DNA of 42,194 nt from Bacillota bacterium (lineage in GTDB: Bacteria; Bacillota; Clostridia; Saccharofermentanales; DTU023): assembly GCA_029570375.1 (NCBI GenBank), contig JAKPXB010000050.1:1-42194 (forward strand), written 5' to 3'. The notes beneath the pieces were generated by a model. It made no database searches. It worked only from the letters and a program-made list of their open reading frames with translations, and was not told where the DNA came from. Positions 1 to 42,194 of this stretch are shown here, one piece after another. Made by a program: the position numbers and the translations under genes. Position 1 is the stretch's first letter. Each line of letters begins with the position of its first letter.

Positions 1-633
1 ATACCGGCTCTGTGCCTGTTCTATAACATCAGGCAATTCCGCTTTACTGAAGGCTGCGGCTATGAGCTTATCAGCCAGCATATCAACAAGCATTTTCTCC
101 AACATTATAGAGTGAGGCTTGTCCGCACGGATCGGTGCCTCTGATATCATATCCGTTACCACGACACAGTCTTTTGACCAATACAGATTAAAATCATTTT
201 TGCCAGGTTTATACATGACATTCTGAATCCCTTGTTCCTGAAGAAACCGGAAGACATAGATGCTGCTTTCCTTTTCAACCTGAACAAAAACTGTGTTCTG
301 CGCAATCAGGTGGTTTAAAAATTCGTTCATTAAAACCGTTTCAAAGACCGTAAACTGCACATAATGATATTTTTCAGAAATAAGCCTAATCAATCCTTCG
401 GCTGTGTCAGAATATATCGGCACATATTCATCTTTGGTCAAGTCCGAAGTTAGCGAATACGAATCATAGCCCCGTCTAGTTAACACCCCACTGCGGACCA
501 ATCTACTGATTGCCCAATGATATGTATTATCAGACAAGCCTGTTTTCAGCATTCTCAGTTCATCAATAAGTTCTTTATGGCAATATATTTTTTTATCATC
601 TATGCAGTCAAGCAATTCTTCATACCACCGCAT
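1..633 (-). CDS. AbiEi-like antitoxin / DUF6577-type winged-helix protein, partial
   Basis: An open frame of 211 codons starts at 633 and runs off the left window edge, so the C-terminus is missing. The start is supported by an AAAGGAGA ribosome-binding site seven bases upstream. The first 65 residues read as a winged helix-turn-helix (a helix around HKELIDELRML, then YHWAISRLVRSGVL and a short wing). The rest is a mixed alpha/beta domain. This layout resembles the AbiEi antitoxins of type IV abortive-infection toxin-antitoxin systems and the related DUF6577 proteins, which sit upstream of an AbiEii nucleotidyltransferase toxin. AbiEi represses its own promoter, which fits the operator-like repeats at 658-765. 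The toxin would lie beyond the left edge and cannot be seen. The gene is AT-rich compared with the chromosome to the right, consistent with transfer. The family call is by pattern only. Confidence 0.55.
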   Translation of the reverse strand, partial: MRWYEELLDCIDDKKIYCHKELIDELRMLKTGLSDNTYHWAISRLVRSGVLTRRGYDSYSLTSDLTKDEYVPIYSDTAEGLIRLISEKYHYVQFTVFETVLMNEFLNHLIAQNTVFVQVEKESSIYVFRFLQEQGIQNVMYKPGKNDFNLYWSKDCVVVTDMISEAPIRADKPHSIMLEKMLVDMLADKLIAAAFSKAELPDVIEQAQSRY

Positions 634-657
634 GATATCATCTCCTTTGCGCCAATC

Positions 658-765
658 ACGCACATCAGCAAAACCAATGCGTTTTTGCCGATATTTAGCA
701 TATCACCCTTCTATACGCCAGTCAACGCACATCGGCATTTTTATATCTTTTTTGCCGATGTGCGT
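658..765 (-). promoter_or_regulatory. Promoter flanked by two inverted repeats (probable autoregulatory operator)
   Basis: On the minus strand a -35 box TTGACT (720-725) and a -10 box TATGCT (697-702) are 17 bases apart. A perfect 13-base inverted repeat lies just upstream (725-737 and 753-765, 15-base centre). A second, degenerate copy lies downstream at 658-670 and 686-698 with the same 15-base centre: 12/13 matches in one arm and 8/13 in the other. The two copies are offset by 67 bases. AbiEi proteins are known to bind two inverted repeats at their own promoter. Confidence 0.7.
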
Positions 766-864
766 ATATAAAAAGAACTCGAAGCCCTCAGAAAAAGAAC
801 CGTCCTCTTTTATCTCCAACTCAACGATTTTTCACCCAAGCTGAAAATATCTACGCCCTTAAAG

Positions 865-1077
865 ATGAGAAAGAAGGAGTCATTCAAGAAGAAGCCGGAA
901 AAGAAAATCATAAGAAAAAATCTACAAGCTATTGAACAGTTTATCCAAACCCAGGACGTAGAGACTTTGGAATTTGACGACAAGCTGGTCAGACAGTTTG
1001 TAGATAAAATACTGATTCTCGACGAAGCAATCGAGGTGACCTTCAAGACAGGGGCTTGTGCGAGGATTGATGGATGA
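865..1077 (+). pseudogene. C-terminal remnant of a large serine recombinase
   Basis: A 70-codon open frame reads as the extreme C-terminus of a serine-family site-specific recombinase. A basic stretch and a helix are followed by a pattern like EFDDKLVRQFVDKILI and then EVTFKTG, the usual closing strand of clostridial Tn4451/TnpX-type recombinases. The catalytic N-terminal domain and the zinc ribbon are absent. The same frame is open back to 772 but shows no recognisable domain there, and no ribosome-binding site precedes the ATG. It is most simply a leftover of an integrated element and agrees with the accessory character of this end. The fragment is short, so the call is tentative. Confidence 0.45.
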
Positions 1078-1141
1078 CAGCCGAATTTTCGGACTTTTGC
1101 TTGGTTAATTTGCCGATTGTGCTACACACTCGGAATTGACC

Positions 1142-1663
1142 TCATTCTTTTATGCACTGAATATGGAAGTGCCCATCTTCCTCACGCAAAAAAACAAGTT
1201 TAAGTCCTGCTCGTTTCAGAGCTTGAGTAATTGAATCAGAAGATTGCTTATCCTTTTTTACTACTCCATAAGACGTGTGAATCGATTTATTTCCGGATCG
1301 GATATCCAGATCAACAGTAAAAGGCTCCGGATAGGCGGCACGTATATCGCAGTCCCAAATATTTATCGATCCATCAGTCTTTAGGACACGCGCAGCTTCA
1401 CAAATTGCGTTAAACTGGGTTACTTCTGTCATGTACATAAAAGTATAAAAGAAGGTTATATGATCGAATGTTTCGTCTGGAAACAACAAATCTGTTGCGT
1501 CCATAAGTCGCTTCTGACAGCATTCCGGTGCCTCATCCAATTCTTCCTGTTGATTGTCTATTGCGATGACTTTATCTCCATAGATCTGTCCGATCACACC
1601 TTCACCGCCACCACCGATATCAAGAATGGAACCATTCAAATTTTCTTTAATCTCTATCGTCAT
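1142..1663 (-). CDS. Class I SAM-dependent methyltransferase
   Basis: This 173-residue protein has the Rossmann-type methyltransferase layout. The glycine-rich motif I (LDIGGGGEG, residues 15-23) binds S-adenosylmethionine. An acidic residue ends the second strand (VIAIDNQQEEL), and a motif IV-like FDHITFFYTFMYM follows, then the post-motif EAARVLKTDGSINIWDCD. This is the methyltransf_11/25 pattern. The start ATG at 1663 has a GAGGG element about six bases upstream. It is short for the family but keeps all core motifs. The substrate cannot be told from sequence. The gene stands alone in the AT-rich segment between a recombinase remnant and an acetyltransferase, so it is probably accessory cargo. 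Confidence 0.75.
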   Translation of the reverse strand: MTIEIKENLNGSILDIGGGGEGVIGQIYGDKVIAIDNQQEELDEAPECCQKRLMDATDLLFPDETFDHITFFYTFMYMTEVTQFNAICEAARVLKTDGSINIWDCDIRAAYPEPFTVDLDIRSGNKSIHTSYGVVKKDKQSSDSITQALKRAGLKLVFLREEDGHFHIQCIKE

Positions 1664-2163
1664 TTCGCCCTCACAAATTCTTTTTTTCTATTACAACATC
1701 CATCCCTAAGGCTTCACCCCAAAAAACATCCATTCCACTGTCTCAGCAGCAAAAAACATCTACTCTACAGTCTCAAGAGCGAAAAAAGCTCGTTATCTAA
1801 CCTGTACACTCAACTTTGCCTTTGCAGACTCCATTTTTTATTAGCATGCTTTCTTGACATGCCTTTTACGAACTCACCAGTCCATCAAAACCCTTGATTT
1901 CAAGCCTTTTCAGCCTTCCCTCGACATCAAAACCACCGTCTCTACAAGCATTTCAAACGTGCATACATTCAAGATAATGTCTCCATTTTCCTTTGTATAC
2001 ATACTATGCACTCCACATGTATCAAGACTATCCTAATGATAACCCTGCATTAAGAAGCTGGTTTTCACGCTCGTTGCAGGGTGGAAGCTGGCAAGGGGAA
2101 TGTCGTGAGAGCGTGCATGTCAAAGGCTGATTAAATCCTTACGAACTGAAAATTGTGTTGACT
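1664..2163. other. 500-base AT-rich gap without a supported gene
   Basis: No convincing coding frame was found. The short open frames here lack ribosome-binding sites and resemble no family. The stretch holds an imperfect 30-base tandem repeat (1720-1779) and a hairpin with 8-base arms (2042-2049 with 2075-2082). It probably contains degraded accessory DNA and the leader of the methyltransferase gene. Confidence 0.5.
1720..1779. repeat. Imperfect 30-base tandem repeat
   Basis: Two adjacent 30-base units, each beginning caaaaaacatc and continuing with a tctca block, match at about 24 of 30 positions. A weaker third copy may precede them from 1690, and a partial unit may follow at 1780. The repeat lies in the upstream region of the minus-strand methyltransferase gene. 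Its role is unknown. Confidence 0.5.
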
Positions 2164-2667
2164 TCACTCTTTGCGAAGCTCCATATAGATTGAACTTGGC
2201 TCCTCGTTCTCGGCTATCAGATACTCGGGAAAGTCTTTCTTTTGAAAACCCAGTCTCTTATACAATGCAATCGCTTTCAAATTGTCCGGATTAGGATCGA
2301 CCCAAACTGTTTCTGCACCGTTTCGAAACGCTTCTTTGATCGCATGGGATAACCCTGCCGTTGCGATTCCCCGTCCACGCGCAAAGCCCAAAATCTTGAT
2401 GTCCAGTGCAGCGGTTTGGTGTTCTGCGTCGATATTGTAGAAGGATTCTCCGCAATATTTGTCATCTTCAAAAATAGAATAGTGATTGAGAGCGGGCCTG
2501 TTCGATTCGATCCACCGAAGCCAGTTTTTCATTTCTTCATCTGAATAATGTAAGCCATCCGGGAACCCGACGAACTTCATAACGTCCCCATCAGCCCAAA
2601 GCCGTTGAATGTTATTGATATCTTCAACAGTCGTTTCTTTTACTTTAACCGTTTTTAACACCACCAC
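2164..2667 (-). CDS. GNAT family N-acetyltransferase
   Basis: The 167-residue protein follows the GNAT (Gcn5-related) pattern. It has an N-terminal strand-helix entry (VKVKETTVEDINNIQRLW), a central strand, the acetyl-CoA-binding motif A RGRGIATAGLSHAI near residues 98-111, and the motif B pattern NLKAIALYKRLGFQKKDF. It should transfer an acetyl group from acetyl-CoA to an amine; the acceptor is not evident. The start is uncertain. The frame opens with consecutive GTG codons at 2667-2659, has no ATG near the N-terminus and only a poor ribosome-binding site. It lies immediately beyond the tRNA-Ala terminator in the AT-rich segment and is probably accessory cargo. Confidence 0.75.
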   Translation of the reverse strand: MVVLKTVKVKETTVEDINNIQRLWADGDVMKFVGFPDGLHYSDEEMKNWLRWIESNRPALNHYSIFEDDKYCGESFYNIDAEHQTAALDIKILGFARGRGIATAGLSHAIKEAFRNGAETVWVDPNPDNLKAIALYKRLGFQKKDFPEYLIAENEEPSSIYMELRKE

Positions 2668-2737
2668 AACTTCAAATTCGATTTGTTATCGCAACCATTA
2701 TTAAAAAAGCCTAAAATTGTCCATTCAGGCCTCCTAT

Positions 2738-2777
2738 AAAAAAAGGTACCAGACTTTCTATCAAAACCTGATACCTT
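2738..2777 (-). terminator. Rho-independent terminator of the tRNA-Ala gene
   Basis: On the minus strand a 10-base stem (2768-2777 with 2743-2752, one G-U pair) is followed by a run of T. It lies four bases after the CCA end of the tRNA, so the tRNA forms its own transcription unit. Confidence 0.8.
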
Positions 2778-2780
2778 ATA

Positions 2781-2856
<76 letters not shown>

Positions 2857-2869
2857 GTGGCGCCTGATC

Positions 2870-2899
2870 AAATTAGCACAGAATGATTCTGCCTGTCAA
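2870..2899 (-). promoter_or_regulatory. Sigma-A-type promoter of tRNA-Ala
   Basis: On the minus strand TTGACA (2894-2899) and TAATTT (2870-2875) are separated by 18 bases. They lie about 14 bases upstream of the mature tRNA 5' end. Confidence 0.7.
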
Positions 2900-2974
2900 G
2901 TTGAATTGTTCCTCGTTATGAACAGAAAGGCCGGTTGATCCGGCAAAAACGTCACTTTGCCGATAGACTTTTTG

Positions 2975-3004
2975 TTGACGCGGGCGGAGAATTCACGATA
3001 GAAT
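2975..3004 (+). promoter_or_regulatory. Sigma-A-type promoter of the acyl-CoA synthetase gene
   Basis: TTGACG (2975-2980) and TAGAAT (2999-3004) are separated by 18 bases and lie about 38 bases upstream of the chosen start codon. Confidence 0.6.
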
Positions 3005-3042
3005 GCAAATTAGTTAAATATTTTTAATGAATGAGGTTTTGT

Positions 3043-4824
3043 ATGGATCACGGAATTTATAAGTACCCTCTCTACGAAGTTCGCGAGATTGAGAATCTCC
3101 GGGACATGATTCAGCAGAGTGAAAGGCTTTACGGGGATCGCAACGCGTATCTCCTGAAAGATCCCATCGCCACGCGCCAGGTAGCGCCGAGGAGCGAAGA
3201 AGCGAAAAACCTGAAGATCGACCGCAAACGCCCCTATGTCGGCGTCACCTTTAAACAGTTTGCAGCGGATGTCCGTGCGTTCGGCACTGGCCTGAAGAAC
3301 AGCATTATCGGCGGGAACAGCCGTGTGGCCATCCTCGCTGAGACACGCTATGAGTGGTATGTCTCTTATCTCGCTGTGGTCAACGGGCTCGCGATTGTCG
3401 TGCCTCTCGATAAAGAACAACCGGCGAATGAGATCGTCAATCTCGTTCAGAATGCCGAGGCCGATATCCTGCTCTACTCCAATCAGAAGAAGAAAGTGGT
3501 GGACGAGATACGCGACCAGATGCCGGGTGTCAGACAGTATGTGAACTTCGATCTCCCGGGGGATGAGGAAACGGATCTCTATTTCTGGGATATTCTCAAG
3601 GAAGGGGAGAAACAGCGCGAAGAAGGGGATCTTTCTTACGACACGCTTCCCATCGACACGGAAGCCATGCAGATCCTGCTCTTTACCTCCGGGACGACCG
3701 CGAAGCCGAAAGCGGTGATGCTGAGTCACAAGAATATCTGCAAAAATCTGATGGGCATGTGCGCCATGACTTATATCGACGAGTACGACACCTTTCTTTC
3801 TGTCCTCCCGCTGCACCACACCTATGAATGCACATGCGGATATCTCTGCCAGCTCTACCGCGGCAGCTGTGTGGCTGCGAGCGAAGGGCTGCGGTATATC
3901 CTCCAGAACATTCAGGAGGCGAAGCCGACGATCATCCTTGTCGTGCCGCTCATGATGGAGGCTTTTCACCGGGGAATCATGAAGAAGGTGAAAGCGGATC
4001 CGAAAACGCTGAAGAAATTCAATTTCGGTCTCAGGCTGACGCGGGGACTGCGTAAGGTCGGTATCGATCTGCGGCGCAAGGTATTCCACGCGGTCCACGA
4101 GAACTTCGGAGGCCGTCTCCGTCTGCTGATCGCCGGGGGAGCCGCCATCGACGAAAAACTGCTTCGGAGTATGCAGGATATGGGTTTCAACTGCCTGCAG
4201 GGGTACGGCCTGACGGAGTGCGCCCCGATCCTCGCACTCAACCGCTCGGACTATTACAACAACAGAGCGGCCGGGCTCGCGCTTCCCGGCGTGGATATTA
4301 AAATCATCAACGCCGACGAAGAGGGGATCGGAGAAATCATCGGGCGCGGCGACAATGTCATGATCGGCTATTACCGGAATGAGGAGGCGACACGCGAAGC
4401 CATTGACGAGGAAGGTTATTACCATACGGGCGATCTCGGTTACCTCGACAAGGATTCCTTCGTGATCATCACCGGGAGAAAGAAGAACATGATCGTCACG
4501 AAAAACGGTAAGAATGTTTTCCCGGAAGAGATCGAGTTTCTGCTGCAGCAGGAGCCGCTGATCGCCGAGGTCGTCATTTCCGGCGTCCCGACCCATGACG
4601 GAGATAAGCTGATTCAGGCGGAAATCTTTCCCGACCGCGAAACGGTTGATCAGGATCCCGAGCTCAAGGGACTGCCGCTGACCGATGAGCGGGTGAAAGC
4701 GAAGATTGAGCAGCAGGTCAAAGAGATTAACCGCAGACTTGTCAACTACAAGGCTGTGCGTTCTGTTGTTCTGCGCGGTGAAGAATTCCCGAAGACCACC
4801 GCGAAGAAGATCAAACGCGGTTGA
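3043..4824 (+). CDS. Long-chain acyl-CoA synthetase (AMP-forming)
   Basis: The protein belongs to the adenylate-forming (ANL) superfamily and should activate a fatty acid with ATP to an acyl-adenylate and then to acyl-CoA at the membrane-cytosol face. The signature motifs are in order: P-loop FTSGTTAKPK (about residues 214-223), GYGLTECAP (387-395), YHTGDLG (460-466) and the hinge GRKKNMIV (478-485). The C-terminus ends FPKTTAKKIKRG with the adenylation lysine region. At 593 residues it has the usual length of bacterial long-chain synthetases. I chose ATG 3043 rather than 3031 because GAGG lies seven bases before 3043. It has its own promoter and ends at a strong palindromic terminator shared with glnS. 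Fatty-acid chain length is inferred from overall resemblance only. Confidence 0.85.
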   Translation: MDHGIYKYPLYEVREIENLRDMIQQSERLYGDRNAYLLKDPIATRQVAPRSEEAKNLKIDRKRPYVGVTFKQFAADVRAFGTGLKNSIIGGNSRVAILAETRYEWYVSYLAVVNGLAIVVPLDKEQPANEIVNLVQNAEADILLYSNQKKKVVDEIRDQMPGVRQYVNFDLPGDEETDLYFWDILKEGEKQREEGDLSYDTLPIDTEAMQILLFTSGTTAKPKAVMLSHKNICKNLMGMCAMTYIDEYDTFLSVLPLHHTYECTCGYLCQLYRGSCVAASEGLRYILQNIQEAKPTIILVVPLMMEAFHRGIMKKVKADPKTLKKFNFGLRLTRGLRKVGIDLRRKVFHAVHENFGGRLRLLIAGGAAIDEKLLRSMQDMGFNCLQGYGLTECAPILALNRSDYYNNRAAGLALPGVDIKIINADEEGIGEIIGRGDNVMIGYYRNEEATREAIDEEGYYHTGDLGYLDKDSFVIITGRKKNMIVTKNGKNVFPEEIEFLLQQEPLIAEVVISGVPTHDGDKLIQAEIFPDRETVDQDPELKGLPLTDERVKAKIEQQVKEINRRLVNYKAVRSVVLRGEEFPKTTAKKIKRG

Positions 4825-4850
4825 GTGCAGCCGCGTAAGGATTAAATCAA

Positions 4851-4892
4851 AGGGACGGTTCTTCCGACTTTGAAGGGGGAAGAACCGTCCCT
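4851..4892. terminator. Perfect 15-base palindrome, bidirectional terminator / REP-like repeat
   Basis: The arms 4851-4865 and 4878-4892 are perfectly complementary over 15 bases (AGGGACGGTTCTTCC) around a 12-base loop. It lies between convergent genes, with TTTT soon after on the plus strand and TTGATTT on the minus strand. From memory, the GGGACGGTTCT/AGAACCGTCCC palindrome is a repeat seen in many Clostridia and Bacilli, so this may be a mobile REP-like copy reused as a terminator. Confidence 0.75.
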
Positions 4893-4981
4893 GCTTTTGG
4901 CGTATCTGCGGGGGCTGATCCCGCTATCGGTGCTCATGCGGGGGCAGCCCCATCCTGCTTCCGGTACCCCTGTTGTTGTCT

Positions 4982-6736
4982 CTAAGCCTGGGCGGTCGGC
5001 TTGTAGGTGTCTTTCAGAGCAACGGACCGGTTGAAGACAAGGGTATCCTCCGTTGTATCATGGCAGTCGTGGATGAAATACCCTGTCCGCATGAACTGAT
5101 AACCAATATGTGAGCGGTCTGTCCTGAGCCACGGCTCGACGCGGGCGTTCCTGATCACCGTCAGCGAATCGGGGTTCAGGAGTTCGTGGTAGTCGAGGGA
5201 GCTGGCATCCGGATTCTCAACAAGGAAAAGATTATCATACAGGCGCACTTCCGCGGGAATCGCGGTCTTCTCGTCGAGCCAGTGGACCGTGCCCCTGATG
5301 CGTTCTCCTTCGCGGGCAGTCCCCCCACGCGTCTCAGGGTCGTATTCCGCCAGGACTTCAGTGATCCGTCCATTCTCATCCGCGTGACAGCCCGTGCAGC
5401 GGACGATATAACTGCCCCTCAGGCGGACTTGGCTGCCGGGGAAGAAGCGATAGTATTTTTTGGGCGGGTCGACCATAAAGTCGCCGCGTTCAATCAGAAG
5501 ATGGCGCGAGAAAGTGATCTCATGCGATCCGTATTCCGGGTGGTTCGGCAGATTCTCGACGACGAATGTCTCCGATTCACCCTCGGGGAAATTGGTTATC
5601 GTCAGCCTGATCGGATCAAGGACCGCCATCGCGCGCGGCGCGCGCTCATTCAGATCCTCTCGCAGGCAGTGCTCAAGGAATTTGATATCGACGGTGCTGT
5701 CCACCTTGGAGACGCCGTTTCGTTCGGAGAAATCGCGGATGGACCGCGGGGTATACCCGCGTCGGCGGAGCCCCGAAAGCGTCGGCAGGCGCGGGTCGTC
5801 CCAGCCGTCGACGATCCCTTCTTCCACGAGCGTACGAAGCTTGCGTTTGCTCATCACAGTGTAGTTGATGTTGAGCCGGGCGAACTCGATCTGCCGGGGT
5901 TTGGAGGGGACGGAGCAATGCTCGATGAACCAGTCGTAAAGGGGGCGGTGATCCTCAAATTCCAGCGAACAGAGAGAGTGCGTGATGTGTTCAATCGCAT
6001 CTTCAAGCGGGTGCGCGAAGTCGTACATCGGATAAATACACCAGTCGTTGCCCGTCCGGTGGTGCGACTCGTGCTGAATGCGGTAGATGACGGGATCGCG
6101 CATATTGATGTTTCCCGACGACATGTCGATTTTCGCACGCAGCGTGTAGGCGCCGTCCGGGAATTCCCCCGCGCGCATCCGGCGGAAGAGATCCAGACTC
6201 TCTTCTTTGGCGCGGTACCGCCACGGGCTCTCCGTTCCAGGTGTTGTCAGCGTGCCGCGCGCGGCGCGCATCTCCTCCGGGGACTGTTCACAGACGAAGG
6301 CGAGATCCTTTTCGATCAGTTCCTCCGCGCAGCGGTACATCTCTTCAAAGTAATCGGACGCGTAATAAAAGCGGTCGCCCCAGTCGTATCCGAGCCAGTG
6401 GATGTCCTCTTTGATGGAATTGACGTATTCGACATCTTCTTTTTCCGGATTGGTGTCATCCATGCGGAGATTGCAGAGGCCGCCGTAGAGCTCAGCTGTG
6501 CCAAAATCGATCACAATGGCTTTGGCGTGGCCGATGTGGAGATAACCGTTGGGCTCAGGTGGAAAACGCGTGTGGACTTTCCGTCCTTCGGTGCGTCCTC
6601 CGGGCGCCATGTCCTCATCAATGAAATCGAGAATAAAATGAGATATTTTATTTCCGGTCTCCGTCTCTTCCTTTGGCGTGATGCCTGCCACGACACCCGG
6701 AAGGCATTTTCTCTCACCATGATCTGTCTTATCCAT
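4982..6736 (-). CDS. glnS: Glutaminyl-tRNA synthetase
   Basis: This class I aminoacyl-tRNA synthetase charges tRNA-Gln with glutamine. The catalytic Rossmann signature reads PPEPNGYLHIGH (residues 59-70), with the typical GlnRS RMDDTNPEKE at 91-100 and the KMSKS-equivalent VMSKRKL at 294-300. The C-terminal beta-barrel anticodon-binding region follows to residue 584. The HIGH-proximal NLRMDDTNP and the MSK loop distinguish it from GluRS. The start at 6736 has an AGAGGA element about eight bases upstream. A non-conserved N-terminal extension of about 30 residues precedes the core. It follows gltX by 127 bases on the same strand, and the two probably share a transcript. Many Clostridia make Gln-tRNA through GatCAB; a GlnRS here suggests direct charging is available. 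Confidence 0.95.
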   Translation of the reverse strand: MDKTDHGERKCLPGVVAGITPKEETETGNKISHFILDFIDEDMAPGGRTEGRKVHTRFPPEPNGYLHIGHAKAIVIDFGTAELYGGLCNLRMDDTNPEKEDVEYVNSIKEDIHWLGYDWGDRFYYASDYFEEMYRCAEELIEKDLAFVCEQSPEEMRAARGTLTTPGTESPWRYRAKEESLDLFRRMRAGEFPDGAYTLRAKIDMSSGNINMRDPVIYRIQHESHHRTGNDWCIYPMYDFAHPLEDAIEHITHSLCSLEFEDHRPLYDWFIEHCSVPSKPRQIEFARLNINYTVMSKRKLRTLVEEGIVDGWDDPRLPTLSGLRRRGYTPRSIRDFSERNGVSKVDSTVDIKFLEHCLREDLNERAPRAMAVLDPIRLTITNFPEGESETFVVENLPNHPEYGSHEITFSRHLLIERGDFMVDPPKKYYRFFPGSQVRLRGSYIVRCTGCHADENGRITEVLAEYDPETRGGTAREGERIRGTVHWLDEKTAIPAEVRLYDNLFLVENPDASSLDYHELLNPDSLTVIRNARVEPWLRTDRSHIGYQFMRTGYFIHDCHDTTEDTLVFNRSVALKDTYKPTAQA

Positions 6737-6863
6737 CGTAAAGTCCTCTCCATCAGACGTATTTGTCTAAACTCTGTCCGCTTCTTTCAGTCTGCCGGCG
6801 GCGCCGGTCAGGAGGATGATTCTGCGGAATCAGGCGCGGGTGACGCCGGATATTCTGCCGCGG

Positions 6864-8315
6864 TCAGCCGTTCAGGAATGCGAGCGCTTTTTCCAGCCGG
6901 GCGAGCGACTCGCTCCGTCCGAGGATGACCGCTGTTTCCGTCGCTCCGCCGGGCGTCACCTGCTGGGCGGCTAAAGCGACCCGGAGCGATCCCATCACCT
7001 GTCCTTTTTTTCTGCCTGTCTCTTCGCATGTCCGCTCGAGTAAAGCGGGGAGTGATTCCTCCGTCCAGTCCGGCAGGGACTCCAGCTTCGGCTGCAGATC
7101 CCGCAGGATGTCGAGAGCCAGGCTGGCATCCAGTTTCGCCCGCTTATTCGAGAAGAGTTCGCGGTCATAGGGCAGCCGTTCTGTCAGGAACCGGATCATT
7201 TCCCCGATATCGCCGAGCTTTGTCACGCGCGGCTGGAGGACACGCGCGAGCATATCGGCCTCATACGGCCGGTCCCCGAAGAGCGGATCGGCGATCTTTC
7301 TGATCATTTCGCGCCAGACATCGTGTGAAAGGCCGCGGATATACTGTTCATTCATCCAATCGAGTTTGCTGTACGAAAAAACAGCCGGCGCTTTGTTGAT
7401 GCCTTTCACTGAGAAGATTTTTTCCAGTTCGGCGAGGGAGAAAATTTCTCTTGTATCGTCGCCGGGCGCCCACCCGAGAAACGCGATCATGTTGATAATC
7501 GCCTCCGGCAGGTATCCGTCTTTCAGAAGATCCCCGAAGCTTGTGGAACCGTGGCGCTTGGAAAGTTTCTTTCCGTCTTCTCCGACAATGAGGGGCAGGT
7601 GGACAAACGCAGGTTTTTCCCATCCGAGCGCATCGTACAGGATGCAGTACTTCGGCGTCGAGGACAGGTATTCGGAACCGCGGACGACATGCGTCACTTC
7701 CATTAAGTGGTCATCGATCACATTGGCGAAATTATAAGTGGGGTAACCGTCTGTTTTGAGAAGAATCTGATCTTCGAGTTCCTTATTCTGAACAGTGATA
7801 GTGCCGTAGACAGCGTCTGTAAACGTCGTTTCTCCGTCGAGCGGCATCTTCTGGCGAATGACATGCGGTTCCCCCGCTTCGACGCGGCGGGCGGCCTCCG
7901 CGGGATCGATGCCGCGGCAGCGGCGGTCATAACCGGAGAATTCGCCCTCTTCACCTTCGCGGAGACCGGATAACCGTTCAACTGTGCAGAAACAGGGATA
8001 CGCGTGCCCTGACCTGACAAGCTCTTCGGCGTATTGCCTGTAAAAGCGGAGGCGTTCGCTCTGAACGTAAGGGCCGTTCGGTCCCCCGATGTCCGGCCCT
8101 TCATCGTGGAAAAGGCCGCATGTTTCGAGTGTGCGGTAAATCGCGCTGACCGCGCCTTCGACATAGCGTTCGCGGTCTGTGTCTTCGATGCGGAGCAGGA
8201 ATTTTCCTCCCTCCGACCGTGCGATTAAGTACTCATAAAGCGCGGACCGCAGGTTCCCGATATGCATAATACCGGTCGGACTGGGCGCAAAACGTGTTTT
8301 CGTAAGTTTCGGCAT
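6864..8315 (-). CDS. gltX: Glutamyl-tRNA synthetase
   Basis: This class I synthetase charges tRNA-Glu. The HIGH-type signature appears as PSPTGIMHIGN (residues 11-21), followed by LLRIEDTDRERY, CFCTVERL in the zinc-like insertion region and the KMSKS loop KLSKRHGS near residue 250. The C-terminal helical anticodon-binding cage ends with LEKALAFLNG. The length of 483 residues is normal. The frame is open to a TTG at 8330, but GAGGGG lies eight bases before the ATG at 8315, so I place the start there. It heads the gltX-glnS unit. A structured leader lies just upstream (8339-8394). With glnS next to it, this GluRS is likely discriminating, which is inference from context. Confidence 0.95.
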   Translation of the reverse strand: MPKLTKTRFAPSPTGIMHIGNLRSALYEYLIARSEGGKFLLRIEDTDRERYVEGAVSAIYRTLETCGLFHDEGPDIGGPNGPYVQSERLRFYRQYAEELVRSGHAYPCFCTVERLSGLREGEEGEFSGYDRRCRGIDPAEAARRVEAGEPHVIRQKMPLDGETTFTDAVYGTITVQNKELEDQILLKTDGYPTYNFANVIDDHLMEVTHVVRGSEYLSSTPKYCILYDALGWEKPAFVHLPLIVGEDGKKLSKRHGSTSFGDLLKDGYLPEAIINMIAFLGWAPGDDTREIFSLAELEKIFSVKGINKAPAVFSYSKLDWMNEQYIRGLSHDVWREMIRKIADPLFGDRPYEADMLARVLQPRVTKLGDIGEMIRFLTERLPYDRELFSNKRAKLDASLALDILRDLQPKLESLPDWTEESLPALLERTCEETGRKKGQVMGSLRVALAAQQVTPGGATETAVILGRSESLARLEKALAFLNG

Positions 8316-8338
8316 CTTTCTTCCCCTCAAGATGTACG

Positions 8339-8394
8339 CCCGCGGACCGAAAATGAGCCTCAGGGCATCCGTTTCGGTGAATAAACTCCGCGGG
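8339..8394 (-). promoter_or_regulatory. Structured leader hairpin upstream of gltX
   Basis: Two stacked perfect 7-base helices can form in the minus-strand transcript: 8388-8394 with 8339-8345, and 8372-8378 with 8346-8352. They enclose a loop containing CCTGAGG. The element lies 24 bases before the gltX start. The T-box consensus is absent, so any regulatory role is open. Confidence 0.4.
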
Positions 8395-8471
8395 AACGTA
8401 ATCTTTTAAATGATATCATAATAAGATCGAACCGCTCGCACGGAAAGAATAGAAAAGGGGAATCATCGCGC

Positions 8472-9449
8472 GTGTTTGGCTATGTGAGACCGGAGAAACA
8501 GGAACTCCTGATGCGGGACTTCACGCTATACAGAGCCGTCTACTGCGGCCTTTGCAAGGCGATCGGCCGACGATACGGCCAGCTGCCCCGCCTCTCCCTT
8601 ACCTATGACATGACGTTCCTGTCGCTCCTTCTCCTCGCGTTCTCGACAGTTGAACCTGTGATTGTCCGGGAAGCGTGTATCCTGAATCCCGTAAAAAAGA
8701 AACCCGTGGCGGCACATCCCCTGCTTGACTACGCGGCCGATCTGTCGTGTCTGCTCGCGTATGAGTCGTCGCGGGACGACGCGAGGGATGACAAACCCGT
8801 AAGGGGGCGCCTCGTATCCTCTCTATTTTACCGTTCCGCGAGAAAAGCGGCTGAAGCGAGGCCTTCGGCCGCCCTGATTGTCAGCGAAGGGCTGGAAAGG
8901 CTCAGCGCGATGGAAGAGGGACCGCCGTCGCTTGACGCCGCGGATTGTTTCGGGGCGATGCTCGGCGGGCTTTTCGAGGACGGTTTCACCTTTTTACTGT
9001 CCGACGAAAAGGCGGCGGCCGCAAACGCGGAAAGAGACGATCCGGGGAGCGGCATGGAGGGAAATGAGCCGGGCATCAGAGCGGGGGGAGAAGAACCGGG
9101 TGAGAAAGCGGAGGATCAGGCCTGGTACAGCCGTGAGGATTTCCCCGATCTCTACACGATATTGCTCCGCGAGGCGGGATGCGCGCTCGGACGATGGGTC
9201 TACCTGATGGACGCGCTCGATGACCTTAACGAAGATAGGGCGAGCGGCAGCTGGAACCCTTTGGCGGGACAAGATGACGCAGGGGGCACCGCGGAGGCAC
9301 TTTTAATTGAGGCGGAGGAAGCGGTCGACAGGAATCTCGCGCTCCTGACGTATGAGCGGTTTGGGAGTCTTGTGTATAATATTGTTGCAATCGGTCTGCC
9401 CGCAGCGCGCGGCCGCATTATGGCAGGGGAACGCCTCCCCAGAGTGTAG
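8472..9449 (+). CDS. DUF5685 family protein of unknown function
   Basis: The N-terminus MFGYVRPEKQELLMRDFTLYRAVYCGLC followed by KAIGRRYG, with the CxxC pair, is the signature of DUF5685, a family I recognise from Clostridia and that has no known function. The 325-residue protein is predominantly helical and has no clear signal peptide. A charged insert rich in Glu and Gly at about residues 190-215 (NAERDDPGSGMEGNEPG region) looks lineage-specific. It starts with GTG at 8472, preceded by AAAAGGGG about 11 bases upstream. Its neighbour is a J-domain protein 86 bases downstream, a pairing common in this class. That hints at a shared role in protein handling, but no activity can be assigned. Confidence 0.8.
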   Translation: MFGYVRPEKQELLMRDFTLYRAVYCGLCKAIGRRYGQLPRLSLTYDMTFLSLLLLAFSTVEPVIVREACILNPVKKKPVAAHPLLDYAADLSCLLAYESSRDDARDDKPVRGRLVSSLFYRSARKAAEARPSAALIVSEGLERLSAMEEGPPSLDAADCFGAMLGGLFEDGFTFLLSDEKAAAANAERDDPGSGMEGNEPGIRAGGEEPGEKAEDQAWYSREDFPDLYTILLREAGCALGRWVYLMDALDDLNEDRASGSWNPLAGQDDAGGTAEALLIEAEEAVDRNLALLTYERFGSLVYNIVAIGLPAARGRIMAGERLPRV

Positions 9450-9535
9450 CGGCCGGACGCCGTGCCAGAGGCGGCCGTTTGATTGATTGTCTGATGTTTT
9501 TTATGAATGACTGAAGTCTTTCAAGGGAGTATTTG

Positions 9536-9946
9536 ATGAGCACAAATCCTTATGCTGTCCTCGGTGTTTCGCCGGGAGCGTCTGAAGAAGAAGTCCGCGG
9601 GGCATATCGCGAGCTCGTCCGCAAATACCATCCTGATCAGTTCCAGGACGCGCGGGCGAAGGAGCTGGCTGAGGCGAAAATGCGCGAGATAAACGCAGCC
9701 TATGACCAGATCACACTCGGCAACACGCAGCAGGCGGCGCGCGCCGGTTCCGATTGGGGATCTTACGGCTCCGGCGGGCAGCGGTGGACACACAACCAGA
9801 CATCCTACAGAGGGAACACGCAGAACCAATCTCCCTATTACCGTTCAAACGGCAATGACAGTTCCTGCTGCCAATCCCTCGCCTGTCTCTGCTGTGCCGA
9901 TTCCTGCTGTGAATGCTTTGGCGGCGACCTCTGTCCCTGCTGCTGA
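9536..9946 (+). CDS. J-domain protein with a cysteine-rich tail
   Basis: The first 65 residues form a J-domain (NPYAVLGVSPGASEEEVRGA, then the HPD tripeptide in KYHPDQF) that should stimulate the ATPase of DnaK. A linker rich in Ser, Gly, Asn and Gln follows. The last 26 residues contain 11 cysteines in CC and CxC arrangements, resembling a metal-binding or membrane-associated tail. The protein lacks the Gly/Phe region, four-repeat zinc centre and substrate domains of true DnaJ, which is encoded separately at 20546. AAGGGAGT lies six bases before ATG 9536, so the upstream in-frame TTG at 9533 is unlikely. It sits between DUF5685 and a membrane protein gene. Function beyond DnaK recruitment is unknown. 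Confidence 0.8.
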   Translation: MSTNPYAVLGVSPGASEEEVRGAYRELVRKYHPDQFQDARAKELAEAKMREINAAYDQITLGNTQQAARAGSDWGSYGSGGQRWTHNQTSYRGNTQNQSPYYRSNGNDSSCCQSLACLCCADSCCECFGGDLCPCC

Positions 9947-9954
9947 AGAGGCGC

Positions 9955-10503
9955 ATGGCGGGGGGAACGCATTCACGCTCATTCAGAACAGCCCGGTTGG
10001 CGCTGGGAGGCATACTCGCCGCGCTCTGCTGGCTTTTTCTTATTCTGTCCGGTGTTTTGCCCACCGGGCGGTTCTTCGTCTTAACGCTGGCGTCTCTGGT
10101 GATCGTGGTGGCCTACCTGGAACTTGGTCAGCGTGACGCCGCCCTTGTCTATCTGGCCGCGGCAGTTCTTGCGTTTATCTGGCCTGGTGTGTTTTCCGGT
10201 GTGACATTCGCTCTGTGTTTCGGTCTGATGCCGCTGATGATCACATTTTTGCGCGTGCGCACCGGGATGCTGGTGACGCGGCTGGTTACGCATATCGTTA
10301 TGTCCTGTTTCACGCTGCTCGCTCTTTTCATCATCGGAGTGGACCGGTTTGCCCTGAAACAATTCAAGTCGTCAACACTTGTGGTCGTTATTCTCGCGAT
10401 GGCCGCGCTGCAGCTTTTCCTGTTTGTTTATTTTTACATTCTGAGAGTTTTTGAGCAGTTTTATCTGGACAGAATCTCGCCCTGGGTGAAGCGACGCTGG
10501 TGA
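9955..10503 (+). CDS. Polytopic membrane protein of unknown function
   Basis: About 182 residues with roughly six hydrophobic segments, beginning at LALGGILAALCWLFLILSG and ending near LFVYFYILRVF, followed by a short basic tail (SPWVKRRW). I do not recognise the family. The architecture resembles small substrate-binding membrane components, but no motif supports a transporter call. The start at ATG 9955 is the first ATG after the J-domain gene; GAAGAGG precedes it at a tight spacing, so the true start is uncertain. It lies eight bases downstream of the J-domain gene and is probably cotranscribed with it and with DUF5685. Confidence 0.6.
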   Translation: MAGGTHSRSFRTARLALGGILAALCWLFLILSGVLPTGRFFVLTLASLVIVVAYLELGQRDAALVYLAAAVLAFIWPGVFSGVTFALCFGLMPLMITFLRVRTGMLVTRLVTHIVMSCFTLLALFIIGVDRFALKQFKSSTLVVVILAMAALQLFLFVYFYILRVFEQFYLDRISPWVKRRW

Positions 10504-10590
10504 TATCACCGCAGGCGCGAAACCTTTTCCACTCGATTGGGCGGTTCTTTCTCCTCGTTCCGGGGGATCCGCAATCATGTATGGATAGTA

Positions 10591-10618
10591 TAAAAAAGAA
10601 CGAGAGTGACCGGCTCTC
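10591..10618 (-). terminator. Terminator of the S11-like gene
   Basis: On the minus strand GAGAG and CTCTC (10602-10618, plus one G-U pair) form a stem followed by GTTCTTTTTT. It lies 26 bases beyond the stop codon of the minus-strand S11-like gene. Confidence 0.7.
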
Positions 10619-10643
10619 TCCCTTTTCGCGCGGCAGACTGTTG

Positions 10644-12191
10644 TTATTCTTCTCTTGTACGCTCGCCGACGAGAATCGCGTGCGCCGATTGAACAGTATC
10701 TTCAAGGATCCTGAGGCGCCGCCAGTACAGCAGCCTCTTCAGCTCCCTCACGATCACAATCAGGAGAGAGAGCGTGAGAATCCCGGCCACCAGGACGATG
10801 CTGTAAGCGAGATTCGGATTCCTGGCCATTTGCTGGATTCCCCTGCTCAGTATATTGTTGCTCGCGAGAATATCCGATTCGGCGCCGACGCGGACAGGGA
10901 TGCGCGTGCCGTCTTTCAGCGTGAAAATAACTTGTCCCGTCATCGCGCCTTTGAGAATTGGAAGGGGATAGGGCGCGTTGCCATGATAGTCGAGTTTCGG
11001 CAGCAGGAAATGATCCGTTTTCGGGTGGACGTAATCAATGGAATCGAGATAGACCAGGGAGAAAAGCTCACCGTTTTCGGCTTCTTCCGGAGCTCCCCGA
11101 TACTTATCTCCCGCACGCGTCAGCACGGATTTCGTGTAGAACTGATTGACTTTCTGGTAGAGCTGAAGCATCGTCTGCGTCATATTGGCCTGGCGGAGGG
11201 ACGCTGTCAGCGCCATCATGGAAATGCCGTCAGGGGTAGTGCCGACGCTGACCGCCAGCGAATACCGGTTGGACATCATCTGCCAGGCTCCCGTAATCCG
11301 ATTCTCCGAGAGCGTCCAAAGGCGGCTCGAGGGAGAACGCATCGCCACTACGTGCACATTCGTGGATAAGGAGATCTGGATCAGCTCCTCTTGAGTCGCG
11401 AGGATGTTCTTTGCCCTTGCGTTGGCCTGGATAGCCGCGAACAGACGCGCGAGATCGTGAAGTGTTGTCGCCGCAGTAGAGACGGTGCTGTCGGCTTCGG
11501 GGAGCGGCGGCGCTCCGGCGCTATCCTGCTCGTTATGGCTGTCCAGCACGGTGATCGCTTTCGTGACAGCGTACGGAATGTCTGAATCGCGTTCCGCTTT
11601 CGCCACATCCAACGCGAAGAAAACCGTTTGATTCATGCCGAGCATGGAGGCTGTTTTCTGCATCTCCGCGATAAACTGCTGTTTCGTTCCCGCGATTTTC
11701 TCGGCGAATGCCGCCGCCGCCGCGTCAGAGTTCTGGAACATCATCCGGAGGAGGAGATACCTGACAGGAAGCAAATCACCTTCCCGGAGCGGAATGGTTA
11801 TATCCGTCTCCGCTTGGGCGAGATACGCGGCTTCTCGGGTTATCGGGATCATATCGTCGGCCGACAGGCGTTCCGACACGAGATAGAGTGTCATCAGCCG
11901 CGATACGGCCGGTATTTCCAGGACGAGATCGATGTTCCGTTTGTAAAGTTCGGATCGGAGCGACGTATCGAGGACGAGCGCGGCGGGCAGTTTGACAGCA
12001 GGATCGAAACCGTCGCTCATTTGAATCGCCGGCGTATTCTCCCCGGCGCCGGAGAGGCGCGGAGCCGCCCGGGAAGGGGAGATATTCAACACGAAAACGA
12101 GCAGAATAGAGAGCAGAACAACACAGGCAGCGCCCTTGACCGGCGCGCCGGCAGATCCGTTTAGTACCGATAAAATGCCCGTCCTTCTCAT
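10644..12191 (-). CDS. Membrane-anchored S11 (D-Ala-D-Ala carboxypeptidase-like) pseudoenzyme
   Basis: The 515-residue protein has a signal-anchor helix (about 19-36), an extracellular domain and a second membrane helix near 461-481 with a basic cytoplasmic tail. Residues 70-330 follow the fold order of peptidase family S11 (penicillin-binding protein 5 type): ALVLDTSLRSELYKRN, then the active-site helix, and a GTTPDGISMMALTAS strand. All three catalytic motifs are altered. SxxK reads AVSR (95-98), SxN reads QNS (153-155) and KTG reads WQM (303-305). It should therefore lack carboxypeptidase activity and may bind peptidoglycan stems or serve as a scaffold; that is inference. The start ATG 12191 has no clear ribosome-binding site. 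The gene is divergent from an M28-like lipoprotein gene. Confidence 0.65.
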   Translation of the reverse strand: MRRTGILSVLNGSAGAPVKGAACVVLLSILLVFVLNISPSRAAPRLSGAGENTPAIQMSDGFDPAVKLPAALVLDTSLRSELYKRNIDLVLEIPAVSRLMTLYLVSERLSADDMIPITREAAYLAQAETDITIPLREGDLLPVRYLLLRMMFQNSDAAAAAFAEKIAGTKQQFIAEMQKTASMLGMNQTVFFALDVAKAERDSDIPYAVTKAITVLDSHNEQDSAGAPPLPEADSTVSTAATTLHDLARLFAAIQANARAKNILATQEELIQISLSTNVHVVAMRSPSSRLWTLSENRITGAWQMMSNRYSLAVSVGTTPDGISMMALTASLRQANMTQTMLQLYQKVNQFYTKSVLTRAGDKYRGAPEEAENGELFSLVYLDSIDYVHPKTDHFLLPKLDYHGNAPYPLPILKGAMTGQVIFTLKDGTRIPVRVGAESDILASNNILSRGIQQMARNPNLAYSIVLVAGILTLSLLIVIVRELKRLLYWRRLRILEDTVQSAHAILVGERTREE

Positions 12192-12260
12192 GCCCAGATC
12201 ATACCATATGAGGCCGCCGCGTTACCGGGATAAGACAGTGAATATGGTATAATCGACCCG

Positions 12261-13646
12261 ATGAAAGTTGGGCAAAACATGTACTGTGAATGGTCTAAAA
12301 GGAAAACTTCAGACAGAACAAAACGCCGCGGACGGGCAGGGAAGACATCGTGTGTGTCATCTTTCTGTCTTCGTCTCGTCGTCTCCGCGCTGGCTGTCAT
12401 GCTGCTTTTATCCGCCGCTTCCTGTTCGAAACATTCAAACAATACGAATGATTCGATCGCTGATTACGGGAACAGCGGCGCTGATTTCGCGCGCAGACTG
12501 GCTGCCCAGTATCCGCGCCGCGAGCCGTTCTCCTCACAGGAGAAAGACGCGTCCGCGTTTATCTCGAATCAGCTGAGTCAGTACGGCTATCAGACGGAGA
12601 TACAGGAATTCAGCGCAACCGCCGCCGATGGGAGCACGGGAACATCGCGCAACGTGATCGCGCGGCTGAAGGGATCCGGTTTCCACTACGCGCCGAAAAC
12701 AAAAGAGTCCGGCGGTCAGGCCTCTCCCGAGCGGTACGACAATCTCATCATGATAATCGGCGCCCACTACGATACGCCGGCGGTCAGAGAGGCGCCCCGG
12801 GAGGAAGGGGTTACGGAAATCATCGAAGCTGACGGTATTCACAACAACGCGTCCGGCGTCGCGGCTGTGATGACAGCGGCGAGAGTCATGCGCGATGTTA
12901 AACCGGGATACGATGTCATTTTTGTCTTCTTCGGCGCGGGAACCGACTCCTATGCGGGCGCGAAGCATTTCTTGCAGTCGCTGACGGACAGCGAGCGTTC
13001 GCGCGTTGACGCGATGATCAACGTGGGGCCGATTTTCGCGGGCGACAAAGTATACGCGCACGCAGGCCAGAATTCCGTCATCGGGGGGCAGTACAAGGAT
13101 TACGCGAAGAGAAGAAAACTCTACCAGGCCACGGACATCTTTTTTGACTTCAAACTCAATACGAAGAACGGTTACGCGATTTACACGAATCAGGCTTCCT
13201 TTACAGCCGGTCTCCCCAACGGGAAAGACGGTATTTTCCGCGAGTGGACAACTAAGCTTTCAGACCATACGCCTTTTGATGAAGCGGGCATCCCCGTGGT
13301 GTTTATTGAATCAGGTGAATACAGAATCAAATCCATTGACGAAGTGGGTCTTGAGAGCAAGAATCCGCTGTTTATCTCGTCGGCCGGTGTCATTTCCGGA
13401 ACATCATTCGACCGGACCAGGACGCTCGAAGACCTTTTTAAGGATATGGAAGAGCAGGCGGCGCGGCAGACATTGCCGCTTGACTGGATGAATCAGGACG
13501 ATGAACAGGAGCAGCCGGACGAAAGCGACATCGTTGAACACGGCCGGCGTCAGCCGCGCATGCCGATGCGTGTCAACAATACAGCCTTTGTGCTCGTGCA
13601 GCTCGCAAGAAAAGGTCCGCTTGATTATGAGTTCGACGGTGCATAG
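12261..13646 (+). CDS. M28-family-like lipoprotein with a degraded metal site
   Basis: A signal segment (about 36-54) ends in the lipobox SAASC with Cys55, so the mature protein should be lipid-anchored outside the membrane. The domain matches the M28 zinc aminopeptidase fold: GAHYD (167-171, first ligand His present), GIHNNASG (192-199), VIFVFFGAGTDSYAGAKHF (219-237) and SDHTPFDEAGIPVVFIE (334-350). Active M28 enzymes read DN where this has NN and GAEE where this has GAGT, so the bridging Asp, the catalytic Glu and a ligand Glu are missing. The final His is kept. The protein is thus probably not a peptidase. The start is uncertain: ATG 12261 lies only seven bases after a TATAAT sequence, and ATG 12279 and an in-frame GTG also exist. 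A Glu/Asp-rich C-terminal segment follows the domain. Confidence 0.65.
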   Translation: MKVGQNMYCEWSKRKTSDRTKRRGRAGKTSCVSSFCLRLVVSALAVMLLLSAASCSKHSNNTNDSIADYGNSGADFARRLAAQYPRREPFSSQEKDASAFISNQLSQYGYQTEIQEFSATAADGSTGTSRNVIARLKGSGFHYAPKTKESGGQASPERYDNLIMIIGAHYDTPAVREAPREEGVTEIIEADGIHNNASGVAAVMTAARVMRDVKPGYDVIFVFFGAGTDSYAGAKHFLQSLTDSERSRVDAMINVGPIFAGDKVYAHAGQNSVIGGQYKDYAKRRKLYQATDIFFDFKLNTKNGYAIYTNQASFTAGLPNGKDGIFREWTTKLSDHTPFDEAGIPVVFIESGEYRIKSIDEVGLESKNPLFISSAGVISGTSFDRTRTLEDLFKDMEEQAARQTLPLDWMNQDDEQEQPDESDIVEHGRRQPRMPMRVNNTAFVLVQLARKGPLDYEFDGA

Positions 13647-13706
13647 GATGAACATAGGCCTCCGCGTTTGGCGCGGGTGAGGCGGAAGCAGAAAGGATAC
13701 GGAGAA

Positions 13707-14198
13707 ATGGCGAATCTTGTGGCAGCTTACAGCATCGTAGGCGTTTCGGATTTATTGTTCTGGGGAATCGTGCTCGCGATAGCGGCGGTCGCGGAACTGG
13801 CGACGTTGAATTTAGTGTCGCTGTGGTTTATATTCGGCGCGGTCGGATCGCTGATCGCGGCTCTCGCCGGCGCTTCAGTTGCCTTGCAATTCACGATCTT
13901 TTTTTCGCTGTCCGGTATCGGGTTCCTTGTTTTCTTCTTTATTGTCAAACCGAAACTGGTCAGACAGGAAGTCAAAGCGACGAACGCTGACCGGATCATC
14001 GGCAAAGAAGGGGTTGTCATCGAAACCATTCACTCTTTGACGGGTTCGGGGCAGATCAAAGTGCAGGGACAGATCTGGAGCGCGAAGACAGAGACAGAGG
14101 GGATCATCCCCGAAGGAGAACTGGTGAATGTTCTCGGCATCACCGGTGTAAAGGCCATCGTTGAACCTCTGGACGGCAGTGTTCAGCCGCTGGAGTAA
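13707..14198 (+). CDS. NfeD-like membrane protein
   Basis: The protein has three to four membrane segments (DLLFWGIVLAIAAVAEL, LVSLWFIFGAVGSLIAAL, FTIFFSLSGIGFLVFFF). A C-terminal soluble beta-barrel of the NfeD/OB type follows, with IIGKEGVVIETI, GQIKVQGQIWSA and LGITGVKAIVEPL. NfeD-short proteins partner SPFH/stomatin-like proteins in membrane microdomain organisation. The adjacent stomatin-like gene 99 bases downstream fits this exactly. AAAGGA and GGAG lie just before ATG 13707; the frame is open further upstream to 13668 without a better start. The length of 163 residues is normal for NfeD without the protease domain. Confidence 0.85.
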   Translation: MANLVAAYSIVGVSDLLFWGIVLAIAAVAELATLNLVSLWFIFGAVGSLIAALAGASVALQFTIFFSLSGIGFLVFFFIVKPKLVRQEVKATNADRIIGKEGVVIETIHSLTGSGQIKVQGQIWSAKTETEGIIPEGELVNVLGITGVKAIVEPLDGSVQPLE

Positions 14199-14297
14199 CA
14201 GAAGTCATCCGGGGGAAGACCGGCGGTTCTTCCGGTCGAATGACCGGACGCAGGCATTTGAGAGATTAACGTATCAAAAGAATATTAGGAGGAATCT

Positions 14298-15272
14298 ATG
14301 AGCTTATTTGTATTGGCGGCATCCGCCATACCGTGGGGTTATATCGTACTGGGGGTGATCGCGCTTGCCGTTCTGGTCCTGTTTATCAGGAATATACGCG
14401 TTGTTCCGCAGGCGCAGGCATTTGTCATTGAGCGGCTTGGCACCTACCGGACAACGTGGAAGACAGGTATTCACGCGAAAGTACCCTTCCTCGACAAGAT
14501 CGAGCGCCGGGTCTCTCTGAAGGAGAGAGTGGCGGACTTTCCCCCGCAGGCAGTGATTACACGGGACAATGTCACCATGCAGATCGATACGGTTGTCTTC
14601 TACCAGATTGTTGACCCGGTTCTCTACTGCTATGGCATTGAAAACCCGATTGTGGCGATCGAGAACTTGTCCGCGACAACACTGCGTAACTTAATCGGCG
14701 ACCTGGAGCTCGACGAAACGCTGACTTCGCGCGACGTGATTAATACGCGCATGCGCCAGACGCTCGACGAAGCGACAGATCCGTGGGGAATCAAAGTCAA
14801 CCGCGTGGAGCTCAAGAACATCATCCCTCCGAGAGAGATTCAGACGGCCATGGAGCGCCAGATGAAGGCGGAGCGTGAGAAACGTGAGAATATCCTGATA
14901 TCGGAAGGGCAGAAAGAAGCGCTGATCCGCGTGGCCGAAGGGGAGAAGGAAGCCGCGATCCTGCGCGCTGACGCGAAAAAAGAGCAGGCGATCCGTGAGT
15001 CGCAGGGTAAAGCTGAAGCGATTCTTACCATTCAGAACGCGACCGCCCAGGGCTTGCGCATGATCAAAGAAGTGGGCGCCGATGAAGCGCTGATCGCGCT
15101 GAAGAGCCTGGAGACAATGGCCACTGTCGCCGACGGGCGCGCCACCAAAATCATTATTCCGTCCAATCTTCAAAGTCTAGCGGGATTGGCCGTTTCATTC
15201 AAAGAGCTGATGAGCGACTCGAATATCGACACGAGCGAGAAGCCGCATCAGGGAGTGGCCGATCGTTCGTAA
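14298..15272 (+). CDS. SPFH/Band 7 stomatin-like protein (paraslipin/QmcA type)
   Basis: An N-terminal membrane anchor (about 11-30) precedes the Band 7 core: VVPQAQAFVIERLGTYRTTW, the strand DNVTMQIDTVVFYQIVDP and LRNLIGDLELDETLTSRDVIN. A long alternating Lys/Glu/Ala coiled-coil (about 185-250) and a C-terminal helix follow. Such proteins oligomerise into membrane rings and act as scaffolds for membrane proteases and other partners. At 324 residues it has the usual length. TAGGAGGA lies four bases before the ATG. Together with the upstream NfeD gene it forms the common NfeD-stomatin pair. No substrate or client is evident here. Confidence 0.9.
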   Translation: MSLFVLAASAIPWGYIVLGVIALAVLVLFIRNIRVVPQAQAFVIERLGTYRTTWKTGIHAKVPFLDKIERRVSLKERVADFPPQAVITRDNVTMQIDTVVFYQIVDPVLYCYGIENPIVAIENLSATTLRNLIGDLELDETLTSRDVINTRMRQTLDEATDPWGIKVNRVELKNIIPPREIQTAMERQMKAEREKRENILISEGQKEALIRVAEGEKEAAILRADAKKEQAIRESQGKAEAILTIQNATAQGLRMIKEVGADEALIALKSLETMATVADGRATKIIIPSNLQSLAGLAVSFKELMSDSNIDTSEKPHQGVADRS

Positions 15273-15306
15273 GGGCGCCATTTCCGGTGCCGGAACTGCC
15301 CGCGGA

Positions 15307-16548
15307 ATGACACAGGATGACAGCAGGGGCGAGGTGACTTATGCGGCGAGGCGGCCGGTCACCTCGCTTTATTTTCATGTGCCTTTCTGCCACGGCACAT
15401 GCGGCTACTGTGATTTTTTCTCTGTTCCATGTCCGGACGTAGAGCTCGTCAGCGCCTGGCACGAAGGGGTCCTGTCCGAACTTGGGCGCATCGAGGGGGA
15501 GGCTTCTTCGCATCATGTCCCGCTGGGGCCCCTTGAAACGATCTATTGGGGCGGCGGAACACCGTCCTATCTCGACCCGGACATTATTTCGTCCATTCTC
15601 GGCCGCGCGCGGTCCCTGTTCGGATTCGCACCGGCTTGCGATATCACGCTGGAAGCCAATCCTGAATCGATTGTCCCGGCGTCCCCCGCCGGAAGCGGAA
15701 ACGCGTCAGGTGAAGCCGTCCTCCGGTGGCGCGAAGCCGGCGTAAACCGGGTCAGCTTCGGCGTTCAGTCCGCCACTGACGCGCTCCTTCGGATCGCCGG
15801 GCGGCGCCACAGCGCCGCACAGGCTGTTCAGGCGGTCTGTCTCGCCCACGAGGGGGGGATCCGCGATATCTCCGTCGATCTGATGACGGGGCTTCCGACG
15901 CAGACAATGGAGGATATAGAAAAGGCGCTGGAACTCGTTAAACAGCTCCCGATTAACCATGTCTCCACCTATGCGCTGTCGATCGCGAAAGGGACTCCCT
16001 TTTATACCCGATGGCGGGCAAATCCGGAACAGTTCCCGGGAGATGAGGCGGAGCGCCAGATGAACAGCCGACTGACGGATGGACTTCGGGATCTCTCTTT
16101 CGATCATTATGAAATCAGCAATTTCGCGCGCGGCGGAGCGGTCTCTGAACACAACCTCGTGTATTGGCATGCGGATCCTTATATCGCGGCGGGGCCTGCT
16201 GCCGCGAGCTATACGGCCGGCGTCCGTCGGTGTAACCCGGCATCGATCGGCTCCTGGCTTGCCAACGTCAGAGACCCCGCGCAAGGGCCTTTCGGAGAGG
16301 CGATCATCGAAGAAACCGTCGACGAACCGTCCGCCCGCGTCGAGACGATGATCCTCGGCCTCAGGCTGATGGAAGGCGTCTCGCGCGAACGCTTCTGCCG
16401 CCGGCACGGCGTCGATTATGACGCAATCTTTGGCGGGGAGCTCGCGCGGCTTGAGGGCGCCGGCCTCATCGAACGCCATCCTGACCGCGTCCGTTTATCC
16501 GGGAAAGGGCTTGATTTCGCGGATGTCGCCGCCCGCGAGTTTCTCTGA
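15307..16548 (+). CDS. hemW: Radical SAM heme chaperone HemW
   Basis: The protein carries the radical SAM cluster motif CxxxCxxC (Cys28, Cys32, Cys35 in FHVPFCHGTCGYCDFF), then IYWGGGTPSYL, EANPES, VNRVSFGVQS and ISVDLMTGLP, the standard HemW order. A C-terminal HemN-like domain follows (SARVETMILGLRLMEGV). HemW relatives were long annotated as oxygen-independent coproporphyrinogen III oxidase. The CxxxCxxC without the additional downstream Cys of HemN, and the length of 413, favour HemW, which hands heme to target proteins. The ATG 15307 lacks a strong ribosome-binding site, so the start is provisional. In many Firmicutes hemW sits directly upstream of hrcA, as here. Confidence 0.88.
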   Translation: MTQDDSRGEVTYAARRPVTSLYFHVPFCHGTCGYCDFFSVPCPDVELVSAWHEGVLSELGRIEGEASSHHVPLGPLETIYWGGGTPSYLDPDIISSILGRARSLFGFAPACDITLEANPESIVPASPAGSGNASGEAVLRWREAGVNRVSFGVQSATDALLRIAGRRHSAAQAVQAVCLAHEGGIRDISVDLMTGLPTQTMEDIEKALELVKQLPINHVSTYALSIAKGTPFYTRWRANPEQFPGDEAERQMNSRLTDGLRDLSFDHYEISNFARGGAVSEHNLVYWHADPYIAAGPAAASYTAGVRRCNPASIGSWLANVRDPAQGPFGEAIIEETVDEPSARVETMILGLRLMEGVSRERFCRRHGVDYDAIFGGELARLEGAGLIERHPDRVRLSGKGLDFADVAAREFL

Positions 16549-16613
16549 AACTTCAGGTTTAGTATTTCTTCTCAATTGTTCACCGCGTTGTCACCTTCGA
16601 CACGCTGTGTTGA

Positions 16614-16642
16614 TTGACACTCTCCGGCGAAGGTGTTATCTT
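16614..16642 (+). promoter_or_regulatory. Sigma-A promoter of the hrcA operon
   Basis: TTGACA (16614-16619) and TATCTT (16637-16642) are separated by exactly 17 bases and lie immediately before the CIRCE operator. Confidence 0.85.
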
Positions 16643-16646
16643 CTTA

Positions 16647-16673
16647 TTGGCACTCGAGGCGATCGAGTGCCAA
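16647..16673 (+). promoter_or_regulatory. CIRCE operator (HrcA binding site)
   Basis: The sequence TTGGCACTC, nine bases, GAGTGCCAA is a perfect 9-9-9 inverted repeat. It differs from the CIRCE consensus TTAGCACTC-N9-GAGTGCTAA only by one symmetric change. It begins five bases after the -10 box and so covers the transcription start, as expected for repression by HrcA until heat shock. Confidence 0.97.
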
Positions 16674-16693
16674 TATTTGAAAGGACAAGCGAT

Positions 16694-17866
16694 ATGGACG
16701 AACGCAAGAAGATCATTCTAAAGGCGATAGTCGACGATTACGTGGAAACATGTGAACCCGTCGGGTCAAAGTCGCTTGTCAAGCGGCATAACCTGAAGTA
16801 CTCATCGGCGACCATCCGGAATGAAATGGCCGAACTGGAGGAGATGGGGTATCTCGAAAAGCCGCACACGTCGGCGGGCCGCATGCCTTCCGATAAAGGG
16901 TACCGGGCGTATGTCGATAACCTGCTCTCTTTGCCGAAGATTTCTCCCGAAGAAGCCGCGGCGATCAGGAATTATCTGACCGAGAATCTCAGCGAAGCCA
17001 AGGAGATGATCGAGCGGACAGCGGAGTATTTAGCGGAGAAGACGAATTATCTCTCCGTCGTGCTCTCCCCCCAGTTCTCGGATACGAGTCTGGAACAGAT
17101 CAAAATCATGATGATTGAACCAGGAAGAGCGATCGTTGTCCTCGTTCTTTCGCCCGGGATCGTGCACGACAGGCTGATCAGAATCCCCGCGCTGATTGAG
17201 GAGAAAGATCTCAATGAGATTGGCCGGGCGGTCGAGCGCTGTCTCGCCGGCAAGCGCCTCGACGACATCACGCTTGTCACCATATCCTCCGCGGCGGAAG
17301 CCTCGGAACTGCCGGAGGCACTCGTCAACCAGGTTCTGTATGAGGCGTATATCGCCATCAAGCAGACGGAGAAAATCGAAGTCTACATCGACGGGAAGTA
17401 TCAGCTGCTGAAGCACCCGGAATTCCGCGACGTCGACCGGGCAAGCCGTTTCTATGACGCGATGCAGCAGGAGCATATGGTCGCGGGATACATGCGGGAA
17501 ATGGAGCACGAAGAGGAAGGCAAGGCGTTCGCGGAGTGCGAATGGGACCTCGACTGCCTCGAGAAGATCGGGGACGAACCCAGTTCTCTTGCCGTTCAGC
17601 AGAAGAAACCGGCGTACATGGTGCGGATCGGGCAGGAAATAGCGCTGAACGGGATGGAAGATATGTCATTTATAACGACCACCTATCGTATCGGACAGCA
17701 GATCACGGGCCAAATCGGCGTGATCGGGCCGAAACGTATGCAATATGGAAACATTATCTCGCAGATCAGTTTCGTCAACAGAGCGCTGTCGGACGTGGCA
17801 AAAGATCATTACGGCCGCGGTGAGTGTCCGGCGCCCGATGACGGGAACAGGAAGAGGAGAGATTAA
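16694..17866 (+). CDS. hrcA: Heat-inducible transcription repressor HrcA
   Basis: HrcA represses the class I heat-shock operon by binding CIRCE. The N-terminus MDERKKIILKAIVDDYVETC followed by EPVGSKSLVKR, then SSATIRNEMAELEEMGYLEKPHTSAGRMPSDKGYRAYVD, is the winged-helix DNA-binding signature. The central GAF-like and inserted dimerisation regions follow, with the closing GPKRMQYGNIISQISFV. At 390 residues it is some 40 longer than typical HrcA, with an extended middle region and a charged C-terminal tail. The frame is open upstream to 16418, but ATG 16694, with AAAGGA eight bases before it and placed just after CIRCE, is clearly the start. It leads grpE, dnaK and dnaJ. Confidence 0.96.
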   Translation: MDERKKIILKAIVDDYVETCEPVGSKSLVKRHNLKYSSATIRNEMAELEEMGYLEKPHTSAGRMPSDKGYRAYVDNLLSLPKISPEEAAAIRNYLTENLSEAKEMIERTAEYLAEKTNYLSVVLSPQFSDTSLEQIKIMMIEPGRAIVVLVLSPGIVHDRLIRIPALIEEKDLNEIGRAVERCLAGKRLDDITLVTISSAAEASELPEALVNQVLYEAYIAIKQTEKIEVYIDGKYQLLKHPEFRDVDRASRFYDAMQQEHMVAGYMREMEHEEEGKAFAECEWDLDCLEKIGDEPSSLAVQQKKPAYMVRIGQEIALNGMEDMSFITTTYRIGQQITGQIGVIGPKRMQYGNIISQISFVNRALSDVAKDHYGRGECPAPDDGNRKRRD

Positions 17867-17881
17867 GGAGTGTAAGAAGCG

Positions 17882-18466
17882 ATGAGCGAACGACACGAAG
17901 AAGCGAAAGCAAAGAGAAAAAAGAACAAGCGGACAGCGGAGGAGGCAGTCTGCGAGAAGCCGGAAGGTTTACCGGAAACCGCAGAGGAAGAAGAGCCTGG
18001 CGCAGAAGCAACTGAGCCCGAAGAGACGGATCAGGACAAACTGCGCGAACTCAACCAGCGCTATCTGCGTATCTGCGCCGACTTTGACAATTTCCGCCGC
18101 AGGACGAGACAGGATCAGGCGGCGAGTTATGAGGAAGGCGTCATGGATTCGGTCCGCGCGCTGCTGCCTGTGATCGACAGCGTCGACAGCGCGATCAAAG
18201 CGTCGGAGCAATGGGAAACGGAAGAAGCGCGTGAGATCGCGGCGGGTATCGTCCTGATAAGCCAGCAGCTCAACGAGTCATTCCGAAAGCTCGGCGTTGT
18301 CGAGATCGAAGGGGAAGGATCGGCATTTGATCCCAATGTGCACCAGGCTGTGATGCACATAGAAGAAGAAGGCGGCCCCGAGAACTGTGTGACGGAGGTT
18401 TTCCGGAAAGGCTACCGGAAGGGAGACCGCGTGATCCGGCACAGCATGGTCAAAGTCGTCAACTAG
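17882..18466 (+). CDS. grpE: Nucleotide exchange factor GrpE
   Basis: GrpE releases ADP from DnaK to drive the chaperone cycle. The protein has a disordered, acidic and lysine-rich N-terminus (1-55). A long coiled-coil helix follows (DKLRELNQRYLRICADFDNF), then the GrpE signature RRRTRQDQ and SVRALLPVIDSVDSAI. The C-terminal beta-wing has GEGSAFDPNVHQAVM and RKGYRKGDRVIRHSMVKV. The length of 194 residues is typical. AAGGAG lies 11 bases before ATG 17882, and the gene follows hrcA by 15 bases in the operon. Confidence 0.96.
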   Translation: MSERHEEAKAKRKKNKRTAEEAVCEKPEGLPETAEEEEPGAEATEPEETDQDKLRELNQRYLRICADFDNFRRRTRQDQAASYEEGVMDSVRALLPVIDSVDSAIKASEQWETEEAREIAAGIVLISQQLNESFRKLGVVEIEGEGSAFDPNVHQAVMHIEEEGGPENCVTEVFRKGYRKGDRVIRHSMVKVVN

Positions 18467-18559
18467 AGATATCAGGCGTGCGCGCGTTTTTGCCGCGGAG
18501 ACGCGCGCTGAGTCAGGCCGTGGCGAACAAACGATTAATAACGAAAAGAGGAAGCTATC

Positions 18560-20398
18560 ATGGGAAAGATTATCGGTATTGACTTGGGAACGACCAATTC
18601 GGTTGTATCCGTTATGGAAGGCGGGGAGCCCGTCGTAATCCCGAACGCGGAGGGAAGCCGGACGACTCCGTCCGTCGTCGCGTTCACAACGTCAGGGGAG
18701 CGCCTTGTCGGACAAATCGCGAAGAACCAGGCGCAGAAGAATCCCGAGCGCACGATTATGTCGATTAAGCGCGAGATGGGAAGCGACCATCGCACGACCA
18801 TCGACGGCAAATCGTATTCGCCGCAGGAGATTTCGGCGATGATTCTGCAGAAACTGAAGCAGGACGCGGAGGCGTACCTCGGCGAGAGCGTGACACACGC
18901 TGTCGTCACGGTGCCCGCGTACTTCTCCGACTCTCAGCGCCAGGCGACAAAAGACGCCGGTCACATTGCCGGTCTGACGGTTGACCGGATCATCAATGAA
19001 CCGACCGCGGCGTCTCTCGCCTACGGCCTCGACAAAGAAGCCGACCAGAAGATCCTGATCTTCGACCTCGGCGGCGGAACATTCGACGTCTCCATTCTGG
19101 AGATCGGCGACGGCGTTTTCGAAGTGAAGGCGACATCCGGCAACACACGGCTCGGCGGTGATGATTTCGATAAAAAAATCGTCGACTGGATGGTCAGCGA
19201 GATGAAGAGAGAGCAGGGACTCGATCTCTCCGGCGACCGCCTGGCGATGCAGCGCCTCCGCGAGGCGGCCGAAAAGGCGAAGATTGAGCTCTCCAACGTT
19301 CTGACGACGAGCATCAACCTGCCCTTTATTTCCGCGGACCAGCACGGGGCCAAACACCTGGATCTCTCGCTGACGCGCGCCCGCTTCGACGAAATGACAT
19401 CCGATCTCGTCGAAAAGACCAAGCAGCCTCTCAAAGCCGCGATGGCCGACGCCAACCTCAAGCCGGCGGACATCGACAAGATTCTGCTGGTCGGCGGTTC
19501 GACAAGAATTCCCGCCGTGCAGGAGATGGTCCGCCAGTTCTTCGGAAAAGAACCGTTCAAAGGTATCAACCCGGACGAATGCGTCGCGATGGGCGCGGCG
19601 ATCCAGGGCGGGATCCTCGCCGGAGACATCGACGACATGGTGCTGATCGATGTCACGCCGCTGACGCTCGGCATCGAGACGCTCGGTGGCGTCATGACAC
19701 GGATGATCGACCGCAACACGCGGATCCCGACCAGCAAAAAGCGCGTCTTCTCGACAGCCGCCGACGGACAGACACAGGTAGAAGTCCACGTGCTCCAGGG
19801 TGAGCGCGAGATGGCGGCGGGCAACAAGTCGCTCGGCCGCTTCATCCTCGACGGCATCGCCCCGGCGCCCCGCGGCATTCCGCAGATTGAAGTCAGCTTC
19901 GATATCGACGCCAACGGCATCGTCAATGTTTCGGCGATCGATAAGGGTACGAACCGCGAGCAGCACATTACCATCACGGCGAGCACGAATCTGTCCGACA
20001 GCGAAATCGATCAGGCGGTGAAAGACGCGGAGCGTTTCGCCGAGGAAGACCGCCGGAAGAAAGACGAAGTCGACACGAAGAACAGGGCGGAGACGACGAT
20101 CTACGAAACGGAAAAACTCCTGAAGGAGACAGGCGACAAATTCGACAGCGCCGACAAGCAGGCCGTCGAAGAACACCTCGCCAAACTGCGCGACAGCCAT
20201 TCGCGCGGCGATTCAGAGGGTATGAAGCAGGACATGGAGTCACTGAGCCAGGCTGTCTACAAAGCTTCAGAGAAGCTCTACCAGCAGGCGCAGCAACAGC
20301 CGCCGCAGGGCGGTCCGTCAGAGCAGGCGGGCGGTTCCGGCGCCGGTCCCGGCACGTATGAAGCCGACTTTAAGGATGTAGGAGGAGACGCTCAGTAA
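18560..20398 (+). CDS. dnaK: Chaperone DnaK (Hsp70)
   Basis: Hsp70 binds exposed hydrophobic segments of client proteins in an ATP-dependent cycle with DnaJ and GrpE. The nucleotide-binding domain shows the phosphate-1 loop [49 protein letters not shown] and [14 protein letters not shown]. The substrate-binding domain begins after residue 370 ([19 protein letters not shown]) and is followed by a helical lid and a Gln/Gly-rich tail. It ends FKDVGGDAQ rather than the usual EEVDD-like tail. The 612 residues are normal for Firmicutes. A GAAAAGAGGAAG element precedes the ATG. The gene follows grpE by 93 bases. Confidence 0.98.
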
Positions 20399-20467
20399 AA
20401 GAGTGTTTCGAAAGGCGCCGCCACGCTTTGTGAAAGCGTCTTTCCGGTCGGTGCAGTTGAATCTGAT

Positions 20468-20531
20468 GAGAGCGGGCCTCGCACCCGCTCTCTGACGTGG
20501 TAAGATAGACGGGCGGCGCCGGTTGCGCCGC
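20468..20531 (+). other. Two hairpins in the dnaK-dnaJ spacer
   Basis: A 9-base perfect stem (20468-20476 with 20484-20492, GAGAGCGGG) is followed by a 7-base perfect stem (20513-20519 with 20525-20531) ending two bases before the dnaJ ribosome-binding site. Neither has a T-run, so they look like RNA processing or stability elements, or structures limiting dnaJ translation, rather than terminators. Confidence 0.5.
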
Positions 20532-20545
20532 ACAGGAGGTCAGAA

Positions 20546-21718
20546 TTGGCGGCTAAACGCGATTATTATGATGTGCTCGGCGTTTCCCGTGAAGCGGACG
20601 AGAGTGAAATAAAAAAAGCTTTCTGGAAACTTGCCAAACAGTATCACCCGGATGTCAACCCGGGTGACAAAGAGGCGGAAGAGAAGTTCAAGGAAGCGAA
20701 TGAAGCATATGAAGTTCTCTCCGATTCCGAAAAAAGAGCCAATTATGACCAATACGGCCATGCGGGGGTGGACGCGTCAGCCTATGATGGGTTTGCCGGA
20801 GGCGCCTACAACATCAACCTCGATGACCTTTTCTCGTCTCTTTTTGGGAGTTTCGGCGGATTTGGCGGTTTCGGCGGATTCGGAAGCCAACAGGCCAGGC
20901 GCCGAACCGGCCCGGCGCGCGGTGCGAATCTGCGTTACCGCATGAACCTCGACTTCGGGGAAGCGGCTTTCGGTGTGGAGCGCGAAATCTCCATCCGCAA
21001 AGCGGATCGCTGCGGGAAGTGTGGGGGAAAGGGCACAGCCGATGGATCGGATCCTGCTGTTTGTCCTGTCTGCAATGGAACCGGCCAGGAACACACGCAG
21101 CAGCAGACGCTTTTCGGGTCGATGATGACATCCAGGCCTTGTTCGCGCTGCGGCGGTTCTGGCCAGATTATCGCGAACCCCTGCCCCGTATGCCAGGGCG
21201 AGGGAACCGTCATGCGCGACAAGAAGCTCCTGGTGACTGTCCCCGCCGGAATTAACGAAGGCGAGATGCTGACACTTCGCGGAGAAGGGGAGCCGGGGCG
21301 CAATGGCGGACCGTTCGGCGACCTTTTTATACAGATTCTGATCAGACCGCATCCCGTGTTTACGCGTGAAGGAAACATGACATTCTGCGAGGTGCCGATC
21401 ACATACGCGCAGGCAGCGCTCGGTAACGAGATTGACGTCCCGACAATCGACGGACAGTATAAATATAAACTCCGGGAAGGGACGCAGCCGGGAGAAATAT
21501 TCACCATACGCGGCAAAGGTATTCCCTATATAGGGCGGCCGAATGTCCGCGGCGATCATCAGTTCCGGGTTGTACTGGAAGTGCCCCGCAATCTGTCACA
21601 GGAACAGAAAGAGCTGCTCCGGTCGTTTGACGCCCTGTGTTCTGATCAGCATTACGCGAAGCGCCGCGGGTTCTTCGAGCGTGTGCGCGACACGCTGAAA
21701 GGCAATCCTTCACAATGA
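20546..21718 (+). CDS. dnaJ: Chaperone DnaJ (Hsp40)
   Basis: DnaJ delivers clients to DnaK and stimulates its ATPase. The domain order is complete: J-domain with the HPD in [10 protein letters not shown], a Gly/Phe-rich linker ([15 protein letters not shown]), four CxxCxGxG zinc repeats ([32 protein letters not shown]) and the C-terminal beta-sandwich substrate domains. The start is TTG at 20546 with AGGAGG six bases upstream; no ATG is available near the conserved N-terminus. At 390 residues it is standard. Its stop overlaps the next gene start by four bases (ATGA), so the exonuclease gene is translationally coupled to this operon. Confidence 0.97.
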
Positions 21719-22626
21719 ATCTGATTGTGATCGATCTGGAGTGGAATACGGCGACGAGGTCACAGAAGGCAGATTCATGGCCGGCAGCCGGCATGATGTT
21801 TGAAATAATCGAAATCGGCGCCGTTCAGATGAAAGACGGTTTCCAGACAGGCGGGCATTTTCACCGCTATGTGAAACCTGTCGTGTACAAGAGAATTCAA
21901 TACCATATCGCGGCTGTGACAAAGCGGACGCAGCAAAGTTTGAAGAACGGCGTCTTATTTCCTCAGGCCGCGGATGAATTGATTCGTTTCACGGGGGAGA
22001 ATCCCGTTCTGGTCTCCTGGGGAACCGCTGATCCGGAGGTCTTGATCTCTAATTTTCAGTTTCACGAAAAATGCGGTGAGTTTCGATTCCTGGCGCTTAA
22101 TGCGCAGGCGTTCTTTTCCGGATTCGCCGAAGGAGTCTCCGCAGGTGAGCAGCGCTCAGTCGAGTACGCGCTGGATTATCTGAATCTCCCGAAAGACCTC
22201 CCGTTCCATGAAGCGCTCTCCGACGCTGTCTACGCGGCGCGCATTCTGGGGCGCACACTTGAGCAGGAGCTCGCAAAGCAGCCGGACGCGACCGTCGAAA
22301 CGCTTATCCGGCCGTATGTTTACGACCCTTTCCTGACGAGGCAGAGAGAAGATAGGATAGAGCTCGAAAAAGGCGGGGATTTGCTGACGGCCCTGAAGAA
22401 CCGCGCGTTTGTATGTCCTGCCTGTCAAAAAGAACTGCGCCTTCTTCCGGCAAGCGGGGGCTGCGGCTGGCAAAATGTCAAACCGGATAAAATATGGTTT
22501 TCCGCGGCTGTGTGTGAGGAGCACGGTCAAATTGAGATTTGGGTCAGGAAAATGCGCCGGACAAAGGCCCGGAGCTATACCATCAAGACGCGTATACCAG
22601 AAGGTCCTTTAAAGAATTTTTTTTAA
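21715..22626 (+). CDS. DEDD-family 3'-5' exonuclease-like protein with a zinc-ribbon-like tail
   Basis: The N-terminal domain (about 1-185) has the RNase T/DnaQ exonuclease motifs: ExoI with Asp7 and Glu9 in LIVIDLEWN, ExoII around [10 protein letters not shown], and ExoIII with the histidine and aspartate of [13 protein letters not shown]. These four acidic residues plus His bind two metal ions in active DEDDh enzymes. It resembles the KapD-like exonucleases of Firmicutes. The C-terminal 90 residues carry CPACQKEL and a later Cys/His pair ([10 protein letters not shown]), suggestive of a small zinc-binding module. The start ATG overlaps the dnaJ stop codon, so it is probably cotranscribed with the heat-shock operon. 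The substrate (RNA or DNA) is unknown. Confidence 0.8.
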
Positions 22627-22655
22627 TTATCTCCCTATTCAAGGCAAATCAATAA

Positions 22656-22684
22656 TTGACTTAAATGTTTCACTACCCTATAAT
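22656..22684 (+). promoter_or_regulatory. Strong sigma-A promoter of the peptide ABC operon
   Basis: TTGACT (22656-22661) and a consensus TATAAT (22679-22684) have a 17-base spacer. A direct repeat AAATCAATAA flanks the promoter on both sides, and a small palindrome (AATAACTGGTTATT, 22693-22706) follows. The remaining leader to 22807 is about 120 bases with no open frame; its WGGCC-type complementary segments near 22704-22710 and 22777-22783 could pair. Confidence 0.8.
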
Positions 22685-22807
22685 CATAAATCAATAACTG
22701 GTTATTGGCCGCAGAATAGGCATTTGTTCTGTCGTACAGTATAAAAATTCGGTAATGAAGTATATCCATACCGAAGGCCAATGGCAAGAAATTGTAAGGA
22801 GGAAATT

Positions 22808-24541
22808 ATGACAACGAAGAAGATTCTGATGCTGCTTTTGGCGCTTGTGATGATCTTTTCGCTGGTGGCCTGCGGCCCCGGAAAGGATGATCCCCAAAAG
22901 ACAGATCCATCGGCACCGGCTGCTACCGGAGATTCAACAGAACCCGACAGCGCACAGACTGAAGCCCCCAAGGCGAAGGATAATATCCTTAAGATCGGCG
23001 GCAGCGGCTATGACGGCGTATTCAACCCCATCATGAGCAGCAATGTCTATGACGCTTATGTCTGCGATCTGATCTTTGAAGCCCTCGTCCAGCTGGACAA
23101 AGAAGGCAACTACATCCCGATGCTGGCTACCTGGGAAGTCTCCGAGGATAAGAAGACGTATACCTTTACGCTGAAAGACGGGATTAAGTTCTCCGACGGA
23201 ACGCCGCTGACGGCTGAAGACGTCGCGTTTACTTACCGCACCATAGCGGATCCCAAGTATGATGGACCCCGCGCGTACGCGGTTGACGGTATGGTCGGAT
23301 ACGATGAATACCACAAGGGAACGTCCGCTGAATTTGCCGGTATTGAAGTCAAAGATGAGAAGACGATTGCTTTCACGTTTAAAGAAGCGGTTGTGTCCAA
23401 TATCGAGAACTTCGGCTACGGTATTCTTAGCAAAGAATATTACGCCTTCGGAGATAACTTCGATACATTCAAAGAGCTGATCGGCAAACCGATGGGATCA
23501 GGCCCGATGCTGCTCGAAGATTTTGCGCCGAAACAGCATATCCTGCTTGAAACAAACAAAGAGTACTGGGATACTGCGCGCGTTCCGAAGATCGACGGCG
23601 TACTGATCAGCGAGGTCACAGAAGAGACTATTCTGGCGGCACTCGAATCCGGACAAATCGACCACGCGCAGCCGCAGACGAATAAAGACAACCTCGATAA
23701 GATCAACGAAATGCCTAATGTCACCGCGGTTCCGTTCCTCGGCAACGGCTATACATTCATGTGCTTTGAGACGACCACGCCTCCGTTCGACCAGAAGGAA
23801 GTCCGCCAGGCGATGCTGTACGCGCTTAACCGCAAAGAGTTCATCAAGGCCGAGTACAAATCGGAAGAACTCGCTTCCGTCGGTATGGCGCCCCTCTCTC
23901 CGACAAGCTGGGCGTTCCCCGATGAAGGCCTCAACCCCTACGATTTCGACCTCAACAAGGCGAATGAGCTTCTCGACAAAGCCGGCTGGGAGATGAAAGA
24001 AGACGGATTCCGCTACAAGGACGGCGAGAAACTGACCGTCCGGTGGCTCGTTTACACTGAGTCAACATGGACCCAGACGCTTTCCGGTCTCGCGGCCGAT
24101 ACATGGAAGCAGATCGGCGTTGACCTCATTATCGACCTGATGGACTTCAATACCGTCGCGGAGAAAACAATGGACGCGGACCCGGCAGAGAGACCCAAAA
24201 ACTTTGACGTCTATACCATGGGCTTCAGCCTCTCCGTCGACCCCGACCTCAAAGGCGCGCTCTTTGACGCCGACGCGGGTGAAAAGGGCGGCTTCAACGC
24301 CTCCGGATTCCGCGACGAGCATGTTCAGGAACTGATCGCCAAAGGCAGAACGACCTTTGATCAGGCCGAACGCGTTAAGATCTACGCGGAACTCGCCAAG
24401 ATTCTGAACGACGAAGTGGCGACAGCAATCGTAGCGTACCGCTATGAACTCTGGGCCGTTAACAACCGGGTCAAGAATCTCGACGTCAGCACCTACCTCA
24501 AGTGGACAGCGTTTATCCACGACATTGAGCTGACAGACTAA
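22808..24541 (+). CDS. Peptide ABC transporter substrate-binding lipoprotein (family 5)
   Basis: The protein binds an oligo- or dipeptide outside the membrane and passes it to the permeases encoded downstream. The signal peptide (KKILMLLLALVMIFSLVAC) ends in a lipobox with Cys22. A low-complexity linker rich in Pro, Asp and Thr follows. The family 5 core reads YDAYVCDLIFEALVQL, FTLKDGIKFSDGTPLTAEDVAFTY and QAMLYALNRKEFI. The 577-residue length is usual for OppA/DppA proteins. AAGGAGG lies six bases before ATG 22808, so the longer frame from 22781 is not used. It leads a five-gene ABC unit. Peptide length specificity cannot be read from sequence. Confidence 0.9.
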   Translation: MTTKKILMLLLALVMIFSLVACGPGKDDPQKTDPSAPAATGDSTEPDSAQTEAPKAKDNILKIGGSGYDGVFNPIMSSNVYDAYVCDLIFEALVQLDKEGNYIPMLATWEVSEDKKTYTFTLKDGIKFSDGTPLTAEDVAFTYRTIADPKYDGPRAYAVDGMVGYDEYHKGTSAEFAGIEVKDEKTIAFTFKEAVVSNIENFGYGILSKEYYAFGDNFDTFKELIGKPMGSGPMLLEDFAPKQHILLETNKEYWDTARVPKIDGVLISEVTEETILAALESGQIDHAQPQTNKDNLDKINEMPNVTAVPFLGNGYTFMCFETTTPPFDQKEVRQAMLYALNRKEFIKAEYKSEELASVGMAPLSPTSWAFPDEGLNPYDFDLNKANELLDKAGWEMKEDGFRYKDGEKLTVRWLVYTESTWTQTLSGLAADTWKQIGVDLIIDLMDFNTVAEKTMDADPAERPKNFDVYTMGFSLSVDPDLKGALFDADAGEKGGFNASGFRDEHVQELIAKGRTTFDQAERVKIYAELAKILNDEVATAIVAYRYELWAVNNRVKNLDVSTYLKWTAFIHDIELTD

Positions 24542-24575
24542 GATCCGTCACGTGCAAATGATTTTGTAAAACAAT

Positions 24576-24604
24576 GTGCCGGAGGGAATTGTACCCTCCG
24601 GCAC
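24576..24604 (+). other. Intercistronic 11-base hairpin after the binding-protein gene
   Basis: A perfect 11-base stem (24576-24586 with 24594-24604, GTGCCGGAGGG) with a 7-base loop lies between the binding-protein gene and the first permease gene, without a T-run. Such stems commonly protect the upstream mRNA and raise binding-protein output over that of the permeases. Confidence 0.65.
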
Positions 24605-24633
24605 GCTGATTATAGGAGAATTGAGGTGGGAGA

Positions 24634-25599
24634 ATGCGCACGTATATCATTCGCCGGTTAGCGCAGATGGTACCAGTTTTCCTCGGTATTATGCTTATCC
24701 TGTTTTTGTTATTGCAGCTGGCACCGGGCGGGCCTACCGGGATGCTGATGGATCCGCGCATGTCGGCTGAACAGAAGCAGGAACTGGCAGAGAAGTACGG
24801 CGAGAACAAGCCGTTCTACGAAAAATTTATCAGCTGGATGGCCGATGCCGCGAAAGGCAATTTCGGCAATTCCATCACACACAAAAAACCCGTTGTGGAG
24901 GTCATCAAGGATTTCATCGGGAATACATTCCTCCTGGCGATTGTATCCCTGCTCGTCGGCCTCTTTATAGGGGTTCCTATTGGTATAGTTTCCGCGACGA
25001 AACAGTATTCCGCTGTCGATTACGGAACGACCATCTTTTCTCTGATCGGTGTCAGTCTCCCGGCGTTCTTCTTCGGACTTCTGCTGCTGAAAATATTCGC
25101 CGTTGAGCTGCCGTGGTTCCCGATCTTTGGCCTGACCAACCCGCTGCTGCGCAAAGCGGACTGGATTGTCCGCGCGATCGACAAAGCGCACCACCTTGTC
25201 CTGCCCGTCACAGTGCTGGGGTTGACACAAGCCGCGTCATTCATGCGTTATACGCGTTCTTCCATGCTGGAGGTGATCCGCCAGGATTATGTCCGCACAG
25301 CGCGCGCCAAAGGGCTCAGGGACAAGGTTGTCATTTACAAACACGCTTTCCGGAACGCGATGATTCCGATTATCACTCTTCTCGGATTCTCTATCCCCGG
25401 CTTGATCTCCGGTGCGCTGATGACAGAGACTATTTTTTCGCTGCCCGGCCTTGGCAAGATTTCAGTTGAAGCGGTCGGACAGCGCAATTATCCGCTCATC
25501 CTCGGAATCAACGCCATGCTGTCGATCGTCACGCTGCTATCGGCGCTTATCGCTGATCTTCTGTACGCGACGGCCGATCCGCGTATCCGTTACGATTAG
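24634..25599 (+). CDS. Peptide ABC transporter permease (DppB/OppB type)
   Basis: This is the first inner-membrane permease of the importer. It has about six membrane helices, starting with YIIRRLAQMVPVFLGIMLILF. It contains the EAA-loop region that contacts the ATPases (DYVRTARAKGLRDKVVIYKHAFRNAMIPI) and the family ending LYATADPRIRYD. Length is 321 residues. An AGGTGGGAG element lies directly before ATG 24634. It follows the intercistronic hairpin and precedes the second permease by nine bases. The B/C permease order is conserved in Opp and Dpp operons, which cannot be told apart here. Confidence 0.93.
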   Translation: MRTYIIRRLAQMVPVFLGIMLILFLLLQLAPGGPTGMLMDPRMSAEQKQELAEKYGENKPFYEKFISWMADAAKGNFGNSITHKKPVVEVIKDFIGNTFLLAIVSLLVGLFIGVPIGIVSATKQYSAVDYGTTIFSLIGVSLPAFFFGLLLLKIFAVELPWFPIFGLTNPLLRKADWIVRAIDKAHHLVLPVTVLGLTQAASFMRYTRSSMLEVIRQDYVRTARAKGLRDKVVIYKHAFRNAMIPIITLLGFSIPGLISGALMTETIFSLPGLGKISVEAVGQRNYPLILGINAMLSIVTLLSALIADLLYATADPRIRYD

Positions 25600-25608
25600 G
25601 GGGGGCTT

Positions 25609-26511
25609 ATGACATCGAATACAACTGTATCTAAGTGCCTGACCGGAAGGAAAGACAAACAGGTTGAATCTTTCTGGAGCAGTATTTTTAAACAGTTCAG
25701 GAAGAACAAGCTCGCTGTTGTCAGTTTTTATGTTCTGCTGGTCATTATCCTCGCGTGTATCTTTGTTCCCATTTTTTCGCCATACACGATGGAACAGACC
25801 AATATGCAGGAAAAATCCCTGCCGCCTTCTGCCGCGCACTGGTTTGGGACCGATGATATCGGCCGCGACCTTTTTACCCGGCTATTCGTGGGAGGCCGGA
25901 TTTCACTGGGAATCTCGCTGGCCGTCGTCGCGCTGGAGTGTGTGATCGGCATACTGCTCGGGACACTGGCCGGTTATTACGGTGGTTTCGTTGATGGGTT
26001 GATCATGCGAATCGCCGATATTTTTCTCTGTTTCCCGTTTCTCATCATCTGTATCACGATTGTGTCCATATTCTCCAGCGGCCCCGTGACGCTCATCGTC
26101 ACCCTGGCCGTGCTGTCGTGGCCGTCGATCGCCCGTATTGTGCGCGCTCAGATCCTGTCGCTGCGCGAACTCGAATACATGGAAGCGTGTGAAGCGCTGG
26201 GGATCAGTGATTCCAGGCGCATGTTCAGGCACCTGCTTCCCAACGTGATGGCGTACGTCATCGTTTACGCGACACTCGGTATTGCCGGGACTATCCTCAC
26301 GGAGACGAGCCTGTCCTTCCTGGGAATGGGCATTCGATTCCCTATACCGACCTGGGGCAACCTGATTCAGGCGGCGCGCAACCCTGCCGTTCTCGATAAA
26401 TACTGGTGGTACTGGGTCCCTTCCGGCGTGGCGATTTTCCTGACGGTCATGTGCTGGAACATTATTGGCGACGCGCTGCGCGATGCGGTCGATCCCAAAA
26501 TGAAGAGGTAG
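25609..26511 (+). CDS. Peptide ABC transporter permease (DppC/OppC type)
   Basis: This is the second permease subunit, 300 residues. A cytoplasmic N-terminus leads into the first helix (LAVVSFYVLLVIILACIFVPI), then the family hallmark HWFGTDDIGRDLFTRLFVGG and further helices. The EAA-type loop reads EYMEACEALGISDSRRMFRHLLPN, and the C-terminus ends GDALRDAVDPKMKR. It pairs with the DppB-type protein to form the channel. A G-rich Shine-Dalgarno (AGGGGGGGC) precedes the ATG. It is separated by only nine bases from the upstream gene and directly abuts the ATPase gene. Confidence 0.93.
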   Translation: MTSNTTVSKCLTGRKDKQVESFWSSIFKQFRKNKLAVVSFYVLLVIILACIFVPIFSPYTMEQTNMQEKSLPPSAAHWFGTDDIGRDLFTRLFVGGRISLGISLAVVALECVIGILLGTLAGYYGGFVDGLIMRIADIFLCFPFLIICITIVSIFSSGPVTLIVTLAVLSWPSIARIVRAQILSLRELEYMEACEALGISDSRRMFRHLLPNVMAYVIVYATLGIAGTILTETSLSFLGMGIRFPIPTWGNLIQAARNPAVLDKYWWYWVPSGVAIFLTVMCWNIIGDALRDAVDPKMKR

Positions 26512-26520
26512 GTGGCAAGG

Positions 26521-27516
26521 ATGAAAGAGAAGCCCATACTGGAAGTAAAGAACCTCAAGACATATTTCTACTCCGATTCGGGTACCGTCAAGGCGGCGGA
26601 TGACGTCAGCTTTGAAGTCTATCCCGAAGAGACGCTGGGCATCGTCGGGGAGTCAGGCTGCGGCAAGAGCATCACATGCATGTCCATCATGCAGCTGATC
26701 GAAACACCCCCCGGCAAATACGAAGGCGGCGAAATCATTTTCGATGGGATCGACATCATGAAGGCGTCAAAAAAGCAGATCATGGAGATCCGCGGCAACA
26801 AGATTTCCATGATCTTCCAGGAACCCATGACAAGCCTGAACCCCGTCTTCCGCGTAGCGGATCAGATTGCTGAGGCGATCATGATCCACCAGAAAATATC
26901 GAAGAAGGAAGCCAGGGAGGAAGCTGTTCTGATGCTCGGCAAGGTCGGGATTCCCAATCCGGAACGTGTCGCGAAGGATTATCCGTTCTCTCTCTCCGGC
27001 GGCATGCGCCAACGCGTCATGATCGCGATGGCCTTAGCCTGTAAACCGAAAATTCTTATCGCGGATGAACCGACAACGGCGCTCGATGTGACCATTCAAG
27101 CCCAGGTGCTCCAGCTCATGAACGATCTGAAGAAAGATTACAAGACATCGGTGATCTTTATTACGCATGACCTCGGTGTTATCGCCGAAATGTCGGATCG
27201 TGTCATGGTCATGTATGCCGGCAAGGTGGTAGAACTGGCGGATGTGGAAGAACTTTTTACGGAACCGATGCATCCTTACACTATCGGCCTGATGAAGTCA
27301 AAACCGGATATGAAAACAACCGGCGACCGACTTACGGTAATTCAGGGCAACGTACCGAACCTGAATCAGCTGCCCACAGGCTGCGCCTTTCACCCGCGCT
27401 GCCCCTACGCCATGGATATCTGCAGGGAAAAGGCGCCTGATCTCCGCGATCTGAGTTCTTCACGCAAGATCGCCTGCTGGAAGGAGTTTCAAGAGGAGGG
27501 AATGAAGAATGAGTGA
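26521..27516 (+). CDS. Peptide ABC transporter ATPase (DppD/OppD type)
   Basis: One of two ATPases powering the importer. It shows Walker A GESGCGKS, the Q-loop [11 protein letters not shown], signature [10 protein letters not shown] and Walker [13 protein letters not shown]. The C-terminal oligopeptide extension has [14 protein letters not shown], whose cysteines bind an iron-sulfur cluster in some members of this subfamily. The frame opens with GTG at 26512 right after the dppC stop, but ATG 26521, with AGGTGG five bases upstream, is the better start. Length is 331 residues. It overlaps the next gene by eight bases, consistent with translational coupling. Confidence 0.93.
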
Positions 27517-28528
27517 TACGGCCACAAAACACGAAGTATTGTTACGCGTCGATGACCTTGTGAAGCATTTCCCCATAAGAGGCGGTCTGTTCAAACAGGT
27601 GAAATCGCATGTACGCGCCGTGGACCATGTTTCCTTCGAAATCGAAAGAGGCAAGGTGCTCGGCATAGTCGGAGAGTCAGGCTGTGGAAAAACGACCCTC
27701 GGACGCACGGTACTGCGCCTGACGCCGCGTACAGCCGGCAAGGTGTTTTTCAAAGACAAGGATATCTTTGAGCAGGGAAAAGGAAATCTTCTGAAGCTTC
27801 GCACAAAGATGCAGATTATATTTCAGGACCCTTACAGTTCGCTGAATCCCCGGCTGCCGGTCAATGAGATCATCGGTGAGGCCCTTGTGCAGCACGGCAT
27901 GGTGAAGAATAAATCGGAGATGATGGACCGTGTGATCGACATCATTGAGAAGTGCGGCTTGTTCCCGGAACAGGCATGCCGTTATCCGCATCAGTTCTCC
28001 GGCGGCCAGCGCCAGCGTATCTGTATCGCCCGCGCGCTCGTGCTGAATCCTGAGTTTGTCGTCTGCGACGAGACTGTTTCCGCGCTGGATGTGTCCATTC
28101 AAAGCCAGATCATCAACCTGTTGAAGGAAATGCAGGAACACCTCGGCCTGACCTACCTATTCATCAGCCACGATCTCAGTGTCGTGCGCTTCATCAGCGA
28201 CCAGGTGGGCGTCATGTATCTGGGCGAGCTTGTAGAATACGGAGAGAAAAACCAGATCTTCAACACCCCCAGGCATCCCTACACGGAAGCGCTCCTGTCA
28301 GCAGCGCCGACATTCGATTTCGCAGAACTGCGCACGCGCAAGCGCATCATTCTGAAGGGCGATATCCCTTCGCCGGTCAATCCTCCTTCCGGGTGCCGTT
28401 TCCATACGCGGTGTCCCTTCGCGCAGGAGCTCTGTTCGATCGAGTCGCCGGAGGACATAGAGGTGGAGCCCGGCCATCGCGTGCGCTGCCACATGGCGAG
28501 CGGAAAGATCAGCGCCTCCGGTCATTAG
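27509..28528 (+). CDS. Peptide ABC transporter ATPase (DppF/OppF type)
   Basis: The second ATPase of the importer. It shows Walker A GESGCGKTTLGR, the Q-loop IFQDPYSSLNPR, signature QFSGGQRQRICIARAL and Walker B FVVCDETVSALD. The H-loop lies in YLFISHDLSVV, and the C-terminal CRFHTRCPFAQELC has the same cysteine pattern as its partner. AGAGGAGGG lies eight bases before ATG 27509, inside the end of the preceding ATPase gene. Length is 339 residues. The Walker B reads DETVSALD rather than the commoner DEPVSALD, a mild and tolerated variation. Confidence 0.93.
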   Translation: MSDTATKHEVLLRVDDLVKHFPIRGGLFKQVKSHVRAVDHVSFEIERGKVLGIVGESGCGKTTLGRTVLRLTPRTAGKVFFKDKDIFEQGKGNLLKLRTKMQIIFQDPYSSLNPRLPVNEIIGEALVQHGMVKNKSEMMDRVIDIIEKCGLFPEQACRYPHQFSGGQRQRICIARALVLNPEFVVCDETVSALDVSIQSQIINLLKEMQEHLGLTYLFISHDLSVVRFISDQVGVMYLGELVEYGEKNQIFNTPRHPYTEALLSAAPTFDFAELRTRKRIILKGDIPSPVNPPSGCRFHTRCPFAQELCSIESPEDIEVEPGHRVRCHMASGKISASGH

Positions 28529-28543
28529 GCGGCGGGGACATCC

Positions 28544-28774
28544 ATGTTCGGGATAGACAGGAAGTCGAGAGAGGACGCAAAGCGTATTCTGGAAGCCAAT
28601 CGCCGGGAGCCGGCGCGTCATGACGACGCGCCGGCTGAACCGGAGAAGCTTGACCTCGAAAAGGGGGATCTGAAAGCGATGATCCTCGCGGTGCTGGCGA
28701 CAGTCCTGCCCTATGTCCTGATCTTTCTCATCAGCTTATTCATCATTTACAAAATTCTGATGTGGATCTGGTAA
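28544..28774 (+). CDS. Small single-pass membrane protein
   Basis: The 76-residue protein has a charged N-terminal half (basic, then DDAPAEPEKLDLEKGD) and one hydrophobic C-terminal helix (about 46-76, ending YKILMWIW). I recognise no family. It lies 15 bases after the last ATPase gene with a weak GGGGAC element before the ATG, and before the hairpin at 28781. It is probably the last gene of the peptide ABC operon and may be an accessory or stability subunit, which is inference from position alone. Confidence 0.6.
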   Translation: MFGIDRKSREDAKRILEANRREPARHDDAPAEPEKLDLEKGDLKAMILAVLATVLPYVLIFLISLFIIYKILMWIW

Positions 28775-28780
28775 CATCAG

Positions 28781-28800
28781 CCCGTGCGAAAGCGCACGGG
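28781..28800. terminator. GC-rich hairpin between convergent units
   Basis: CCCGTGCG and CGCACGGG form a perfect 8-base stem with an AAAG tetraloop, six bases after the small membrane protein gene. There is no clear T-run on either side, so it may be a weak terminator or an mRNA 3' end structure. Confidence 0.5.
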
Positions 28801-28833
28801 TGAAAGTACTTCAGGTAAAGACGGACTGCCGGG

Positions 28834-29394
28834 CTATGGTTCGGTTTTCTCTTCTTCGCCCGCGGAGAAGCGCTTCGCCGTACCGACCGCGCCTGACAGG
28901 GGGTTGGCGTGTTCATCGAGAACGCCTTTGGGGAGATTGGCCCGCCGGACGAGGTACTGGTTGACTTCTTTCATCAATTCTTCGGAGAGCGTATGCATCA
29001 CGCGGTGGAATATCTCCACTTCTTCTTCCGTAAAACGCCGCTGAATCCGTTTTACCAGTATCGAAGCGTAGCGCTGGCTTGTGCCGTAGAATGCCAGGAA
29101 TTTCTCTGTGACCTGCAGGAAGACAACGCGCCCGTCTTCTTCGGAGCGGAGTTTGCGCACAAATCCCTTTTTCTCAAGATTCGCAATTTTATAAGCGGCA
29201 TTCGGCTGCGATACGTTGATAAATTCCGCGAACTCGGACAAAGTCGGGGAACCGAGTCCGTAGATGGCTTCGGCGCAGAATGTCTCAAGAGCGGTCAGCG
29301 AATCATCGGCGGCTGTGTCCATCTTCCGAAAAATACGCCGGTAATAATACAGTTTGAGTTTCAGATAAATTGAATGGATGTCATCTTGCAGCAT
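28834..29394 (-). CDS. MarR-family transcriptional regulator
   Basis: The 186-residue protein has the MarR winged-helix core. Dimerisation helices (LKLYYYRRIFRKMD) are followed by LSEFAEFINVSQPNAAYKIA as the helix-turn-helix and LEKKGFVRKLRSEEDGRVVFLQ as the wing with its usual Asp-Gly-Arg, then C-terminal helices and an unusual charged tail. ATG 29394 is preceded by AGAGGG ten bases upstream; the frame stays open to 29574 but that part resembles no domain. It is convergent with the peptide ABC operon and divergent from the ECF sigma gene, so either could be its target. Ligand unknown. Confidence 0.8.
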   Translation of the reverse strand: MLQDDIHSIYLKLKLYYYRRIFRKMDTAADDSLTALETFCAEAIYGLGSPTLSEFAEFINVSQPNAAYKIANLEKKGFVRKLRSEEDGRVVFLQVTEKFLAFYGTSQRYASILVKRIQRRFTEEEVEIFHRVMHTLSEELMKEVNQYLVRRANLPKGVLDEHANPLSGAVGTAKRFSAGEEEKTEP

Positions 29395-29623
29395 GATGCT
29401 AAGTCCCTCTGTATTCCTTATCGAATATCTTAGCAGAAAAGTGGCGATAGAGCGCCGGATTCGTTCGATCATGGCGTAACCTGTCGGCCGTTTTGTCGTC
29501 TCAGAGTGTGAAAGGTAAGGAACCGCTCCGGCGTGATACAATTTTTCCAGGGAAGAGGCGTAAAGGATCGGCATTGCCCCCCACAGCCTCTTTCACCCCG
29601 GAGAAGGGAGATCACAGCCGGAC

Positions 29624-30202
29624 ATGAGCTCAGGCCACAGGACGGACGAATCCATCATCGAACTCTTCTTTGAACGCTCCGAAGATGCGATTCAATGGAC
29701 CATGGATAAATACGGCGCGCTGTTGCGGAAGCTCGCCTGGAATATCCTCGAAGACGCCGAAGACGTTGAAGAATGCCTGAGCGATACTTATCTGGCCATA
29801 TGGAATGCCATTCCTCCGGAGCGCCCGTTGTATCTCAAGGCTTACCTTTGCAGGATTGCGCGGAACTTTGCCCTGGACAGGGTGAAGGAGAAGATGAGGA
29901 GCAAGCGCGGAGGGGGACAGGCGCACCTTCTTCTGGACGAGCTGAGTGAAACGCTCGCGTCCGGCGCCAATACGGTGAGAGACCTTGAGACGGCCGAGAT
30001 TGGCGGCGTGATCAGCGGGTATCTGCGCTGCCAGCCGGATCAGCGGCGCGTGATCTTTGTCCAGCGGTATTTCTACGCCTCCGGGCTGCGCGAGATAGCG
30101 GAAGAGCACAATATGACAGAAGGGGCTGTAAAGGCGCTTTTGCACCGGATGCGGATCGAACTGAAAGGTGTATTTGAGAGGGAAGGGTACGGCGATGAAT
30201 GA
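29624..30202 (+). CDS. ECF-type RNA polymerase sigma factor
   Basis: The 192-residue protein has sigma region 2 (ALLRKLAWNILEDAEDVEEC, then LSDTYLAIWNAIPPE and LKAYLCRIARNFALDRV) that opens the -10 element. Sigma region 4 (FVQRYFYASGLREIAEEHNM, then TEGAVKALLHRMRIELK) reads the -35. The linker KRGGGQAHLLLDELSE is typical of the Firmicutes ECF30-like group. In that group the sigma gene is followed by a membrane anti-sigma gene. Here the stop overlaps the next start by eight bases, so the two are coupled. Start ATG 29624 has GGGAG about 13 bases away, a little far, so the start is provisional. A TACAAT lies at 29537-29542 upstream without a good -35. Confidence 0.92.
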   Translation: MSSGHRTDESIIELFFERSEDAIQWTMDKYGALLRKLAWNILEDAEDVEECLSDTYLAIWNAIPPERPLYLKAYLCRIARNFALDRVKEKMRSKRGGGQAHLLLDELSETLASGANTVRDLETAEIGGVISGYLRCQPDQRRVIFVQRYFYASGLREIAEEHNMTEGAVKALLHRMRIELKGVFEREGYGDE

Positions 30203-31757
30203 CAGGCAGGAACATCTGGACCGGCTGATGCGCGGCATCTCGGAGGTGGACGACGATCTTCTGGTTGATGTCATGCCTGCGGGCGTCCGCGGCGCTGAAC
30301 CGTCCCCCCGGAAAGATAAAGGCATAGCAATCCGCCGCGCGGGAGCGGGCGCCGGGCGGAAGACGGGGAGAAGGAAGAACTGGGTCCCGATCGCCGTCGC
30401 GGCCGCCTGCGTTGTGCTCGCTGTGGGATTTATGCTGGTCTGGAACACCGCCCGGGAGAAGGTGGACCGCGGAAGCTCAGAGGATATGCGAAACTGCATG
30501 AATAGCGGCGCGAACGAAGACTTCCAAGACCATATCCTTTCGCCTGAAAACCAGCCGACGTATTTTGAACCATGCGAGGAGAAATCCTTCTTAAATCATA
30601 TCCTGACCCAGGCGAAAGCTGAAAAAGCGGTTTGGAACAGGAAAATGGATGATAAAAGCCCGGCATCCGACGGGAACGTGGAAAAGATCGCGCGTCAAAT
30701 CACCAGCCTGGCAGATCGGTCAGCCCTCGATATCCTGGCATCATCGGAAGGAAATGCGGTTTACTCACCGGTCAGTCTCTACCAGGTGATGGCGTTCCTG
30801 GGGAACAGTCTGGAGGACAGTCAGCGCGCCTCCTATGAAAAAATAATCGGCGGATTTCCCGACCATCTGTACGGCGGGCGTTTGGCGTGGTTTGGGCTGT
30901 CGGAACAGGAGACAGCCGGCAGGTATGACCCCGGCAATGCCCTGATTTTAGGGAAAGATTTGTGGAACAGAAGTGATCAGAACCGTTTGGCGTCAGTCGG
31001 GGGTGCGTTCATGACTGATCTTTATCCGAGTCAGGCGGACGCGAAAAACAGTCAGGAGACACATGGCCGGGACGGGGGAAAAGCGGATATATCATTCGGC
31101 AGTTTCAGATGGCTGTGGGATCCTGCGGAAGAGCTGCTGTTCGTCACGCCATTCTGCCTGCATACCGGATGGTCACGCGATCTGATCAAAGTGAGCAAAA
31201 GCGAGGGGGTTTTTCATGCCGCCGACGGCACGCCCCGCGATGTGATGTACCGCGATGCCGACGACGCTTCTCTGCGCCACTATGCGCTTCCGGGAGCTGT
31301 CGCCTGCGAACTCCCGCTCCTGTCAGGGAGACTGTATCTCATCCTGCCGGACGAAGGGCTGACCCCGGAGGATCTGCTGCGACAGGATCATTTTTTCACA
31401 GCGTTACTCTCAGCGGAACCTGCCGGAGAACACGCGGTCGCGCGTTTCCCGGTGCTGAAATTCAGCAGCGTTCACAATCTCGTCGGCGCGCAGGGATTCT
31501 CCGAACTTCGGTCATTTGTCGGCAAGCCGCTGCGGTTTACCTGGCTGAAGGGTAGTGAAATCTCGGTGCCGCTGATCATTCAGCAGATTGATTTCATGCT
31601 GGACGGCGATGTGCGGGGGACGGATGATCAGGGCCCGGACGCTGTCGGGCGGATGACGCTGGAGGCGGTGTTCGACCGCCCGTTCATCTTCTGTCTCACC
31701 GATTCTGAGAACAGCGTGCCCTTGCTCGCCGGCGTGTACAGAGCTCCCTGCCGGTGA
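30195..31757 (+). CDS. Membrane protein with anti-sigma-like N-terminus and extracellular serpin domain
   Basis: The 520-residue protein has three parts. Residues 1-60 are cytoplasmic and include GISEVDDDLLVDVMP, like the IDDxLIxEA segment of anti-sigma partners of ECF30-type factors. Residues 64-83 form one membrane helix. After a linker, residues 160-517 follow the serpin fold: NAVYSPVSLYQVMAFLGNS, ELLFVTPFCLHTGWSRDL, FHAADGTPRDVMYRD, ELPLLSGRLYLILPDEG and the C-terminal FDRPFIFCLTDSENSVPLLAGVYRAP. The reactive-centre loop region (about 471-488) is short, and the Ala-rich hinge of inhibitory serpins is replaced by GDVRGTDDQGPDAVG, so protease inhibition is doubtful. ATG 30195, with GAGGGAAGGG upstream, overlaps the sigma gene. 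A sensing role controlling the sigma factor is inferred. Confidence 0.8.
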   Translation: MNDRQEHLDRLMRGISEVDDDLLVDVMPAGVRGAEPSPRKDKGIAIRRAGAGAGRKTGRRKNWVPIAVAAACVVLAVGFMLVWNTAREKVDRGSSEDMRNCMNSGANEDFQDHILSPENQPTYFEPCEEKSFLNHILTQAKAEKAVWNRKMDDKSPASDGNVEKIARQITSLADRSALDILASSEGNAVYSPVSLYQVMAFLGNSLEDSQRASYEKIIGGFPDHLYGGRLAWFGLSEQETAGRYDPGNALILGKDLWNRSDQNRLASVGGAFMTDLYPSQADAKNSQETHGRDGGKADISFGSFRWLWDPAEELLFVTPFCLHTGWSRDLIKVSKSEGVFHAADGTPRDVMYRDADDASLRHYALPGAVACELPLLSGRLYLILPDEGLTPEDLLRQDHFFTALLSAEPAGEHAVARFPVLKFSSVHNLVGAQGFSELRSFVGKPLRFTWLKGSEISVPLIIQQIDFMLDGDVRGTDDQGPDAVGRMTLEAVFDRPFIFCLTDSENSVPLLAGVYRAPCR

Positions 31758-31773
31758 GAAGGGCAGATTTGAT

Positions 31774-31802
31774 TTGACATTTACGTCAATTCTGTCTATC
31801 AT
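31774..31802 (+). promoter_or_regulatory. Sigma-A promoter of the cobalamin riboswitch unit
   Basis: A consensus TTGACA (31774-31779) and TATCAT (31797-31802) are separated by 17 bases, just upstream of the riboswitch aptamer. Confidence 0.8.
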
Positions 31803-31821
31803 GAATCCATAAGTTAATACA

Positions 31822-31975
31822 ACTGCCGGGAGAAGGGAAACAGGTGCGAAACCTGTGCGGTACCGCCGCTGTAAGCGAGTGTTCTTTCTTGATGTTGATC
31901 AGCCACTGAGAAATCGGGAAGGCGGAAAGAACGGAAACACAATTCGCCTCGTGAGCCAGAAGACCTGCCTGCAGT
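31822..31975 (+). ncRNA. Cobalamin (B12) riboswitch aptamer
   Basis: All hallmarks of the adenosylcobalamin-class aptamer are present in order: GGGAAACAGGTGCGAAACCTGTGCGG, the ACCGCCGCTGTAAGCGAG core, GCCACTG...GGGAAGGCGG, and the B12 box GTGAGCCAGAAGACCTGCC. The closing P1 helix pairs ACTGC (31822-31826) with GCAGT (31971-31975). The RNA should bind a cobalamin and alter folding of the terminator at 32042-32083. Confidence 0.95.
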
Positions 31976-32041
31976 GAAGAAGTAACAGCGCAACGGTATA
32001 TTGTGCGTTACATATTGTCAATACGCATGCAGTGAATACGG

Positions 32042-32083
32042 ACCGCGCGTTCCTCCGAAGAGAAGGGAAGCGCGGTTTTTCGT
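32042..32083 (+). terminator. Attenuator terminator of the cobalamin riboswitch
   Basis: ACCGCGC (32042-32048) pairs with GCGCGGT (32070-32076), extended by further internal pairs, and is followed by TTTTTCGTTTT. It lies about 65 bases after the aptamer and is the likely expression platform: termination when cobalamin is bound. Confidence 0.85.
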
Positions 32084-32139
32084 TTTCAATGCGTCTGCTG
32101 ACAAACATGTGCCACTCTGCTGTTGCGCGGGGAGAAATA

Positions 32140-32307
32140 ATGAAAACAACGCAATTGCACATCTTGTTGTTGGTCGTTTTCCTCGCGAATGGGTGTGGTG
32201 CCTGCAATGGGAAGCAATTGAACCACGCGACAGAACCGGATGGATCTCCAACGTCCGGTTCTGTCGGCTTCTGTTTCTCCCGGTCCGCGATGCACATGAC
32301 CGGTTGA
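32140..32307 (+). CDS. Short lipoprotein-like ORF under the cobalamin riboswitch (possible truncated gene)
   Basis: A 55-codon frame begins at ATG 32140 with GGGGAGA seven bases upstream. The peptide starts with a basic and hydrophobic signal (HILLLVVFLANGCGAC) resembling a lipoprotein leader, then a short polar stretch. It ends soon after a perfect 12-base hairpin (32229-32240 with 32254-32265) inside the frame. Riboswitch-controlled genes of this kind usually encode B12 uptake lipoproteins or transporters. Here nothing longer follows before the terminator at 32425, so this may be the decayed 5' end of such a gene or a genuine small lipoprotein. Family not recognised. Confidence 0.45.
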   Translation: MKTTQLHILLLVVFLANGCGACNGKQLNHATEPDGSPTSGSVGFCFSRSAMHMTG

Positions 32308-32424
32308 CGCGTTTAGACGAGATCACTCTTTCATTTATCTGCCAGCCGGGTTCAGCACAATCGCGCGTTTCACTCACTTGTTTAGCGCGAAGTGAAGCCT
32401 TGAACCTGTCGCTGAAGATACCAG

Positions 32425-32466
32425 AAAAGCCTGATATCGCTGTGCAAACGACGATATCAGGCTTTT
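32425..32466. terminator. Strong bidirectional terminator
   Basis: A perfect 15-base stem (32425-32439 with 32452-32466) is bounded by AAAA and TTTT, so it can terminate transcripts in both directions. It closes the riboswitch unit and isolates it from the GAPDH gene. Confidence 0.9.
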
Positions 32467-32562
32467 GGTCTCTATGCTAGAATACTATCGACGCGGGATC
32501 ATGGCGTGACAGGGGGCTGAGACGCGCGCATACGCGGTTTTTCCCGGGCACGCCGCAACACC

Positions 32563-32590
32563 TTGTTCCGAGCGTCACTGAAGCTATTAT
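32563..32590 (+). promoter_or_regulatory. Probable promoter of the GAPDH gene
   Basis: TTGTTC (32563-32568) and TATTAT (32585-32590) are separated by 16 bases, about 55 bases before the start codon. Confidence 0.55.
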
Positions 32591-32644
32591 GCCGGAAGCG
32601 GTTGAGAGTGTTCTCACACTTCCCCGAGAAAGGAAATGAATGAT

Positions 32645-33727
32645 ATGGCCATTAAAGTAGCGATCAATGGATTCGGGCGCATCGGGCGTCTCGTCTTCAA
32701 AGGAATCGTCGAGAGGGGACTTCTGGACAACGGCGTGGAGCTCGTCGCCATCGTCGCCAGAAACACGAAAGCTGATTATTTTGTTTACCAGTTGAAATAT
32801 GACTCCACACAGCACCGCTGGGAGCGCGACATCACCGCTGAGAAGTCCGATCCTGATCAGGAAGAGAACAACGTCCTCGTGATCGACGGCAAACACAGAG
32901 TGAAATGTGTTCTCGCCGGCGCGTCGCCGTCCGATCTCGATTGGAAGAGCCTCGGTGTCGACTACGTGATCGACAGCTCAGGTAAATTTAATGACTACGA
33001 TAAAGCGATCGGCCACGTGCAGGTCGGCGCGAAGAAGGTGATCCTGACCGCCCCCGGAAAAGGCCCCGTGCGCACGATCGTCATGGGTGTCAATGAAGGC
33101 GAGTACAACGCCGGAGAAGATGTGGTTATCTCGAACGCGTCGTGCACGACCAACTGTCTCGCGCCGGTCGTCCATGTGCTGCTGAAGAACGGCCTGGAGA
33201 TCGAGAAAGGTCTTATGACAACGATCCACGCTTACACCTCCACGCAGAAAGTGCTGGACGGCACATCGCTCAAGAACTGGCGCCTCGGCCGCACCGCCGC
33301 GGATAACATCATCCCGACCACGACGGGCGCCGCGAAAGCCGTCGGACAGGTCCTCCCGGCCGTCAAGGGAATCATGACGGGCATGGCGTTCCGCGTGCCG
33401 ACTCCGACAGGTTCCGTCGTCGACCTAACCGTCCTTCTGAAGAACGAGTCCTCCATCGAAGCGATCGACGCGATGATGAAGGAAGCCTCCGAAACATACC
33501 TGAAAGGTATCCTCAAATACACGAAAGATCCGATCGTCTCAACCGATGTCATCCACGAGTCGCACTCTTCTGTCTACGATTCCGAAGCCACGTTGAAGAA
33601 CAATCTCCCCGGCGAGAATCGCTTCTTCAAGATCGTCGCCTGGTATGACAACGAGTGGGGATATTCTGAGCGCACGATCGACCTGCTCCTCTACGTCGCC
33701 GGAGAAGACGCGAAAGCCGGAGTGTAA
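32645..33727 (+). CDS. gap: Glyceraldehyde-3-phosphate dehydrogenase
   Basis: The enzyme oxidises and phosphorylates glyceraldehyde 3-phosphate to 1,3-bisphosphoglycerate in glycolysis. The Rossmann fingerprint NGFGRIGR opens the protein. The catalytic cysteine lies in NASCTTNCLAPV, followed by TTIHAYTSTQ, the substrate region TTTGAAKAVGQVLP and the C-terminal WYDNEWGYSER. At 360 residues it is longer than the usual 330-340. ELVAIVARNT stands where NAD-specific enzymes have an AIND motif, so the cofactor-selecting Asp seems to be missing. I chose ATG 32645 because AAAGGA lies at proper spacing; ATG 32636 is too close to it. It has its own promoter and a strong terminator, so it is monocistronic. 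Confidence 0.93.
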   Translation: MAIKVAINGFGRIGRLVFKGIVERGLLDNGVELVAIVARNTKADYFVYQLKYDSTQHRWERDITAEKSDPDQEENNVLVIDGKHRVKCVLAGASPSDLDWKSLGVDYVIDSSGKFNDYDKAIGHVQVGAKKVILTAPGKGPVRTIVMGVNEGEYNAGEDVVISNASCTTNCLAPVVHVLLKNGLEIEKGLMTTIHAYTSTQKVLDGTSLKNWRLGRTAADNIIPTTTGAAKAVGQVLPAVKGIMTGMAFRVPTPTGSVVDLTVLLKNESSIEAIDAMMKEASETYLKGILKYTKDPIVSTDVIHESHSSVYDSEATLKNNLPGENRFFKIVAWYDNEWGYSERTIDLLLYVAGEDAKAGV

Positions 33728-33786
33728 TCCGCTCTCCAGCGCCGCGAGGCCGCGCCGGAGAGAAAACAACAATCACTCGTTTAACG

Positions 33787-33823
33787 AGGGACATCCTGAC
33801 AGCCGTCTCGATGTCCCTTTTTC
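33787..33823 (+). terminator. Rho-independent terminator of the GAPDH gene
   Basis: AGGGACATC (33787-33795) pairs perfectly with GATGTCCCT (33810-33818), followed by TTTTTC. Confidence 0.9.
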
Positions 33824-33903
33824 TGTACATGCATATCCGCCTAATGATCGCTGAAGGGCGAGAAAAGCAACAGCCCGCCGGCATCGACGGTTCTCGTCTC
33901 CGT

Positions 33904-36153
33904 TTATCCGAAATTTTCTTTCAGCGCTTCCGACAGGTCGGCCCGCTCCAGCCGGCGCATCTGCAAAGCTTTGCCCAGCTGATACAGAAGGATGCCAACA
34001 GCTGCCGGGATGAAATAATACGGCCAGGGAGCGACGGGGTGGATATAGGCATTGAATTTTGACATCGCGAATGTCATGCTCACTTTTAAAAGATAAGCGC
34101 CGGCGGGGATGGATACCAGCTCGAAGACGATGAGCGCGAGATCCGTGACGCCGAGATAGATTTTCCCGATCTCCTGCCGCGTGTAACCGAATACGCGCAG
34201 ACAGCAGATCGAATGCGCGGAGCGCTGTACAATGACATGGCTCAATACGAGGACGACGACAAGGAAAATGGCGACAGAAACGACAAGCACCGGAGGAATG
34301 ATTTTTCTCACAAACAAGGTCAGGCTTCTTCCCGCTTCCTCCATTTTGTCTGAGTCCAGCACCCTGACAATCATCCGTTCGTCGATATCCAGTTTTTCGT
34401 CGGAGAAGATTCCGTTGTAATAACCGCTGTCCCGCTGCATCAGCTGATTTAGCGCTTCCCGGCTCATGTGAAGATTGAGATTCGCGTCATCCGTCTGACC
34501 GATCAGCTTCAGACGGATAGGGCGCCCCTGATATTTGTCATACAAATCAATGGTGTCGCCAACCCGGAGTTTCATTTTTTCCATGATGCCTCTTGAAGCG
34601 TAAGCCTCTGGAGCCCCCGGCGTGACAGGGTATTCTCTCAGGTAGGGCATCTCGTTTTCATAGCCGTAGAGCGTGATCATCAACCGGCGTCCGCCGTAGT
34701 TCTTCTCACTTTGTACGCTGTAGACGGTGAATTCTCCGCCGAAAGATGAGCCGATGGGACCCCGGAGATGGTATTCGTAACGAGCGGGCATCGATTCGCC
34801 CAATTGTGCCGTATACCGGTCGATGATCGGCGCCGCTGACACCCCGTACAGGAGAAGCAGATTGGCCAGCAAAAGTCCGACAAACATCACGAGGAACAGT
34901 ACCTTATTCTGCAGCAGGACGCGGAGGCGGAAGCGGGAAAGGAACGGAAGAACCGGCAGTCGGAATGCCTTTCTGACACCGCGTTTCTTCAGGTCTCTGC
35001 GAAGGAAACGCAGAGGCGAGAAACGCAGCTTTTGCCTCAGCGCGAGAAAGTTGACGGCGGCGATGAGGACGAGCGGCAGAGAAGACGTGAGAATGAACGC
35101 TCCGGCATCCAGCGTCAGCCGGAACGGGAAGAGACTGTAGTGGCTGTAGTACAGATCGAGGAAAATATCTTTCATGACCGTGTAGCCGAAGACATTGCCG
35201 AAGAGTGCCGCCGCCAGTGTGATCAGCAGCGGGAGGCTCATGTAATAGCGGATGAGTTCGCCCCGGCGGTACCCGAGGGAAAGCAGCGTGCCGATCACAG
35301 GCGCTTCCTCTTCAATAGTCGACTTGATGATGACGGTGAAGAGAAACGCCATAAGCAGGAAGATCATGACGAGCAGAGTGAGGATCATCGGCACATCTCC
35401 GCCCATATCGTCCCTGAAATAGGAAATATTCGTGTTCAGCGGCCGGATGACAGCATCTGTCACCGTATGGCCTTCACGGATAAGGCTTTCCGTCAGCCTC
35501 GTCAATTCCTCCAGTGATTCTTTGTCGGATAGCGGCAGTGTCCAGCGGAAACTGTACGTGTAAGTAAGCGCATCCTCTCCGAGCGCGTCGAACCCCTCTT
35601 GCGAGAAAAGAGCGGAGCCGAAATGGGTATCGTCCGCCATGATATCGCCGCGTTGTTTCAACATCGTGCTGTAGTCGGGCAGCGCCATGACGCCGACGAT
35701 CACATAGGATTTCCCGCCAAACGCCACGTGATCGCCGACGCGCCAATTATTCGCCTCGGCGAAAAGCCTGTCTATGCTGACCTCGCTGGCACTGTCAGGC
35801 GGCCTGCCCTCGTAGTAGGCGGCTGTATTGATCGTTTTTCTGTTGACAAAAGCCCGGACTGTTTTTTCCTGTGTATAGGCGATTTCTTTCGAAAAGATTT
35901 TTTCCGCCTCTTTCGTACGGTGTCGGAGCGCGTTTAACCCCTGTTCATTGAGAGGAAAGGCGACGCTTATCTGTCCGTCTTCGGCATTTCCGTCGATGAG
36001 ACTCGCTTCGTAGACCTGGAGAACGGACTTTTGTACGACAAAAAAACCGGAACCGAGGGCGATGCCGCAGAAAATAATCGTGAAGATAGCGGCATAGCGG
36101 ATGAAATTGGAGCGGAAATCCCGGCAGATTCGTTTTGAAATCGGTGTTCTCAT
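33904..36153 (-). CDS. FtsX-type ABC transporter permease
   Basis: This 749-residue membrane protein has one N-terminal helix (FIRYAAIFTIIFCGIALGSG), a large extracytoplasmic domain, and a first FtsX block of three helices around residues 250-365. A second helix-extracytoplasmic-helix set follows, ending in a C-terminal FtsX block (LVVSVAIFLVVVLVLSHVIV, LALIVFELVSIPAGAYLL, YYFIPAAVGILLYQLG). This two-block layout belongs to the MacB/LolCDE-like exporters of Firmicutes that move peptides, lipoproteins or antibiotics, or sense them. It lies seven bases after the ATPase gene and is transcribed with it, opposite to the GAPDH gene. Cargo is unknown. Confidence 0.85.
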   Translation of the reverse strand: MRTPISKRICRDFRSNFIRYAAIFTIIFCGIALGSGFFVVQKSVLQVYEASLIDGNAEDGQISVAFPLNEQGLNALRHRTKEAEKIFSKEIAYTQEKTVRAFVNRKTINTAAYYEGRPPDSASEVSIDRLFAEANNWRVGDHVAFGGKSYVIVGVMALPDYSTMLKQRGDIMADDTHFGSALFSQEGFDALGEDALTYTYSFRWTLPLSDKESLEELTRLTESLIREGHTVTDAVIRPLNTNISYFRDDMGGDVPMILTLLVMIFLLMAFLFTVIIKSTIEEEAPVIGTLLSLGYRRGELIRYYMSLPLLITLAAALFGNVFGYTVMKDIFLDLYYSHYSLFPFRLTLDAGAFILTSSLPLVLIAAVNFLALRQKLRFSPLRFLRRDLKKRGVRKAFRLPVLPFLSRFRLRVLLQNKVLFLVMFVGLLLANLLLLYGVSAAPIIDRYTAQLGESMPARYEYHLRGPIGSSFGGEFTVYSVQSEKNYGGRRLMITLYGYENEMPYLREYPVTPGAPEAYASRGIMEKMKLRVGDTIDLYDKYQGRPIRLKLIGQTDDANLNLHMSREALNQLMQRDSGYYNGIFSDEKLDIDERMIVRVLDSDKMEEAGRSLTLFVRKIIPPVLVVSVAIFLVVVLVLSHVIVQRSAHSICCLRVFGYTRQEIGKIYLGVTDLALIVFELVSIPAGAYLLKVSMTFAMSKFNAYIHPVAPWPYYFIPAAVGILLYQLGKALQMRRLERADLSEALKENFG

Positions 36154-36160
36154 ACGCGTC

Positions 36161-36859
36161 CTACCAATTCAGCGAGCCGGCCTCTTCGACGGCAGTATTC
36201 CGCATGTGATCCTTGACGCCTCCGTCGTGTAGCCGGATCACTTCATGGGATATTCTGGCCAATGCCTGATTGTGCGTGGCGATGATCATTGTCGTTCCGT
36301 AGAGTCTGTTGATCTTCTGCAGCAACAGGAGTACTTCCTTCGCCGTCTGGTAATCGAGCGCGCCTGTCGGCTCATCACAGAGGAGAAGGGAAGGCCGTTT
36401 GATCAGCGCGCGGCCGATGCCCGCTCGCTGCTGCTGTCCGCCCGACACCTGATTCGGGAACTTCTGCTGGTGGTCTCTGAGTCCCAGCGTGGCGACCATT
36501 TCGTCCAGGTCAAGAGGGTGGCGGCTGAGGTACGCGCCCGATTCGATGTTTTCTCTCAGCGTAAGATTAGGGATGAGGTTATAAAACTGGAAAATAAACC
36601 CGACATGTGTGCGGCGGTAGTCAATCTGCTGCCTCGCCGTCAGCGCGTCAACGCGAATGTTTCCGACCTGAACGCGCCCGGAATCCGCCCGGTCAATTCC
36701 CCCCAGAATGTTGAGCAGTGTCGACTTCCCAGAACCGGAAGGACCAAGTAGACAGCAGATAGAACCTTCCTCTATCGTGAGAGAAATTTTTTTAAGCACA
36801 CGTGAGCGGCTTTCTCCCTGTCCGTACGATTTATTGACGTGATCGATCTGAGTGTTCAT
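36161..36859 (-). CDS. ABC transporter ATPase, MacB/LolD-like
   Basis: The 232-residue protein has Walker A GPSGSGKST, the Q-loop FIFQFYNLIPNLTLREN typical of the MacB/LolD/SalX subfamily, signature VSGGQQQRAGIGRAL, Walker B SLLLCDEPTGALD and the H-loop IIATHN. It should power the FtsX-type permease encoded seven bases downstream. A short C-terminal extension follows the core. The start ATG 36859 has only a distant AGGA element upstream. The promoter region holds a palindrome at 36889-36908 that could bind a regulator. Confidence 0.92.
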   Translation of the reverse strand: MNTQIDHVNKSYGQGESRSRVLKKISLTIEEGSICCLLGPSGSGKSTLLNILGGIDRADSGRVQVGNIRVDALTARQQIDYRRTHVGFIFQFYNLIPNLTLRENIESGAYLSRHPLDLDEMVATLGLRDHQQKFPNQVSGGQQQRAGIGRALIKRPSLLLCDEPTGALDYQTAKEVLLLLQKINRLYGTTMIIATHNQALARISHEVIRLHDGGVKDHMRNTAVEEAGSLNW

Positions 36860-36888
36860 GGCGTAACCTGTCCTCGTGTTGATGCAGA

Positions 36889-36908
36889 TAGTTAGCTTTA
36901 ACTAACTT
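36889..36908 (-). promoter_or_regulatory. Palindromic operator-like site upstream of the ABC exporter
   Basis: AGTTAG (36890-36895) and CTAACT (36902-36907) form an inverted repeat with a 6-base centre. On the minus strand a TAAGAT -10-like box lies just upstream of it, so a regulator bound here would block transcription. The TTAGTTAAAGCTAAC type of sequence resembles operators of MarR- and TetR-type regulators. Confidence 0.5.
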
Positions 36909-37165
36909 TCGAATTGTATCTTACCACAGAAAAAGCAAATGTGCCAGGGAGAGGAAGGAATTTTCATCTTTGCCATTTTCATCGTTGAGACGAAAGAGAA
37001 CTGCCCGCGAACTGATGTCAATGACCTTTTCCCCCGTCGCAGGTAAGAGGCGGAAGAACCGCCCACTGCAGCAGTTTACAAACGCGGGCGTCCGAACTAG
37101 AATAGGGGCATTGAACGAAGCTGCCATCGGATCGGCGCGTGTATGGATTCGAGAGAGGATGAGAT
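36909..37165. other. Intergenic region between the ABC exporter and the ATP synthase operon
   Basis: No supported gene. On the minus side it holds the exporter promoter (a TAAGAT box). On the plus side it holds the ATP synthase promoter at 37075-37103. In particular there is no upstream atpI, atpQ or atpR-like open frame. Confidence 0.6.
37075..37103 (+). promoter_or_regulatory. Promoter of the ATP synthase operon
   Basis: TTTACA (37075-37080) and TAGAAT (37098-37103) are separated by 17 bases and lie 62 bases before the atpB start. Confidence 0.7.
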
Positions 37166-37984
37166 ATGGGGGAAGACTTTTCACAGAAGTTTTTCAGGAC
37201 ATTATGGGAACACCTGCGGCCGGGCGGCCGCGATCTCGGGGAGACAATCCGCTCATCCATCAACTTCGCTCCGCGCTGGTATATCCGTATCGGGGACTGG
37301 TCGATTCCTGTGACTGGGGCGATGATCTCGCTCGCGCTGAGTGTCGTGATCCTCATCGCGATGGGATTCTGGCTCAGGCGCGGCATCCGGAAATACCGGA
37401 TAACGGGGAAACAGGCGCTCGCGGAGAAGCTCTATCTCACCGTGATCCGCCTCTGCGAAAGCTTCGGGATGAACCGGGAGCAGGCGGAAACCGTTCTCCC
37501 CTGGACGCTGACGCTCGGACTCTATATCTTCTTCAGCAATGCCGTGGCTGTCGCGGAGCTGCCCGCGTCCGCGGTGAATCCGGCTGTCCCGTTTTCCCTC
37601 GCGATCTTCGCTCTTTTCCTGATTATCGCGATGGGACTGCGTCTCCTCGGCTTGAAGAATTTCTGGTATTCGCTGATCGACCCGATTCCCGGACTCCTGC
37701 CGTTCAACCTGCTCGACTATCTGATCAAGCCGGTCTCCCTGGCGCTCCGCCTCTTTGGCAATGTGTTCGGGGCGTTTATCCTTCTGGGTTTTGTCAAGAC
37801 GGTGATGCCCCTCGTCCTGCCATCCATTCTCGGGTTGTGGTTCGATGTGGCGGACGGTGTGATCCAGGGCGTCATCTTCATGTATCTCACGACTTCCTAC
37901 ATCGGAGAGGTAGTCGAAAAATCGAACAGCACGGCTGAGCGCATCGCTCAGAAAAGACAATCATTACAGGAAAAGAAAGCATAG
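37166..37984 (+). CDS. atpB: ATP synthase F0 subunit a
   Basis: Subunit a forms the ion half-channels next to the c-ring. The 272-residue protein has five to six membrane helices. The essential arginine appears in SLALRLFGNVFGAF, and the last helix carries the conserved Gln in GVIQGVIFMYLTTSYIGE. GAGGATGAG precedes ATG 37166. It is the first gene of the operon, with no atpI before it. Confidence 0.95.
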   Translation: MGEDFSQKFFRTLWEHLRPGGRDLGETIRSSINFAPRWYIRIGDWSIPVTGAMISLALSVVILIAMGFWLRRGIRKYRITGKQALAEKLYLTVIRLCESFGMNREQAETVLPWTLTLGLYIFFSNAVAVAELPASAVNPAVPFSLAIFALFLIIAMGLRLLGLKNFWYSLIDPIPGLLPFNLLDYLIKPVSLALRLFGNVFGAFILLGFVKTVMPLVLPSILGLWFDVADGVIQGVIFMYLTTSYIGEVVEKSNSTAERIAQKRQSLQEKKA

Positions 37985-37992
37985 GTACAATT

Positions 37993-38220
37993 ATGGACAA
38001 AGGTTTAATAGCGTTAGCCGCAGCGCTCGCCATCGGAGTCGTCGGAAGCATCGCGGCTTTCACAATCGGACGCATGGCGGGGAAGGCATTCGATTCGATG
38101 GCGAAACAGCCGGAGGTCGCGCCGAGGATTCAGACATCACTCACGATCGCCGTGGTTTTCATCGAGACCTGCGCGATTTACGCGCTCGTCGTGTCGCTGC
38201 TCCTCATTTTCGTATTTTAG
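37993..38220 (+). CDS. atpE: ATP synthase F0 subunit c
   Basis: The 75-residue hairpin protein forms the rotating ring. Helix 1 runs from about 5 to 28, the polar loop contains AKQPEVAPR with the conserved Arg-Gln-Pro-like turn, and helix 2 carries the ion-binding Glu58 in VFIETCAIYAL. The Gln that Na+-binding rings have in helix 1 (Gln32 in Ilyobacter) aligns with Ile25 here, so proton coupling is likelier; that is inference from alignment by eye. The ribosome-binding site is weak. It follows atpB by eight bases. Confidence 0.95.
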   Translation: MDKGLIALAAALAIGVVGSIAAFTIGRMAGKAFDSMAKQPEVAPRIQTSLTIAVVFIETCAIYALVVSLLLIFVF

Positions 38221-38235
38221 TGAGAGGGCGGAGTC

Positions 38236-38779
38236 ATGTGCCATTTCTTCGCTGAAAAAGCGATAGATTTCACTTCTCCTGAAGTCCTGGCGGGCTATCT
38301 CGCGACAGGGGTGCTCGCGGTCGTCGGCCTGCTTATCACCGTTCTTGTTCTCAGGAAGATTCTCTATAAGCCGCTCCGCCAGGTGATCAGCGAACGCCAG
38401 CGCGAGGCGGACGAGTCGATCAGCGCTCATGAGGAACGCGAAAAAGAGCTCAGCGGGCGCGAAGCGGCGCTTCTGGAACAAGAGAAGAAACAGCAGGAGA
38501 TCCTCACGGAGCAGAAGGAGGAAACTCTCCGTCAGTTGAAGCAGGAGCGCGAGAAAATCCTCGCGGATGCCCAGGCGCAGGCAGATGCCCGGCTCGCCGA
38601 AGCCGACCGTGAAATCGAGCTAAAGCGCGCCAGAGAAGGAGAACGCCTCTACCGGCAGGCGGTGGAACTCGCTGTCGAGGCGGTCGGCCGGCTGGAGGAC
38701 CGCCCGGTCAAAGCCGAAGAACAGACTGCTTTGGAGCGCACGATTCGGGATAGCGTGAATCTCCCGGGGGAGGCCGGTC

Positions 38780-38790
<11 letters not shown>
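38236..38790 (+). CDS. atpF: ATP synthase F0 subunit b
   Basis: Subunit b is the peripheral stalk. A single N-terminal membrane helix (about 19-41) is followed by the [15 protein letters not shown] segment typical of b. A long coiled-coil rich in Glu, Lys and Gln runs to about residue 145, then a helical C-terminus that normally contacts delta. The 184-residue length is close to ordinary b, so it is not a b-delta fusion. Its last 11 bases overlap the alpha gene, leaving no room for a delta gene. Confidence 0.93.
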
Positions 38791-40333
<1,543 letters not shown>

Positions 40334-40418
40334 GAGCGGCCGCGTCAGCGGACCTGCGCCGGAGCGATGTCTCTGGCAGCAGGGCGGGCCGTTGTAACAG
40401 GCCGGCGGAGAGTGTGAG

Positions 40419-42194
<1,776 letters not shown>

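What the first reader, a model, noticed from the sequence alone, without database searches (positions are those of the whole stretch)
29624..31757. ECF sigma factor coupled to a membrane anti-sigma-like protein whose sensor domain is a serpin
Seen: the sigma gene overlaps the next gene by eight bases. That gene encodes a short cytoplasmic segment with an IDDxLIxEA-like motif, one membrane helix and a full-length serpin fold outside. Established: ECF30-like sigma factors in Firmicutes pair with membrane anti-sigma proteins bearing that motif; serpins undergo a large conformational change when cleaved. Inference: the serpin could sense an external protease or ligand and release the sigma factor. 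I know of no described serpin-based transmembrane signalling system.
Basis: partly seen in the sequence, partly recalled or inferred. Interest (0 to 1): 0.8.

Follow-up and report, generated by a model that had tools for sequence, protein, structure and literature searches.

The report
Serpin-sensor anti-sigma factor controlling serpin genes
An uncultured Clostridia bacterium carries a gene switch whose membrane sensor is built from a serpin (the protein fold of blood-clotting inhibitors); the switch shares its promoter with secreted serpin genes, and similar serpin-sensor switches occur across many Clostridia, which would give bacterial serpins a regulatory role that I did not find described.

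Summary
Window 29624-30202 encodes an ECF sigma factor overlapping by 8 bases a 520-residue protein: short cytoplasmic segment, one membrane helix, serpin-fold ectodomain (predicted structure vs tengpin: Z 31.8 over 356 residues). Three congeners keep the pair at about 40% identity. More widely, 64 of 136 serpin genes in the fetched loci sit directly behind an ECF sigma gene, on three sigma/anti-sigma platforms; in 60 top-scoring class-wide serpin loci, none do. The cytoplasmic segment co-varies with the sigma factor; the serpin is a modular add-on. An ECF-type promoter, GTAACC-N15-CGTCT, lies before the window's sigma gene and occurs only once more in the genome: before two tandem secreted inhibitory-type serpins. 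So the system very probably autoregulates and switches on secreted serpins: a protease-defence regulon. The ECF30 label was not shown. Ligand, cleavage steps and sigma binding are untested. No description was found in the papers searched.

The parts
29476..29501 (+). ECF-type promoter GTAACC-N15-CGTCT (-35 at 29476-29481, -10 at 29497-29501), 122 bases before the sigma start codon
   Evidence: One of only two exact matches in the 1.73-Mb genome, reversed-pattern control 0; conserved before the sigma gene of orthologues; only match in the window
29624..30202 (+). ECF sigma factor, 192 aa
   Evidence: Pfam Sigma70_r2 and r4_2 over cut-off; TIGR02937 59.7 bits over its cut-off of 42.9
30195..30202 (+). 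8-base overlap of the two genes (translational coupling, inferred)
   Evidence: Sequence; most relatives overlap by 4 bases, ATGA
30195..31757 (+). Membrane anti-sigma-like protein with serpin ectodomain, 520 aa
   Evidence: orthologues in G001, G002, G005 at 40-42% identity
30195..30374 (+). Residues 1-60: cytoplasmic segment, putative sigma-binding part, with VDDDLLVDV at residues 18-26
   Evidence: Sequence; co-variation of this segment with sigma in 44 pairs
30378..30443 (+). Residues 62-83: membrane helix
   Evidence: Hydropathy maximum 2.71; helix 63-90 in the model
30444..30638 (+). Residues 84-148: low-confidence juxtamembrane linker
   Evidence: Low pLDDT over much of it; no A-x-A site in the window protein
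30639..31754 (+). Residues 149-520: serpin-fold domain
   Evidence: VIA Z 31.8, 356 residues, model range 138-518, vs tengpin 2pee
31602..31658 (+). Residues 470-488: rewritten, truncated reactive-loop region; 13 residues from Gly480 to the DRPF motif
   Evidence: Alignments and listing; low pLDDT at 478-481

Best explanation
[quoted passage not shown] At rest the cytoplasmic N-terminus holds the sigma factor (inferred from architecture and co-variation). A signal at the serpin domain leads to removal of the anti-sigma factor by regulated intramembrane proteolysis (inferred; an RseP/RasP-type protease is encoded). The freed sigma factor transcribes from GTAACC-N15-CGTCT promoters: its own operon and the tandem secreted, inhibitory-type lipoprotein serpins (promoter sharing shown, transcription inferred). 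The output is thus a surge of secreted protease inhibitors, so the input is most likely extracellular protease activity. In most relatives the sensor keeps a functional-looking reactive loop and could be the protease trap itself. In the window's clade the loop is truncated, so the sensor is a pseudo-serpin that probably senses by binding (a protease, a protease-serpin complex, a cleaved loop or another ligand) rather than by trapping.
For: Pair conserved in three congeners and in 64 of 136 serpin ORFs of the fetched loci, usually with short overlaps. Three separate sigma/anti-sigma platforms carry serpins: group A, group B (Flavonifractor, Tissierella), group C. Sigma co-varies with the cytoplasmic segment (Mantel r 0.84; partial 0.72 given serpin) more than with the serpin domain (0.65; partial 0.26). 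In congeners G003, G011 and G013 the same kind of sigma and the same N-terminal motif carry another sensor, directly downstream of two secreted serpin genes. Promoter: two exact genome-wide matches, at the window operon and at the secreted serpin pair, control 0; found in close variants before secreted serpins of ten congeners; 15/46 group A sigma operons, 13/85 uncoupled serpins, 1/346 control ORFs. In Ruminococcus-type genomes the variant motif is rare and in six of eight one site stands at the sigma-serpin operon. M50 site-2 protease in the own genome. A-x-A sites after the membrane helix in 11/12 group B proteins, shuffles mean 4.2, max 9, as in RsiV (PMC5014341).
Against: No experiment. 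Sigma binding by the N-terminus was not modelled as a complex. No A-x-A site in the window protein, so its site-1 step is unknown. With one mismatch the promoter pattern is no more frequent than its control, so the wider regulon cannot be read. Relatedness inflates the promoter and Mantel statistics. The window serpin is on a long branch (3.03) whose origin within serpins is unresolved.
Confidence: 0.68

Rival explanations
1. The membrane serpin is a plain cell-surface protease inhibitor that happens to be in the sigma operon; its N-terminus is only a membrane anchor and another factor controls the sigma.
For: Many uncoupled serpins of the same tree are secreted lipoproteins, and some membrane serpins with an anti-sigma-like N-terminus have no sigma gene next to them (L024, L033).
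Against: The N-terminus co-varies with the sigma independently of the serpin; the same motif occurs on non-serpin sensors next to the same sigma type; sigma types B and C each come with their own N-terminal type; the window protein has lost the inhibitory loop, yet its gene stays with the sigma gene in all four species.
Confidence: 0.1
2. The system senses something other than proteolysis, for example envelope stress or a small ligand bound by the pseudo-serpin, as hormone-carrying serpins do; secreted serpins are only part of a broader envelope response.
For: The window clade lacks a usable reactive loop; other lipoproteins in congeners carry the same promoter (L294-L296); non-inhibitory carrier serpins are known (general knowledge).
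Against: The clearest promoter partner in all four window-clade species is a secreted inhibitory-type serpin operon, and nearly all other coupled serpins keep the inhibitory hinge.
Confidence: 0.18
3. In the window clade the serpin domain is a decaying remnant, with no sensing role.
For: Weak Pfam score, truncated loop, long branch.
Against: Open full-length frames at about 40% identity in four species, with conserved blocks in the core and in the rewritten loop (DAVxRMxLEAxFDRPF).
Confidence: 0.04

Closest known systems
SigV/RsiV of Bacillus subtilis and Clostridioides difficile (ECF30)
   Same: ECF sigma and single-pass anti-sigma; the ectodomain is a direct receptor for an enzyme and also inhibits it; signal-peptidase and RasP cleavage; autoregulated operon and a defence output (PMC5014341, PMC9044953).
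   Different: RsiV uses DUF4163/DUF3298 and senses lysozyme. Here the ectodomain is a serpin, the proposed signal is proteolytic and the output is serpins.
SigI/RsgI of cellulolytic clostridia
   Same: Membrane anti-sigma factors with extracellular sensory modules tied to the products they regulate; autoregulation (PMC6056542).
   Different: SigI is not an ECF sigma, and the sensors bind polysaccharide.
Bacterial serpins such as siropins, tengpin, miropin
   Same: Same fold; tengpin and miropin are among the nearest solved structures; siropins come from a gut Clostridia species and inhibit elastase-like proteases (PMC8201313).
   Different: Those are stand-alone inhibitors; [quoted passage not shown]

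Membership tests
ECF sigma / membrane anti-sigma pair | Sigma with regions 2 and 4 only | tested here: met
   Pfam r2 and r4_2, TIGR02937 over cut-off
ECF sigma / membrane anti-sigma pair | Adjacent overlapping gene, N-terminal segment, one membrane helix, external domain | tested here: met
ECF sigma / membrane anti-sigma pair | Sigma and putative sigma-binding segment co-vary | tested here: met
   Mantel r 0.84, partial 0.72, 44 pairs including the window clade
ECF sigma / membrane anti-sigma pair | Recognised anti-sigma domain (class I ASDI or other model) | tested here: inconclusive
   No anti-sigma model over cut-off; DUF4179 E 0.32 and NCBIfam antisigma E 0.023. The segment is short, as in class II anti-sigmas (PMC7406223)
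ECF sigma / membrane anti-sigma pair | ECF-type promoter before the own operon (autoregulation) | tested here: met
   Motif at 29476-29501 and in orthologues; transcription itself not tested
ECF sigma / membrane anti-sigma pair | Physical sigma sequestration and regulated proteolysis | not testable with these tools
   Only the presence of an M50 site-2 protease was checked
Serpin superfamily | Serpin fold | tested here: met
   Foldseek E 1.7e-19, VIA Z 31.8 over 356 residues
Serpin superfamily | Pfam PF00079 over curated cut-off | tested here: not met
   Window 24.5 bits against 27; for comparison all 22 members of A4 match PF00079, L062 at 206 bits
Inhibitory serpin | Hinge consensus and full-length reactive loop | tested here: not met
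   Window 13 residues from Gly480 to DRPF, P14 Pro and P9 Arg; other coupled serpins keep the hinge: 47/48, 12/12, 2/2
ECF30 SigV/RsiV | SigV-type sigma | tested here: inconclusive
   SigV not among the 25 best models for the window sigma
ECF30 SigV/RsiV | RsiV ectodomain DUF4163/DUF3298 | tested here: not met
   Neither is found in the window protein at E up to 1; the ectodomain is a serpin

The most novel reading that the evidence does not exclude
Serpins serve in Clostridia as suicide receptors: trapping of an outside protease, with insertion of the reactive loop into the central sheet, is itself the transmembrane signal that exposes the juxtamembrane site and frees the sigma factor. In the window clade a loop-less pseudo-serpin has replaced it and reads the state of the secreted serpins, for example by accepting a cleaved loop or a protease-serpin complex.
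Probability: 0.3. Interest if true: 0.92.

Novelty: new variant of a known kind. Interest (0 to 1): 0.8.

Why it matters
Why bacteria carry serpins is an open question; a 2021 superfamily survey (PMC8233489) says prokaryotes do not use the serpin regulatory networks of higher eukaryotes. Here serpins appear both as the sensor and as the output of an ECF regulon, and serpin sensors sit on at least three sigma platforms, including in cultured Flavonifractor isolates. That makes the physiological role of bacterial serpins directly testable, suggests how gut and digester clostridia might detect host or competitor proteases, and offers a possible modular protease biosensor.

Tried and rejected
A genome-contig scan with the window protein alone found no relative; the alignment scan did. 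phmmer against the PDB found no serpin. My first sigma HMM missed 13 sigma genes, of group B or with over-long serpin reading frames. In 60 class-wide loci chosen from the top-scoring PF00079 matches no focal serpin has an ECF sigma upstream; that list favours canonical secreted serpins, so it is a control for chance adjacency, not an estimate of frequency. By profile, strong hits occur in about 13 of 391 class genomes, four of them seen to be sigma-coupled. Allowing one promoter mismatch drowned the signal in background. The A-x-A idea does not hold for the window clade. The regulon lipoproteins L294-L296 were not assigned: the Pfam call failed on my coordinates. I did not fuse sigma and anti-sigma for a structure job, because only unchanged proteins are allowed. 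A decayed remnant was considered and judged unlikely. Searches for papers joining serpins with anti-sigma or ECF factors gave nothing relevant; only open-licence papers are held.

Full report
OBSERVATION. The sigma gene (29624-30202, +) encodes a 192-residue ECF sigma factor with regions 2 and 4. The next gene starts inside it at ATG 30195 and runs to 31757, an 8-base overlap. Its 520-residue product has a cytoplasmic segment with ISEVDDDLLVDV, one hydrophobic helix at residues 62-83, a low-confidence linker, and a domain from about residue 149 to the end. By sequence the domain is a weak serpin (PF00079 E 1.9e-5, below cut-off). By predicted structure it is plainly a serpin: 50 of 50 listed Foldseek hits and VIA Z 31.8 over 356 residues against tengpin. 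The alignment used for the model contained clear serpins, which must be kept in mind.

CONSERVATION. Three congeners have full-length orthologues at about 40% identity, each behind the same sigma gene; the public records of these are Clostridiaceae MAGs (L042-L044). Searching wider with an alignment gave 136 serpin ORFs. With a first sigma model 51 had an ECF sigma gene directly upstream on the same strand, mostly with a 4-base ATGA overlap; a broader model added 13. In these 64 the serpin normally follows a cytoplasmic segment and a membrane helix; most of the uncoupled ones are lipoproteins or otherwise secreted, with a smaller number of other membrane forms. All 22 coupled serpins of alignment A4 match Pfam Serpin, and the Ruminococcus flavefaciens member folds as a serpin. 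The query was built from coupled serpins, so 64/136 is not a population frequency. In 60 class-wide loci picked from the top PF00079 scores none is coupled, so the adjacency is not a chance effect of gene density. Profile searches of 391 class and 398 phylum genomes put strong hits in a few percent of genomes, several of them sigma-coupled.

THREE PLATFORMS. Group A sigmas (about 185 aa) pair with N-termini like ExLxDAIGxIDDxLI, group B sigmas (about 160 aa; Flavonifractor isolates An306, An10, An112, a Tissierella MAG) with YKRANDALHPT-type N-termini, group C (L251, L253) with another. On the serpin tree, coupled and uncoupled forms are interspersed: group A needs at least 15 label changes on starred branches, B at least 4. 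Serpin domains have therefore been joined to, or lost from, anti-sigma stems repeatedly. In congeners G003, G011 and G013 the same kind of sigma and motif carry a non-serpin sensor, directly downstream of two secreted serpins.

SIGMA PARTNER. Across 44 group A and window-clade pairs, sigma distances follow the cytoplasmic segment (r 0.84; 0.72 with the serpin held fixed) much more than the serpin (0.65; 0.26 with the segment held fixed). This is what is expected if the short N-terminus binds the sigma factor and the serpin is a module. Shared descent inflates all three values; the contrast between them is the informative part.

PROMOTER AND REGULON. Upstream sequences revealed GTAACC-N15-CGTCT, an ECF-type promoter, before the window's sigma gene and before the secreted serpin pair on contig 16 of the same genome. 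Across the whole 1.73-Mb genome the exact pattern occurs twice, at exactly those places; the reversed control gives none. In the genus the motif, in close variants, stands before secreted serpin operons of ten other genomes, including all species of the window clade. Over all loci a looser form is found before 15 of 46 group A sigma genes and 13 of 85 uncoupled serpins but 1 of 346 control ORFs (Fisher 1.6e-14 and 3.7e-9; relatedness inflates these). In eight Ruminococcus-type genomes the variant GTTACC-N16-CGTCT is rare (one to three sites) and in six of them one site stands at the sigma-serpin operon. The inference is autoregulation widely and, in the window's genus, control of secreted serpins.

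THE LOOP. Nearly all coupled serpins keep the inhibitory hinge (DEEG-C/V-x-A-A/S-A/S-x-T; 47/48, 12/12, 2/2) and often small residues around the predicted scissile bond. The four window-clade proteins do not: taking Gly480 as the hinge glycine, P14 to P9 are Pro/Leu, Asp, Ala, Val, Gly/Asp, Arg, and only 13 residues separate it from DRPF instead of about 25, with extra residues inserted before the hinge. If instead the earlier Gly471 is taken as the hinge glycine, the loop is of normal length but P14-P9 are Asp/Pro/Ser, Val, Arg/His, Gly/Glu/Gln, Thr/Pro, Asp, which is no better for insertion into the sheet. The rewritten loop is itself conserved in the clade. The window protein is thus a pseudo-serpin sensor.

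MECHANISM. Shown: architecture, conservation, promoter sharing, loop loss, presence of an M50 site-2 protease. Inferred: sequestration of sigma by the N-terminus; release by two-step proteolysis. Group B proteins have A-x-A sites just outside the membrane helix in 11 of 12 cases, the arrangement by which signal peptidase cuts RsiV once lysozyme binds (PMC5014341). The window protein has none, so its first cut is unknown. Because the output is secreted inhibitory-type serpins, the most economical input is extracellular proteolysis: directly trapped by the sensor in most relatives, read by binding in the window clade.

COMPARISON AND NOVELTY. It works like RsiV (receptor anti-sigma that can inhibit what it senses) and like RsgI (extracellular module tied to the output), but belongs to neither. 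No paper found in the held library joins serpins to ECF or anti-sigma factors, and the serpin superfamily survey describes no regulatory role in prokaryotes, although it notes membrane-anchored prokaryotic serpins (PMC8233489). I rate it a new variant of a known kind, with a sensor domain not previously described as far as I could find.

Noticed in passing
31810-31986 (+): Cobalamin riboswitch (Rfam RF00174, 75.8 bits) starting 53 bases after the serpin gene; its target gene was not worked out.
   Followed up: no
G000 contig 16: 9309-12193 (L001, L298): Two tandem secreted canonical lipoprotein serpins with the same promoter motif as the window sigma operon.
   Followed up: yes
L034 589-2245, L035 3772-5473, L014 2658-3918: Related sigma/anti-sigma pairs in congeners whose sensor is not a serpin and matches no Pfam family over cut-off, directly downstream of two secreted serpins.
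   Followed up: partly
L294 981-1661, L295 1404-2051, L296 782-1846: Three lipoprotein genes in congeners G002 and G005 that carry the exact promoter motif; possible further regulon members.
   Followed up: no
L024 1048-2628, L033 1126-2601, L242 1498-2943: Membrane serpins with the anti-sigma-like N-terminus but no sigma gene next to them; orphan anti-sigmas or sigma encoded elsewhere.
   Followed up: no
L147 1501-3619 (G009); L293 (G001 contig 100); L292 (G011 contig 81): Canonical-loop sigma-coupled serpin in the window's own genus (G009); similar hits in G001, which also has the window-type pseudo-serpin, and in G011.
   Followed up: partly
29532-29541 (+): A TGATACAATTT stretch, also present in orthologues, lies between the ECF-type promoter and the sigma gene; perhaps a housekeeping promoter giving basal expression.
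   Followed up: no
28834-29574 (-): Divergent MarR-family regulator gene directly upstream; the longest reading of its frame overlaps the promoter region.
   Followed up: no
2781-2856 (-): tRNA-Ala (GGC).
   Followed up: no
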